Origin: Clavulina sp. PMI_390
Taxonomy: Eukaryota > Basidiomycota > Agaricomycetes > Cantharellales > Hydnaceae
Assembly: GCA_015039315.1 (NCBI GenBank)
Contig: WIDE01000128.1
Location: 1 to 64,000 of the forward strand
DNA length: 64,000 bases
Direction: 5' to 3'
The notes below the pieces were generated by a model, which had not been told where the DNA came from, ran no database searches, and saw only the letters and a list, made by a program, of their open reading frames with translations. Position numbers and translations under genes: made by a program. Positions within the stretch are counted from its first letter, which is position 1, and each line of letters starts with the position of its first letter. Below are positions 1 to 64,000 of the stretch, piece by piece.

Positions 1-2279
1 CATGGTCTTCATCACCACCTTCGTCGTACTCGAGATCGGATTCTTCTCGGGATTGCGTTGCGCCATCTGCGTTCGCGCCCATTGCAGCTCGACGACTCGC
101 GCGACGAGCGTTCGATGATCGCGAGGCGACGCTGTTGGAGAAGAGTGGGAGGAGGTAGCGCTCATCGACGGCCTTGAATGACCAGTCTTGCCCGGCGAGG
201 TTCGTGAGCGAGGCCCGGCTCGAGATACGCTCGAGGGGAGCAGCGGCGCCGCCGTTCGATCGCGATGAATCGCCATGTCCTTCGTTCGCCGGGGACGACA
301 TGGGAAGAACTTCCCCGCCGTCAGAGTATGAATCATCTGAGCCGGCTGAGAAGGTCGCGCTCCCAGGTCGCGGCGTACGGCGGCCACGAAGATCACCTTC
401 GTTGTTTCGATCCCATCTGGGAGCCACAAACCTCGTCAGTAATCATGCTAGTGGTAAAATGAAAAAAGTATGCCTGACTCACCCATACGGGTCACGTCGT
501 CCATTCCAAGCACCACTGGTCCTCGATCCAAGCCACTCACGCTCTGATCGGCGACCAAAGAGCGCTCCTTCATCTTCGCTACTTGATCCCTCCTCCTCAA
601 CGCCCACTTTGATGCCGAGGACCTCGAGCATACGAGCAGTTGTTCCACCAAACATGATGACAGTCAGCACCACTACAACAAGAACTGTTGTGCGCAGGGC
701 CGCAGCGTTGTCACCCTGGAAGCCGTTGGACAAAGCCACACCAACAGCTCCACGGAGACCAGCCCAGAAGAGCATCATTTGGTACGAATGTGGGAGCTCC
801 TCGTGGCGTTGACCGCGAGCGCGATAGACAAAGTTGATGATTGAGGCCAATGGGAAAACGGCAAGATAGCGAGTCGCGATAACTGCAATCTAATTTGACA
901 GAGACTGCCAGTGAGAAATAGGCTTGAGGAAAGGGCGAGGTGGGAAAATATACCGTTGCTACAAGGATGAGGACTGGTCTGAATACTTGGACATCTTGTG
1001 TGAATAGATTGAGGCCCAGATAGATGAAGATAAAGTTCTCAGATAGTTGTGCAAGGACGGAGAACATGTATTTTGTTGTTCTTTGGGTTCGGCGAGACAT
1101 ATTGTGGTAAGCGTAATGCTTAAGTGTGATTCCACAGAAAAGCAAGGACACGATGCCTACAAACAGGATGTTGTGAGGATATATTTGGGGCAAGTGGGAA
1201 GTTGGTCATACCACTCATCTGGAGGCCGTTACTGAAGAAGTAGCTTGTATACGCGACCAAGGTAACGAGGCATGATTCGATGCCAGGGAATTGTGCCAGA
1301 TATGAATGCTTCAGGGTAAGCGAACACCCCAGGCCGAACATGACCCCAAGCGCCATGGAGATGCTGAAAGACAACAGGAAGATTCCAACACCATGGAAGA
1401 ACGACCCTACGTGGGGCTCCATGCCGTGAAACTTGGACAGGGTCTCGTACATGACGATACTGACAGCATCATTGAGAATACTTTCGCCAAAAATGACGGA
1501 GTAGAGATGCGGGTCGACCTTGTACTGGTTGAAGACGGCGAGAATGGTAACGGGATCCGTGGCCGATAGTGTGGAGCCGAATATGAGACATTCGAGTAGA
1601 GTGAGGCTTGGGACGAGGGCGGAGGGAGCCACCAAACGGAACAGGTATACGAGCACGCTGGGAAAGGGAGAGAGATAAGCAACCCAGGTTGATCAGAACA
1701 TGCAATGCTAACACGTACCCTATGCCTACGGCTGAGATGAAAGTGCCAGCAAAAGCAAAGGTCAGGATAGAACCAAAGTTGCGAAAGAATTGATCCTAAA
1801 TATTCGATGGCGGTGAGCATGACGAACAGGGTTCAGCGCGGGTAGGAAATGACGCAACCTGTTTCAGCTCATAACCAGAGTTGAGGATGATTGGAGGGAG
1901 TAAGAGGTTGAAGAAAAGGGTGTGTTTGAATTTCTGCGCATGTCGATTAGTTGTTAGAATAGGGAGCGCAGCACAGGGAGAGAGCGGGTCGCACAAGCAT
2001 ATCACGAATGAGATGCCCAGGGGACGCCCAGACAATCATCCCCACAAACATTCCGGCAAAGATGGAGAGCACGGTTTCATGAACGGTGCGGATGCGTTTA
2101 ATCTGGACATAGTAAGACGTCCATAGCGAGAGGATAAGGAGAATGCAAAGAATCGTTAACGCCCATGATCTGCAATGCTCAAAGTTAGCCGCAAAATCGA
2201 CCAGTCCAGCATTAACATGGACCAACGAGTAGAGTTCTTCCACTTCTGGGGTGGGTTCGTCCGTTGGGTCCGCAAACAT
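1..2279 (-). CDS. Na+/H+ exchanger, NHX/NHE6-9 type (3' end outside window)
   Basis: Membrane antiporter exchanging Na+ or K+ for H+, of the CPA1 family that acts on endosomes, Golgi or vacuoles (yeast Nhx1). Exons on the complement: 2227..2279, 1995..2169, 1859..1933, 1719..1795, 1212..1657, 954..1156, 483..889 and 1..431 (open at the window edge); all phases close, giving about 622 residues so far. Family motifs are visible: LWTSYYVQIKRIRTVHET in the first helix, PPIILNSGYEL, FGSTLSATDPVTILAVF, FGESILNDAVSIV (ion-binding ND) and FWAGLRGAVGVAL. The tail after about residue 480 is Ser/Arg/Asp-rich and polar, so probably a cytosolic regulatory region. I start at the Met of MFADPTDEP; an in-frame Met 30 nt upstream is possible. 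The 57-nt first intron (2170-2226) keeps frame if retained; splicing it restores the family's ELYSSWAL. Confidence 0.93.
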
Positions 2280-3327
2280 ACTCCTCTTTCTGGCCTGCTT
2301 CCAAAACACGTCGCCACAAAGTTTGGGTCCAGAACAGTGCCACCGCTCGGGAGAATTCGCGGCAAACTCCGAAAGAGCCGAAGCCTCTCATGTTCAGCAC
2401 AGACAACAATGTTGGCGAGAGACTGTAATCTATCTGGAAAGCATATCTCAATCATATCTCAAGTGCCTGCAATGCTCCGTCTCGCGATGTATGGGTTGGT
2501 GGGATAAAAGAACATGCTTCTCAAACAGTGAGAGGGAACCATTGACGTCCCACATCTGAGAGTCCACCACGCCAAGCGGAGGAAGATTGGTGCATGTACG
2601 AACCCGGCCATGGCTAACCTAGATGCCTAGATGTAAGTGGCCTATCACCCCTAGTGGACCCATTCGGCTTATACAGGGTCCTAATTAGCCCCCGAGGGAC
2701 TGCCACTTAAATTCATTCGCCCATGACTGAACTCGAGAGTGCCTTTGTCTCTGCTCATCCTTCGCACGGAACCTTCGTTCCATCTGTTTCACCTCCCTGC
2801 TTTGGGTGAACTCCGACGCATAAATGAATATTCTCCAATGGGGTGGACCCCGACGACCGACAAGCTGACCCTGATTGACTTGGGCACAGGATGTGTCGCT
2901 CAACACCCTAAGCTTCGAACCGGATGCATCGGACACATTCACACACAGCATATCTCGATTCTTGGCTCATACGCACCCATCGTGTCCATCGTGCATCACC
3001 TTTTTCAGGTTCCTGCCGGCGTGCCTAATCCCCACGACGACGTTGACGCGCTTGGGGCCACTAATTCCTCCCATAAAGCACTAATTCTTACTATCTGTTT
3101 GCTTAGCCCCCTGCATCACGGAAATTTCTCAAGCCCCACTATCTTGGTGTGCTCTCTGCGATGGCTGTTCAAAGGCTCTGCTCGATTGACTTACCGAACC
3201 TCCAACTTGGCGCATGGAAGAGCACGCCTCCTCCCAGCCACAAAACGCCTAATTGCCGTCTCTATTTGTTGAGCCCGCCGGATACCCCCTATTGCCTTTG
3301 TGGCGTCAAGTTGTGGGCTGGTGAGTA
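2280..3327. other. Intergenic region between exchanger and F-box gene
   Basis: No reading frame here resembles a known protein or has convincing splice structure. It must hold the promoter of the leftward exchanger gene (near 2280-2600) and of the rightward F-box gene (near 3000-3330). CT-rich stretches near 3000-3330 are typical of fungal promoters and leaders. Confidence 0.5.
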
Positions 3328-4830
3328 TTGCTTATATACAAGCATATGAATAGCCACGGCTCTAACACTCAAGTTCTTCCGTCTACTATGGTGGCCATCT
3401 CTACATTCTCTTGCTGGGACTTTAAAGAGGGCTTGACTATGCCCCGTCACCATAGAGATAGGCATACCATGCGTTCAGGTCAAGCAACTCGCACTTCGCC
3501 TCCTTCAATCCACGAGCGCTGTCTTCGCAATGCCCGACGGCCAGCGGTCAGTCTCTCAAGAGAGGTTCTCCTCCGCATTTTCGATCTGGGGCTCCGCATG
3601 GCCTTAGATGATGACACTGCCGATGATTTTTTGCTCTCTATATCGGCCGTTTGCCATGAGTGGAGGAAGCGTGCAATCGCTGCTCCCCACCTCTGGCGAT
3701 TCATCGTCTTCCTCCAATCACCTAATGGCGTTTCGTCGTTAGAGAGGATCGCGAATTACTTGTCACGTTCAGGTATGGTAGAGTTGGACGTCGTCATTCA
3801 TGTCGTTGGCGCCCAAAGCCGCCCGCTGGCTTTTTTCATGCAGATGGTCACACCCCATCTCTTTCGCTGCCAGGCGCTCTCTATCACTCTTATGAACACC
3901 TCTGGGGCTTTCCCCGTGCTCCCTATCGATGGTTACATGCCTCTCCTTCGAGACCTTTCGATTACCCTTCATGACACGCAGCCAGCGAGGACCTCAGCGC
4001 CCCTGCGGCTATTTGGCCCTCAATTGCAGTGCACACCCATCAACGTACACATCGAAGCATCAAACGAGTGTGCCGTCGATATTTCCGGGTTACACGTCGG
4101 GCGGCTGAGAAAAATTTCTCTTCTGCTACCTGGCCTTCGCCGCGAGCACCTCTCCCATATTCTCTCTCATTCCCAAAATCTTCGTTCTCTCACTCTGCGC
4201 GACGTCGATGACGCCGATCGCACTTTTACCCATTCATCTTCTATTCTTGCCGCCAATCTTCGTTCCCTTGCACTTGAGGATTGCGCCCTTCCCCTGAACG
4301 TTGTCCGTGCGTCCCACCTGCACCGCCTTTCGTTGGGCCTGCATGGCGGCCTGCGGGATTATTCATACCTATTCCCTTTCATGACACCATTTGCAGCGCT
4401 TCAGCATCTCAGCATCGGTATCATTTTAGATATCCCTGGCATCCCTGCCCTAGTGGCCGCATTCGTGCGGAACAACTCCACTTTGCGCAGTCTCCAGCTA
4501 GTGGCTGAACCCAGCGCAACGCAGATTCTCCTCCTCCTTGCCTCGAACCCACGAACGATGCCTCGCAACTTGAATCTTATCCGCCTTGTCCGCATGACAT
4601 GGGTAGACGATCAAGCAGAGCACCAAGGCGGACCCAGCGAGCTGCAGGACAATATGTATGATCTAGCGCAGGTTCTTCTGGGTCTTCTCGCAGTGCGCCC
4701 AGCGCTGTGCCTACATTGGTACCAGGATACAGAGAGGGCTGCTCAACCTCCCCAAATTCTTACTCTAAGCAGACAGATGCCCGGCCGATTACTGTTTCGG
4801 GATGGCTTTCCTGATTCTGACGAAGAATAG
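3328..4830 (+). CDS. F-box domain protein with degenerate leucine-rich region
   Basis: Single uninterrupted frame of 500 codons, probably a substrate adaptor of an SCF ubiquitin ligase. An F-box-like segment begins around residue 75 (VSLSREVLLRIFDLGL, then ISAVCHEWRKRAIAAPHLWR), matching the fungal 'F-box-like' pattern of P/S-x-E-x-L-x-x-I-F followed by VCxxW and APxLW. The rest carries irregular leucine-rich motifs such as LRSLTLRDVDD, LRSLALEDCAL, LHRLSLGLHGG and LQHLSIGIILD, as in the large agaricomycete families of F-box/LRR proteins. The start is uncertain: the Met at 3388 or at 3439 is nearer the domain than the first one. Which substrate it recognises cannot be told from sequence. Confidence 0.8.
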   Translation: MLIYKHMNSHGSNTQVLPSTMVAISTFSCWDFKEGLTMPRHHRDRHTMRSGQATRTSPPSIHERCLRNARRPAVSLSREVLLRIFDLGLRMALDDDTADDFLLSISAVCHEWRKRAIAAPHLWRFIVFLQSPNGVSSLERIANYLSRSGMVELDVVIHVVGAQSRPLAFFMQMVTPHLFRCQALSITLMNTSGAFPVLPIDGYMPLLRDLSITLHDTQPARTSAPLRLFGPQLQCTPINVHIEASNECAVDISGLHVGRLRKISLLLPGLRREHLSHILSHSQNLRSLTLRDVDDADRTFTHSSSILAANLRSLALEDCALPLNVVRASHLHRLSLGLHGGLRDYSYLFPFMTPFAALQHLSIGIILDIPGIPALVAAFVRNNSTLRSLQLVAEPSATQILLLLASNPRTMPRNLNLIRLVRMTWVDDQAEHQGGPSELQDNMYDLAQVLLGLLAVRPALCLHWYQDTERAAQPPQILTLSRQMPGRLLFRDGFPDSDEE

Positions 4831-7256
4831 CTATCTTTTCTCTCACCATAAGCGGTTGTGGAATTTTCTTTCTCATCCAACCCTAACATTCAGTGGCTGT
4901 TGGCATGTCTGGACCTGGGCTGGTGAACCCTATACCTCTCCACAACTCATTCCTTGCCCCAACCAACCCGCTTCACATGATCTTCCGGGCTGCACCACCA
5001 GATTCATTTCGTCTATTGCCTTTCCAACACCCGCCTGCCGAGACCGCCGAAGCCTAACTCCGAGCATCCTCCCCCTCCTGGTCGGGCGAACCCATAGATC
5101 CCACTCAGTCCATCAGGCGATCCATTTCCGCCCTGGTGTCTGCCTTACAATGTTCTCATCAATCGCCCCGATCGGCGGCACGTCCTCGCAACGTTCCGTT
5201 CATGCTATTCAGTTATCGCCTTTGTCTTCCTCACAGTTATCGACCCTACTCTATAGACCCTGCAACAATCCCATTCTCAGTCTGGCCCCCGCACATCCTC
5301 ACTCACATCCCACATCAGCGATCATGGACGCTCCATTTAGACTGCTTCTCAATCACCTCGTTCGTTTTTCTTGTACACCCTGTAGCACTATCCCATCACG
5401 ATTGCCTCGTCCTCTCATGCCTTGTATTGACATCATAGTCTCCAGATCGCTCGGTGCCCTTTCAAATTGGTTGTTTCTCATTCATGACTGTAGCATTTCA
5501 TTCCCTCAAGCGCCCGTTCTCTACATTGTACAGTAGCTCAAGGTCAATGCAATTTTCTCAGCATCCTTCCATTCCCAGTCTCCTCAATCCTCTCGGGCAC
5601 TGGGCCTTCTCTCAATTAGTGCTTCCGGGCACACACAATTGGGGATTATACGCACAATAATGACTACCCAGACTCACGAGCCGCCAATTCTCCCCACATG
5701 AGTCAATGGAATCGTCAGTTCAGACCTCCTATAACTGGTATCAAATGATCATCACCATATGACAGTGGCTTTGGACAGTCCGAAGCTTCTACTAATTGTT
5801 TGGCGGAGCCTCCTAGGTTCCCCACATCTCCTATTCAGGCTCTGCGGGCGAGGCTTCCGCAAACACCCTTTTTTCTGGATATATATAAATAGAACCTTCA
5901 GCGCCATTTGAATGGGAGAACGAGGGAACTTGAATACAGCCGAGACATGGACCTCGAACTCCGAAAAAGCGAGAAGGACGTTGCTAGGATAAGGAGGCAT
6001 TCGTGTGAGGTGCCAGTGACCGATTCGTGCTCCAAGACTTGGGATTCTTCCGGAATGAGAACCATCATCGATGATGTGTTAGAGGCGACCTAAAGATGTT
6101 AGGATTACCGCAAGTAATCGAAAAAAAGGCGGGAACAAATACGGAGGCGATGCTGTGTCGGCTTCGCTGAGAAGGTATACTTCCGCCAAGCACATAGGCG
6201 AGGTATTTTGCTGGCGTGCACAGCTATGGGCTTCAGAAAGGCAGGACGCGTTCGTGGAAAAAGGCTGAGCAAACCAAGCCTTTTCGTCTGGATCGTCCGA
6301 TCGAGACAGGGGGAAGAAGCATTGACTTTGTAGCCGCATAAGGGTTTGGTGCCGCTTAATCAGATTCGGGAAGGCTTGGCTCTCAAGGCAGCCCTATTTG
6401 GCTCGGATGACTCAATGCGCTAGGCGAGCTCGAGGCTCGCAATCACACTACCTCGTTTCTCGTAACAAGAAGAGGCTTCCTTGAAGTCTAGGAATGGGAA
6501 CAAAGGCAGATTGGGAGTTCCCGAGGATGGATAGTCGAGGATTTCAAGACAAACAATGGAGTTTACATGGCTTATCACATTTGAGCTGGTGTGCAATTCA
6601 TGCATCCATGTCAAAGGCGCGAGATGCCAAGCATCTGAACCACGTAGATCAGCCCAACGAGAAGTTAGAAGGCGTGCCGCCGAGATAGGTAGGGAGTGAT
6701 TGCTCAGAAGTACAGATCAGCCTTGTAGGTGAATCAAGGCGAGCTCATGGCACTGCGAATACAGTGAATGTGGCAAATCTGGCGAAATGTGTAGGAGGGT
6801 CCTGACTGTGTGACTTGGTCAAAGCATCGAAGGAGCGTGCAGGGCCTACATTCGGGGGTAAGCGCAGAGAAGCATGATTCAAAATCCCCTTAGGGAACCT
6901 AGGGAAAGCTATCAAGCTCGTGCTGTGACCTCTCTCTCACGAGACAATAAGCGGACCAAGGCAAAGGAATAGAGGCAGGCTCCGGGTAGTTCCCCAGACC
7001 ATGCCCCCCGCAGGTATTATACGCAGATTCTTATTAGGATATTTGTCATTTATCCTGACGACTTGCACAGGTTGGTGACGCGTACTGCCGAGCTTGGTCA
7101 GTCGCGAGATCACACAACAGAGCACAACAACCACCTCCAACCTAGGATTCCACCAAGGAATTATCAACTATTAACCCCTGTCATCTTCATTATTCTCCTT
7201 GAACATCTTGAAGTCGTTCTTAGACCACTGGGTGCCAATACCATCTCTCCACTCTC
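4831..7256. other. Long gene-poor interval
   Basis: About 2.4 kb with no supportable gene. The longest frame (4802-5536, plus) overlaps the end of the F-box gene, is rich in Ser/Pro/His from CT-rich DNA and has no domain; it is probably 3' UTR. Frames between 5700 and 7200 are short, lack splice-consistent partners and show no recognised motifs. The last 100 bases before 7257 should contain the OPA3-like promoter and leader. Confidence 0.5.
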
Positions 7257-8703
7257 ATGGCGACGGTCAAACTCGCCACACTAGCCATTCGCGTGAGTTT
7301 GCTTACTGCTCGGCAAATGATCTGCCCAAGAGTCGACACTTCATATTAAGCTCTTCAATAAATCGTACACCCACTATGGATGCCTGTGATAATCTGTGGA
7401 AGCGCAGACACTTGCGAAACCTATTGCAGCGCGTCTAAAGCAACAGGCACAACAGTGAGTTTGGCAACGTTCTCTCCCATGCATTCCATTGTCAACTGAC
7501 GTCGCCACTTCTTCCGATGCTGTTTCAACGTGCCTCGATCCTCGTACTCTCATAAAGACATGACACGTTCAAGCAGATATGTATCTCTCTCGCCCAATGG
7601 AGCCATCGGTCCGAAGTGCGTCTGAGGACAGGCCTCCTCGGTGAGAATCCAAAGAATATCCGGCCGTTGAGTGAAGCACGGTGCGTGTTCAAGCCATTCC
7701 CATTCCCCTCGATGGCCCTGGCCCCGTATCCCCGTTTGAGGCCGCGCGCGAATAGCTCGCCTATTCGCTAACATGTGAGACGGCCAGCGTGGAATTCTCG
7801 CATAAAGCTCCAATCGAGGGGGAAACCTCGCTTCGCCATACTTTTTGTACCACAGTACTAGATTTCTTCCAGCTAATATATAACTCCTCCTCTTCTTAGG
7901 GCTATCCAGAACGGCGCCGACAACCGTACGTTGTTACAAAAGAGGTCATGTCATATATTAGTGTTTCAGATACTAACAGTGAGGACGTTTCATCAGTCGC
8001 AGAGGGATTTCTATTCGCGGTAGCGGCCGCGCTTATCTTGGGAGAAACCTGGCGTGAGGATGGCGCCCTTCTCTTCATTGTGAATTTGGTGGCGCTCATT
8101 ACTTATTCTCTCAGGCGGAGCCCGCAAGGACGCCAATCGAAGGGATGCTGTTGACGACGCGTTGACAGAACTGAGGGAGAAGGTAGAGACTGCGACCAAT
8201 CAAGTCAACGCGATATCGCGGTCAATAGAGGAGCGGCTAGAAGCTGAAGATGAGCGGTATGTCGCTGAGCCCTTCCATCCGCGCTGTATATCGTTTTTGT
8301 TTTCCTGCTTGTGTTTTGTTGGAGTCCGGGAGTTTGCGGACTGTGGAAACAATTCTCAGAGATCTGCGTGCTTGGGAGGCCCTTGTTGCTGATTGCTTCC
8401 ACCACACAGGCATCGGGAGTTGACCCGGATTTTGTCAAGAGTAGTAGAGATTGGGCTCAGAGGAGGTCAGCAGACCAACATCATCATCACACGCTGACGA
8501 CATGTTTTGATCGCATCGTTACTGCCCGCTTTCCAGGATGGGCCCAACTTGCTGAGACAGGGTCCCGCGTAGAGATTCCGCTTTCTGTACCGCGGTTGCT
8601 TGGACCAGGCCTAGGCTCTGAGCCTGATGCCGCATCGTCACAGCAGGACAATGCAAATGGGAATGATGGCGAGCACCCAGGGGATACGTCGAGCTCATCG
8701 TAG
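7257..8703 (+). CDS. OPA3-like protein (mitochondrial)
   Basis: Eight exons: 7257..7292, 7408..7454, 7558..7680, 7900..7925, 7997..8053, 8115..8256, 8410..8465 and 8537..8703, closing exactly to 217 residues. The N-terminus (MATVKLATLAIRTLAKPIA) is the family's mitochondrial targeting region. Next come HDTFKQICISLAQWSHR and LRTGLLGENPKNIRPLSE, then the hydrophobic core LAEGFLFAVAAALILGETW and a coiled-coil-like stretch beginning ANRRDAVDDALTELREKV, the conserved OPA3 order. OPA3 proteins sit in the mitochondrial membrane and affect mitochondrial shape; human OPA3 is linked to optic atrophy. The C-terminal 60 residues are low-complexity and acidic. The exon structure is highly fragmented, with a 26-nt internal exon. 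Confidence 0.92.
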
Positions 8704-9107
8704 TCGGGATCGGAGGAACGCTTTCGATAGGGTGGAGTTTCCCGTTAGCCGTAATATGGTAGCATGTGCCTGTGACTAGTGGTGCAATTAGAAGCAACAT
8801 ACTATTTTCGATCGGAGGGAGGGTGAATCATTCGATCAGAGCGATCCGAGCCTAAACCCGTATGGCATCTTCCGTGCGCGAGCTATTAGAGCTACTATTC
8901 GAGCCAGTCGGATGATGCTATGATGCGGCCATGCGACAAATACTTTAGTCAGGACGCTATCATAAGCCAGTGGAGGTCTCCGAAGCCTCTTCTTTTGATT
9001 AGCGACTACCACCTGCCTCTGCTGCCCCCTTGATTGTGTGTCGCCCCTGTGGGTTCCTGTGAGGGATCGTTGCTCATCAAGCACGCTAGACTACGGACGA
9101 GTGTATA
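8704..9107. other. Intergenic region between OPA3-like and lactone oxidase genes
   Basis: About 400 bases with no gene seen; it should hold the 3' end of the OPA3-like transcript and the promoter of the lactone oxidase gene, which has the same orientation. Confidence 0.5.
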
Positions 9108-11056
9108 ATGGGACCACCACTGCCATCAACGACGTCGAGCGCGCACCTTAGAACTCTTCTAGAGCCATGTGTCATTCCCTCCTCGAGCCCTCGCTCTCAC
9201 TACCGCAACTGGGCTCGAACTTACGCAGCCACACCGCATACAGCCTTCCAACCCACGTCGGAGGATCAATGCGCCGCGATCCTCAAACTTGCGGAGCTCG
9301 AGGGCCGCGTCGTCCGCGCTGTCGGTTCGGGCCACAGTCCGAGTGACCTGCCATGCACGAGCGACTTTATGGTCCGCATGGATAGGCTTGATGGACTCAT
9401 CGAGGTCAGCCTTGCATTTATTTTTGTTTTTTTCTCTCCACTACGTTGGCAGCTCCTGATCAGCAATTCCATCCAAACCTCCAACTTTTTTCTCGTCCCA
9501 CCATCTCGATTCGGAATGAATCGGACCTTCCGGCACTTTTTCAATGCCGCTCTGAATTCGCCATTTTGCGCCCGACGCTCGCCATCAACCATCGCTTATT
9601 GGGGATTCATCGACCGTCAACCCCGCACTATTCATGCCCTCGGTCGCCCTTGACGTGCTCGTATTGCAAATTACTGCATCCTGACGGATTGGTTTCATAG
9701 CTTGACCGAGAAAAGCTGGTCGTGACAATTCAAGCTGGCATGACACTTATGGCCCTCAATGATCTCTTGGATGCCGAGGGATTAGCCATGCCGAACCTAG
9801 GGTCCATATCCGATACCACTATCGCGGGCGTGATCAGCACTGGCACGCATGGTACCGGCATCGACTATGGCTGCCTCGCGACACACGTCATCGCACTCGA
9901 CGTCCTACTCGCCGATGGCACTCGTGCACACTGCTCACGATCCGAATCAGAGGATTTATTCCTGGCCTCATTGTGCGGTCTTGGTACGACGGGCTTGATT
10001 ATGCACGTGTCGATTCAAGTCACCAAGGCATTCCAGCTCAAGGAGGTCAGGACAGTCATGCACATCGACGATGTTATTCGCGACGTCGAGACATTAGCTT
10101 CTGATGGGGAATTTGTCAGGCTCTGGTGGGCTCCGCATATAGAGCAAGTGGCAGTCACCCGAGCCAACAGGACATCGACTCCCGAGGTACGTTTTGTCGA
10201 TGCATTTCCCCCTTGTCTACATCGAGAATGGCAACTCACTCGTCCTCTGATTGACAGCCCCCCCAGAGCCCATTCTCTTGGTTTTGGAACTCGTTCATTG
10301 CCGGCACTTTGGGAGAATTCCTCCTCTATCTTGGCCTCTTCATCCCCATCTTCGAATGGTGGGGCAACCTGCTCAAATCCCGCATCACTGTCGTCCCCTA
10401 TACCTCGGTTGGCCGCTCCGACAAGATATTCAACCTCGACTGTGGCGAAATCCAATACACAACTGAATGGAATGTTCCCTTTGAGGAAGCGAAAGCTACC
10501 TTGATGGAGCTCAAAGCGTGGTGTGAGCTGTCAAAATCAAGGGGTGATCAATTGCCAAGCTTCCCAATCGAGGTGCGCTTTTCCAAGCAAGATGATATTT
10601 GGCTGAGCCCGGCGTATGGACGGACATCGTGTTGGATCGGGATCGTGAAGTACAAGTGAGTTGTCGTCTTGTGGCCCAACCTCTAGTTTACTTTCTGACA
10701 AATTCAACGATCGGATCTCCTACTACGCCCCCTGCTCTCTTCCAAATGTCTGCCCCTGAATCAGGCCCTATGGTCGTCCTGTCCCCTTCCAGTCTCTCTC
10801 TCAGCAGTTTGAGGAAATCCTTCAGGCCCATAACGGTCGTCCACACTGGGCGAAGACACACTCATTCTCCCCCTCGGGCCTGCGCTCGCTCTACCCTCGT
10901 TTCGATGATTTCGTCAGTGTTGTGAGGCGCGTAGATCCCAAGGGACGCTTCCAGAACGAATATGTACGGCGCCATGTGTTCCAAGAGTCACTCATCGAGG
11001 ATGAGGAGGGCCAAGTGTCCTCAGTGCACACCTCCGTCTATGCAAAGAACACATAA
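9108..11056 (+). CDS. ALO1: D-arabinono-1,4-lactone oxidase
   Basis: Last enzyme of fungal D-erythroascorbate synthesis, oxidising D-arabinono-1,4-lactone with O2 via FAD in the mitochondrial outer membrane (known from yeast Alo1). Exons 9108..9404, 9701..10186, 10258..10655 and 10765..11056 close to 490 residues, the usual family length. The FAD domain shows AVGSGHSPSD (residues 71-80), where the His is the expected covalent FAD site, then VTIQAGMTLMALND and STGTHGTGIDYG. The ALO domain ends with the diagnostic HWAK (RPHWAKTHS) and a C-terminal RRHVFQESL segment. A hydrophobic stretch (GEFLLYLGLFIPIFEWW) fits the membrane-associated segment of family members. The antioxidant role is inferred from homologues. 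Confidence 0.95.
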
Positions 11057-11694
11057 AGTGCTAGGTTTTCTCTACTCTCCTCAACAATGTGCCTGTTAGG
11101 TCCTTCTGAAGAATATCTTTCCTTTATTTCTTGATTTACTGCCCTAACGGGTTTCGATTTTTTGGTTCTTTGTCCTTTGCGCGCTCGATCTCATTTTTTG
11201 GGTACCCAGGGCACGCTAGACTTTTCTCCCCCCTCCTCTCATAGACAATATTCCCCCCCCAACACCTCTTCCTTTCTCTTGCCTGATTTGAGTACTGTAA
11301 GCTATGTACCGAAAGATCTTGATACCCGAGTCGGCGAATTGATTAGTTGGTAGATGAATGCATGAGCTGCCAGGGCAGTTATCGAAGCGCAGTACATCAG
11401 CAATATTAGGCACACGGCGAGATCGCCCCATGTATCATTTTAGCAAATTACCGAGCTGAAGCCCATTGCATTCATATAAGAGGGTCTAGCGTGTATTATA
11501 GTATCTCCAACGTCTCGCAGTATGCGGCAACTAGATTTCACAATCTCATCATTCTTCATACCTGAATCCATGCACGGGGAGATCATGCATCCCAGGAGGT
11601 TGGAAATTAGAATGTGAGACGATGTGTATTGGAAGCATGGTTGTAGTAGACGACACAAAGTCCCAAGAGCATTGAGCCGTATCACTCAATTCTC
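11057..11694. other. Convergent 3' intergenic region
   Basis: Lies between the 3' ends of the rightward lactone oxidase and the leftward METTL14-like gene, so it should contain only UTRs and termination signals. A T-rich tract follows the lactone oxidase stop (11100-11165). No coding signal is seen. Confidence 0.5.
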
Positions 11695-14360
11695 TCACTG
11701 CTGCCGCATCGGAGTAGCGCTCAGAATACCACTAGAATTAGTGTTAGGCGCATTGTTGGTTGAGGATGACATGTTACCTGCTCCTGCCCCAGGTCTAGGT
11801 GAGCCTTCCAAATGTCCTGGCGGAGGCGGTCCGTACCCAACGCCTGCTGCAGCACCCATCTCGTTTGATTTCTGAATGGCTTCCGCCAGGGTAGGCTGGC
11901 GCCTGGCCTGCGGTTGGACGTTGTAAGGAAACATATGGACCACAGGGACCTTTGGAGGGTTGAAGCCTGACTGATTTGGTTGAAGGATGGTGACCGGACC
12001 GGAGGGCATGGAAGGGATATTATGGTCAATGCCACCACTCATGCCCATAGGGCCTCCGATATTCAGATTCGGACCCATCGGAGAGTTCATCATTTGCATT
12101 TGCTGCATCATGGCGGGGTCCATAAAAGCACTACCATCGCCCATTCCAGGGCCACTAAACATCGCTGGATGGTTCATGCCATTTGCATCAAATGGGGGCA
12201 TCATCCCCATCCCACCCATGTCCATTGGACCACCCATCGCCATTCCAGGCGGCATACCCATACCTCCAGCACCCATCATGCCCATGTCCATCATTGGTCC
12301 GCCCATATGCTGCACGGGAGGCATGCCCATACCCATCATCGCAGCCATGTTGGGATCCATCATACCCATCCCCATTGGCATTTGAGCACCGGGGATGAAG
12401 GGAGCCGCAAATGCATTCAGCTGGGCATTGGAATGCTGCACAGGATGGGGGCGAGGATTAAATTGAGGATTAGGATTGACATGACGAGGTGGTTGTTGGT
12501 GATGCTGGAACTGAGGATTGGGAGGCATGTTTTGGGGGAACCTCTGTTGATGATGTTGAGGGTGTGGGGGCAACTGATGCTGCGGGGGGCGGAATTGTTG
12601 GTTCTGCGAAGGAAACCCTATAGGTGCGCCCATTTGCATCTGTGGCTGCATCTGAGCCTGATTGCTCGCCATTGCACCAAATGTTGGCCCACGACCGCCA
12701 CTACCACCAGCCATCGGTGGGGCATTGCCACCAGGACGCGACATGGTATGATTCGCTTGTAGGGAAGCGTTGCGCGGCACTGGTGATTTGGGACGGAGCA
12801 TCTCAATTTCTAAGGTAATTGAGAGTAGTCAGTTTCGCGTATCTCTTCCCCTCTAGCTTGTGAGCCCTGACGCCTACCTGAGGTCGTCGGCACAACATGT
12901 TTCCCCATCGCGTCCGTATATGAGTTGATATGGGCATCCCACCAGTCGCGCTCCCACTTATCCGCAGGAATCCGGTCTTCAGTGCCAGCTTCAGGCACAG
13001 ACCCTGGCGATACTACCAGCGGTGGGTCGTTGACTGAGAATTCACCCGCTGTGACCCAGCCAGGCCGTAGAGAGTAAGCTCGTCCGAAGAGCTCGAGACG
13101 CCGTAACCCCATGCAAAAATTCTCAATGAGAGAGTACATTTCGGGTGGTTTCCGTGAAGGATCTGGACCATAGAGAGTTAGTTGTCAATGCAGGTCCAAA
13201 ATATGCTCAGATGCCGAACCTGATGGATCGCCCTCCCAAAACATGACGTCGGTATCTGTTAGAGCAGGATGAGCTTGAATAAATGAGCTGTCTCGCCGTG
13301 AAGTCTTACCGACATTGCAGTGGACGAACCAACTATCCGTTGATCGTCGGACTGTTCCTCGAATACCAATTAAACAATGTTCCTTCGTCCTAGAGAATAA
13401 GGTGGTTGTCGGAGGGTCTGTCTATGTCGATGGTCAGTGACCAAGATCTACTGTATGCACCATAAGGCCTAGACTCACTCCAGGGCCACGATTTGAGTTC
13501 TTGTTCGTCTTGATCCACACAACATCCTCACATCTACGATAGCCCCATCGATACAGGATCTCTCTACCCCGCTCAAGTCCATCGCCTGCCCCACTACCTA
13601 CCCACAGAAAGACGAAACTTGGATCAGCAGCAAGCTGTGGTACTGGAAGGTCGGCGAGGGTAGCCCATGTGAAGGATGATGAGAATGGTGGGTCTATGAG
13701 AATTGCGTCAAATTTGGATGGTGAGAGGGATTGCAGGTAGGCGATAGGATGGTAACAGGGCTGGTGGGCGGTTTGTGCGACAGCTTCTTTCTTCATGTTA
13801 AGGAGTCGTCGCTGCTTCGGATACCTAGCATGAAAGAAGAGGTTTGCCCCGAATGGAAATAGAGGTTTGTGCGAGCAATGGAACGTACTCCTCAAATCGC
13901 TTCTCAAGTTCGGCACCTTGCACAAAGTTCTGTGGCCACTCCCCCGAGTCAACATATTGCTGAGAATAGTCATTACGGATGGTTTCTTCAGCAGGGGAGT
14001 AATTTTTATATCGCCGCGCCCGAATGTGTTTGATGGGGTCCGCATTCGGAGGTAATCGGGTGTGGACCTTGTATGTCACTTGTGAGATTGGGTGGCCACC
14101 AGTAGGCATTCAGGACGTACATCGTCGGGTTCATCTGAGGAAATAGATTCAAAGGACCTCTTCCTAGTCATAGGAGATCTTGGCGCAATAGATCGAGCAT
14201 TCAAACCAGGGGGTGGTGACGAAAATCGGTCCACAATAGCCTGGTGTCGTTGCTGCGCAGCCTCCAACGTCTTTAGTAATGTGTCATGCTTATCGAGCAG
14301 AACATTTGATGAGTGGACAACGTCACGGTCAGACGACTGGTTTGAAGCATTAGTCGTCAT
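11695..14360 (-). CDS. METTL14-like MT-A70 family protein with Met/Gly/Pro-rich tail
   Basis: Exons on the complement 14121..14360, 13889..14067, 13479..13824, 13310..13421, 13220..13255, 12878..13162 and 11695..12809 give 770 residues. Residues about 180-400 form the MT-A70 fold: [82 protein letters not shown] and [20 protein letters not shown]. The pattern LPVPQ...GLERGR...[13 protein letters not shown] follows METTL14/Kar4 rather than METTL3, so the protein is probably the RNA-binding or structural subunit of an mRNA m6A writer in the nucleus; in yeast Kar4 also acts in mating and meiosis. The C-terminal 370 residues are low-complexity, rich in Met, Gly, Pro, Gln and Asn. A small intron near 11760 is possible but not needed. 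Confidence 0.88.
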
Positions 14361-14657
14361 TAGGGAAGGACGTGGCCAGTGTCCTTAAGAGTGGGTCGTG
14401 TGCAAGAGTGAATGCGAATGGAAGAACCATGTGTGTTCGAGTTTTGTCACGCGTCAAAACATCGAGCCCCAGATGCCGCGACCGCAAATACAGGAGACTT
14501 CACTGCTCTAGTCACTGGGATCGCATGTGCAAACATTCTAAATATGGATGCAATTTACTATTTCGAGCGTAGGAACAAGGTCGTAAAAACAACTCAAAAA
14601 GCGAGAACCAGGAAGGTAGCAGGGCAAATCGTCATCAGCAAATTACCAGCACCTTGC

Positions 14658-17600
14658 CTAGGAAAGACGAGGATCATCTTCGATCTCTCCGAATAGCGTG
14701 CGGCAGGCATCTTCAATGATCTCCAGCTGCTCGTTAAGAGATGAAATGCTCAGCAAGTAGAACCTAACATTCAGCAGGATGATGAGCCTCAGTACAAGAA
14801 AACAAGATAATATCTTGACCCACCAGAATCGCGTGAATTCTCCATTTCGGATGCTTTCTCTCCCCTCAGGAGTCTTAGCAAATTCCTGACTCAACACAAG
14901 CGCGTCGTGCGTCACAGCCGCCAGCCAATCTTCGGGAATCGCATGCAGGGAATCGTGTGGAAGTGGGGTCTTGGACGCCAAGCTCGCAGCGACCATCACA
15001 AAGCGACCCTGGGTGATTTTCAGAATGCGTTTGCGATAGGGGGACATCATCGTGACGAATTGTTCAATCATGGTGCGCGAGAACCGCGCTGTCCCCAGTG
15101 CTGTTCTGGCTTCTGCCTGACGATCTGGAGATGCGATACTAGTGAGTAGGCAGACATATCTCGACTTTATTGTATAGAACATGATGCGCGAGCGTACCAA
15201 GGATGGTTTGATTCGCTCGGATGATGCGAGCAATAGCGGCGCCTTCGAATTTCTTGACCATCTGGGGTTCGTCCTGAGCGAACCTATTGATGAGGTAACA
15301 ATGGTGAGCAGCCGCAATAGATCAAAATGGGGCATGAGGGACTAACTGGACCAGTGGCATCAGACCAAGGATCTGCCCTTGAATTTTTGTCTCTCGATGA
15401 GCCAACTCTGCAACTGTCTGCCTAACAGCGGATTCAGGAGCAGTAAAAGAGGGATCCGCTGGCATAGAAGCTCGGACGAGGGACTGGAGGATAGTGCTAT
15501 ATCCAGCGTATGGCGGTTAGATACCAGTTATCGTTTAGGAATGTGACTGACTCACTTATAACTGAGGTTCGAGTACACGACCCTATGTGGAGTTCAAATG
15601 GCATTAGTACTGCATTGGATATTTAATGTGAGTGACTTACTTGGCGAGAGCCTTTCGGAGCGTTCGCCTAGCGGGATTTCGCAGAACAAGTAGCTGGAAG
15701 CCCAGCACAATGATAAGAGCAATCGCCAAACCTGTCAAGGCTCGCCCAACTCGGATGGGGGGATCTCCATATGTTGTTGATTTGGAGTGGACCACATTTA
15801 CGTACTCGCTGACAATCAAAACAGCTAGGAACAGTAAAGAAAACGGCATCCAGGATAAGAATGGGCAACCGTGGCTTGGGCGTAAGACGACATACCGCAG
15901 GCGTTCATCGCGAGCAGGTTGAAAGTAAACAGTTGGGGCTTGAAGTACAGCAAGTAGTTCATTGGGATGCTGAACAGCGCAAGCAGACAGACGAGGCCAT
16001 AACTATCAAACGATCGGCAATAAATGATCAACATATAGTCATCAGGAGACATGGGACACGTATACGTACGGGTTGAAGTGATACCCTCCAACGTTTCTGA
16101 AGATCTCGAGGACTACAAGAATTCATTAGATTGGCGGTATAGCGGAAACGAGAAAGAGAAACATACAGATCATGCCCATAATGTAGCCTGAGCTGGAGCC
16201 CGCAATCTGCAATACGAAAGAGCGTAGGGACTGTCCAAGAGTAGGCGTCCTGCAAAACGATATCGGTGTTAGTCTGAAGAAGCTAATGAGACAGGGAACT
16301 AATAAAGAAGACTCACAAGGCGACGACGACAGTGATCAAGCTGCCAGTAATATTGTACTTGATGAAGAACGCCCGACTTCCCTCTGCCCAAATCAATGCT
16401 CCAAACACCAACGATGCGCCCATGACTTTGAGCGCGTAAACGCTGTTCTCTCCGTGAGTTGCCTCTTCGAGGCGCTTGAGGCGCTGCCAGAATGTGGGCA
16501 CAATAGGAACATATTTTCGCCCCTCCAAATGTGCGATCGCCTCCCTCATGGTCATCTCCTTCTCGTCGGGAATAGTGGGTAGATTGGTTGCTGGAGGGAC
16601 GGCCCTGGCTTCCGTAACCTCAGGTGATGGATTAGAATCATCAGAGTCGCGAGAAAGGGTGTTGGAGAGTGGCGAGTCCGAGTGAATGTGCTTCTTCCGG
16701 CTGATGCTCTCGAAGAGGTGGAAATGGAGACCCTTTCGGCGAGGGCGACCTTTTGCATCTGTTTCCTTGACAAGGGCATGTGCCTGTGCGAGGGCAGTGG
16801 TGAACTGACTAATCGACACAAGTATTGCAGGTGAGCCACCGAAATGAAAGCACAAAAAAGAATTGACAACATACTCCAATGCAAAGATGACCGAGAACAC
16901 TCTCATGAGACTGTGGTTCGCACTCATGTCTCTCATCATAGTATCCGGATGAGCGACACCTGAGGGATCTTCGTCTCCGCCAACAACGTCTAGAGCTGAG
17001 GCGCTTGCCTCGTTTCTTCCATATTCCGCGCGCATAGCCCGTCGCTGACGGATGCTCATCATCATGTCGGGCCTGTTCACCTCCACTGCATGGCCACGAA
17101 CGTGGTCTGGGCCAACAGCATCCCAGATGGATGGACGAGGCTCGCGGACATAGAGCGTCATATCACCTCCGGTAAGTTGGCCACCAGTGATTGCATCGGT
17201 AAGGACATCGCGTTGCTGGGCCTCCCAGATCTAGGGATGGTGGCATACGTCAAGCCAGCACAACAAGTCAGCTTGATAGTTTGGCTGATGATACGGAACA
17301 AAGAGACTGACCAAGAATCCCTTCTTCAACCGTTTGGCGCATCCCCTCATTTTCAGAAGCTCAGCTTCACCCTTGGCAGTAAATGAATTTTTCGGTTTCT
17401 CCTCAGTAGTGCTAGGAAGGAGCACACTCCCCGCACCAGGAGTAGCAAGTGCGGTGGTACCTCCAGACTCCGAGTTGGGAACGTCGGGAGGATGAGGTGC
17501 ATCACGCTCAACCTCGGCCAAAAGTCTCGCTCCGATCACTTTCATATCTTCTTCCGTGAAAGCACGGGCCATAGTTGGTCGGCGCACTGGAGGTGGGCGA

Positions 17601-19256
17601 CTTGGGGTCCCTCCAAGATCACCATCACCCTCTGGCTTCGACCCAGACGACGCGGCATCCTGCTGTTCACTAGGAGCTTCGGCGCCAGAGCCCGCAGATG
17701 GATCTTGTTGCTCAAGGTCGTAGTAAGCTTTAGCTGCATTTGCAGCGGCGGCAGCACCAAAGGTTTCGGAAGGCTTGCACCCTAGTTCCAACTGGATCTC
17801 GACGATGGTACGATGGGTGTCGCGACGCCTAAAGATTGAAATGCGAGCAGCGAATCAGTAGGCACGCCAAGATAGTCAGAAGTAGATGAGCGTACAGTTG
17901 ATTGAACGTGTTGATTGTTGATGGAAGGAAACGCTCTTCCCAAAGTGGAACCGGGGTCTTCTCATATGCCGTGAGGGAGCTGTACATAGCAATAAGGCTG
18001 AGCTGAAGGGTCCTGGTCTGGGAGATCAGCGCATGGTAATCCTGGACGCTCCAGCGAGACCAGTTGATTTCAATAGCAGACGCTCCGATCTTTTGGTTAA
18101 GGAGACCGAAATCTTGCTATGGAACAACAAGCCACACTAGTCAGAATTGGAAGAGTAATGGCAAGAGTCAGGATAGGATAGTTGGGAACTCACACGAATG
18201 GTTTGGTTCAGCTTGTCACGCAGGGCGCGGTCCTCCTCGGTGAGGGTCATGGTGTACGTCTTAGCGAGAAGATGGGAGAGAGTTCCGATATGGTCAAGTG
18301 AAAGGACCAAGGTCTGTCGGAGCTCCTTCTCGGTAGATATGGGGAAGACGAAGAGGTTGACAAACACTACAATAGCTGCACCCCAACTAAGAGACCACAT
18401 CAGATTGCTGAGACAAAAAACGATAGGAGAATATTCCGGTATAGAACGCACGCATATGCCTCTAGGTATCCCTCGAGGTACTTGGGACTGAATGAGCCGA
18501 CCAAAATAGAAACGTAGACCTGCATCATTCAGTCAGCATAATTGTAATACTCTTACCACAATGCTGGGAGGACTCACCCCGTTGAAGGTCATGAGGATTG
18601 CCAAAAGGGCGAAGCCGAAGAGCCTGGGCATTGGAAAAAAGTAAATTAGGCACGCCCATCAAGCTTCTGTGGGTAGAAATGACAACATGTGTTGCAAAAG
18701 ACATACCTTGGATCGGCACCCTTTAGAAGAGCCAGAAGATAGACCATGATTGCGAAGACTATGACTTGAGATACCAAAGAAACGCGAAGTTTGCTGAGAA
18801 TAACAAAGTTGACAGCACCGATTCCAACTCCCATCAACGCTAGAATGACGCCGAAGAGATGTTCTCCAGTCGATTTACCCGGGAAACCAGCGATGGACAG
18901 AATGACGGCAGCTTTATTCAAGGTTCAATATTTCAGGATGTGTTCTCATCTCATTATAAACGCGGTTCAAGCTGAGCGCACCTGAGAGGGCAGTGGGCAC
19001 CTTCTCCAGGTCGTCGAAGCCGTTCAGCATAGGAAGGAGGACAACAAGAGTATATGCCAGTGCGCCTAGACAGTAGGACGAGATCGTGCAGATAATTTGA
19101 AGACAGAGAAAAAGGTTATGAGTTCATAACTGCTCAAGCGCTCGCGAGCGCGTCCAAGGTAGGTGGAGATAGCGTCGTACCTTTGAACACAGTGATGCCC
19201 TTGCGCGACATGATGAACGCCCTAGCGCCCTTGAGGGACTGGCCTACGCTACTCAT
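14658..19256 (-). CDS. Multi-pass Bre4/aromatic-acid-exporter-like membrane protein
   Basis: A large gene split by many short introns, built from frames at 18646-18921, 18137-18451, 17231-17791, 16313-17161, 15825-16255, 15637-15849 and 14658-15335. The first coding exon is 19181..19256 (MSSVGQSLKGARAFI), joined in phase to a segment starting GALAYTLVVLLPMLNGFDD; an upstream in-frame Met at 19352 is an alternative. Two blocks of membrane helices flank a hydrophilic centre: the N-terminal block includes VPTALSAAVILSIAGFPGKS and VSLVSQVIVFAIMVYLLALL, the second includes GENSVYALKVMGASLVFGAL and YNITGSLITVVVAL. This doubled architecture is typical of fungal Bre4 and fusaric-acid-resistance-like proteins (FUSC/ArAE; DUF2421 C-terminal region). 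Substrate unknown; some relatives affect brefeldin A sensitivity. Exon boundaries are approximate. Confidence 0.75.
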
Positions 19257-20257
19257 CGCGGCGATGAAGGCCAAAAACGATGAAGAATGCAAGGAAACAC
19301 GCGATTCACGTGCTGGGGTGACGCTTGTCTTGTTTACCTGGATTACTCCCACCCTCGGTCTCGGGCCCGGGCAACGACCCGTCGATGGAGTTTAAGGTTC
19401 AAAACACCCGAGGAAATCCACGGGCCTCTCGCGGATGGGAACGACGCCTTGGAGCTATACTAGCTGGGGGGGTATCTTATTATCAAAACCTTGGCGAAAG
19501 TGGCCTTGAGGGGGGTCCTGGTCTGGCGTTGCTCTTAGGAACATTCACTTCGGCAGTGGGAGTGTATTTTGACCCGACCCTGACAGCAACCATTCAGAGA
19601 GCCAAACCGCTCACCCCTAATATTCACTGGACCAACCGGCTCATTTTGTGGTTTCATAAGCATCCGTTTCCGCCATCACCGAGATCTCTCACTGATACAA
19701 TGTCATCTTGCGCGCACCCATATGGAGCCCATTATATTGCCAACCTATTGGCAGTGAAGATACTTAACGGGGGTTCAGAGCCTATTCTACCAAATGTCGA
19801 ATACCAAAGGTTGAACGCCCACAGGATGTTGCTTTATCACGGAGAATTTCCCGGTCAATCAAGCCAAAATATCCCTAATTGAATAAACTACGAGGAGGCT
19901 TGAGGTTGACGAACGTGTTCACTTAGTGTTTGCAAATGCACCTTGTGAAAAAGCGAAGATGAAATCACAGCAAAATTGCTCACTCTTGTCTGGGTATCAG
20001 TGGGCGAAGCTCTGTTTTTTGATCCAACGGAGCCGAAGCCTTCATCTCATTAGGATTAATCCATCTCGTCGCGTCGCTTGATTCGCCTGGTCGGGCTGAC
20101 GATGTCGAGCACTGGCTATCTTTGAATCTTGCAGCCCTCTAGCGGCGATCGGACTCCGGCTGTCAATTTTATACCGCGACCGATAAGAGGATATTTTCAC
20201 CCAACCACTGTGCTTGTCTACTCCCAAGATCCCCCACAACGAAGACCCATTTTCAGC
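19257..20257. other. Divergent promoter region, exporter-like protein / lipase
   Basis: About 1 kb between two divergently transcribed genes. A plus-strand frame at 19325-19882 has no recognised domain and no splice partners. Otherwise nothing beyond expected promoters was seen. Confidence 0.45.
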
Positions 20258-22969
20258 ATGTCAGCAGTGCCATCGGTCGTGGATGACAATCCGCCGTCGA
20301 TCAATTCTGCTCGTCCTGTTATTCACGACAAACTGAGGTCCCTTCTCTATGAAGAAGGTGAGTACCTGCACCTTCACATGTGTTGGTGGGAATACTAACA
20401 CATCGCTTTGCTATCCTCTCTATGATTACAACCTTCAGTGAAAGCCACCTCGGACAGCGTGAGCTCATTCTTCGTGTTAAAGTACTATGCTCTAATATGA
20501 TGATTGAACGTGTTTAGACCTCTGATAGCTACCTAAAATTGATTATGGTTGAGACTAGGCGATATGGAAGTTTCTTATTCTGGAACATCACCTATGCCGG
20601 TAGGTATTTCTTCTGCTTCAGTTTATGTCGAGTAATTCATGACGACCCTGCGTCTCCTCCCAGTCTTCTTCACTCTGTTTGGCGGGCTCGATCTACTGAG
20701 TCTCTCCTCCATTTGGTTCTATGCTGTTGGTAGCAGTACGCTCCTCGCTTTTGCGCTCCCTTTCTGCCTCATTGTCAGGTTCCCACCCTTGGTTGGAATC
20801 TACTTTGCGTGGAGCTCAAAGTTAGTCTGCGTATGAACCCTCTTGTTACCGGCCGGCGATTGACTTTACAATCTCATTGAAGACATGGGGGCGGGCTTGG
20901 AGTGGTGAATGCGTGGAATCCGAATATCTTCAAGGTCAACAATATCATTTATGTCGCTGAATAATCCCCAACAATTGCCCCTTTAGGTGATGACCCTGGA
21001 ACAGGCTGCGGCCGCGAAGGGAGCGCTAAGCGCGTCCTACAAGGACAGCCCTAACACAAAAGATCATCGTGTCTTTGATCTTGACGTTGCACGCCTATTG
21101 TGCGCCTCGTCACTTTCGTCATCTGGCGCACTGAACTAACATTGGCGTAGATTACAGATGGCCGCCGTCATATACGAGCACAGGCGTGGCGCGATTTACG
21201 ACGCGGTCGCAAGCCGAGAGCACGGGAAGCTATCCAAACCAGCCGCGTCCCGTGATGTACACTCCCCTTGTTCCTTTCTGTGTCCATCCTTCTGATAATG
21301 TGGCTCCTAGAACTCTACTAGCTCGACTGGTGGTTTACAGGGCCATCAAACGCCCACATCGGCCGCAAAGGCGGTTGATAGTGAAGCTGACCGACATATC
21401 CGTGAATTTGTCAAGGCTTTCGGCCTTGACTATGAGCCTATTTCCGGTAAGACGCACTGAAGATTGCTCGGGTTTCTTCCTCAAGTAGCATACCCGTCCT
21501 GAAATCTCAATAATCAATATCTTTTGTCCGTAGAGTTGCATAACACCTCATCTGCATTCGCGGGCTTATTCTGGGACCCCAAATCCAATTGGATCGTAGT
21601 AAGCTTCAAGGGCACGTCTCCTCTTGGTACGCCAGGCATTCATAACAACTACCATGCTACAAGAATACTTAGCATTGCCACTCCCATAGATTTTACTGAG
21701 TGGGCGTCCGACCTTGACGTGAGGATGGTAGAATGTGCGTGCTTATATTCGGTCTCATTAATTGCGGAAATCAGCCAGCTGAGAATGTTTCAACTAGGCA
21801 AGGACCAAATCAAAGGTTTTTCAAAATGCCATTTGGGATTCAGGGTATGATATAATCCAGCCCGTATCTCATCTTCATATAGAGACCCACTGACAGGCTA
21901 TTTTTAGGAGCGTATCTTCCCCTATGACAGTACTTCTCATACATTCGACTTTAAGCCCTATGACACTATTGTGCGTGGCGTGAAGACTCTCGCAGAATGG
22001 CTCAGGAACGAAAACGAGCTCCCCGAAGAGACAAAGGTCAATGTATGGTTTACGGGCCACTCGCTTGGGTGCGCTATAGCCTCCCTAGTGTGAGTTTTGC
22101 TTGAGCCAAGGCCGAGAACCGGATTCACTGACAATAGCTACTGGTGCATAGGTACTCCCGCATGTTGATGGAAGATGATCAGCTGGGACAAACTGCTGTG
22201 CTTCGGGATGCATACTTGTTTGCTGCGCCGGTCACGACAGATCGTGCTAGTGTTGAGGGTAAGGCTTCTAACTCACATGATGCTAGGATATGACCTCACA
22301 AACACGAAATTAGCCTTCAATAAGAAGATGAAGGAGGTGCCTGACCAGGTCAAAACAATGTGGCGCGTCACCTCGAACGGTGACTTTGTTGCCACTTTAC
22401 TGCCTGAGCTAGGAGATCATTATTCTACCTCGGTCGGCCCTGGTGCGTGCATACTGCCATTCTTCTTTTGATGAGGTTCGCAGTTGACATGTTGGCAATG
22501 CCTGAATCGTTGGCAGACAATGCGTTTGCGTTAGCGCATCTAGGTGCTGAACTTGTTATGAAGGACCACCCGACTAAAAGCCGCGTTTCAGGTGGGTATT
22601 TGCAGGTCCTTTGTCTCATTAGTCGGGTCGGCCGAAGATCTAAATAACATCGCTCTGTCGAACCCTTAGGGAGCCATCTGCTTCACGGGTGTCCTGTCAG
22701 GGTTCACTCGCTGTTTACACCCGCGGAGATTGCAGCCCAGCGCACTGCCGAACTTTCTACTTGGAAGGCAAAACTCCGCGAACGTGCTGGTGTGTGGTTA
22801 CAAATGATTCCTGGGTTTGGGCGGATCGCAGCACACGCTACTGGTGAGCCCCTCATAAGTATTTGCGGCATCTGTACTCTGACGACTGACTACCATACCT
22901 GGCCTAGTTTTCTATTGGGATCAGCTCTCACGGATCGGCGTTGGCGAATGTCAATGGGAGGTGGACTAG
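20258..22969 (+). CDS. Membrane-anchored class 3 lipase (alpha/beta hydrolase)
   Basis: Seventeen exons can be placed with closing phases: 20258..20357, 20439..20458, 20518..20599, 20664..20820, 20883..20934, 20987..21099, 21151..21256, 21341..21446, 21534..21626, 21690..21734, 21798..21844, 21908..22089, 22152..22258, 22314..22442, 22484..22591, 22670..22843 and 22908..22969 (560 residues). The nucleophile elbow GHSLGCAIASLVY, preceded by KVNVWFT, and the strand WIVVSFKGTSP are the class 3 lipase hallmarks; the catalytic Asp is probably in SNGDFVATL and the His near the C-terminus (GSHLLHG). Before the hydrolase domain lies a hydrophobic segment (VFFTLFGGLDLLSLSSIWFY and beyond) that probably makes two membrane helices. 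Likely a membrane triacylglycerol or phospholipid lipase. Exon 15 could instead start at 22518 without changing frame. Confidence 0.85.
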
Positions 22970-23634
22970 ACGGCTGTGTTCCATCCTCATTGACGACTTG
23001 GTAGACATAAGTTGGGATAATGACCTCCTGGTTCTCTATGCCACAATGAGTGGAATAGCTTTTTAGAAAGATGGGAGGATCGTGAAGGTGATGATTCAAG
23101 GTATTCAGACCAGAGTACACGCTGAGTTTGGAGAATCTTGACGCGTCCCGTGGGTAGCAGGTTGTTATTTAGAACATCGGGTTCTAGTCATTGCGAATGA
23201 CCAGCGTTCACATGAATCCAGCACAACTTGGAGAGCTACTGCTGAACTTAGAGCTCATGATTCAATGGAGTCGCACCAAGTGCTCATATGAGCTCATGCC
23301 TCATGCCAGTCGTGAGCTTATTCATCACACCTACACAATCAGTTGTGGATCGAATCCAAGGAAAAGATCATAGCATGGATACGCATATGGATGCAGTGAA
23401 CAAGGCCCTAGCTAGAGAGTGATGGGAGATCTAGTCATTGAGGCGATGAAATGTGGGCTCGGGCCCGAAAAAAACCTGTTGACTCAGTCCTCGGATCTGA
23501 GACAGCGCGACGGTGGTTGGCAAATAGGGTAGTTGTGAAGATAGAAAAGCGGATGGAAATGCCGGGAGGGCCATGCAAGTATCAATACATCGACGAAAGC
23601 GCAAAGGATATCGGAACAGGATGGAGCGAGATCC
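22970..23634. other. Convergent 3' intergenic region
   Basis: Between the 3' ends of the lipase and eS27 genes. An A/T-balanced stretch with scattered GAGCTCATG-like repeats (23250-23300) is present; no gene is evident. Confidence 0.4.
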
Positions 23635-24100
23635 TTAGATTTTTCGGCGGAATGACGAGCCTAGAGCGATAAAGTCAGGTCGATCAAGATGCGTGTGGCG
23701 GCAGGAGAAACAACGCGATGATCAATTGGACGTACCCTCAGTCAACCGGGCCTTACCACCAGTAGGCTGGCACAGGACGGTGGTGCAAGAGCCGCAGATC
23801 ACGACAGTGTCAGCATGCGAGAAGACAGTGGTGATGGCGAAGCACCCTGAGCAAACAGAATGGTGCATCTTCGATCAGCAAAATTCCATTTTCTTGAGAA
23901 TTTGCGAGCATTACTTACCAGGGCACTTGACATCCATGAAGTAGGAGTTGGGCGATTGCACAAGGCGCTTTAGCTTGTGCTGCTTTTTCTCGAGCTCGGC
24001 AGAGGGGTTAAGGAGATCGACGGCGAGAGTCTACATAAAAGTCAAACATACTGCTGTCAGAATCCTCGTTGGTGTCGTCGTTGGGCAGTTTGCTCACCAT
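23635..24100 (-). CDS. RPS27: 40S ribosomal protein eS27
   Basis: Structural protein of the small ribosomal subunit. Exons on the complement 24098..24100, 23919..24030, 23736..23846 and 23635..23660 close to 83 residues, the family's standard size. The sequence reads [19 protein letters not shown] and [19 protein letters not shown], then [17 protein letters not shown] and [13 protein letters not shown], ending SSFRRKI. The two CxxC pairs form the eS27 zinc ribbon. The start codon forms its own coding exon: ATG is followed immediately by a GTGAGC donor, and translation resumes with Thr-Leu-Ala. This is the only start compatible with the conserved MTLAVDLL N-terminus; reading through the intron would give an unrelated sequence. 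Confidence 0.96.
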
Positions 24101-25496
24101 CTTGTGTGTGTTGGAGGGATTGCTGCTAGCTCACGTGACGAAACTTGGATCTTCTAAGCGCCGTTCGCGTCACAACGTCACGGATACCGGGAAAGGATCC
24201 GAAGCCACTGGCTTCTCTATTTCGTGCCAATCCCGACTTGAGGCGACCCCAGTTCATCACTGAGGATTTGTATTATATTTGGCTCCCAAGAAAATAGTCC
24301 GACTCCCGTTATCAGCTTAATGGTGTGAAAGTGCGACGCAATACCTGAATGCTGGCGAATCTGCAGCTGGCACCGAGGCATCTGATAGTTCTCCTCACTC
24401 ACATGTGCTCTCGGGCTCTATGTTTATTTTCTACCATCCGCGTGAAGAGTGTACCTGTGAGATAAATGTTCATATCCATATTTCGGATTCCTCGTTCAAC
24501 TCTGGCCGTATGTGCCAAGGCGAAAAGCATCCTCAATCATCCGGATATATCACTTCACTGGGTTGTATATGAATGGCGACAGCGTACCACCGAATAAAAG
24601 CAGATTTTCATTTTGTCGTTCCCATCGCTCCGCCACCCACTCCAGTGGCTCATGACCTTATCTTTCTTCTCCGAGTCACGGCGATGATGCCAAGGATACC
24701 GAAGCGCTGGCAACCCCAACATCGAACGACAACGGTCCCTCGCATATCCAGACTACCGAGAATGATCTCTATGGTTGTTACAGCGTCGATCAGCATCATT
24801 AGTCAATCCATCACGACCATTGGAAATCTCCCGCTCATTGTGCGATGCTCGAGCTCATGCTCCGACGCAGAGAGCTCATCATGATGCTCTCAGCCATTCT
24901 TGCTGTCGTCTGGCGGTCTGAGAAACGCCGGAATCGTGCCAAAATGCTGCTGTCCAAGAGTGGATGGGCGATCCCCTTTGTGTTCGACTGAGCGAGGATC
25001 AATAGGGAACTCAATGAGAGGCTTGACAGCCCGAAAAGGAAATGTCCACACGGTGATGGTCGTCGAGTGAATTGATGATCTCGCATCACCCAGCCAACCC
25101 TGCGGTTGGGTATAAGGGCACGCACATCTCGAAGCCTTTCTCTCTTTCTTTTCCCCCTTCTCACGCTTGTCCTTTCCTCTTTCGGCTTTCCGCCTTTCTT
25201 CTCTTTCGTTCCTCTTTCTCTTTGGTGTGGACTCGCTGGATCCGAGTCCCTCCTATTTCTTTTACTGCTTATATTCTCCCTTGAGCTGAGCTCACCCTTT
25301 CCTTCGTTCTCCTCGTTTGCTGCCTGGTTGCACCTTTGTTACCTTGCCTTGTCCCCGCCACCTGCACTTTCTCACCACCTAAGACTACCTGCCTCCTATA
25401 CTTGAGCACGCTTGACGTCGTCTTGAGTAACCGAATCAGCCACCCAGCCTTCCTCCACCTACCCACTCTATCAAAACACTCCTCTCTTAAGCTAAA
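24101..25496. other. Divergent intergenic region with promoters of eS27 and a membrane-protein gene
   Basis: The left part must contain the ribosomal-protein promoter. The right part shows a TATAAG motif near 25111 followed by a strongly pyrimidine-rich tract (about 25133-25330), typical of highly transcribed fungal genes, upstream of the ATG at 25497. Frames at 24573-24884 and on the complement at 24835-25164 look like chance frames. Confidence 0.45.
25108..25330 (+). promoter_or_regulatory. TATA-like motif and CT-rich leader
   Basis: A TATAAG box-like element is followed by about 200 bases dominated by C and T, with runs such as CTCTTTC and TTTTCCCCC. Such pyrimidine-rich stretches commonly sit around the transcription start of strongly expressed fungal genes. 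Assignment to the gene at 25497 is by position only. Confidence 0.4.
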
Positions 25497-26204
25497 ATGG
25501 GCCGTTTCATCTGGCACGAGTGGTCTCGTTATGTTGCGATCTCTGCATCTGTCTGTGCGTAACGGTTTCACCCGACACCTCATCGGCCACTTCTATGATC
25601 CAATCAATACTGACCTATCAATCACTCACCCAATAGACCTTGTGTGGGCTGCGATCTGGGGTATCTTCTATCGCAAGTTCTTCTGGGACTTTATCGACCA
25701 CGGGTATGATACTTCCGGCCCTGTGCCACTCCCCATGTGAGTACCCCCCTTGGTCATGGACCAACGCAACCTCCATTCCTCGTGCTTACTATCTATATCT
25801 CCCATCTCTCTAGTCCCAACCCGCGCTACAAAGCCATCATCTCCATCATCGTCACCATACCGCTCATCCAGATCCTTGCGCTTATCATGGCTCTGGGGAC
25901 ACTCGCCGTCGAGTATCCCATCCCACCACTAAAGTCCAGCATGTTCCATCGCAACTTTACGTTCAAATGCATCTGGCTCGTCTTCCAAGCTGTCCTCGCT
26001 GCCTTGTTCTATCAAGTAAGTTCAACTTTTTTGATCCGTTGGAAACAATTGAGTCGTTACTAACCTGATCATCGTTCGAACCATCAGGGAACAAACGCAT
26101 TCATATGGAGCACGATCGCCGCGTTTGGCTACTTGCGAGCTGAGATGCGTGGGGAGATCATGGAGGACCCCAACAAAGCGCGAGGGGGACGTGGGAGGGC
26201 GTGA
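25497..26204 (+). CDS. Small four-helix membrane protein (DUF7727-like, unknown function)
   Basis: Exons 25497..25554, 25637..25736, 25814..26015 and 26088..26204 close exactly to 158 residues. It starts MGRFIWHEWSRYVAISASVY and contains four hydrophobic segments: YVAISASVYLVWAAIWGIFY, IISIIVTIPLIQILALIMAL, FKCIWLVFQAVLAALFY and FIWSTIAAFGYL; the end is a short basic, Gly/Arg-rich tail. There is no signal peptidase site, so it is probably an integral membrane protein with cytosolic ends. I associate it, from general memory, with a conserved fungal family of unknown function (DUF7727); that assignment is not certain. The four cleanly spliced exons and strong codon continuity make it a real gene. 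Confidence 0.8.
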
Positions 26205-27055
26205 TCCGTCACCAACTCTCTCCTTCGCTCCCCCTCTTTGAGAGAGGAGGATCATAGAGACGGCGTAGGCTGGTTCCTCGCGTTTGCTTGCTTGTCGCTT
26301 TTCCCATCATCATCATCATCACATTATCATCTCACATATCAAGCATCGCATCGCATCCACCACACGGACATTCCCCATTCTCCCCTTATCCCCCCCAACT
26401 CCTTCCGGGCTGATTCAAATACCTCATTACGACGAGTCTCCACAATCGAGCTCGTGTCTGTATATGTATAGTGCCAGTGTAGCATTAGTACTAGTAGTAG
26501 TAGCAGAAAAAGGCATGGCTCAGCAGGGATGCATCCCCTCAGCCTGCGGGCGAGCCCTTTTCTTCATTTTTGTCTGTTCTTTTTCTGTCTGTCTGTTTTT
26601 CCTGCTTTCGATCTTCGTTCGTTGCTTCACGCCATTTGTCTTCATCATCATACGAGAAAAATCAAAGACCCCCCGTAAACATTGAAGTTGACACGGTGTG
26701 GATGGATGTGTGCAAATGGTTGCTCATTCCCAAGCTTTCCTCGCCACCCATGTTGGCATGGAGTGGCCTTGACGTACTCGTAGTCACTGACGTCAATGTC
26801 GATGTCTTGACAACGGGGCATGGTTCCTCGATGTCCTGAAGAATCGGGGCTGTCTACTTAAAAAAATTGTTTATCGAGCTGCCATGAGGAGAGAGAGTTT
26901 GGATGACTGAATCTCCATTTCATCCCATCCAGTCCCCTTGAAGGGCTGTAGGATGTGAAGCTAATCTATGTAGAAATACAACAAGGAACTGGATACTTTT
27001 CTGTAGTTCTCTGAACCTTTGACTTATCATCATCATCGACACGAAACAGGCTCGA
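26205..27055. other. Convergent 3' intergenic region with simple repeats and duplicated 3' flank
   Basis: Contains short microsatellites: (CAT)n at 26306-26322 and (TAG/AGT)n at 26486-26507. The right part (about 26910-26990) matches the 3' flank of the second Egh16-like gene (30100-30190), sharing CCCCTTGAAGGG and GGATGTGAAGCTAAT, so it lies inside the tandem duplication. No gene is evident. Confidence 0.6.
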
Positions 27056-29004
27056 TCACTCCTCGTCCTCATCCCAGAGCTTAGTAAGGAAGTCACGAGA
27101 GTGAGCACGCGGTGGCTTTGATCAAAGAGTCAGTTCAGCATGTACGTGGGGGATCAATGGCACAATAGTGACATACCTTGGGGTGTTGAGCATGAGCGGG
27201 GTCAGCAACGTTCGCAGCAGGACCTTTCGCAGCACCTTTAGCCTTACCCTTACCCTTGGCCTTGGCCTTAGCAGGGGCAGGAGGGGCAGTGGCATTCCCG
27301 GGTGCAGGGGGAGCGGTGGCATTAAGAGCGGCAGGGGGAGGGGGAGCAGTGACATTGAGTGTGGCGGGAGGAGGGGGAGGGGCAGTAGCATTGAGGGCGG
27401 CAGGGGGAGTAGGAGGAGCAGCCTTGGCATCCGCAGGGGCGGGGGGAGCAGTGGCATTACCGGGAGGAGGGGGGGCAGTCGCGTTGAGTGCAGCAGGTGG
27501 AGGAGGAGCGGTAGCGTTGAGAGCAGCAGGAGGAGTCGGTGGGGCAGTCGCGTTCACGGCAGCGAGAGGAGCAGGAGGAGCAGCCTTCACCTTCTTAGCG
27601 TTACTCGTGGTAGCATTCTTCACAGCGTTCTTCGCAGTCTTACCAGCCTTACCGGTCTTGGCAGCGGTAGCTCCAGTCCCGGCGGTACCAGTAGTGGCCA
27701 CATTGGTGGCGGCTGTAGTACCCCCAGTGGTGACCACGACACAGTTACCAAAGCCACCAGCGGTCGTCAATGCTGTAATGGAATTTGATCCAACCGAGGA
27801 TTATCAGAAACACCGCCGAATGATGAGACTTGGAGGGCAANNNNNNNNNNNNNNNNNNNNNNNNNNNNNNNNNNNNNNNNNNNNNNNNNNNNNNNNNNNN
27901 NNNNNNNNNNNNNNNNNNNNNNNNNNNNNNNNNNNNNNNNNNNNNNNNNNNNNNNNNNNNNNNNNNNNNNNNNNNNNNNNNNNNNNNNNNNNNNNNNNNN
28001 NNNNNNNNNNNNNNNNNNNNNNNNNNNNNNNNNNNNNNNNNNNNNNNNNNNNNNNNNNNNNNNNNNNNNNNNNNNNNNNNNNNNNNNNNNNNNNNNNNNN
28101 NNNNNNNNNNNNNNNNNNNNNNNNNNNNNNNNNNNNNNNNNNNNNNNNNNNNNNNNNNNNNNNNNNNNNNNNNNNNNNNNNNNNNNNNNNNNNNNNNNNN
28201 NNNNNNNNNNNNNNNNNNNNNNNNNNNNNNNNNNNNNNNNNNNNNNNNNNNNNNNNNNNNNNNNNNNNNNNNNNNNNNNNNNNNNNNNNNNNNNNNNNNN
28301 NNNNNNNNNNNNNNNNNNNNNNNNNNNNNNNNNNNNNNNNNNNNNNNNNNNNNNNNNNNNNNNNNNNNNNNNNNNNNNNNNNNNNNNNNNNNNNNNNNNN
28401 NNNNNNNNNNNNNNNNNNNNNNNNNNNNNNNNNNNNNNNNNNNNNNNNNNNNNNNNNNNNNNNNNNNNNNNNNNNNNNNNNNNNNNNNNNNNNNNNNNNN
28501 NNNNNNNNNNNNNNNNNNNNNNNNNNNNNNNNNNNNNNNNNNNNNNNNNNNNNNNNNNNNNNNNNNNNNNNNNNNNNNNNNNNNNNNNNNNNNNNNNNNN
28601 NNNNNNNNNNNNNNNNNNNNNNNNNNNNNNNNNNNNNNNNNNNNNNNNNNNNNNNNNNNNNNNNNNNNNNNNNNNNNNNNNNNNNNNNNNNNNNNNNNNN
28701 NNNNNNNNNNNNNNNNNNNNNNNNNNNNNNNNNNNNNNNCCATTGTTAGCGGCAACGGCAGTGCTCGAATCAATGGCGGTAAGCTTTCCATTTCCGCAGG
28801 GAGTCGCTGTGGATGGACGAGTGACCTGCAACGGATCGGATGTTATGAGATGACAGCGCCGAATTGAACGGCCATAATCATACGTACATCGGCACGAACG
28901 AAAGTGCCAGTGACACCCAAAGCAGGTGAGATTCCGGCGTGCGCATGCACCTGGGATGCAGCAGCTAGGAGAGTAGAAGCGACGGCAAGCGAACGGAATA
29001 GCAT
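27056..29004 (-). CDS. Egh16/Gas1-like secreted protein, copy A (interrupted by assembly gap)
   Basis: Starts at 29004 with a signal peptide (MLFRSLAVASTLLAAASQVH, cleavage near AHA), followed by AHAGISPALGVTGTFVRAD and, after an intron, VTRPSTATPCGNGKLTAID; then 899 unknown bases remove exons 3-4. On the other side the coding resumes with SLTTAGGFGNCVVV and a long arm rich in Ala, Pro and Gly with imperfect repeats of AALNATAPPPP (several NAT sequons), then basic KAKAKGKGKAK. The last exon is 27056..27106 and encodes PPRAHSRDF and the acidic end LTKLWDEDEE. Family members are secreted fungal surface proteins linked to infection structures. It is a tandem paralogue of the gene at 30255-31432. 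Confidence 0.85.
27841..28739. other. Assembly gap (899 N)
   Basis: All bases are N. It falls inside Egh16-like copy A. By comparison with copy B only about 400 bases are expected between the flanking exons, so the gap length may be an estimate, may hide a longer intron or insertion, or may reflect collapsed repeats. Confidence 0.99.
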
Positions 29005-29549
29005 CTCGAGCTTATAAACCAATGAGTTGAATGAGGGTGAGGATGACGAGAAAAAAGTTTCAAGAAAAAGAACTAGGAGACCAGCTCCGCTGTTGAAAGG
29101 TTGTCGTCAGCTCTGATAGCCATGGGATGATTTGGCCAATGCAAAGAAGTACTGACAAGAAAACGTCACAGACGGGGAGGATGGGTGAAAGGGGAGAACC
29201 AAGGAGCATTCAGGTGGCGGAGATCCCTCGTTAAATAGAGCTTTCGACACTTCTGCTGCCATGCCAGTGAGCAGGGATCAGAAGAGCCACAAGAGAAGTG
29301 CGAGTGGTTCTCGTTGCTAGCTCATCACTTATGAAGTTACGGGTCGTGAATCCCCGAGCGCCAGGGGTAGTCTCAGCATAGCCTTTTGGGCCGCTCAGTC
29401 GCAAGGTAGCAAGTAGGTCACCCGTAGGTCTGTCATTTTTTCCTTGCAGCCAAGTCAAGATTGACGTTCAGTTCTGTTTGGTCTCGGTGGTTGGTCTTGG
29501 CTTGCTTGGCTCATCAACACACTGGGCAAATACTCCCGAAGCCCGCAAA
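29005..29549. repeat. Duplicated promoter region of Egh16-like copy A
   Basis: Matches the upstream region of copy B (31433-31850) over several hundred bases. Shared blocks include GAACTAGGAGACCAGCTCC, CGTCACAGACGGGGA, AAAGGGGAGAACCAAGGA and TGCTGCCATGCCAGTG, in the same order and spacing. The TATA box of copy B (complement of 31657-31664) is degenerate here (complement of TTAAATAG near 29232). Confidence 0.85.
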
Positions 29550-29710
29550 ATTGATCTCTCCACAGTCTTCTTTTATTGGACACCAAGTGATCTACAGCGA
29601 GGTCAATCAATATTTCCAATGCCAAGTGGCTCTCGGTGATCGCTAATGATCCAGTCTTGCTTGATCCTGAGCATTGCTCACACACTGGCACTCAAAGCCT
29701 TTACCTGAGC
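29550..29710 (+). pseudogene. Decayed duplicate of CNOT11 first exon
   Basis: Collinear with CNOT11 exon 1 (31988-32140). GATCTCTCC, AGCGAGGTCAATCAATAT, AAGTGGC and GGTGATCG align with GATCTCTCC, GGCGAGGCTTATCAATAT, AAGTGGC and GATGATCGG in the same order. The start codon is ATT instead of ATG and an in-frame TGA is present, so it cannot be translated as the original exon. It sits at the same position relative to Egh16-like copy A as the real exon does to copy B. The rest of CNOT11 was not copied. Confidence 0.8.
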
Positions 29711-30254
29711 TCTAAAAAATATCAATGAGTGAACCTGAGTGAAAAGAGTCAGATCGACAATTAGCCCTAGTCCTTCATACTTATTTTGTCAGTGTTTCCG
29801 CCATCAGCAGCTGGTGGTCTATTTCCTCCTCCACTTTCAGGTTGTATTCTTCTTCACATCCCACAAGAAGATTCAGCGGACCTGAAAACAGCGGCATCGA
29901 CCTTGACGACAAGGACATTCGTCCCTGGATTCTGCCCACACCACCGCGCCGGCCTTTACGTCATGAGCGACTCTATAACATTGGTGTCCTGGTAATCGGC
30001 CTCATTGTTCATATGCCACACGGTCGGTGCCCGCTGAGTGCGTTCGGACATTCGCCCGCTTCAGCCAGGCTCGAGAGGAATAGAGTTTGACCATTGGATC
30101 TCCATTTCATTCCATCCATTCCCCTTGAAGGGGCTGGAGGATGTGAAGCTAATGTGTGTAGTAATAACAACAATAAGGAACCGAATATGTTTAGTTCTCG
30201 AAACCATCCACTTTTCTTCATCATCATCTATCAGACGAATCAACAAAGCACCAT
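29711..30254. other. Spacer between duplication units
   Basis: Holds the junction between the two units. From about 30095 it matches the 3' flank of copy A (CTCCATTTCAT, CCCCTTGAAGGGG, GGATGTGAAGCTAAT). No gene is seen; small plus-strand frames here have no recognised motif. Confidence 0.55.
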
Positions 30255-31432
30255 CTACTCCTCATCCTCATCCCAGAGCTTGGTGAGGAAGTCACGAGCA
30301 TGCGCGCGCTGTGAAATCGATCGGCGTCGTCAGTGAACAGTAATCTTCGGAGTGCCGACAAATGTAGCGTACCTTGGCAGTAGCAGTGGTATCGGTGGTG
30401 GTGGAGTTTGCAGCGTCGGTGCACTTCTTGCCACCCTTCTTGTGGGCAGCGTGCTCAGCAGCAATGACATCGGCAGCCTTGGCTTTGCCCTTGCCCTTGC
30501 CTTTGCCCTTCTTGCCGGTGGTTGTGGTTGTGGTAGTGCTGTTGGTACCGGTAGTGTCGGTAGTGCCAGTGGTGGTGGTGGTGGTGGTGGTCGATGTTGT
30601 GGTTGTGGTCGTGTTAGCGGCGGTCGTCGTCGTGCCGGTGGTACCGGTGGTGCCAGTGGTCCCACCAGCAGCATTACTGACGACGACGCAGTTACCGAAG
30701 CCACCAGCCGTTGTCAATGCTGGTACGGAAAGGATCGGGGGCGAAGATAATTAGGGATCCCGTGAAATGAAAAGAAGGGAAAGATAGACACTTACAAACA
30801 AGACACTTGTCCCCCGTTGCACCACCAGTGCACGGTGTATCAGCAGGCATCTGGATGCTAACGGCAACACTCCCCACGGTGGTTGGAGCCCTGTTCATTT
30901 GAAAGCGAGCACAGTCAGATGAGAATTGGGCGTTTCCAGTGAGTCGTGCTGTCGAAGACTTACTTGACACCGTTCGTCACAACCGTGGCAGTACCAGTGA
31001 AGGACTTGCCTAGCCCGGTCCCATCAACCTTGGCAGATGTGATCTGGGTCGAGCCATCTTGGCCAGCATTGAAGTTGGTCACAGTCTGGTATTGGAAACA
31101 TGGCGATGAGACACAGTACAGCAGCTTGTTACCGCAGTGATGGGCTCACCAAGTCAGCCACCCCATTCTTAGCAACAATAGCGGTGCTGCTATCAATGGC
31201 AGCGAGGTTCCCATTTCCACAAGGGGTTGCTGTTGATGGGCGAGTAACCTAGAACAGATCGGATCTTATAAGATGACAGCGAAGGAAAGATTGGCCGAGC
31301 ACGATCAACACGCACATCGGCACGGACGAAGGTCCCGGTAACGCCCAAAGCAGGTGAGAAACCGGCGTGTGCTTGCACCTGGGATGCAGCGGCCAAGAGG
31401 GTGGAAACAACGGCAAGCGAGCGGAAGTACAT
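30255..31432 (-). CDS. Egh16/Gas1-like secreted protein, copy B
   Basis: Exons on the complement 31316..31432, 31150..31248, 30964..31085, 30796..30890, 30373..30719 and 30255..30308 close to 277 residues. Signal peptide MYFRSLAVVSTLLAAASQVQ, then AHAGFSPALGVTGTFVRAD, VTRPSTATPCGNGNL, GTATVVTNGVKAPTTVGSVA and the family's ADTPCTGGATGDKCLVSL and AGGFGNCVVV; the paired Cys and the CTGG-GDKC motif resemble Egh16/Gas1 (DUF3129) proteins, which are induced during plant infection in other fungi. A Gly/Thr arm with long Thr runs follows, then KGKGKGKGKAKAADV and the acidic C-terminus DFLTKLWDEDEE. Probably secreted or wall-bound and heavily O-glycosylated on Thr (inference). Confidence 0.88.
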
Positions 31433-31987
31433 GGTGCTTATGGATGAAAGAGGTGATGAACGAAGGTGATGATGATGAAAAGCTTCAAGGGAAAGAACTA
31501 GGAGACCAGCTCCACTGCCGACAGATTAGGGTTAGCTCTCATGGCCACGGCTGACTCTGATAAGACGAGAAACGACGAACAAGAAAGCGTCACAGACGGG
31601 GAAGGATGGACGAAAGGGGAGAACCAAGGAATAATGAGGTGGCAGAATTCAAGCCCTTATATAGAGGCACCGGAGGCACTCCTGCTGCCATGCCAGTGTG
31701 TGGAGATCAGAGCAGCCCCAAGAGAAATGCGACGGGTTGCCGGTTACTAGCTCATGCAGTCTAATTATCAGGTTACGAATTGATTGTCCAGCGCATGCTC
31801 TCTCGGAGGATCTGGCTATTATTAGGACCCTCTCGGCATAGCAATTTCATCAGTTGGATCATGGGGTGCCAAGGAGCATCACAGGCCTGTCGCCCTCATC
31901 AATGCTCAGTTCCAAACCACTGGCATCACCGCGGCTCAGCTTGTTTGGCCTGTCAATAAAACATAACAATCAAATCACGTCGCCGAA
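31433..31987. promoter_or_regulatory. Bidirectional promoter region, Egh16-like copy B / CNOT11
   Basis: Only 555 bases separate two head-to-head start codons. A clear TATA box (TATATAAG on the complement, 31657-31664) lies about 225 bases upstream of Egh16-like copy B. No TATA is obvious for CNOT11, as expected of a housekeeping gene. Much of this segment is repeated at 29005-29549. Confidence 0.65.
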
Positions 31988-33610
31988 ATGGATCTCTCCT
32001 CGATCTTTCCTTCGACGCCCCGAGTAACTTGCGGCGAGGCTTATCAATATCTTGAATCAAAAGTGGCCCCCGATGATCGGTTTGGTCTTGCCTTGCACCT
32101 GATCCTTCCCGCAGCCCGCGGCGAAAGCTTTCAGTTGGATGTAAGGAGCTTTGCTTGAAACGACTCGATCGTCTGCGTTGGAAAACTCATGAATGAATGT
32201 CAGCTCAGACGCTGCCCGTAAATCAGTCTTGGCCAATCCGAATCATTTGTTCATATGCTCTCTACCGGATGTACGCCCCCCATGCCATGGCTCTCAACCC
32301 CTTTCTCCCCGCACTGCAAGAAACGTTGGGCAATTTGACCCAGGCCCCGTCTGGTCTGGTACAAGATAAATCTCGGGAACTATTGAAGCTGATAATCGAA
32401 GACTCTGGGGACAAGGTACTGCTCATTCACCTTGAGTGTGTAACTAACCAAATTGGAGTCTTACCTCGCGTGTAGTTAGATGGACTCCGGCCCTACGAAA
32501 TATTCTCAAGCATCAATCACGAACCCCCAACTTATTCCGCGGCCAACCAACAGCCAGAGCGCGATCCCGATCACTTGGCTCTTCAATCTAGCCTCCGCGG
32601 GATTGCTTCCCCGAACAGCGCCCAACCAAATGTTACAATAGAGCCTATACTTCTATTGACTGATGCCCAATCACGGGTGTTGACACTCTCCGAGCAAAAG
32701 GTTCTCTTGTGCGCTTCTGTTGCGGTGAAGGTCGTTCTAACACTTGACAAATTTATGGTTTTCAGACAGTCCTCAAGGCGATAAATGAAGTGGACGCATC
32801 GCTACTAGCGGAATTGATCCCCCCGGATCGTATCGATTCACTCGTGGAAAATAACGCTCGCATTGCGGCCCTTCCAATTATGCGGATTTTGTCTGCCAAC
32901 CACGAGAACGCAGGGGATCTTGAAACCTACATTGATTCCATTGGATTTCTCGGCCCAAGACTCTCTTCGTTTGACCTTATTGGGAATCTCCTGAAATTAG
33001 AGAGAGAATTTGAAGGCTCTGAACTGCCTAGTAGGTGGATTGCCTTCCTGCACAAATTGTGGCTTCTCACAAATGTATTTTCAATTTCAGACCTAGACGG
33101 CCCGTCACGGAGGGGATTGGTACGTAGTATTGTCGTGGAACGCTTCCTTGCCAACTGTCTGCAAGCGATCAACGAGTACGAACGTGAGGATGAAGGAAAT
33201 GAGCTTGACGACCAGGGACGTACGGCACGCTCAATCGTTATGGTAAGTACGGTCCTCGTGGGTGCCTGATCACTCTTTGGTGACTAGACAATACATTCGT
33301 TGCATAGTTATCCAAGTTTGCGATCGCTATTCTCCGCTCCGACGGGGCGTCGTCGCTGCCGGCCTCCCCAGCCCCGCAGATGAATTCACACACTGCTGCC
33401 ACACCCATACCCACGGCGGCTCAAGGAAAAATATCGGGGCCAGTTCACCCAGAGCCGTTGTTAGGAGGAACAAATGCCACCACACCGTCATTCAGTGAAG
33501 CTCTCGATGTCGAGCTCACTAACTTTGCCCTCCAGCATTCCCGTTTCGTGGAGGCCAACACGTTATATAGAGCCTTAGCATCACGCTTTGTGTATCCAGC
33601 ATCCTCTTGA
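31988..33610 (+). CDS. CCR4-NOT complex subunit 11 (CNOT11)
   Basis: Exons 31988..32140, 32209..32415, 32476..32700, 32766..33242 and 33308..33610 close to 454 residues. The C-terminal CNOT11 (DUF2363) domain is clear: LLAELIPPDRIDSLVENNAR, then IDSIGFLGPRLSSFDLIGNL and VERFLANCLQAINEY, matching animal CNOT11 'L-x-P-x-x-L-x-x-LVENNP'. The N-terminal half has LYRMYAPHAMALNPFLPALQ, also typical. CNOT11 joins CNOT10 and anchors a module on the N-terminal arm of CNOT1 in the cytoplasmic deadenylase; S. cerevisiae lacks it. The first exon was found from its in-phase splice to the second (acceptor at 32208, not the earlier CAG). A decayed copy of this exon lies at 29550. Confidence 0.9.
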
Positions 33611-34265
33611 TATATCTTGAGTACTATTAGCTGATGCTCAATACTTTTTGTTTGTGTGGCTCCTCACTCACCAATGACCGCCTTTGGCAACACCCGTTAG
33701 CGATCAATGCAGTTGTCGTGCGCGAGTACAAACGCGTTATAATTTTTTTTACTATGCGCTAAACCCTCGTGGTGCAGCTGCGTTTGCCGCCGGTGAGCTG
33801 CCCTTACGAGATCATGTGTTTGCGTGAGATTGCTTGTGAGGCTTGGCAGCCATCTCAAGATCAGAGGAAATTTCTCTCAACATCATGGTTCTGCTGGAGT
33901 GCTGGGAGCAAATGCTGCGAATGATAATCGTAATTGATTGCGTATCGTCCAAGATTCCATATAATACAGCAGAGCTAGCGGGGTTACCAGTACGAGAAGT
34001 GAATAAGGCAGGAACAAGAACAACCCCAGAGGAATGGAAGCTCGATCGCTCAAACTTGGAAAAAGAAGAAAAAAGCTCGAGGCTACAGTAGTAGACCAAG
34101 TGGTGGTAATTATTGTTCATCGGCGGCTCGTCATAGCGTCGTAATCAGGGATGGCTTTAGTCTAAGGGTAAAGGTCGGCGTCAAGGGGAATAGTGAGAAG
34201 GGATACAGGGGGGAATCACGGAAGAAGAAATGAGGCGAGCCAGACATATGGCCCAACCTAATCAC
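33611..34265. other. Convergent 3' intergenic region
   Basis: Between the 3' ends of CNOT11 and Cla4. Contains only expected UTR sequence; a frame of 82 codons at 33843-34091 has no recognisable domain. Confidence 0.45.
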
Positions 34266-37200
34266 TTAAGCAGCTGGTGCTGCTGGCTTGTTCCTGAAGC
34301 GCAGGAGTGGCACTAGGCCTTGTAGATCGCATGCTTTGCCCAAGAACTCGTGCTGTAAAGGGTAACCCCATCTTCGTAAGCTCGAGATATACAACGGAAT
34401 TGGGTTTGGGAAACTTACAGTAAGCAACTCATGGGCTGTTGCACGACTCTTAACATCCACACACAAGCACACGCTAAGGAAGCTCTTGAGCTCCTTGCTG
34501 AGCTTCTCGGGGTTCTTGAGGGTCGGCGTGCCGTTCGTCGCGATGAGATACAGGGCCTTGAGAGGCTCCTCATCGAGGTAGGGAGGCTCCTGCTCGATCA
34601 TCTCGATAGCCATGATGCCCAGAGACCAGATGTCAACCTTGGCGCCATACTCCTTTTGCTTGACAACCTCGGGCGCCATCCAGTACGGTGTACCAACCAT
34701 GGTGGCACGCTTCGACTTCTGATCCGTAAGCTTGGCGCAGAAACCGAAATCGGCTGTAAGAACCAGACAAAGAAAGGCGAAATGATTGGGTGGTCAGCCG
34801 AAGCAACGAGAGAGGAGGCGGCGAGAGCAAGGGTGGTTTCATTACGAAGAAGAAAGGCACGTACTAATTTTGACATGGGCCTGGGCGTCGAGCAACACGT
34901 TGTCAGACTTGATGTCACGGTGGATAATGCTACGATCGTGGAGATGGAGCAACCCCTTGCAAGTCTAAGGAGAAGTGGCGCGTAAGCCACAACGAAGATA
35001 AACAAGAACACCAAGGCATCAAGTTGATAACGAACCTCCAAGCAAATGCTGGCAATCTGGTCTTCCTCCAGAGTGTTGTTCTCAATGACATCAGTGAGTG
35101 CGCCACCCTCCATGAACTCCATGACGACCCAGAGGTCCACACCACGAAGCAAGTAAGCATCGAGGAAGTTGACAATGTTCTCATGCTGCGACTCTTTCAT
35201 GACGAGAATCTCATTAACGATGAGCTCCTTGCGTGGCTGCGCAGCGAGATCCATCTGCTTGATGGCGACCTTCTTGCCAGTCGTAAGAGTCTTCGCGACG
35301 TAGACATGACCAGAGGCACTAATCGGGGGGAACGACGTCAGCTGACAGGGCGGATATGGGCTGCAAAGATGAAATAGGGAAAGCTTACCCTTGACCAATC
35401 TTCTTGATGGTAAGGTACGCCTTCTTCGGATCATCCTTGTTCACAATCTCCTTCAGCTTGTACATGATCTGGTCTTCCGTCATGGTGCTGTACCGCACAG
35501 TGGCTGGCTGGTACGGCTTCTCGAGTGCAGCGGCAGCGGCAGCGGGGCCACCAGGTGCGGGTTCAGCAGCGGGCTTGACGACTGTCTGTTCCTCGACCTC
35601 TTTGCCATTGGGCAAACGCTCCTTGGTAGTAAGTACCACTTCTGTGGGAGCCTCGACGGCTTCCTGAGCAGTCATGGCTGGCTGCTTCTGCTTGAGCGGC
35701 TTCGTAGGTTGAGCTGCTGGAGCAGGTTGCGCTGGCTCGTCCACCCGCATCTTACCAGTAGCCTCCGTCAATTGGGAGATCGACTCCTTCCGCGTAGGCG
35801 GCGCTGGACGCACATTCTCCTCATGGCCGACGGCGCCAGCAGTCGAAACCGATGAGGCATCGTTCTCGGCATCGCGGCGTTCGCGCTCTCGTCGCGCGGC
35901 AGAAGAGGAAGAAGCAGCATTTTGCGCTCCGGACGCGTTGGCTTTGGGAGGGGCGGGTGGGGCACGCGCGGCCTGCGGTGGGCGCGCAGGGGCAGGGCGT
36001 GTGGCCTGTGGTAGTTTTGCTGCGGAAAGACCAGGCACGAATGAGTTTTGTGCCCATCTGGAAATCTATGTGAAAGATCGTGATACTCACTTGCTGAGCC
36101 ATTGGGCGCTGCCCGCGTCGGCAACTCGTTCCCGAATGAATCGTTTGAGTTTTCCTGTCTTGGGGCAGGTGGTCGCTGGCTTGAGGGCTGCTGGTTGTAA
36201 TTGGGTTGACGTGTGGTGGGCAGAGGAGGTTTGGCTGGTGAGGATGCGTCATTTCGGATGTTCGCGCCAGCAAGGCCAGTGCCAGCATTGAATCGAGCAG
36301 CAGATGGAACCGTTGGGAGTGACGAAGACGAGCCCTCGCTACGTAGCGGTGGAGCAGCACTACCCATCTGGGCAGGAATGGTTCCATACTCTTCATACTC
36401 GCGTTTTTGATGGTCAGTGTAGAATTCGAGGACCTCGAGGACGGCCTGGGGATTTTTGGCATAATCTTCGCGGGTGATGGATGACGAAGTTAACAGACGA
36501 GTCCATTGTTCAGGCAATCCCTATGGTTCATAGTGGATCACATAATAAGCACATCATCCAGATGATCAGACGGTGTATATCGCCGGACTAAAAGCACTTA
36601 CAGTGAATGCGCCAGTGACATGATCGAAACCAACGTGGATCTTGTGGACAAAGTTGGTTGGGCCACTGACACCCATCAAGGGACTCCTGTTGTAAATGTC
36701 TTCTTGCCATGTATAGAGCTCCTCGTCGCTCTTTAGATTAATCCAGATTTTACGGTCCTTGGACTCGATAAGTAAGCAATATGGCTTGAGTTCCGTCCGG
36801 TCTACAGCGGTAATGTCTCTTAGCCAGATAGCGTTGGTTTGAGGGGCAGTCTAGATGCCGTTCGAATCGAAAAAGGAAGAGAGACATGATATAAGTCATT
36901 ATGCATGAAAGAGCATGTGGCACAATGTGAGGCGCACCTCGTTGCGGTGGATCGAGAGAACCTCTTCGCGGAGGATGAGGTATTTCTTGCTCCAGTACCA
37001 GCTAGCAAAGCCATCTTCCTTCAAGCTCACATAACCAGCGCGCACGTACGTCCCTTGCGAAGCGGAGGAGTTCTGGGATCTATCCGGCGAGCCTCCTATA
37101 CCTGCTGAGTAGGCTGACTGGAAACTGCCTCCGCCGGAGACGGCAGTGTTGTAGCTGGAGAAGGAATTGGAATGAGCCAGTGTGGATGAGCCGCCGCTGG

Positions 37201-37285
37201 AGTAGGAGGCATCGCTCTGGTTGCGTCTAGGGGCAGGAGGTGGAGGCCGCGAGGGGGTGAGGGCGGAGATGCCATCATAGGACAT
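34266..37285 (-). CDS. CLA4: p21-activated protein kinase, Cla4 type
   Basis: Exons on the complement 36938..37285, 36602..36850, 36091..36520, 35389..36019, 35036..35318, 34865..34964, 34419..34753 and 34266..34352 close to 820 residues. A PH domain spans about residues 70-175 ([20 protein letters not shown] to [11 protein letters not shown]). The CRIB motif [20 protein letters not shown] follows at once, the PH-CRIB order that distinguishes Cla4 from Ste20. After a Pro/Ala-rich linker comes the kinase: [23 protein letters not shown] (catalytic Lys), [22 protein letters not shown] and [13 protein letters not shown]. Cla4 is a Cdc42/Rac effector controlling septins, polarity and hyphal growth. 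In several basidiomycetes PAK genes lie close to pheromone receptor loci, as here. Confidence 0.95.
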
Positions 37286-38667
37286 TGTGGCGGTGGTCGT
37301 GAATCGTGGGTCGTGATCGATAACAGGCGCAATACGGCGTCGACGACGTTTCCGACGACTTCAAGAAGACTGGAGACACCACGGAGGACAAGGTGGTCGA
37401 CGGAGATCGCCCCGCTTTGACAACGATCAACCCAACCAAAACTGAACGCAAGCGCCGCACAACAGCGACAATCAGAAATCATCATGAGATTTGGATGGGA
37501 AATGATCAACGATCCCCTACTATACAGTTCGCAAAAAAGCACTGAATGCTACTATACTTTCGAACGTAGCGCAGGGAAACACAGCGTCATAAAATAATTA
37601 AGGGCGTGAACGAGAGCGAAGGGTGGGGAACGAAGAAAAAAATTATCAATAACAAAGAGATTGGCCTCTGGCGGCCATAGCGAAAACCGATAATGAAGTG
37701 CGGCGTCAGGAGAACACGAAGGGCGATTACAAGCTTATGCCTTTCGTAAACGATTTCTTTATGTCCGGCGACAGAGCGGAAGGTATCCCCGACTCCACAA
37801 GCTCGCTGGAGGCTCTGAAAGCCGCATCGGTCAAGAACGTTGGGCGCTTCTAGCCAGGCAATGCCATAGCGGTTAACGTAGATGAGGTGAGGGTGGTGAG
37901 TTCCCCAGTTTTAGTGTCCACAGGCCAACATGCAAGATTTGTGCGCTGTGTCTTGTTCACGTGGAACTGAATGGGAGAGTGGGCATGTAGGGAGCAGGAG
38001 CGGGACTCCAATCGGCTCGCAATGGAAGTTACAGCTCGTGTCAGCCTAGAAGACCTGCCAATCGAAACCTAGGTTGCAATTGCTCCGAGCAGCGAAAATG
38101 CGGAATGGGAAGTTCAGTAGGATATCGGTCGCAGCCCGAGCCACAAGCGGAGGATTCTCAATAGCACGGTGAAGGAAGAAGCACAAGAATCATAGGAACA
38201 AGGCCATTATTCTGAAAGGCTGGATTATTATCAGCCATGGTAGGTTACTTAGTGGTGAAAGAAGCATTCGGGTTGTTAGTTAGAATCGAGGTGCGGTCGC
38301 CGTTTTTGTTCCTCATAAGCAAAAGCAGCTCTGGACACGACTATCCTAAAGTGTCGCCTCAGTCCATTCTCACGAGAAGCTGGCAGGAATTTGAATTGTT
38401 GTTCATTTGCTAGCTATCGTACAAGGGCCTGATAACCCAGCAGAGAGGCAAAGGCGCTTGAGCCATGATACTCGCACTTGAAACAGACACCATCGAGGGA
38501 GGAGCCTTTGGGAATAAAAAAAGTGTCAGCTTTCGGGGAAAGAGAAAGCCACATGATCAGCTGTGAGGAGATATGTCGCATGTAAGAACATCTGCAAGAC
38601 TCGGGATTCGCTGAAATACCTGTCACGCACCTGTGACAGACGAGCCCAACACGACGCGCGTTCCGAA
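37286..38667. other. Divergent promoter region, Cla4 / Rpn9
   Basis: About 1.4 kb between two start codons. Short frames on both strands have no domain. The Cla4 side is A-rich near 37560-37650. No further gene is supported. Confidence 0.45.
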
Positions 38668-40209
38668 ATGGCCTCGATGAATGTCGACAAAGTTGATGTG
38701 CACACCTACCTTGCAACCGCTGCATCAACCGTACCTGCCTCTCTGCAGCCATACTTTGAGAAATTCAGGACGCAATATGATCGACGGTTGGTCGCCTCTG
38801 CGCGTGATTGCTCTCGATCCCCGATTGACCACGTTTATAGGTTATGGCACCAACTCACCTTGACTCTGGAGAACTTTTACAAGGACCCAGAATCACCACC
38901 TTATCATTTTGAGTTATTCAATGGATTCATCAGCGATTTCGCGCCTAAACTCAACCAGCTGAAACTGGCCGAACTTGGCGTCCGTGCTAGCCAGCAGCTT
39001 GATGGTAGGCTCTCCTCCTTTCACCATGATGTGTCTGCTAATGCCACGTATAGACCCTTCGGAGGTCATCACATTCCTTGTGTCATTCATCGCAAAGATT
39101 TCGAAAGAAGAAGCACCTGAGGCCTACCTTTTATTGCTCGCTCAACTTGCACACGCCAAGATGATATTGGGGGATGACGCTGGTGCTCAAGTCGACATTG
39201 AAGAGAGTTCGAAAATCATCGATACTCTCGATGGTGTTGAACCTACAGTGCATGCTGCCTACTATGGAGTTGCAGCAGACTACTACAAAGTACGATCTCC
39301 TATCATTTACAGGCCTAAAATATTTTGCTAACCCTTCACACTAGACGAAAGCCGACTATGTCAAGTACTATAAGAACTCTCTTCTCTACCTTGCTTGCGT
39401 GGACCCTGCTGAAGATCTGACACCTGTCGAGCGTCTTACTCGAGCCCACGATCTTGGTGTCAGCGCTCTATTGGGCGAGACTATCTACAACTTTGGGGAA
39501 CTGGTGTGTCCTGATACATATATTTGAAAGCTGTTCAACACACTAAAGCATTTATGAAGCTGATGCACCCTATTCTGGACGCTCTTGACGGCTCGGAGCA
39601 TGCATGGCTCAAAGAGTTGCTATTTGTGTTCAATGAGGGCAATATCGGGCGATTCGAAGCCCTAGGGCCACAATTGTCGAAGCGAGTATGTTGAGTTCAC
39701 TACATGTACTTGACCGTCACTCACCTCTAGCCTTCTAAGCCTATACTGGCACCCAGCTTCGCTTTCCTTCGCCAGAAGATTTGCCTCATGGCTCTCATCG
39801 AAGCTGTATTCTCTCGCAGCGCAAATAACCGCTCGATGACCTTCCAGACAATCTCAGAAGAAGTCAGGCTACCCAAGAATGAAGTAGAACATTTGGTGAT
39901 GAAGGCACTAAGGTGCGTCATCCATAAGACCCATAACTGATCATTCACTGATATTTTCCGCGTAGTTTGAAACTTGTCCGCGGCCGTATCGATCAAGTTG
40001 ATGAGAAAATTCAAATCGACTGGGTTCAGCCTCGCGTGCTCTCTCGGACACAGATCAAAGCCCTTGCTGGTAGACTGACCGATTGGATCGACCGACTTGG
40101 CAAAGTCGATGGTAAGCGCATAATCCTGATGACTCATGAGACATGCTCCATGCTCACATATCAATTTGTAGAATTTGTACAATCTAACTCCAAGCTCTTG
40201 GCTGTATAA
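38668..40209 (+). CDS. RPN9: 26S proteasome regulatory subunit Rpn9 (PSMD13)
   Basis: Exons 38668..38786, 38841..39004, 39054..39289, 39345..39503, 39560..39685, 39731..39912, 39966..40111 and 40172..40209 close to 389 residues, as in yeast (393) and human (376). It is a non-ATPase lid subunit made of PCI-type helical repeats. Visible family segments are RLWHQLTLTLENFY, AYYGVAADYYKTKADYVKYY, LGVSALLGETIYNFGELLMH, FNEGNIGRFEAL and, in the PCI winged helix, TFQTISEEVRLPKNEVEHLV, SLKLVRGRIDQVDEKIQIDW and QPRVLSR. The first intron starts with a less usual GTTGGT donor; skipping it would insert foreign residues into the conserved RRLWHQLT. Confidence 0.95.
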
Positions 40210-40944
40210 TAGCAATAGTAGTAACATAATCACATCAACCTCCTTTCCCACTGCAACTAACGGCCTTACCATATACTCTCGGGAATATCTTATGGGACTG
40301 CATGCACAAGAGTTGTGGTCGCGAAACGTCACATATTACCTAGCATTTGTCACACCACGCCCTCTTCTAGGACAACAGGAGACATAAATAACATCGTTTA
40401 ATTGCATAGAGAGAGGGAGAACATGAAAGGGGCATGTGGTCGTAACGGGTACATCAGGGTGCTAACGCTTGTTGACTAGAACTACATTGACGAAAGGTAA
40501 GTCAAAAAGAACATAACCACCAAAGCATGAAGGCGAAGCTCATGACGCTCAGGCGGAATAAACAAAGTAATCGAAAACGCGCTACACTAGGCCATGTGGA
40601 GACAGAAAGGGAAAGTCGTCAGGTCAAACACGCTACTCGAGCATGAACGGCGGGAAGAACGAAAATGGAGAGCGAAGAACCAGAAACAAAACATGGGGGC
40701 AAGGGTGGGTCGTAAGAACATGAACAAAGGAGGGCGGGTAGCGCGAAGAGTGAACAGGTGGACGCTGCGGATGGATCGAAGAAGCGGAACGGATAGATGT
40801 ACGAGTTGTGGAACGCGGACAGGGGAAAGCCAAGGTATTGGAATGCGTATAGCACGGGCCAAGATCTAGATAGAGCGGTGAGAGAAGCCATTAATACGGC
40901 AAACGCGGGGAAAGTTTGCGTTATTGATATGCGTACGTGGATAT
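40210..40944. other. Gene-poor interval 3' of Rpn9 and of the pheromone gene
   Basis: Convergent 3' region. The complement frame at 40619-40960 lies just 3' of the pheromone stop codon on the same strand and is probably its 3' UTR. I scanned both strands for Cys-a-a-X-stop endings and found no second plausible pheromone. Confidence 0.5.
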
Positions 40945-41064
40945 TTAGATGATGATACATTGGGTGTAGCCGAGGGACTTTATCCGCTCTTCATCGATGG
41001 GGAACTCGGTGTTATCGGGGAGGGGGTTAGCCTCGGGGAGGGCGAACGTGGAAATGTGGTCCAT
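40945..41064 (-). CDS. Lipopeptide mating pheromone precursor (CaaX)
   Basis: A 39-residue intronless frame starting MDHISTFALPEANPL and ending SLGYTQCIII followed by TAA. The C-terminal Cys-Ile-Ile-Ile is a CaaX box, so the Cys is expected to be farnesylated, the last three residues removed and the Cys carboxymethylated, as for other basidiomycete a-factor-like pheromones. A charged Glu-Arg pair at residues 26-27 fits the usual N-terminal processing site (family consensus E/D-R/H), which would leave a nine-residue mature lipopeptide from Ile28 to Cys36. The acidic, Pro-containing pro-region after MD is also typical. It lies 1.7 kb from a STE3-type receptor on the same strand. I chose the Met at 41064, not the one 63 nt upstream, because precursors of this family start MD. 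Secretion would be through a Ste6-type transporter, not by a signal peptide. Confidence 0.85.
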   Translation of the reverse strand: MDHISTFALPEANPLPDNTEFPIDEERIKSLGYTQCIII

Positions 41065-42727
41065 GGTAATCGGAGTCGGTGTGATAGGTTTGAGTTGTGG
41101 GGGTGGATAAAAGCGCCGCTTAGGCAAAGGGGCTCAGAACGAAGATCGGAGGTTCGCGAATGGGCGCCGGCGCGAGGGAAATTTGTTGGGACGGCTCGAA
41201 AGGGTTAGCGAATTGCAGAAGAAAGCGATCCCCACGCGAGGTCGGGAAAGCTTTTTATACCCATGGGTGGACAAAAGGCAACCTGGCACGAGAGCTATTT
41301 TTGGAGAACAAAGCACTAATTTGATTTCGTTTGTGCTACAACACGTGGTGGTGTTCATAGAGGTGGGGCTGAGGATCGAGGCTTAGTAGTTAGGGGCTGC
41401 TTATGTTATAACCCCAAGGTACTTGAAATATCCTACGCATTGCAAGAAAGGGCTATACATCAGTGTTCAGCAATTACTGGCCGAATCAGGGCAGGACAGC
41501 ATCGAGAGTTGTCAAGTGCGCGGCCCGAGATGGTCTTTGAGAGGTACAGGAATTTTAGAGCGGGACATTACTAAAGGAGGATTCAGGTTCCTAAAGCGAG
41601 GGGTCGTAAGATTTAACCAAGTCAAGGAGGAGCTTGTAGGCGCGTAGCGAAAATATCAATAGTTCATGCTAGCCCAATGCTGCACTTGATCGAGGGCGAA
41701 CTCATAATGACCGCCGAACTATGACAAGCTTGATCGATGGGCTATGCATGACATTAATCGGAGAGAGCAATGGACAGATGATTTTATAGCCGGGTATGAA
41801 AGCGAGGATGATTGAGAAGAGTTGACGAAGGGCAAATCAAGAAAGTCACCACAATCACGTGAAGCACTTCCTCATTGGGGTGTAGTATCGGGAAAGTGAC
41901 AATGGTATCGATCTGCACGATGATAATACATTTCAGAAGAGATAAAATCCATGAAAAGGGTATCTTGGCTCATTAAGAGACGAACCGAACCTTCGACGGG
42001 CGACATCGAGTCAGTGGATCCCAGTCAACCACAAAAAGTCCTCCATGTAACCATGCTCAATGTTGGTATTTGTGAAGGAGGCTCTGACCTATCACTACGT
42101 AGCCGACGAACACGACCGAACAATAAGGTTTACGTTAGACCATTAGAGTAGAAGTTTCAAACCGATTGCATTGTACGCGGAGGAAGAACTGGGCCCTCCA
42201 CTCCCAGAAGTAGGTAGGCAAGGCAAAAACAGGAGTGTGATAGAAAACACAGTAAGCAACACGCAAAAGTGGAGACCGGCCGCAATCCAAACAAGAGAAG
42301 GTCAGATAGAAGAAAAGTGAGAGGCTACATGGTGACTAAATATCTAGCCAATCGTCTATGCTACAATAGTGAGACGGGAAGTGGGGATAAGGGGAAATAT
42401 ATCCATCTAATACATAGGAGGTAGGGGGGAGAGATATTACAATGGTAAAGTATGTGAGACGAGATAGGGGGCCATGGTGTGTAGAAGACGAACATAGAGA
42501 CAGATGGCTGAGCCGGAAAAAAGGTCCATAGCAGGGGTATGAGGAGGGATAATCAAGGAGAAGGTCCATGGTATGTTTTATTTGTGCTCACGCTCTTTGG
42601 GTGCACGTAAGTGAGAAAACAGGTAGAGGAGAAATGCTTGGTATTAAATAGTGCGTGCAGGGTCATGGACTCGATCGGCCGAGTCGCAAGGAAGGTAAAA
42701 AAAAAAAAAACCCCGAAAGGAAGGCGG
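41065..42727. other. Gene-poor interval between pheromone and receptor genes
   Basis: About 1.7 kb on the 5' side of the pheromone gene and the 3' side of the receptor. It is purine-rich on the plus strand. No frame here has a domain, a signal peptide or a CaaX end. A poly-A run at about 42697-42709 (poly-T on the receptor strand) lies just beyond the receptor stop codon. Confidence 0.5.
41251..41313 (-). promoter_or_regulatory. Putative pheromone gene promoter (TATA and HMG-type site)
   Basis: On the complement, TATAAAAAG lies at 41251-41259, about 190 bases upstream of the pheromone start codon. About 50 bases further upstream is AACAAAG (plus strand 41307-41313), resembling the core bound by HMG-box regulators such as Prf1/Mat2, which drive pheromone genes in other basidiomycetes. 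A seven-base match can occur by chance, so function is inferred. Confidence 0.45.
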
Positions 42728-44893
42728 CTAGATCGCTCGTGGCGTTGGAGGGGAGATGCTGTAGCAGCTCTCTTCGTACTCAGCGCCACGCGCACCGAGA
42801 CCATTCATGTGCTGCACCTCGAAGCCACCCAGGTACTTCCCCGCGGGATGACTCACAGGATTGGGCGGCGTCCGGCCATCATCCGTATAGCGAGTGCTCA
42901 CGCTTTCGGGCAAACTGGCCGCAAGAGGCGAGGAGCTTATCCCTATCCCTGTGGTAGCAGTTGAGCTCGACCGAATCGCAGACCCTGATCTCGGGTGACG
43001 AAATGAATGATGTGAGGGAGTCGAGTTGCGGAACTGCCCGTTCAGCGAAGCAGGTGTAAGAAGTGCAGAGTTATTGAACGGGAACGATCGTGGGATCTTG
43101 AATGACGTATACGAGGTGTGCGGATTTGGGGTAGTGGATTGGAGCGACAAAGGAGGGCGTATAGGGATGGGGAAGGAGGATGGATCGCGCTCGGGCAGCA
43201 CGGAGCTGCTCGCGCGGTGTTCTGCGCCTCTGATGCAGGCTTTAGGGATCGGGAAGTGGGGGGTGGCCCTTTGCTGGTCGACGATGGGCACGGACGAGGA
43301 GAGGTGGCGGGTGTCAAACACGGGATGCAAAGGGAGCACGGGGATATTTTTGTCCTTAGACCCGAGGGAAAGGACAAAAGACCGCCTCATCGACCTAGGG
43401 GACAGTGTGGGAGGAGGGGCGCTCAGCATAGGAGCAGCAAAACTCTTCGCCGATTGGGCCATCTGCATCTCGTGTTCCTTGATAAACTGTCGCTCGTTGG
43501 AGCTAACGGTGGTATTCTCGTTGGTAAAGTAATATTTGAGACCACTCTCAATATCAGACTGGCCGCGCTCTCTCTCTTCGGCACAGGGGCGTCTTGCCTT
43601 CTTCAGCTTGGATACTGGAACGGGAGGGATAGTGAAGCTCCATTTTCTAGGCGAGGATGTTTTCTGGCTAGCGTTGCCGCTAGCAGGGGTGGATGGAGGT
43701 GTGGATTTGCGGTCGAACTTGCCGCTACCCGGACGCCATGGCAGGTAAGGCTTGCCCACGAGGCGGTGGAAGAATCGTTTGTACGCTGCAAGGGTCTCTC
43801 CGGTGAGGCCGAAGAAGCAAAAGAAAATAATAGTGCATAAGGGATTGTTCCAGCGGGTGATCTCAAAGGCGGGATACCTCCCAGACATCTTGACTACGTA
43901 CAGAGGATAGGCAGGAGTCTGCGAGAAGCCCCAGTGTACGTATGACCAGCTGATCCACGGCTGCAGGCCGTCCTTGACGTTGGAATGGAGGAGGTAGAGG
44001 GAGAGAGGAACGGAGAGAAGGATGTCTGTGCCGGCTAGGGCCATGAGGCGGAAATACCGGGAGAGGTTGAGTGTGGACTTGTGATGGCCGACGAGAGCCT
44101 TGAAGGTTTTGCGTTGTCGAAGGAATGCGCGGATGGAGAGGACGCAATAGCAGACGGAAATGAGACCCAGCACGCTGGGCCAGATGGAGATGAGCACGAT
44201 GGATAAGACCGAGTTGTACACCGTTCTACGCATCGTGGATATAAGCAAGCGGGAACGAAGGGATGATGGATTGAGGGACTTACGGCCAGCAGCCGAAATC
44301 TTCATATATGTCGTAGCGATGTCCCTGAACAACTATGTCTGGAGGAAGAACAGAGGTGAGTGTCGCGTCGGTGAATATATGTGGTGCGATGAGCCGACTT
44401 ACGTAGAGTCATAATAAGGATGGGAATGCCCAGACCGATACCGAGGTCAATGAGGGCTTGATTGCGTAGCTGGATGCAAGTCGGTGAGATAGGCATAAGC
44501 AAGCATCAATGTGGGACTAACCACGGTGGGAGAGGACGAGACTTGGCGGGAAGTCACGATATTGAAAAGCCTACGGTTGATGCAGAGAGCACATGCTGGA
44601 TAGGCAATGCCGAGCCCCATAGCCAGTTTAGTGGAGATATCGCACCAGATGGGCGAGGGATTGCCCATGTTTCCGCGCCACACAATCGAGTTAACAAAGT
44701 AGATAAGATTGCCAATAAAGGTCCAGAAGATATAGAGTAGGGTGCCAAAGTTGCGGGCCTGCCAATGCCAGGGTAGAGGGAGGAGAACTAACCACATGCC
44801 GAGGAATGTCATGACGGTAAAGGCATAGCTCTCAGTAGACATGACCAATCGAGTTCTTATATTGCAATTCGGCGTAGCATACGGTTCATTCAA
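42728..44893 (-). CDS. STE3-type pheromone receptor (class D GPCR)
   Basis: Exons on the complement 44522..44893, 44403..44469, 44284..44338 and 42728..44225 close to 663 residues (646 if the second Met, MSTESY, is used). Seven membrane helices fall within about residues 20-312. STE3 hallmarks are WHWQARNFGTLLYIFWTFIG, GNPSPIWCDISTKLAMGLGI, CALCINRRLFNI, YDIYEDFGCWPTVYNS and LLHSNVKDGLQPWISWSYVH. The receptor binds a farnesylated peptide from a compatible mate and signals through a G protein and MAPK cascade. The cytosolic tail is long (about 350 residues), rich in Ser, Pro and Thr, and probably phosphorylated. Either a mating-type-specific B-locus receptor or a non-mating STE3-like paralogue; the linked CaaX gene favours the former. 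Confidence 0.93.
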
Positions 44894-45408
44894 AGGTTGG
44901 ACTGCTGGCTGCTGCTAGAGGCTGGAGGATGGGAGCAAGGCAAAGGAGGAAAAGGGGGAAAATAGAATCACTCATACTGAGCAGAGAGGACATATAGCAC
45001 AGCAGACAAAAGCCATCGATCTCAGCACTCGAGAGCATCTTCGATAACGAGAATCTATTCAAATTTGCGTCGTTGACACCACGCAGGACAAAAAGACAGA
45101 GGGTTGTTACATGTGTGGTCAATCGTGTCACGAGCCTGTGTCACGAACCAAGGTCGCACGAGGCAACGACTCCATCGCACCAGTCACTTCGCATCTCCCA
45201 TCGAACACAACTACCTTCGCCGCATTCACCAACACGTGGATAGACTCACCGATCTCGAGATCACCTGATCTACAGCCACATACAACAGCCACGTCAATTG
45301 GACTGTGTTCTTTGTGCCTGCATCCCGTGCCACTCCCCATCAAGTGACCACCTGTCCCCCATCGCGATCCAACGCGTATCCTCTACAAAGAAATCTCCTT
45401 GAAACACC
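44894..45408. promoter_or_regulatory. Divergent promoter region, STE3-like receptor / ASF1
   Basis: About 515 bases separate the receptor and ASF1 start codons. A CT-rich segment precedes the ASF1 ATG, which sits in a CACCATG context. No coding sequence is supported. Confidence 0.5.
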
Positions 45409-46332
45409 ATGTCCATCGTAAACATACGTGAAGTCACGTTCTTGAACAATCCGGCGCGCTTTTCGGATTCCTACGAATTTCGCGTCACCTTTGAGTGCAT
45501 CGCGCCACTCAAAGAAGGTCCGTCGCGTTCCTCGTTCCTTGTAGCACGCGTCTTTCGCACTACCTTCTAACACTTATCGCTCCATGTTACATCTATTATG
45601 ATCTGATACGTCTGGATGGCATGATGGGCAGACCTCGAATGGAAACTCATCTTCGTCTCGTCCCCCGACTCGGAGCAGTTTGACCAAGAGCTCGACGATT
45701 GCATGGTCGGCCCTGTTCCCGTTGGCGTGAACACGTTCACCTTCTCGGCCCCTCCCCCCGAGCCCAGCAAGATCCCAAAGGAGGATGTCCTCGGTGTGGC
45801 AGCCATCATCCTCACGGGGTCCTACAAAGATCAAGAATTTGTCCGTGTCGGATACTACCAGAACACAGAATATGACGACCCCCTGATGACCGAGGCGTGG
45901 AGAGATGGAAAGCTCAAGGGAGATATTCAATGGCCGCGCCTCGTTCGCAGCTTGGCAGACAAGCCACGAGTCACCCGTTTCACAATCAAGTGGTCCGTAG
46001 TTTCGTTTTGACACACCTATATCTTTACTCTTAACATACTAAGGCTCTGGATGTGATGGTGATTATCTAACCACTCGCTTGCTTTCCTCGTTCTCCATAG
46101 GGATGTCGAGGAAGCAGAACAAACACCCATGTTCTCCCAACCCCACTTCAACGCCCCTCCTCAACAACAGCAACAATTTGCCCCTCCCCCGCAACAATTC
46201 CAACAGCAGCAGCCGTACGGCTACGGCAGTGCTCAACCCGCACCGATCTTTGGCGTCGGCGGAGGGTCCCCCATGCGAGATGATCAGACAAGTAGCATGA
46301 GCGTACCACCAGCAGGTGGAATGATGCATTGA
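45409..46332 (+). CDS. ASF1: Histone chaperone ASF1
   Basis: Exons 45409..45517, 45632..45992 and 46101..46332 close to 233 residues. It binds H3-H4 dimers and hands them to CAF-1 or HIRA during nucleosome assembly in the nucleus. Residues 1-155 form the conserved immunoglobulin-like core: [90 protein letters not shown] and [10 protein letters not shown]. The C-terminal tail (about 75 residues) is rich in Gln and Pro, unlike the acidic tail of yeast Asf1. The third exon is joined in phase at a GTCCGT donor. Confidence 0.96.
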
Positions 46333-47110
46333 GAAGATTTAGGGGCAACCATTATACATATGAGTGGTGTTTGTGGACTGAAACTTCAGGATGTGCTATG
46401 TCTGACATAGCAAAAACTCTTCTTCCTCTGTTTTGCATCAGTTTTCTCTTTTCTGGTGCTGGTCATCCTGCGGGCCCGTCTACTTGCTGTGCATGATTTT
46501 TGTATAGTATTTTAATTCAAGCTCTTTGACCTCCTACTTGATCGCGATCGCACGAGTTGAACCAAGCTGGCCTAACGAGTTCGGACCGTAAAGCTGTTTC
46601 CTAACCGTTAGACCGTTGGCCATATACCTTGAGTGGGCAGGAGACCGGAGAAAATCCCCCCAAAACAACCGTTTTTGTGACCTCGATTGTCGGCTCTACC
46701 GTCTTCGACGCCCTCTACACTGCGCATTCGGAGCTGGCCGTCGCCATCGTTGTATCACTGGAGTATGTGGTAGCATTCTCTTCACTTCGAACCATTGTTA
46801 TGTGTACGCCCTCGCATTCAGGTAACAGGCTGATCCCCATGGCTAAACAATCAGGTGCTTCCTGGGTAATGGCGCTCATTGTGAACGGTACTCGACAACA
46901 CCGAGAAGCACCTAATGTCCGGCAGAAAGGCAGTTCAAGGGAGTAGAGCCGAAGCTCAGAGATCACAAAATATTGTCTCAGGGTGAAAATCTTCTGTTCT
47001 GTACCCTCGCAATAATCTAGGTATTTGGGCGAACGGCGCTCGGAAGCAGCTGTATATATTCCCAGCCAAAGAGGCGTCGGGTATGAACAGCGGTGGATTG
47101 CGTATGATCA
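46333..47110. other. Convergent 3' intergenic region
   Basis: Between the 3' ends of ASF1 and the PL4 lyase. On the complement near 46539-46625 is a stretch with a tRNA-like A box (GGTCTAACGGTTAGGA) and a GGTTCAACTC motif but no pairing arms. The 105-codon frame at 46629-46946 has no recognised domain. Confidence 0.45.
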
Positions 47111-49788
47111 CTAGTAGAGCGCAATGGCATCGAAAACGATGTTTGGCGACTATATTAGATTTGGATGGTTGGCTGGTTAGACACGCAACGAACCGCAAGG
47201 ACAGAGGAGACTATACTCACCAAGTACGTATCACCACTTGAACCAGAAGCGGCAGAAATAACGATGACGTTGACCGTGGATCCGGTATAGAGAATTCCCG
47301 AAGCTGAAGCAAAGCAAATCGATCAGGTTTGGCAATCAATACCAGAACATTGGGCCTCTAAGCAAGTGTCGACTTACGAATGGAATACGTGTACGCGATG
47401 TTGTTCCCGCGATAGGTGCCTCGAGTGACCCCTCGGCTGTCTGGCTGGTCAGGGATCGCGGGCGTCGCGCTTGTCCAAGCCGAGTTGACCGAGATGACAG
47501 GACGCGCACCGGCAAAGGCCAAGGTTGTTGCGATCTTGAGTGTACGAGCGCCACCCTGGCCCGACTGTAAAGCAAAGCGCATCGTCACGGACCCGATTGC
47601 CTGGAAGATCGCCATAGGGAAGTAGCCAATCGCTTGTGAGCCGACTGTGTAGGTAACAGGCCCCCATGAGTGCATTCGGGAGTCACTAGGACTAGGAAAA
47701 ACGAGAGCAGGGGGAGAGAGTTTGTGCAGGGTGTGTCAGTATCCTCAGTATACCTCAGCGCTTGGTATGCCACTTACTGCATGGTCTGAATCATACTGAC
47801 GAGGAAAGAATTTTAGGATAACATATGGTGATCTGAACTGACTGCTGTACTCACTCGGCATTCAAGAACCCTGTCGGACGGCCGTCAAACTCGCCGACTT
47901 GCCAGATGTAGGTGGTAGACTGTATTTCCTCCAAGGTGAGCACCTCGTGTCACCCAAGTTAGTATGGTTAGGAGGCCACTTACATCGTCGGCGTTGGAAT
48001 CAGCGATATTTGAGGTGACGGTGGTACCTGCAGACACTGTGACGGAGCCAGTGCCAACCTCGAGTTCACCCTTATAAACTACATGCAACCACGTCAATAA
48101 CATTCTGTCTTGCGAGCATAAAGTAGCAGAGGGGGCGATTAGAGACTGAGTACTCACGTGTCATCGTGTATGTACCGGGGATCATGGGAGGGCTAGTGAA
48201 AGACCCACTCGACGCCTTGGTCCAGTATTGAGCAACGGAGTTGCTCCAGCCTATAGTCGTATCAGATGCATACGCGGAGGGGATGCCCGAGGCGGTTCCC
48301 TTGACATAGCCACGTCCACCCACGGCCACGAAGCCGCTCACGGTCCCAAGGCCAGACCAGAACGTTAAATCTTTTCAGACGAGGTATTATTATGAGTTCA
48401 TAGAAGCTGAGCAGAGGCAGCCTACCAATGCTTGCCGAAGGAGCGGAACCAGTGGTGAACTAGAGCAAATAATTGATCAACAAAGGAGACCAGGAGATTG
48501 ACAAACGCAGAACCTACCCAGAGGGCATAAGGGCCGTGGAAGCCTTGGCGATAGTCTTGAAGATATTGAATGGTGTAAGTACCAGGGTCTGTTCATAACG
48601 GTATAGTTATAACACATACCTTGTGTCTGTGTATGACCAGAGTTCTACAGAGTAGAACCAGTATCAGTATTACAATAGCCAACTTCAAAACCTTAGCAAC
48701 TTTCTCACCATGTCTAGAGTCTACCATCAGCGCATTGCTTGCAGAACAAAAAAAATTGGGGAACTCACAGAAGTACAGCTCTTGCTGAGCGGATCCTTGG
48801 TTGTCGATATCGCTGTGATGAGTTTAGCGTAAGCAATTTATCGAGCGGAGAGCTAGCGACTGGCATACCGGAAGAAAGGACCTCCGGAGCTCGCCTCATA
48901 GCCCCCAGAGGCGACGATCATATAGGCACCTAAATGGTAGCGGGAAAGTGAGTGTGGAGCACTGTCAGTGCTTGAATACTGGCCACTAACCAATCCCAGA
49001 GCCCGTAACGCCATGCACAGCGTCGTTGATGAATTGGACAGACGAGTAAACTATAAACCGTCAAATTCGTTCAGTGTTGAGAATTGGTTTGTCACCAAAG
49101 CGACGTTAAGTGTGCTCTCACATTTAGAGCGAGTCTGTCCATTGACCAAATAGACATCAGAGCCTTCGATCGCAGTCCCACCATTAACGTCAGCGGCGGT
49201 GATTCCCGTTGTCATGGTCGAACGAGCTAGGCGAGCGATGAATCTCAGCTCGCCCACTGAAGGCTCAGCTGTCGTGCTATTCCATGCGGTTATTCATCAT
49301 GGGATTTTCGACGCAGGGCGAGCTACTTACTAGGTCCCCATATGAATGGCTGGAGTTTTGTACTGAGCCACGTAGTACTGGGTTAGGGTGCTGGTTGTGC
49401 ATGTGATCTTGATGTAGTTATTCGAATTTCCTGTTTGTACCCAGGAGCATGACGCGCTTCCCAGGCCAGAGCTCTAGAAGGAGGTCAAGCACTGATACTG
49501 ACCACCGGCATTGGCTGACTCACAAGCTGACTGTACTTTGTCTGGTCTTGCGCCTCCACTCCATTGTATTTCATGGAGGTGATGTCGCCATTGGTCGATT
49601 GAACTAAATCATGCTGTGACATCAGCAAGTATTACATGGTCGGACGGTGTGGCCAGCAGCTTACTCGTGAAAACGAGTCCACCAGAAGTATCCACCGTCC
49701 AAAGTGTTCCAGAAACAGTAAGGCCGAAGCCGGACACCAGAGGTGCGGCACCAGCAAGAAGCAGGGAGGCAAAGGCTGCGACCAACAT
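47111..49788 (-). CDS. Rhamnogalacturonan lyase, polysaccharide lyase family 4
   Basis: Secreted enzyme cleaving the rhamnose-galacturonate backbone of pectin (rhamnogalacturonan I) by beta-elimination. The start at 49788 gives a signal peptide ([20 protein letters not shown]) followed by [20 protein letters not shown], the normal mature N-terminus of fungal PL4. Later segments include [89 protein letters not shown] and [19 protein letters not shown], which carry the catalytic region. Fibronectin III-like and carbohydrate-binding domains follow ([38 protein letters not shown]). The end is [12 protein letters not shown] then stop. About ten exons; internal boundaries not all fixed. It faces the same way as the two fucosidase genes upstream. 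Confidence 0.92.
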
Positions 49789-50450
49789 AATGATGTTAGA
49801 TCTTCTGCTGCATTGTGATTTTCTGATGGCCAGTACTTTTATACGCTCTGGCTGTGGCGAAGGCAGGAAGTAACGGACCGTGGCATTATGCCGACATTGC
49901 TGCACTTCCAACAGATCAAGCTTATTTTTGCGAGGTGCGGGGCCAATACCTTTGGTGTAAGGGCTTGGCACCCCGCTTGGTGCTTGCTCGAATGATTCAC
50001 ATGAATGAAGGTGCTGCGCAGGCGGACCGCATGCTTCTTAAAAGGCTCCGTGGATATTGGTTTCTACCACGATACTGCAAAACAACGTCGTCCCGCCTGA
50101 TCAAGGTGCCACGTAGCAATGGAGGCTTTGGGGGAAATAGATATCATTGAGCACGGGGAAAAGCCGATAGGGATCCAACATTGAACCGCCAAATGGTCGC
50201 CAAGCTGATCTGAGATCTAAGGCGGACCGCAAAGTCTCGTGCAAGAAGATTCGGGGCCCGAGCGATGATAAAACATTGGATTCATCACTCCCCCGATCTT
50301 AGTCTTTCAGACCGTTCCTCAGGCTACACGGGAATATCACAATCATGATAGCGAAATAGAGCCCAATGATAAAGGCTAATATAGATACCTGGGATAGACT
50401 TCACCCTGAGGTGGTAAATAATTCTGGGAAATGGAGTCGAACTTGATGGA
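49789..50450. other. Intergenic region 5' of the PL4 lyase
   Basis: Holds the PL4 promoter and the 3' end of fucosidase copy 1. No coding sequence is recognised; the frame at 49854-50150 is antisense to the promoter and has no domain. Confidence 0.45.
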
Positions 50451-53400
50451 TCAGTTGTATGTGAACTGGAAGGCCCAGGCATTTTCGACCTATCACATGT
50501 GAGATGTGAGTTTGCGGAACAAAAAAGGGGCAGGCAAGAAGTAAAGATGATCTCACTGAGTCTACCACGGCATTCGGGACTTGGATGGCGATGGACCCAT
50601 TTGTTTGACGAGTCCAGGTAAGGTTAGTACCAGCATCACCCGCACCCAGAAGGGCAACGGTATCACTAGCCAGTAAAGGCACTGGGGTATCGACTACAAC
50701 GAGCTCTTTGCTGGGACGGCCTAAAGCGATCACACAGAACGTGCTGTTTGTGCGCGTGAATCGATATGCGGCTTTGGCGTCTTGAGCCCCAAAGTAGAAA
50801 TAATTCTGGATATCGATGTCTCTGTGAGAAATAGAAGTGCACAACCGTGGGTGGGCTTACCGTGTCAAAGATGCAAGGGCCTGAGTCATTGAGCCAGTCA
50901 CCGACTCCTTTGAGGTTTTGCGCTACAATTGCGGGGACGACACCATCACCAGTTGGGCCGATGTTCAGGAGATAATTGCCGTTCTTAGATACAATGTCGA
51001 CCAGAGAAGTGATGATGTATTGGGGAGTACGGTAATCAGAGTCCTTCGTGATACGATTGTACCCGTAGGCTAAACAAAAAACAATGAGGGAGAATATTGG
51101 GCGATGCGAAGGCTCTGAAGGATGAAAGCTTACATGCAGGGTCTACAGATTCACTCGACTCCCATTTCTGAGTCTGAATATTTGGGCGTCAGTACCTGCT
51201 CGTCGACGTTTGCAGCTAAATACCGGTAACTGACCTGAATCGAGGCGAACTGGGAGAATAGAAAAGTTAGACGATAAATTCTGCGTGTTGTGATCATCTA
51301 CGGCTAATAAAGAATGCCGTACTTTAGCATACTCTGGTGTATCAAATTGAGGAAGGGCGCCACAACCTAAAAATAACAGTCAGAAGGAAGGGAAAATGAT
51401 GCTCAGGCAGATACGGCAGGAGCGAGAATGCACGTACGATCGTTCATGGCTACCTGCATATTATTCTCGTCTACGAAAGACCACCATTCTTCCACAAAGG
51501 TTCTCGTAAGATTGGGCCCTCCAATATCACACCACTGGCGCAAGAGAATGTCAAATCTACCATTACGACCAGCAATTTGTTGGTATGTGATTGATATTGG
51601 TACGCACCATGAGTTGGGTTTTATACTTTTCGGCAAGTGCCTTCATCTTAGGGAACTGCACATCGTGAACCCAGTCCCCGACCGGGAGGCGACCGGTGTA
51701 AGGTTCATAGGTGGTGTTGTCATAAGCGTTGACCGCAAGTTCGCCGTACCACTTGCCGAACCCATAGCCACCCTTACCCATATCAGGATTGAACCATCTG
51801 TGGTGACCAGTCATTCGGATACAGGTTCAGGCCAAGTAGCGAGCTATGAACTTACTCAGGAAGAGAGAAATACCTAACATATGAAGAGAGGTTGAGTTTC
51901 GGCGAATCGAGAAAGATATAACTATGACGTACGTTCCCAGCACTAGATCTGGATGTCGGCTCCTAGCAGATTCGAACAGCTCCATCAGGAAGTCACGTTT
52001 AGGGCCAAGGTAGACGCTGCTTCGGTGTGTCGCATCTCCTGTGTCAAATATCGCGAAACCATCGTGATGCATCGTCACAGGAACGAAGTATTTGGCTCCG
52101 CTGGAGGCAACGATATCGGTGATAGCATCGGCCGAGAAATCCTTCGCAAACTCTGGGATAAAGTCATCATAGACGAATTTCTGCAGAGGTCATGAGTACT
52201 ATTCGTACGTGCCACAAACCCTGGACTCACTTCGCCGTAGTTTAGTTTATGGTGCTGTGGAGTGTCTTGTCAACAAGCTTGCCCTATTCAGAAATATTGT
52301 TATTTTTCGGCTTACCAGCCACCAAAAGTTGGTATCATCCATAGGATTGTGCTGCCACCACCTATGGTCGATAATTGAGCAAGCGTTATCAACGGGGTAA
52401 GCTCGCACGGGACGCACCAATACCACTCCGCGTAAGTGTTCGGGGCTATCGAAAGTTATGTCAGTAGTTGGACTGCGTAAGAAAGCAACACAGTAGACTT
52501 ACGGCCCCAGCCAGGTACTGAGAATATGCCCCAGTGCATGAAAATACCGAACTTGGCATTGCCATACCACTCTGGGGTGTCGCGGAGCAGAGGATCGCTT
52601 TCAAGCTGGAGCATGACTTCTTGTGTTACAGGCTGGAAACCGCCACCACCACTCGCCGAGAGATATACTGGCGTATGAGCGAAAGAAGTGTTCAGCGACG
52701 TGAAGAGATGTGAATTGTTGACGCCAGTGGATGAAGAAATCCAAATATCAAGAAGAAGTTGGTCTCCCGGCATGAGACGGCGGAATTCCCCTGGTTGGAC
52801 TGTGTGCGCCACTGAGCTATTGAGTGTCACTGACCAAGGTGAGTTGATCCACTTCGCCGGGTCAGCAGACATCGGAGAGAAGCTCGCTAGCGTAACCTCA
52901 ACTGCATACGCTTTTACGGCATCAAACATTCGCCAACGAGTCGTCAATCTGGCCTGGCGGAATCCAAGGTTAATCCCGTCGGTTGTCTGGCTGTCAACGA
53001 GAGTCATAGCGAAAATGTGCAATCGATTCCGATCATCATAGCCATTAGGGAGCGTGATTGATGTCAGGGCAGACGTCGTGCTGATTGAAGTTGACCAGGT
53101 AAGCATTTGGGTTTGGTTATAGTTTATGGTCCCATCTTGGTGCAAATGATGCGGCCTAAATGAGATCAATCGTGAGGGTCAGCATACTGATCTTATCCAA
53201 CGATGGAGTAGCGTGTTAGGAGAGTGCTAACATCTTAACGGCTGCCCCAGAGTTGATCCAATGCAAGTTCCACCTGTGAGAGTGGGGTTCAGATATATCG
53301 CCTGGAATCCGAGCAATACAAAGGGATAATCGCCTCACCAGTTGTGAATGGACGCTAGAAATAGAAGGTGAGCAGAGGTCCAACTTGATACCAATGTGAG

Positions 53401-53898
53401 GTAGGACATTACCTTCGACCTGCTGTTGGGTTCCGTCCGCAAAATTAAACGTGAAGACCGCGTTATTCTCCCCTTAGGAACAGATGTCAGCCAAAATCAG
53501 AGAATGCCAGAAGTCATGAGCTTACCATCATCGTAGTCTCCCGCATAAAGGATGTTCATTTCACGAGCATACTGAACAGATTGAGGGATGTTGATAGTTT
53601 GACCATGGACGACAAGATTGTCGGCTTCTCCCGTCCACTTTTGGGGTAGGTGATAGGTAATCCCATCAACGTACAGATCACCCCGAGGCATGAAATCGGC
53701 GTCCCATCGTTCCTCACGAGGATCGAAGTTGGCATTAGGCCCGACCGCGATGTTGTTGAACAACTTGGAGAGGTCAACATAATAGGACTGGACCGTAGTC
53801 TTGTTGAAAGCCAGAGCCTGGGAAGACGGGAGAGAGTTGAAGAATAGGCCTGAGGTCAGGAGCGAGAGGATCATGGACCCCCTCATCGGAGTCCACAT
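50451..53898 (-). CDS. GH29 alpha-L-fucosidase with N-terminal accessory region, copy 1
   Basis: Starts [20 protein letters not shown], a signal peptide, then about 280 residues before the catalytic domain ([33 protein letters not shown]-like [20 protein letters not shown]). GH29 follows: [60 protein letters not shown], then [18 protein letters not shown], where the Asp is the expected nucleophile, and [22 protein letters not shown]-terminal beta domain ends [12 protein letters not shown]. It hydrolyses alpha-L-fucosyl residues outside the cell, perhaps on xyloglucan or pectin side chains. The span contains many short introns; its exons were not all fixed. It is paralogous to the neighbouring gene at 54650-58178. 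Confidence 0.88.
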
Positions 53899-54649
53899 AT
53901 CGTAGGTTTACTGCAAATAGGCAGATTCGTGGGTTGGAGTGGGCCTTGGGCTTTGGGGAGATTCGACGCCCCTCCATTGCGCTCCTTTATAGCACGGAGA
54001 CATACGCAGCACAGGGACCATGCAGATCACCCTAGGCTCCGCCAAGCCAAAGTACTTGTATATCATGGGAATTGATCACAATAATAGTACCAACACGAGT
54101 TACGTTGTATCGAGCATTTCTCATGCCAGATCGATGTTGAGCTTCAAGGTTATATTAGCGTATCCAACTTGAATAAAGTGGTGTGAGATAGGATCGATAT
54201 TAAGGACAACGATGCTGGGAAAGAGATTTTTGTGAACAAGGTTTCAGAGGCCAAGAGGTCCATTTAGCAATTCGAAGAATAGCATCCACTTGTGACGCCT
54301 CCTCGGGTCCGAAGATATGTCACATCGTTCCTTCCTAATTGGGGAAATTCTGTTAGGATCATCATTATGTTTCCTCATTGATTGGAACTTTATGGTGGTC
54401 GTGAAGTAATTACGAGCCCCACTTGCCCACGTGCTACGCGACTCGGAACGATGGTGTGGTGGGAAAGCACCTCAGCTGCAGGGTTGACCATAATGGTTCT
54501 TCCGATCTTCCAATGAATATCCTACTAAATTATTGCAAGTTACATGCTGCTCACTGGCTGCTATATATGTACATTGGTTTGTGCCGCGTTATGCTACGAC
54601 TGCCGTGATCGTGGGCATTTCTTGAAGGAGACCCTTTCGCGGCGAGCGC
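53899..54649. other. Intergenic region between the fucosidase copies
   Basis: About 750 bases with no gene. It contains the promoter of fucosidase copy 1 next to 53899 and the 3' flank of copy 2. Confidence 0.5.
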
Positions 54650-57600
54650 TCACGCCGGGAGAATCTTGTACGTGACCTGGAAAGCCCAGGCATGATCGAT
54701 CTAGCGTGCAAGTTTAGCATTTTCTTTGTGGTAGTAGCGTGAAAATCAGGAAGGATACGAAGCAGTACCTTATCAAGGAGTGAATCAGGAACGTCAATGA
54801 CAAGAGGACCATTTTGGTGCTGGCTCCACGTCAAGTTCGCACCCTCGCTGCCAGCGCCGAGGAGCGCGATCGTATCGTGTGGAAGGACAGGGACTGGAGT
54901 GTCGATTACCAGAAGTCGATTCTTTGGACGCTCGATAGCAATTATGCAGAAGGTATCAGATGTGCGAGTAAAACGGAGAGATCTGTACTCTGCACCGAAG
55001 AAGAAATAGTCCTGAGAGTGGGCAAAGTCGCAACAGGTTCAATATAGTGTCGAATTACATAGAGGAAACAAGAGGCACTGACAGTATCGAAGATGCAGTC
55101 ACCTGAATGGGCAAGCCATTCGCCGACTGCTTTGAGCCTCTGCACCACCGGTCGTGGAACCACGCCATCGCCATCGGGGCCAATGTTGAGCAGATAGTTG
55201 CCGTTTTTCGATACAATGTCGACGAGTGATGTGATAAGATACTGGGGACTACGGTAGTCCTCATCTTTGGTGTACCTATTGTAGCCATAGGCTGTAGAAC
55301 AAATGGACCAATGCGAAAGTTTCGCGAGGTTGAATGGAGAGGATATGTGTCAGTGTGTTAGTGTGTTAGTAGGTGAGGCCCCCCGCATGATGGCGAGGGC
55401 GAAGGAATAACTAACAATATGGATCAACGGACTCGCTCGACTCCCATTTTTGGGTCTACATCACTGCGGTTAGTAGGGTGCTGTACGAGTAGCAGGTCTC
55501 CTCGAGTACCTGGATTGAAGAGAACTAGAAAAGCACAGGGATGGAAAGAATCAGGCTAAATGTTCTCGCACACAGCATGCGCTACTGACCTTCGCATATT
55601 CTGGGGTGTCAAACTGCGGCAGAGCTCCGCAGCCTGTACACGACGTAACATCAGACAATCAGAGATGAGCAAGCGAGCGGCTGGCAGGGGACTTACGGTT
55701 ATTCATGGCGAACTGGATCCCGTTCTTGTCAGCGAATGGCAGCCAGTCCTCAAGGAATGTTCGGGTCAAGTTCGGCCCGCCAATGTCGCACCACTGGAAG
55801 CAGCGTACCGCAATAAGCACGCAAGGCGATACAGCGCATAATGGCCATTGGATGACGTACCATCACGTTCGTTTTATACTTCTCTGCTAAGATCTTCATC
55901 TTGACAAGCTGCTGTTCGCGCAGCCAATCTCGGCCTGGCAAACGGCCAGTGTACGGCTCCACTTGCGAATTGTCGTAAGCATTGACCGCCAGGTTTCCTG
56001 GCCAATTACCGAAACCGTAGCCTCCCGCTCCCGAGTCAGGATTGAACCACCTTCGAGAACCAATGGTTCATGATACGTCCAGATAAAGACAAATCAATGG
56101 TGATCGTCAATCGACTTACTCTGGCATTGAGAAGTATCTGGATCATTTGAACATGAACGTAAGTGTAAGGGCAACAGTCCAGTTCCGCTGATGACTTACG
56201 TTCCCATAACAAGGCTTGGATGGCGCGCTTTCGCCGACTCGAACATCTCCATCAGGAAGTCCCGCTTGGGGCCTAGATAAACGCTGCTACGGTGAGTAGC
56301 ATTCCCAGTATCGAATATGGCGAAGCCGTCGTGATGCATCGTAGTGGGCACGAAATACCGTGCCCCACTGGATGCGACGATGTCCATGATCGTGTCGGCG
56401 TCAAATTTCCCTCCCAATTCGGGGATGAAGTCGTCATAGACAAAATCCTAGGCACCACAGTAATGGTCAGTTATGTATCATAGATCGTTCATTAGATAAA
56501 GGACACACGGCGCCATAGGTTTCCCTGTGGTACTGTAAAACACAAACGATCAGTTGCAGACTCGCGACGACTTCGGACAGAATAACTCACATTCCAGAAG
56601 TAGTTTGAGCTGTCCATGGGTGTGTGTTGCCACCACCTGATTGAAGAACTTCAGTCTCAAATGGGCAAAGTTGTGGAACCGCGTAGACATACCAATACCA
56701 CTCAGCATATGGGCCAGGGGCTAAGAAAGATCTGGTGAGTCATGGTGAAGAGCAGAAATACAGAGATGCCACTCACGAGCCCACCCAGGGATGGCAAAGA
56801 CACCCCAATGCATGAAGATACCGAACTTGGCATCACCAAACCATTCAGGTATATCACGAAGAAGAGGATCACTTTCTACATCAACTGTCACCTGTTGGCT
56901 GAGCATTTGATTCGTTCCGACTTCCTGTGCCCCAACCACGACGGACGAATCGAGCAACGATTCCCTGAGTATTTGATACGTGTCCATATCATCTATAGAG
57001 CGCTGCTTCGGGGCGACCCAAACATCAAGGATGAGCTGGTCACCTGGCATAGCGCGCCAGTACTCCCCAAGCTGAATAGTCTCGACACCGGGACTGCCGA
57101 CCCACACTAGCCAGGGAGAGTTGATCCAGTATCTCGGATCAGGAGCGAGGGCCGAAGGGAGCAAGCTCGCCATCGTCACTTCGACAGCGAAGGCTTTCAC
57201 GTTCTCTATGATGCGCCACCTCGTCGTGAATCGTACCTGACGGAAGCTTAGTGCAATTCCTCCTGCTGTATGGCTCGGCACAAGTGTCATTGCGAATATA
57301 TGAAGTCGATTCCAGTCGTTCGTCCCGGGGAGGGTGATAGATTTGAGCCGAGAAGTCGTGCTGATCGATGTAGACCATGAGAAGATCTGGGTCTGGTTGT
57401 AGTTCCGGCTTCCGTCCGCCCGAAGATGATAGGGCCTAATTACCAAGATTTAGGTTCATGAGACAATGCTTTGCCAGCGACGCACGTACATTTTGACGGC
57501 AGCTCCGGAATTAATCCAGTGAAGGTTCCACCTACGAATACGTTAGGTTGTTTGTCTGCTCAACTTGGCGAACTACACCAACCAGTTGTGAATCGAAGCT

Positions 57601-58178
57601 GTGAGAGAGGAAACAGTCAACGATGAGTTCCAATGGAGGAGGAAGTCGGCAAGCGCCCATACCTTCCACCTGCTGCTCACTTCCATCCTCGAAATGGAAC
57701 GTGAACGTCGCACCAGTCTCTCCTAAGGGGTTTGATATTTTAGGGGGGACTTAGGCATTGATATAATGAATTACAGAGGCTTACCGTCGATAAAGTCACC
57801 TGCATAAAGGACGTGCATCTCCCGAGGGAATTCTACAAAGTGCGGGATCTTCACGGTCTGGCGATCACTGACAACATTGTCCGGCTTGCCATCCCATTTC
57901 TGAGGGAGTTGGTACGTGATTCCGTTCACGTCTAGACTGCTAGTCGGCATCAACTTGGCGTCCCATCTCTCGCCTCTAGGATCGAAGTTGGCGTGCGGGC
58001 CTACCGCGATGTTGTCGAACAGGTAGGCGAGGTCGACAGGGTAAGACTTGACGGCACTTGCAAAGATTGTATCGTTGTAGTGTGATAGAGGAGACTGAGC
58101 ATCGTTGAGAGAGGAGCTAAAGAGCAGCAGGGGCTGGAAATACGCAAGCAGAGCGCGAGCAAAGGCGGGGACCTTCAT
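54650..58178 (-). CDS. GH29 alpha-L-fucosidase with N-terminal accessory region, copy 2
   Basis: Tandem paralogue of copy 1 with the same domain order. Starts [20 protein letters not shown] (signal peptide; a Met 57 nt upstream is in frame but spoils the signal). The accessory region has [30 protein letters not shown] and THE segment [20 protein letters not shown]. Catalytic parts include [57 protein letters not shown] with the nucleophile Asp, and a C-terminal beta domain ending [14 protein letters not shown]. All catalytic landmarks seen in copy 1 are intact, so both copies appear functional. The spacing and intron positions match copy 1, as expected of a gene duplication; sequence has diverged throughout, so it is not recent. 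Confidence 0.88.
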
Positions 58179-58726
58179 CACTGCCGATGAGGTCACTTCC
58201 TCCGCTAAGAGATGCAAAGGCGTCCCAAGTGACAACCATTGGTTAGATAATAAGTGGGAAAAGCTAGTGCTATAAAGTTTGTAGCTACCTAACGTCTAAA
58301 TTCAGATGCGACCTTGGGGAGGCTAGGGTCAAGTTGACAGATGTTGATGTGTTTGGCTCGTGAGTTCGCGCCAACACTCGCTGTGCTTGGGAAGGTTTAT
58401 TAGGTCTGACCGCGCTATACCAACTACCGGACAAGGCGCATAGATGATGAGAAACCTAGTAATTACAAGGGGGAGGCAAACTAAATTAATCAACCCGTAC
58501 AACGCCTTAGCTCCCACAGTGAGGGTTTCTGTATCCAACAGAGGAAACAGAGTCTGATAGAATGTTTGACGAGCCAGCATCGACCATGAGGAGTCAATCC
58601 CACCTGCCGCATAGTAAAGCCGATGATGTCGTAATAAATCAGCTACGAGTCAAGAGATAGGAAGCTCATAATCTTTAGGAGGCGTCAGTCCTCGACGGAA
58701 GCTGGGAAGAGATTCACATTGGATAG
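58179..58726. other. Intergenic region between fucosidase copy 2 and cyclin
   Basis: Contains the fucosidase copy 2 promoter and the 3' end of the cyclin gene. If the last cyclin intron is real, its final codons lie here. No other gene is supported. Confidence 0.45.
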
Positions 58727-60708
58727 TTAGCGCCAGACAAGAGTATGTGTTCTAAGCGACGAGACATACTGATTTGGTGGCGGGTACCAAGTAGAATTAT
58801 CCATTGATGCTACAAACGATGGGGGTGGTGTCCTCGTTGGTCGAAAAGCGCCGACAATACTCGACAGTGGAACACGTGCATCTGGCACGTGTGGAACTGG
58901 TGGCTCAGTATCCTTAAACAGCGCTTCAACGATATCGGGGTTTGGTCCTCTTGGAGCGCTGGATCCATTGATAGACGATGACTTTGCAGATGCATCGGGT
59001 GAAATTCTACCTCCACTTTTTTCGGGGCCTGAGCGTTTGGGATGTGGGGCATTTCGAGGTACTGGAACGGAGTGCAGTTCTGCAAACTTGGCCGCCTCGA
59101 TAAACCTAGCTGCCAGGAGATCTCCATCGCCAGGAACTTCGAATGATGGCGCCAAGCTGAGGGTGGGCAGGGGTGGTGTAACAGGTCGACCGTTCACCAC
59201 GATACCTTCAGAGGCCTCAGGAACAGGAGCGGGCGCTGTCGGATCACCGAGGACGCGGCAGGCTCTGAGTGATCGCGGACTAGGCGGAATATGGCCGACC
59301 CAGAGACGCCAACCCAACGTCTGTACAAGCGCCATTTCACAGCGCGAAACTTCTTGTACTGGAAGTCCAGATATATCCTTCCAAGCGGAATTCTTGTACG
59401 CGCCATCCTTGTAAAATTTGAACGCAAGAACTAGCGCTGCCAGGAACGTCCTGCGAGGATCGAGCAAGGGGTGCGACATGACTCCTCGCTGGTCGATCGT
59501 TTCAGGGCGAAGATTCTGTGCTGCGGCGGCGTCTATCAGCTCCTGTCGATCTCGTAGAAGGATGCGAATAAAGTCCCGAAGCACCGTGACATAGCACATC
59601 GCCACCTCGAAGATCGCAGTTGGCGCCCTAGAACGTCGGATGATTTCGTTCATGAAATATAACATTGTGCGTTGAGCGGCATGATTTTCCATAGACGCCG
59701 GAATGGTCTGCGCAGTTAAAGTGGTGGCGCCAGTAGCTATCGTCGTCCCATGATGCATGTTGGCGTCAATTTGGTGGCTCGGAAGGCTGTGATTCGCCCC
59801 AACAGTTGGTGGTCCTGGCGAGTATGATGACAAAGCTGGGGAGGGTGAGTCACCGAATGTAATCCCTAAAGCTTGACCATGTGGAATCGAAAAGTCCGCT
59901 GGCGACATGTCGGGATTGGGCGAATCATCGGGAGTTCCGGAATCAGATCCAAAGCTGTACATGGCTGGTTCGAATGGGGAGGCTTCTGGCTCTGAAAAAG
60001 GGTCGTTGGCGCTTGGTGGAGTTGGAAGGTGACCTTCATGGATAGGGTTGGGCGATGGGGCATTGGCAGGGTTGGGAGATGCGTTGATGGAGTTGGAGGA
60101 CGAGAGTGGAGAATAACCGGGGAAAAACTGGGGGAGGGGGCCGTTTCGAATGAGGGCGGGGGGGAATGCTTGCTCAGGTGCTAAGCACCATATCTGTTGA
60201 ATTGTAGATACCGCTTCAACTTTGCAAAGAATTGCATAAGTTGGGGGGCATATACAGCATTCGATACCAATCAAAACGCACCAATCAAATTCCTGATCTC
60301 TGGAGGATTGCAGTTGGTCAACATAGGTTTAGGAGCGGGGATTCGAGGCGGGGGAGATATGCTTTCGGCGTTACTAGTACTACTTGAAGGCTCGCTGTCC
60401 ATTGTATCGGGGGAATCGAATTCACAGTGGGGTGTATGAGAGGAGGGAAGTGAGGAAATGTTTTTTGTGACGGGCAGAGCCACTGAGAAGGAGGATGGTG
60501 AAAGGGACGACTGGGGAGTTTGGAGTACTTGCCCACGGCGAAGACATGAGGAAGAGCGTGGGTGAGGAATATGAGAGGAATGGATGCCTTGCACAAGGCG
60601 ACGAGTTATAGAGGGGCATGTTGATGATGTCTCACGAACAGTTTGACCACGCCGATCAGCCTTTTGATCGCGAGGCGCTAACGCCCCACGTGCAGTGCGG
60701 TCGGCTGG
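58727..60708 (-). CDS. Pho85-type cyclin (PCL/CLG1-like)
   Basis: Exons on the complement 60282..60708 and 58727..60180 close to 626 residues. A cyclin box sits near the middle: YFMNEIIRRSRAPTAIFEVA, MCYVTVLRDFIRILLRD, LLDPRRTFLAALVLAFKFYK and WKDISGLPVQEVSRCEMALV followed by QTLGWRLWVG, the pattern of Pho80/PCL cyclins that activate the Pho85 kinase. The flanks are long and rich in Ser and Pro, as in fungal PCL and Clg1 proteins. Start at MPADRTARG is a choice; 60756 is also in frame. Near the end, CAGTATGT could be a donor, which would replace the last residues after NQ by a short alternative tail, so the C-terminus is uncertain. Confidence 0.85.
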
Positions 60709-60756
60709 CATCGAGAGAGGGCAAAGTAGATGAGAAGAGAGGATAAAACGAAACAA

Positions 60757-61378
60757 AAGGCTGAACCGAAGCTATTGAGTCAGGGTGGTAGGTTGTAGCG
60801 GTAGCTGTCCACGACGTAGAACGTGGACGGTGTTGGCACCGCTGGGTTGGTTGAGAGCTGGATTCAGCACGAGTAGACATTGAGAATGGGCGACATGGTT
60901 GGTTTTTACAAGTGAGGTATGTGGTTGAAAGTAAAAGAGAGGGGTTGAGATGACTTGGCTATAGTGGATGACTCCGAACGGCTGTTGGAAAGAATGGTTA
61001 GCGATATCCTCATAGCAGGTTCGGGATAAGCTCAGAGGTTGTTGGAGACCCCAAGCGATTGGCTCCGAATACTGCAGTGACCTGTTGGTGCTGTCAGTTC
61101 AAGGGGGGAGAGGGGGGAAACGGGAGGGCGAGGGTCATATACAAAATGATCACGTGACGCGCTGTGACTCATTGACTTCAACCACCTCTCACTGCCGTTT
61201 GAGGGCGTCTAGCACTCGTCTCGGCTCAATAATGATCACTCTAGTTCTTTTAGCTGCTCAAGCTATGTTTTCTGTTCCACCCAACTGCTCAGGACGGGAC
61301 AGCGCCCAAACCGCTGACGCCAGTCATTCAGTTGCACAGCCTTGTCATATTTAGTAAGGCCTGATAACGGAGCCGTAT
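60757..61378. other. Intergenic region between cyclin and BolA genes
   Basis: Contains the cyclin leader and promoter. A frame on the complement (60656-60880, MSTRAESSSQ) overlaps the cyclin start in a different frame and could be an upstream exon or uORF; no splice site clearly joins it. Confidence 0.4.
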
Positions 61379-61850
61379 CTATTTCTGCAATTCGGTAGGC
61401 GTACGGGTCGTCAACGACAGGGCGTGAAGACCATGATTGAGCTCTTCGCTGAGTGCCCCGTAGATGAGACGATGCCGCTGCATTGTTGTCTGTTGGACAA
61501 ATCATATCAGCAAATATCAAAACAACCTTCAAACTAGCGGTATCTACGGACTTTTCCTGAAAAGACTTCAGAGACTACTTTGATGTTAAAATCTTCATTC
61601 CGCATGAAACGCTTGATATGAGTGATATACAGGCGAGAAATGGTGCTGAGAAGGACGTACGGGTCTCGCCCGTTGCAGCGCCAGGAGCTTTCATAGCAGC
61701 ATGATGGGCATGTTTCCAAGAATCGTTCGAGATTACGAGCTCATTTGGCGCAAGCAGTGCGACAAGCTTGGTTCGGATAGAAGTCTCCACAGGACCCGGC
61801 TGAGCAGTGCTCACTGTCGACATGTGCCGACGAATGAGACGTGAAAGCAT
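61379..61850 (-). CDS. BolA family protein, probably mitochondrial
   Basis: Exons on the complement 61661..61850, 61552..61592 and 61379..61489 close to 113 residues. The BolA fold is easy to see: IRTKLVALLAPNELVISNDS, then SWKHAHHAAMK, GETHFNIKVVSEVFSGKTTM, QRHRLIYGALSEELNHGLHA and LSLTTRTPTEL. BolA proteins pair with monothiol glutaredoxins and help transfer iron-sulfur clusters. The N-terminus MLSRLIRRHMSTVSTAQPGP is basic and hydroxylated without acidic residues, suggesting mitochondrial import like yeast Bol1. Residues HAHH and the conserved His in QRHR are candidates for cluster coordination. Confidence 0.93.
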
Positions 61851-64000
61851 TTGTCAATGCTTCGTGTCACAGTCACACAAGCTCCCACTCGTTCAATCGT
61901 GGATGTCTCAGGAGGTGTGCTGACCACCACCGTCATATCCCGATCCCCGAGATCAAGATCCCCTTACCTCACAACCTTTGTACCCAGATATGACTCCCTG
62001 GGAGGGATGTTGGTTCTCAATCGAAATGGGACCGTTCATTGGCGGTACCGAAGTTGAAAGCGATGCCTGATCCGTGATTTGACTTGGAGCGAGCGCAGAA
62101 GAGTGGATTCCACATGATACAAGTTAGGTACTCACCTGCGTAGCATCAGTCTTCCTGCTGCGAGCTCCTGAGTGCATAATAGGATGGATATAGTACAGTG
62201 AATATCGGCGCCCTTGAAGGGATAGACGCAGAACTTGAACTCGTGTACAGAACCATCAATGCTGCGTCGCTCCGATCTCAATATAACGCCAACTGAACAG
62301 CAATGCAGACCTGGACTATTTGAGATAGGGTACCTTGACAGTTCTACCATGAACACGCGGGGATCTGCTGAAGCACTGCCTTCGCTGAATGATTATTTCC
62401 CTTTATGAATAGCCGCATCTAGATGAGGCTGAGCTATCCCACTTAGTATCCTTGCCAGGTTATTCCCATTCGTCCTCTCCAATAGTGGCTTGAGAATCGA
62501 TTGGCAAAGATAGCCATCATCCCACTGGTTTTCCGTGCTGTATTCGCACTGATTGAGAAGCCTTCCCCCAACTATGACTCTTCACTGAGGTCACAGCCTA
62601 CTTAAATGACCATTGCTTATCGTGGAGATTCTTATGGGAATTCAGCCTCCATTTCCGTTAAGCTTCTTGCTGGCCCTTGCTCACGAGGCTTTCCACTCCT
62701 CAGTTTAGTATGCAGTTGACACCGTCGTCTCTGGTCACTAATTGTGTCTCCATGCCTCGAAATTAGTCAGGCTGAGATTGGGGTTTAGCATCAAAGTCAC
62801 CAGTTTCTTCTCATTTATGCTCTAGGTGGCTCTCAACGGCGACCTAATATCCAAGCCTTGGGTCCCCTTTACGATGTCGAACAAGCCACAAAGCGTCTCC
62901 ACCTCGCTTTTTACCTCGTGCATAAAATGTGCATTGGAGATGCATTTATTAGCTGACATCTTCACACAAACTCTGCATGGGGATCATGAGTGGCAACAGG
63001 ATGGTATGATAAGAAAGCAGCTACAAACAGCACAGCACTCTCAGAGATCTTTGCGCTGATTCATGATGGCTGGAGCAAGGTGTGGTGCCATGAAGAGACC
63101 GCGCGCTAGGTGGGTTAACCCTTGGGCATGGGATAACCCTAAGCGAGCGTCAGAGGTGTAATCAAATAGCGCGTCAACCTTATAGCCAGCGAAACGTTGC
63201 AACTTCATCTACGATAAAGGAGTACAAAACTGGCGCCCATGTTGGCCAATCGGCCGACAGCGCCAGCTCGCGCCGAGAGGGTGATAGCGCAATGCCGCGG
63301 ACACAGTGCGGGAGAGCCACTGTATCACGAGAATCGGTACCGTTTTGTGGATGAGAGCCCGATGACTAGATGGAATGAGCGCTCATCGCATGACTCCATC
63401 CCTCGGAACCGCCGAATGCGGTATTCATGAAGCACACCAACATATGACTTGCTCCGCAACCGCTCACGAGGTTCAAAGAACCCTGAAATTGGCGTCGGTA
63501 ACGAGTTCCGGGCAACGCCTATTGTCCTGTTCGAGGTGCGGACGGGATCTGTGACCTTGAGTCGCAGGGGTAAACAAAGGCTTTCAAGACGAATGCGGAT
63601 CCATCGAAATTCGTTAGTGTTTGATCCACGGAAAACCAGCAAAGTAATTCCCAATGAAAGGCCTATGTTATGGCCGTCGCTACTTTGGGCGCTGTGGCCT
63701 GGAGGCCCGTGATAGGAGGGGCGTTACTAAAGCGAGTGGCCACACCCGTAATACGCCTAAACGCGCAGGTATCCCCTGAGTTGCAAGGATCCATATCATC
63801 AGGGGAGGCGCTGTTAGGGTTATTCAGGACCACCACTAGGAGCCAATAGGAGGAAATGTGGCTTCAACCATCACGGGGTAATGGCTAAGGGTGGCGGATT
63901 CGCAACACAAGGACACCATGTGACCAAGAGCTCGCTAGGTCCACTAATGATGCTTTCAGCCCTGACTATTGGCATGAAATTCACATCAAACAGCTTGCCA
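61851..64000. other. Region without recognisable genes
   Basis: About 2.1 kb. The first 200 bases are the BolA promoter. Beyond that, frames of 60-110 codons exist on both strands (for example the complement of 63325-63654), but none has a domain, hydrophobic segment pattern or splice-consistent partners. The DNA from about 63100 is richer in CpG and lacks the pyrimidine tracts of neighbouring promoters, so it may be old repeat or transposon sequence or the flank of a gene outside the window. Confidence 0.4.

Follow-up and report, generated by a model that had tools for sequence, protein, structure and literature searches.

Does the small open reading frame beside a STE3-type receptor gene of Clavulina sp. 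PMI_390 (Cantharellales, Hydnaceae) encode a mating pheromone precursor? The initial annotation had read it as one of the P/R (B) type, and this central reading is well supported by the layout of the frame, its coding bias, its neighbourhood and the receptor tree. We are highly confident that the frame belongs to the P/R (MAT-B) mating-type locus and encodes its pheromone precursor. The analysis covered the whole stretch of 64 kb, called the window below, in an assembly of 39.4 Mb and 301 contigs.

The probable precursor frame and its locus

On the minus strand, 41064..40945 translates as MDHISTFALPEANPLPDNTEFPIDEERIKSLGYTQCIII, followed by TAA. The precursor ORF (40945..41064, minus strand) spans 120 bp and 39 codons, opens with Met1-Asp2, carries Glu26-Arg27 and ends, directly before TAA, in a CaaX box with aliphatic residues, Cys36-Ile-Ile-Ile39 (CIII). 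It was examined by translation, chance tests, codon score and third-position GC. Its ATG follows the stop end of the receptor gene (42728) at a distance of 1,663 bases, with both genes on the minus strand. The initial annotation had described the 39 codons, Met-Asp, Glu26-Arg27, CIII, TAA and the coordinates correctly, and had placed the frame about 1.7 kb from a STE3 receptor, in agreement with our measurement; the strand was absent from it. The plus-strand reading of 40945-41064 has neither a Met nor a stop and was rejected. A TATAAA at 41254..41259 (minus strand), found in a motif scan 195 bases upstream of the precursor ATG, is a possible TATA box.

Pheromones of this class carry a charged pair (ER, DR, EH or ED) 10-15 residues from the C-terminus (PMC5100862, PMC8970355, PMC8686365), and E26-R27 sits within this range, 12-13 residues before the last residue. 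The length of 120 bp is inside the 100-200 bp accepted for pheromone genes in PMC8970355, and that of 39 aa is one residue below the usual 40-100 aa (PMC5100862, PMC8686365). The whole window holds 20 ORFs of 20-90 aa that end in C-x-x-x. Two aliphatic box residues are present in two of them, and of these two the precursor ORF alone combines a charged pair with Met-Asp at its start.

The genes around the precursor ORF are, in order, a PAK-type kinase (minus), PSD13 (plus), the precursor ORF (minus), STE3 (minus) and ASF1 (plus). The PAK-type protein kinase (34266..37285, minus strand; ends approximate, model not fully spliced) was recognised by its Pkinase and P21-Rho-binding (PBD) domains, with a PH domain at E 0.2 only, and lies 3.7 kb from the precursor ORF. 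The PSD13/Rpn9 proteasome subunit gene (38668..40209, plus strand) is a spliced model matching PF22037; apart from 18 residues of an intron left in the model, its product is identical to the PSD13 protein of Clavulina sp. PMI_390. An exon of the histone chaperone ASF1 (45625..46011, plus strand; PF04729, E 4.3e-45) lies beyond the receptor. The linkage of a STE3 receptor to a pheromone gene, a MAT-B feature, is present here, and the window contains one receptor and one pheromone ORF. PSD13 had no match outside contig C33, so that a single haplotype seems to be represented in the assembly at this place.

Elsewhere in the window, two low-complexity ORFs on the minus strand (27135-27800 and 30292-30750) have the stretch LTTAGGFGNCVVV in common and flank a run of N; the window contains 899 N. 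At 50400-58300 (minus strand) there are apparently two tandem alpha-L-fucosidase genes, with PF01120 matches at 52456-53178 and 50666-51142; similar ORFs are the sole basis for calling a second gene. Outside the window, G000:C27:1-10000 holds four successive TALE-type homeodomain segments (PF05920; 5069-6003, minus strand), about 290 bases apart. These segments clearly differ in sequence and possibly form one multi-homeodomain gene.

The receptor and its paralogues

The gene at 42728..44842 (minus strand) encodes a STE3-type pheromone receptor of 646 aa. Its four exons (44842-44522, 44469-44403, 44338-44284 and 44225-42728) are joined at GT-AG sites. The protein matches PF02076 over profile positions 2-292 of 292 (E 2.8e-99), and merging of its hydropathy windows yields seven hydrophobic segments, so that the seven-helix STE3 receptor of the initial annotation is borne out. 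A search of solved structures with the receptor returned a single unconvincing match (E 0.11).

A genome search for STE3 gave 21 exon-level matches, which we read as six genes: the window receptor, one gene each on contigs C68, C296 and C24, and a tandem pair on C269. The receptor tree was built from 36 rows, comprising the window receptor, four paralogues and 31 hand-picked members of the 120 listed homologues; the C24 receptor, of which just 31 residues were recovered, was omitted. The window receptor groups with the named Coprinopsis mating receptors in a 32-row group, its position inside which is not fixed by the tree. The four paralogues fall together in a deep clade of their own, and the split is supported at 100/100, although it leans toward the mating group because the homologues were collected with the window receptor as query. 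The sole close partner in the tree is P0005, an unnamed partial protein (source label lgn) with 70% identity over 149 columns. A search limited to proteins of 0.55-1.75 times the query length gave 330 receptor homologues, and none of the 120 that were listed was a Clavulina record; given this restriction on length, the missing record is no evidence that the receptor lacks an annotation.

Around the other STE3 genes, no strict CaaX ORF with a charged pair or Met-Asp was found in 30 kb on each of four contigs. The scan reached about 12-17 kb to each side of these receptors and included 2,160 N; pheromones that are spliced or lie farther away would escape it. The C68, C296 and C24 receptors and the C269 pair are candidate orphan receptors.

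Chance, coding bias and family membership

The precursor ORF was compared with simulated DNA. In 300 first-order Markov simulations of the 64 kb, the mean number of CaaX ORFs of 30-80 codons was 2.06, falling to 0.14 with a charged pair and to 0.007 with Met-Asp too. Second-order Markov runs were made of 12.1 kb (the receptor ±5 kb). At least one CaaX ORF with a charged pair appeared in 78 of 2000 runs, which lends something to the view that the small CaaX peptide is an accidental reading of non-coding DNA between PSD13 and STE3, as does the lack of a homologue and of a PF08015 match reported below. The full layout, with Met-Asp added, appeared in only 4 of the 2000 runs.

The composition of the frame also argues against chance. 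Its GC content at codon positions 1, 2 and 3 is 0.51, 0.36 and 0.79. Among 966 small ORFs of 30-60 codons, taken from 204 kb (the window and 14 stretches of 10 kb), the precursor ORF ranked third by codon score and seventh by synonymous score. Eight of the 966 have CaaX-like ends, and the precursor ORF alone of these scored above zero. The null models carry no codon bias, and motif rarity and codon bias are thus separate lines of evidence. Together they make a chance ORF very unlikely.

The PF08015 (Pheromone) profile gave no match to the precursor peptide even at E 10 (cut-off 22 bits), and the peptide is thus not placed in that family. As a control, nine of the 13 printed Rhizopogon precursors were searched; all nine matched at E 0.13 or better and three passed the curated cut-off. 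A search of the whole genome with PF08015 also found none, which shows little because 14 control genomes likewise gave no match. A search of the protein library with the precursor peptide returned no homologue, which fits the earlier claim that automatic pipelines miss such genes. The Ustilago response element is ACAAAGGGA. Within one mismatch it was absent in the 500 bases upstream of the precursor and of the receptor gene, and a motif scan found ACAAAG cores in 500 bases upstream at no clearly higher density than expected.

Taken alone, a CaaX box indicates no more than a lipid anchor. This and the failure of PF08015 to recognise the precursor would suit a small prenylated peptide with a non-mating role, such as a membrane-anchored signalling peptide. 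We consider such a role extremely improbable for a peptide with a charged pair at the expected distance and a Met-Asp start, encoded beside STE3 and near PAK. With no PF08015 match, no homologue, no response element and a short length, the precursor is not proven to descend from a named pheromone family. These negatives are not enough to offset the combined weight of layout, coding bias and position, and the case shows that PF08015 can miss a convincing pheromone adjoining its receptor.

Proposed maturation and comparison with known mating-type loci

Profile matches in the genome placed prenyltransferase domains at three places, a Ste24-type protease domain at one, and ICMT domains on contigs C1, C38 and C296. 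Because these domains are encoded in the genome, the usual maturation route is available. On C296, two ICMT-domain matches (62266-68475) lie about 36-43 kb from the STE3 receptor of that contig.

By analogy with the known class, the 39-residue precursor would be prenylated on Cys36, shed its last three residues and then be carboxyl-methylated. A cut near Glu26-Arg27 would release a lipopeptide of about 9-11 residues, which would leave the cell and activate, on a compatible partner, the STE3-type receptor belonging to another P/R allele, leading to mating signalling. The adjacent receptor would in turn detect the pheromone of the partner. We infer prenylation, cutting, export and receptor activation of the Clavulina precursor from that class. 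The proposed processed region, from E26-R27 to C36 plus the box residues III (40948..40989, minus strand), was drawn from layout only and compared with the Rhizopogon precursors. E26, R27 and I28 are all possible first residues of the mature peptide. Mature products are described as having about 10-11 residues and starting near Glu (PMC8970355), a description to which E26-C36 (11 residues) corresponds no less well than the I28-C36 (9 residues) proposed in the initial annotation.

Known basidiomycete pheromones carry a farnesyl group, and the final Ile of a CaaX box may favour geranylgeranyl. It is conceivable, but unlikely, that the Ile-ended box receives a C20 geranylgeranyl rather than a farnesyl group and that the receptor pocket is adapted to it; the other STE3 receptors would then be orphans with other ligands. 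Three Rhizopogon precursors that end in CVII (PMC5473757 Table 4) provide a precedent for the final Ile.

These Rhizopogon phb3.3 precursors share with the Clavulina ORF the Met-Asp start, acidic residues followed by an Arg 8 residues before the Cys, and a box ending in two Ile, CVII in the former and CIII in the latter; they differ in length, at 50-53 residues versus 39 (PMC5473757). The comparison used 11 of the 13 printed precursors, the two omitted ones repeating others letter for letter. The last 20 residues of the Clavulina precursor align with the three phb3.3 without gaps at 6 of 20 identical positions, and 1, 2 and 3 of 2000 shuffles scored as high, as the best of 11 compared. For this last reason the tail match is suggestive of common descent and not proof of it.

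In Rhizoctonia, a member of the Cantharellales from another family, the pheromone gene (RhiMfa) adjoins the receptor (RhiPra) as in Clavulina (PMC7884421). By printed coordinates, seven of the nine listed RhiMfa genes span 120 bases, the length of the Clavulina ORF (PMC7884421). Rhizoctonia and Ceratobasidium receptors among the matches listed share about 40-50% identity with the window receptor. In Trichaptum, STE3 and pheromone genes lie next to PAK (CLA4), which delimits the MAT-B region, most of the pheromones start with Met-Asp, and the maturation site is acidic-Arg, a layout that Clavulina resembles; the other flanking genes differ from PSD13 and ASF1 of Clavulina (PMC8970355).

The number of genes at these loci bears on whether the Clavulina gene is still in use. 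Trichaptum has four receptors and two pheromones (PMC8970355), and in Boletales, Rhizopogon included, the B-locus is described as holding several receptors as well as several pheromones, with an ICMT gene at its flank (PMC5473757); the Clavulina window showed none of these features. With one pheromone and one receptor in the window, a real pheromone gene might have fallen out of activity, for example in a lineage without outcrossing, with the receptor kept for other reasons. However, the reading frame is intact, as are the CaaX box, the charged pair and the codon bias, and Rhizoctonia is likewise described with one receptor and one pheromone gene (PMC7884421), so that we regard an inactive gene as highly improbable.

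Literature searches by word that combined Clavulina or Cantharellales with pheromone terms turned up no paper on mating-type pheromones; they are not exhaustive, as PMC7884421 escapes the order name. Searches for CIII or CVII as whole words with pheromone and CaaX also found no papers, a motif inside a printed peptide being invisible to them, as with the CVII printed in PMC5473757.

Read as a pheromone precursor of the P/R locus, the Clavulina frame is one more ordinary case of a kind already known and confirms the known mushroom layout. Clavulina thereby gains a concrete pheromone-receptor pair as a basis for typing and testing its mating system.
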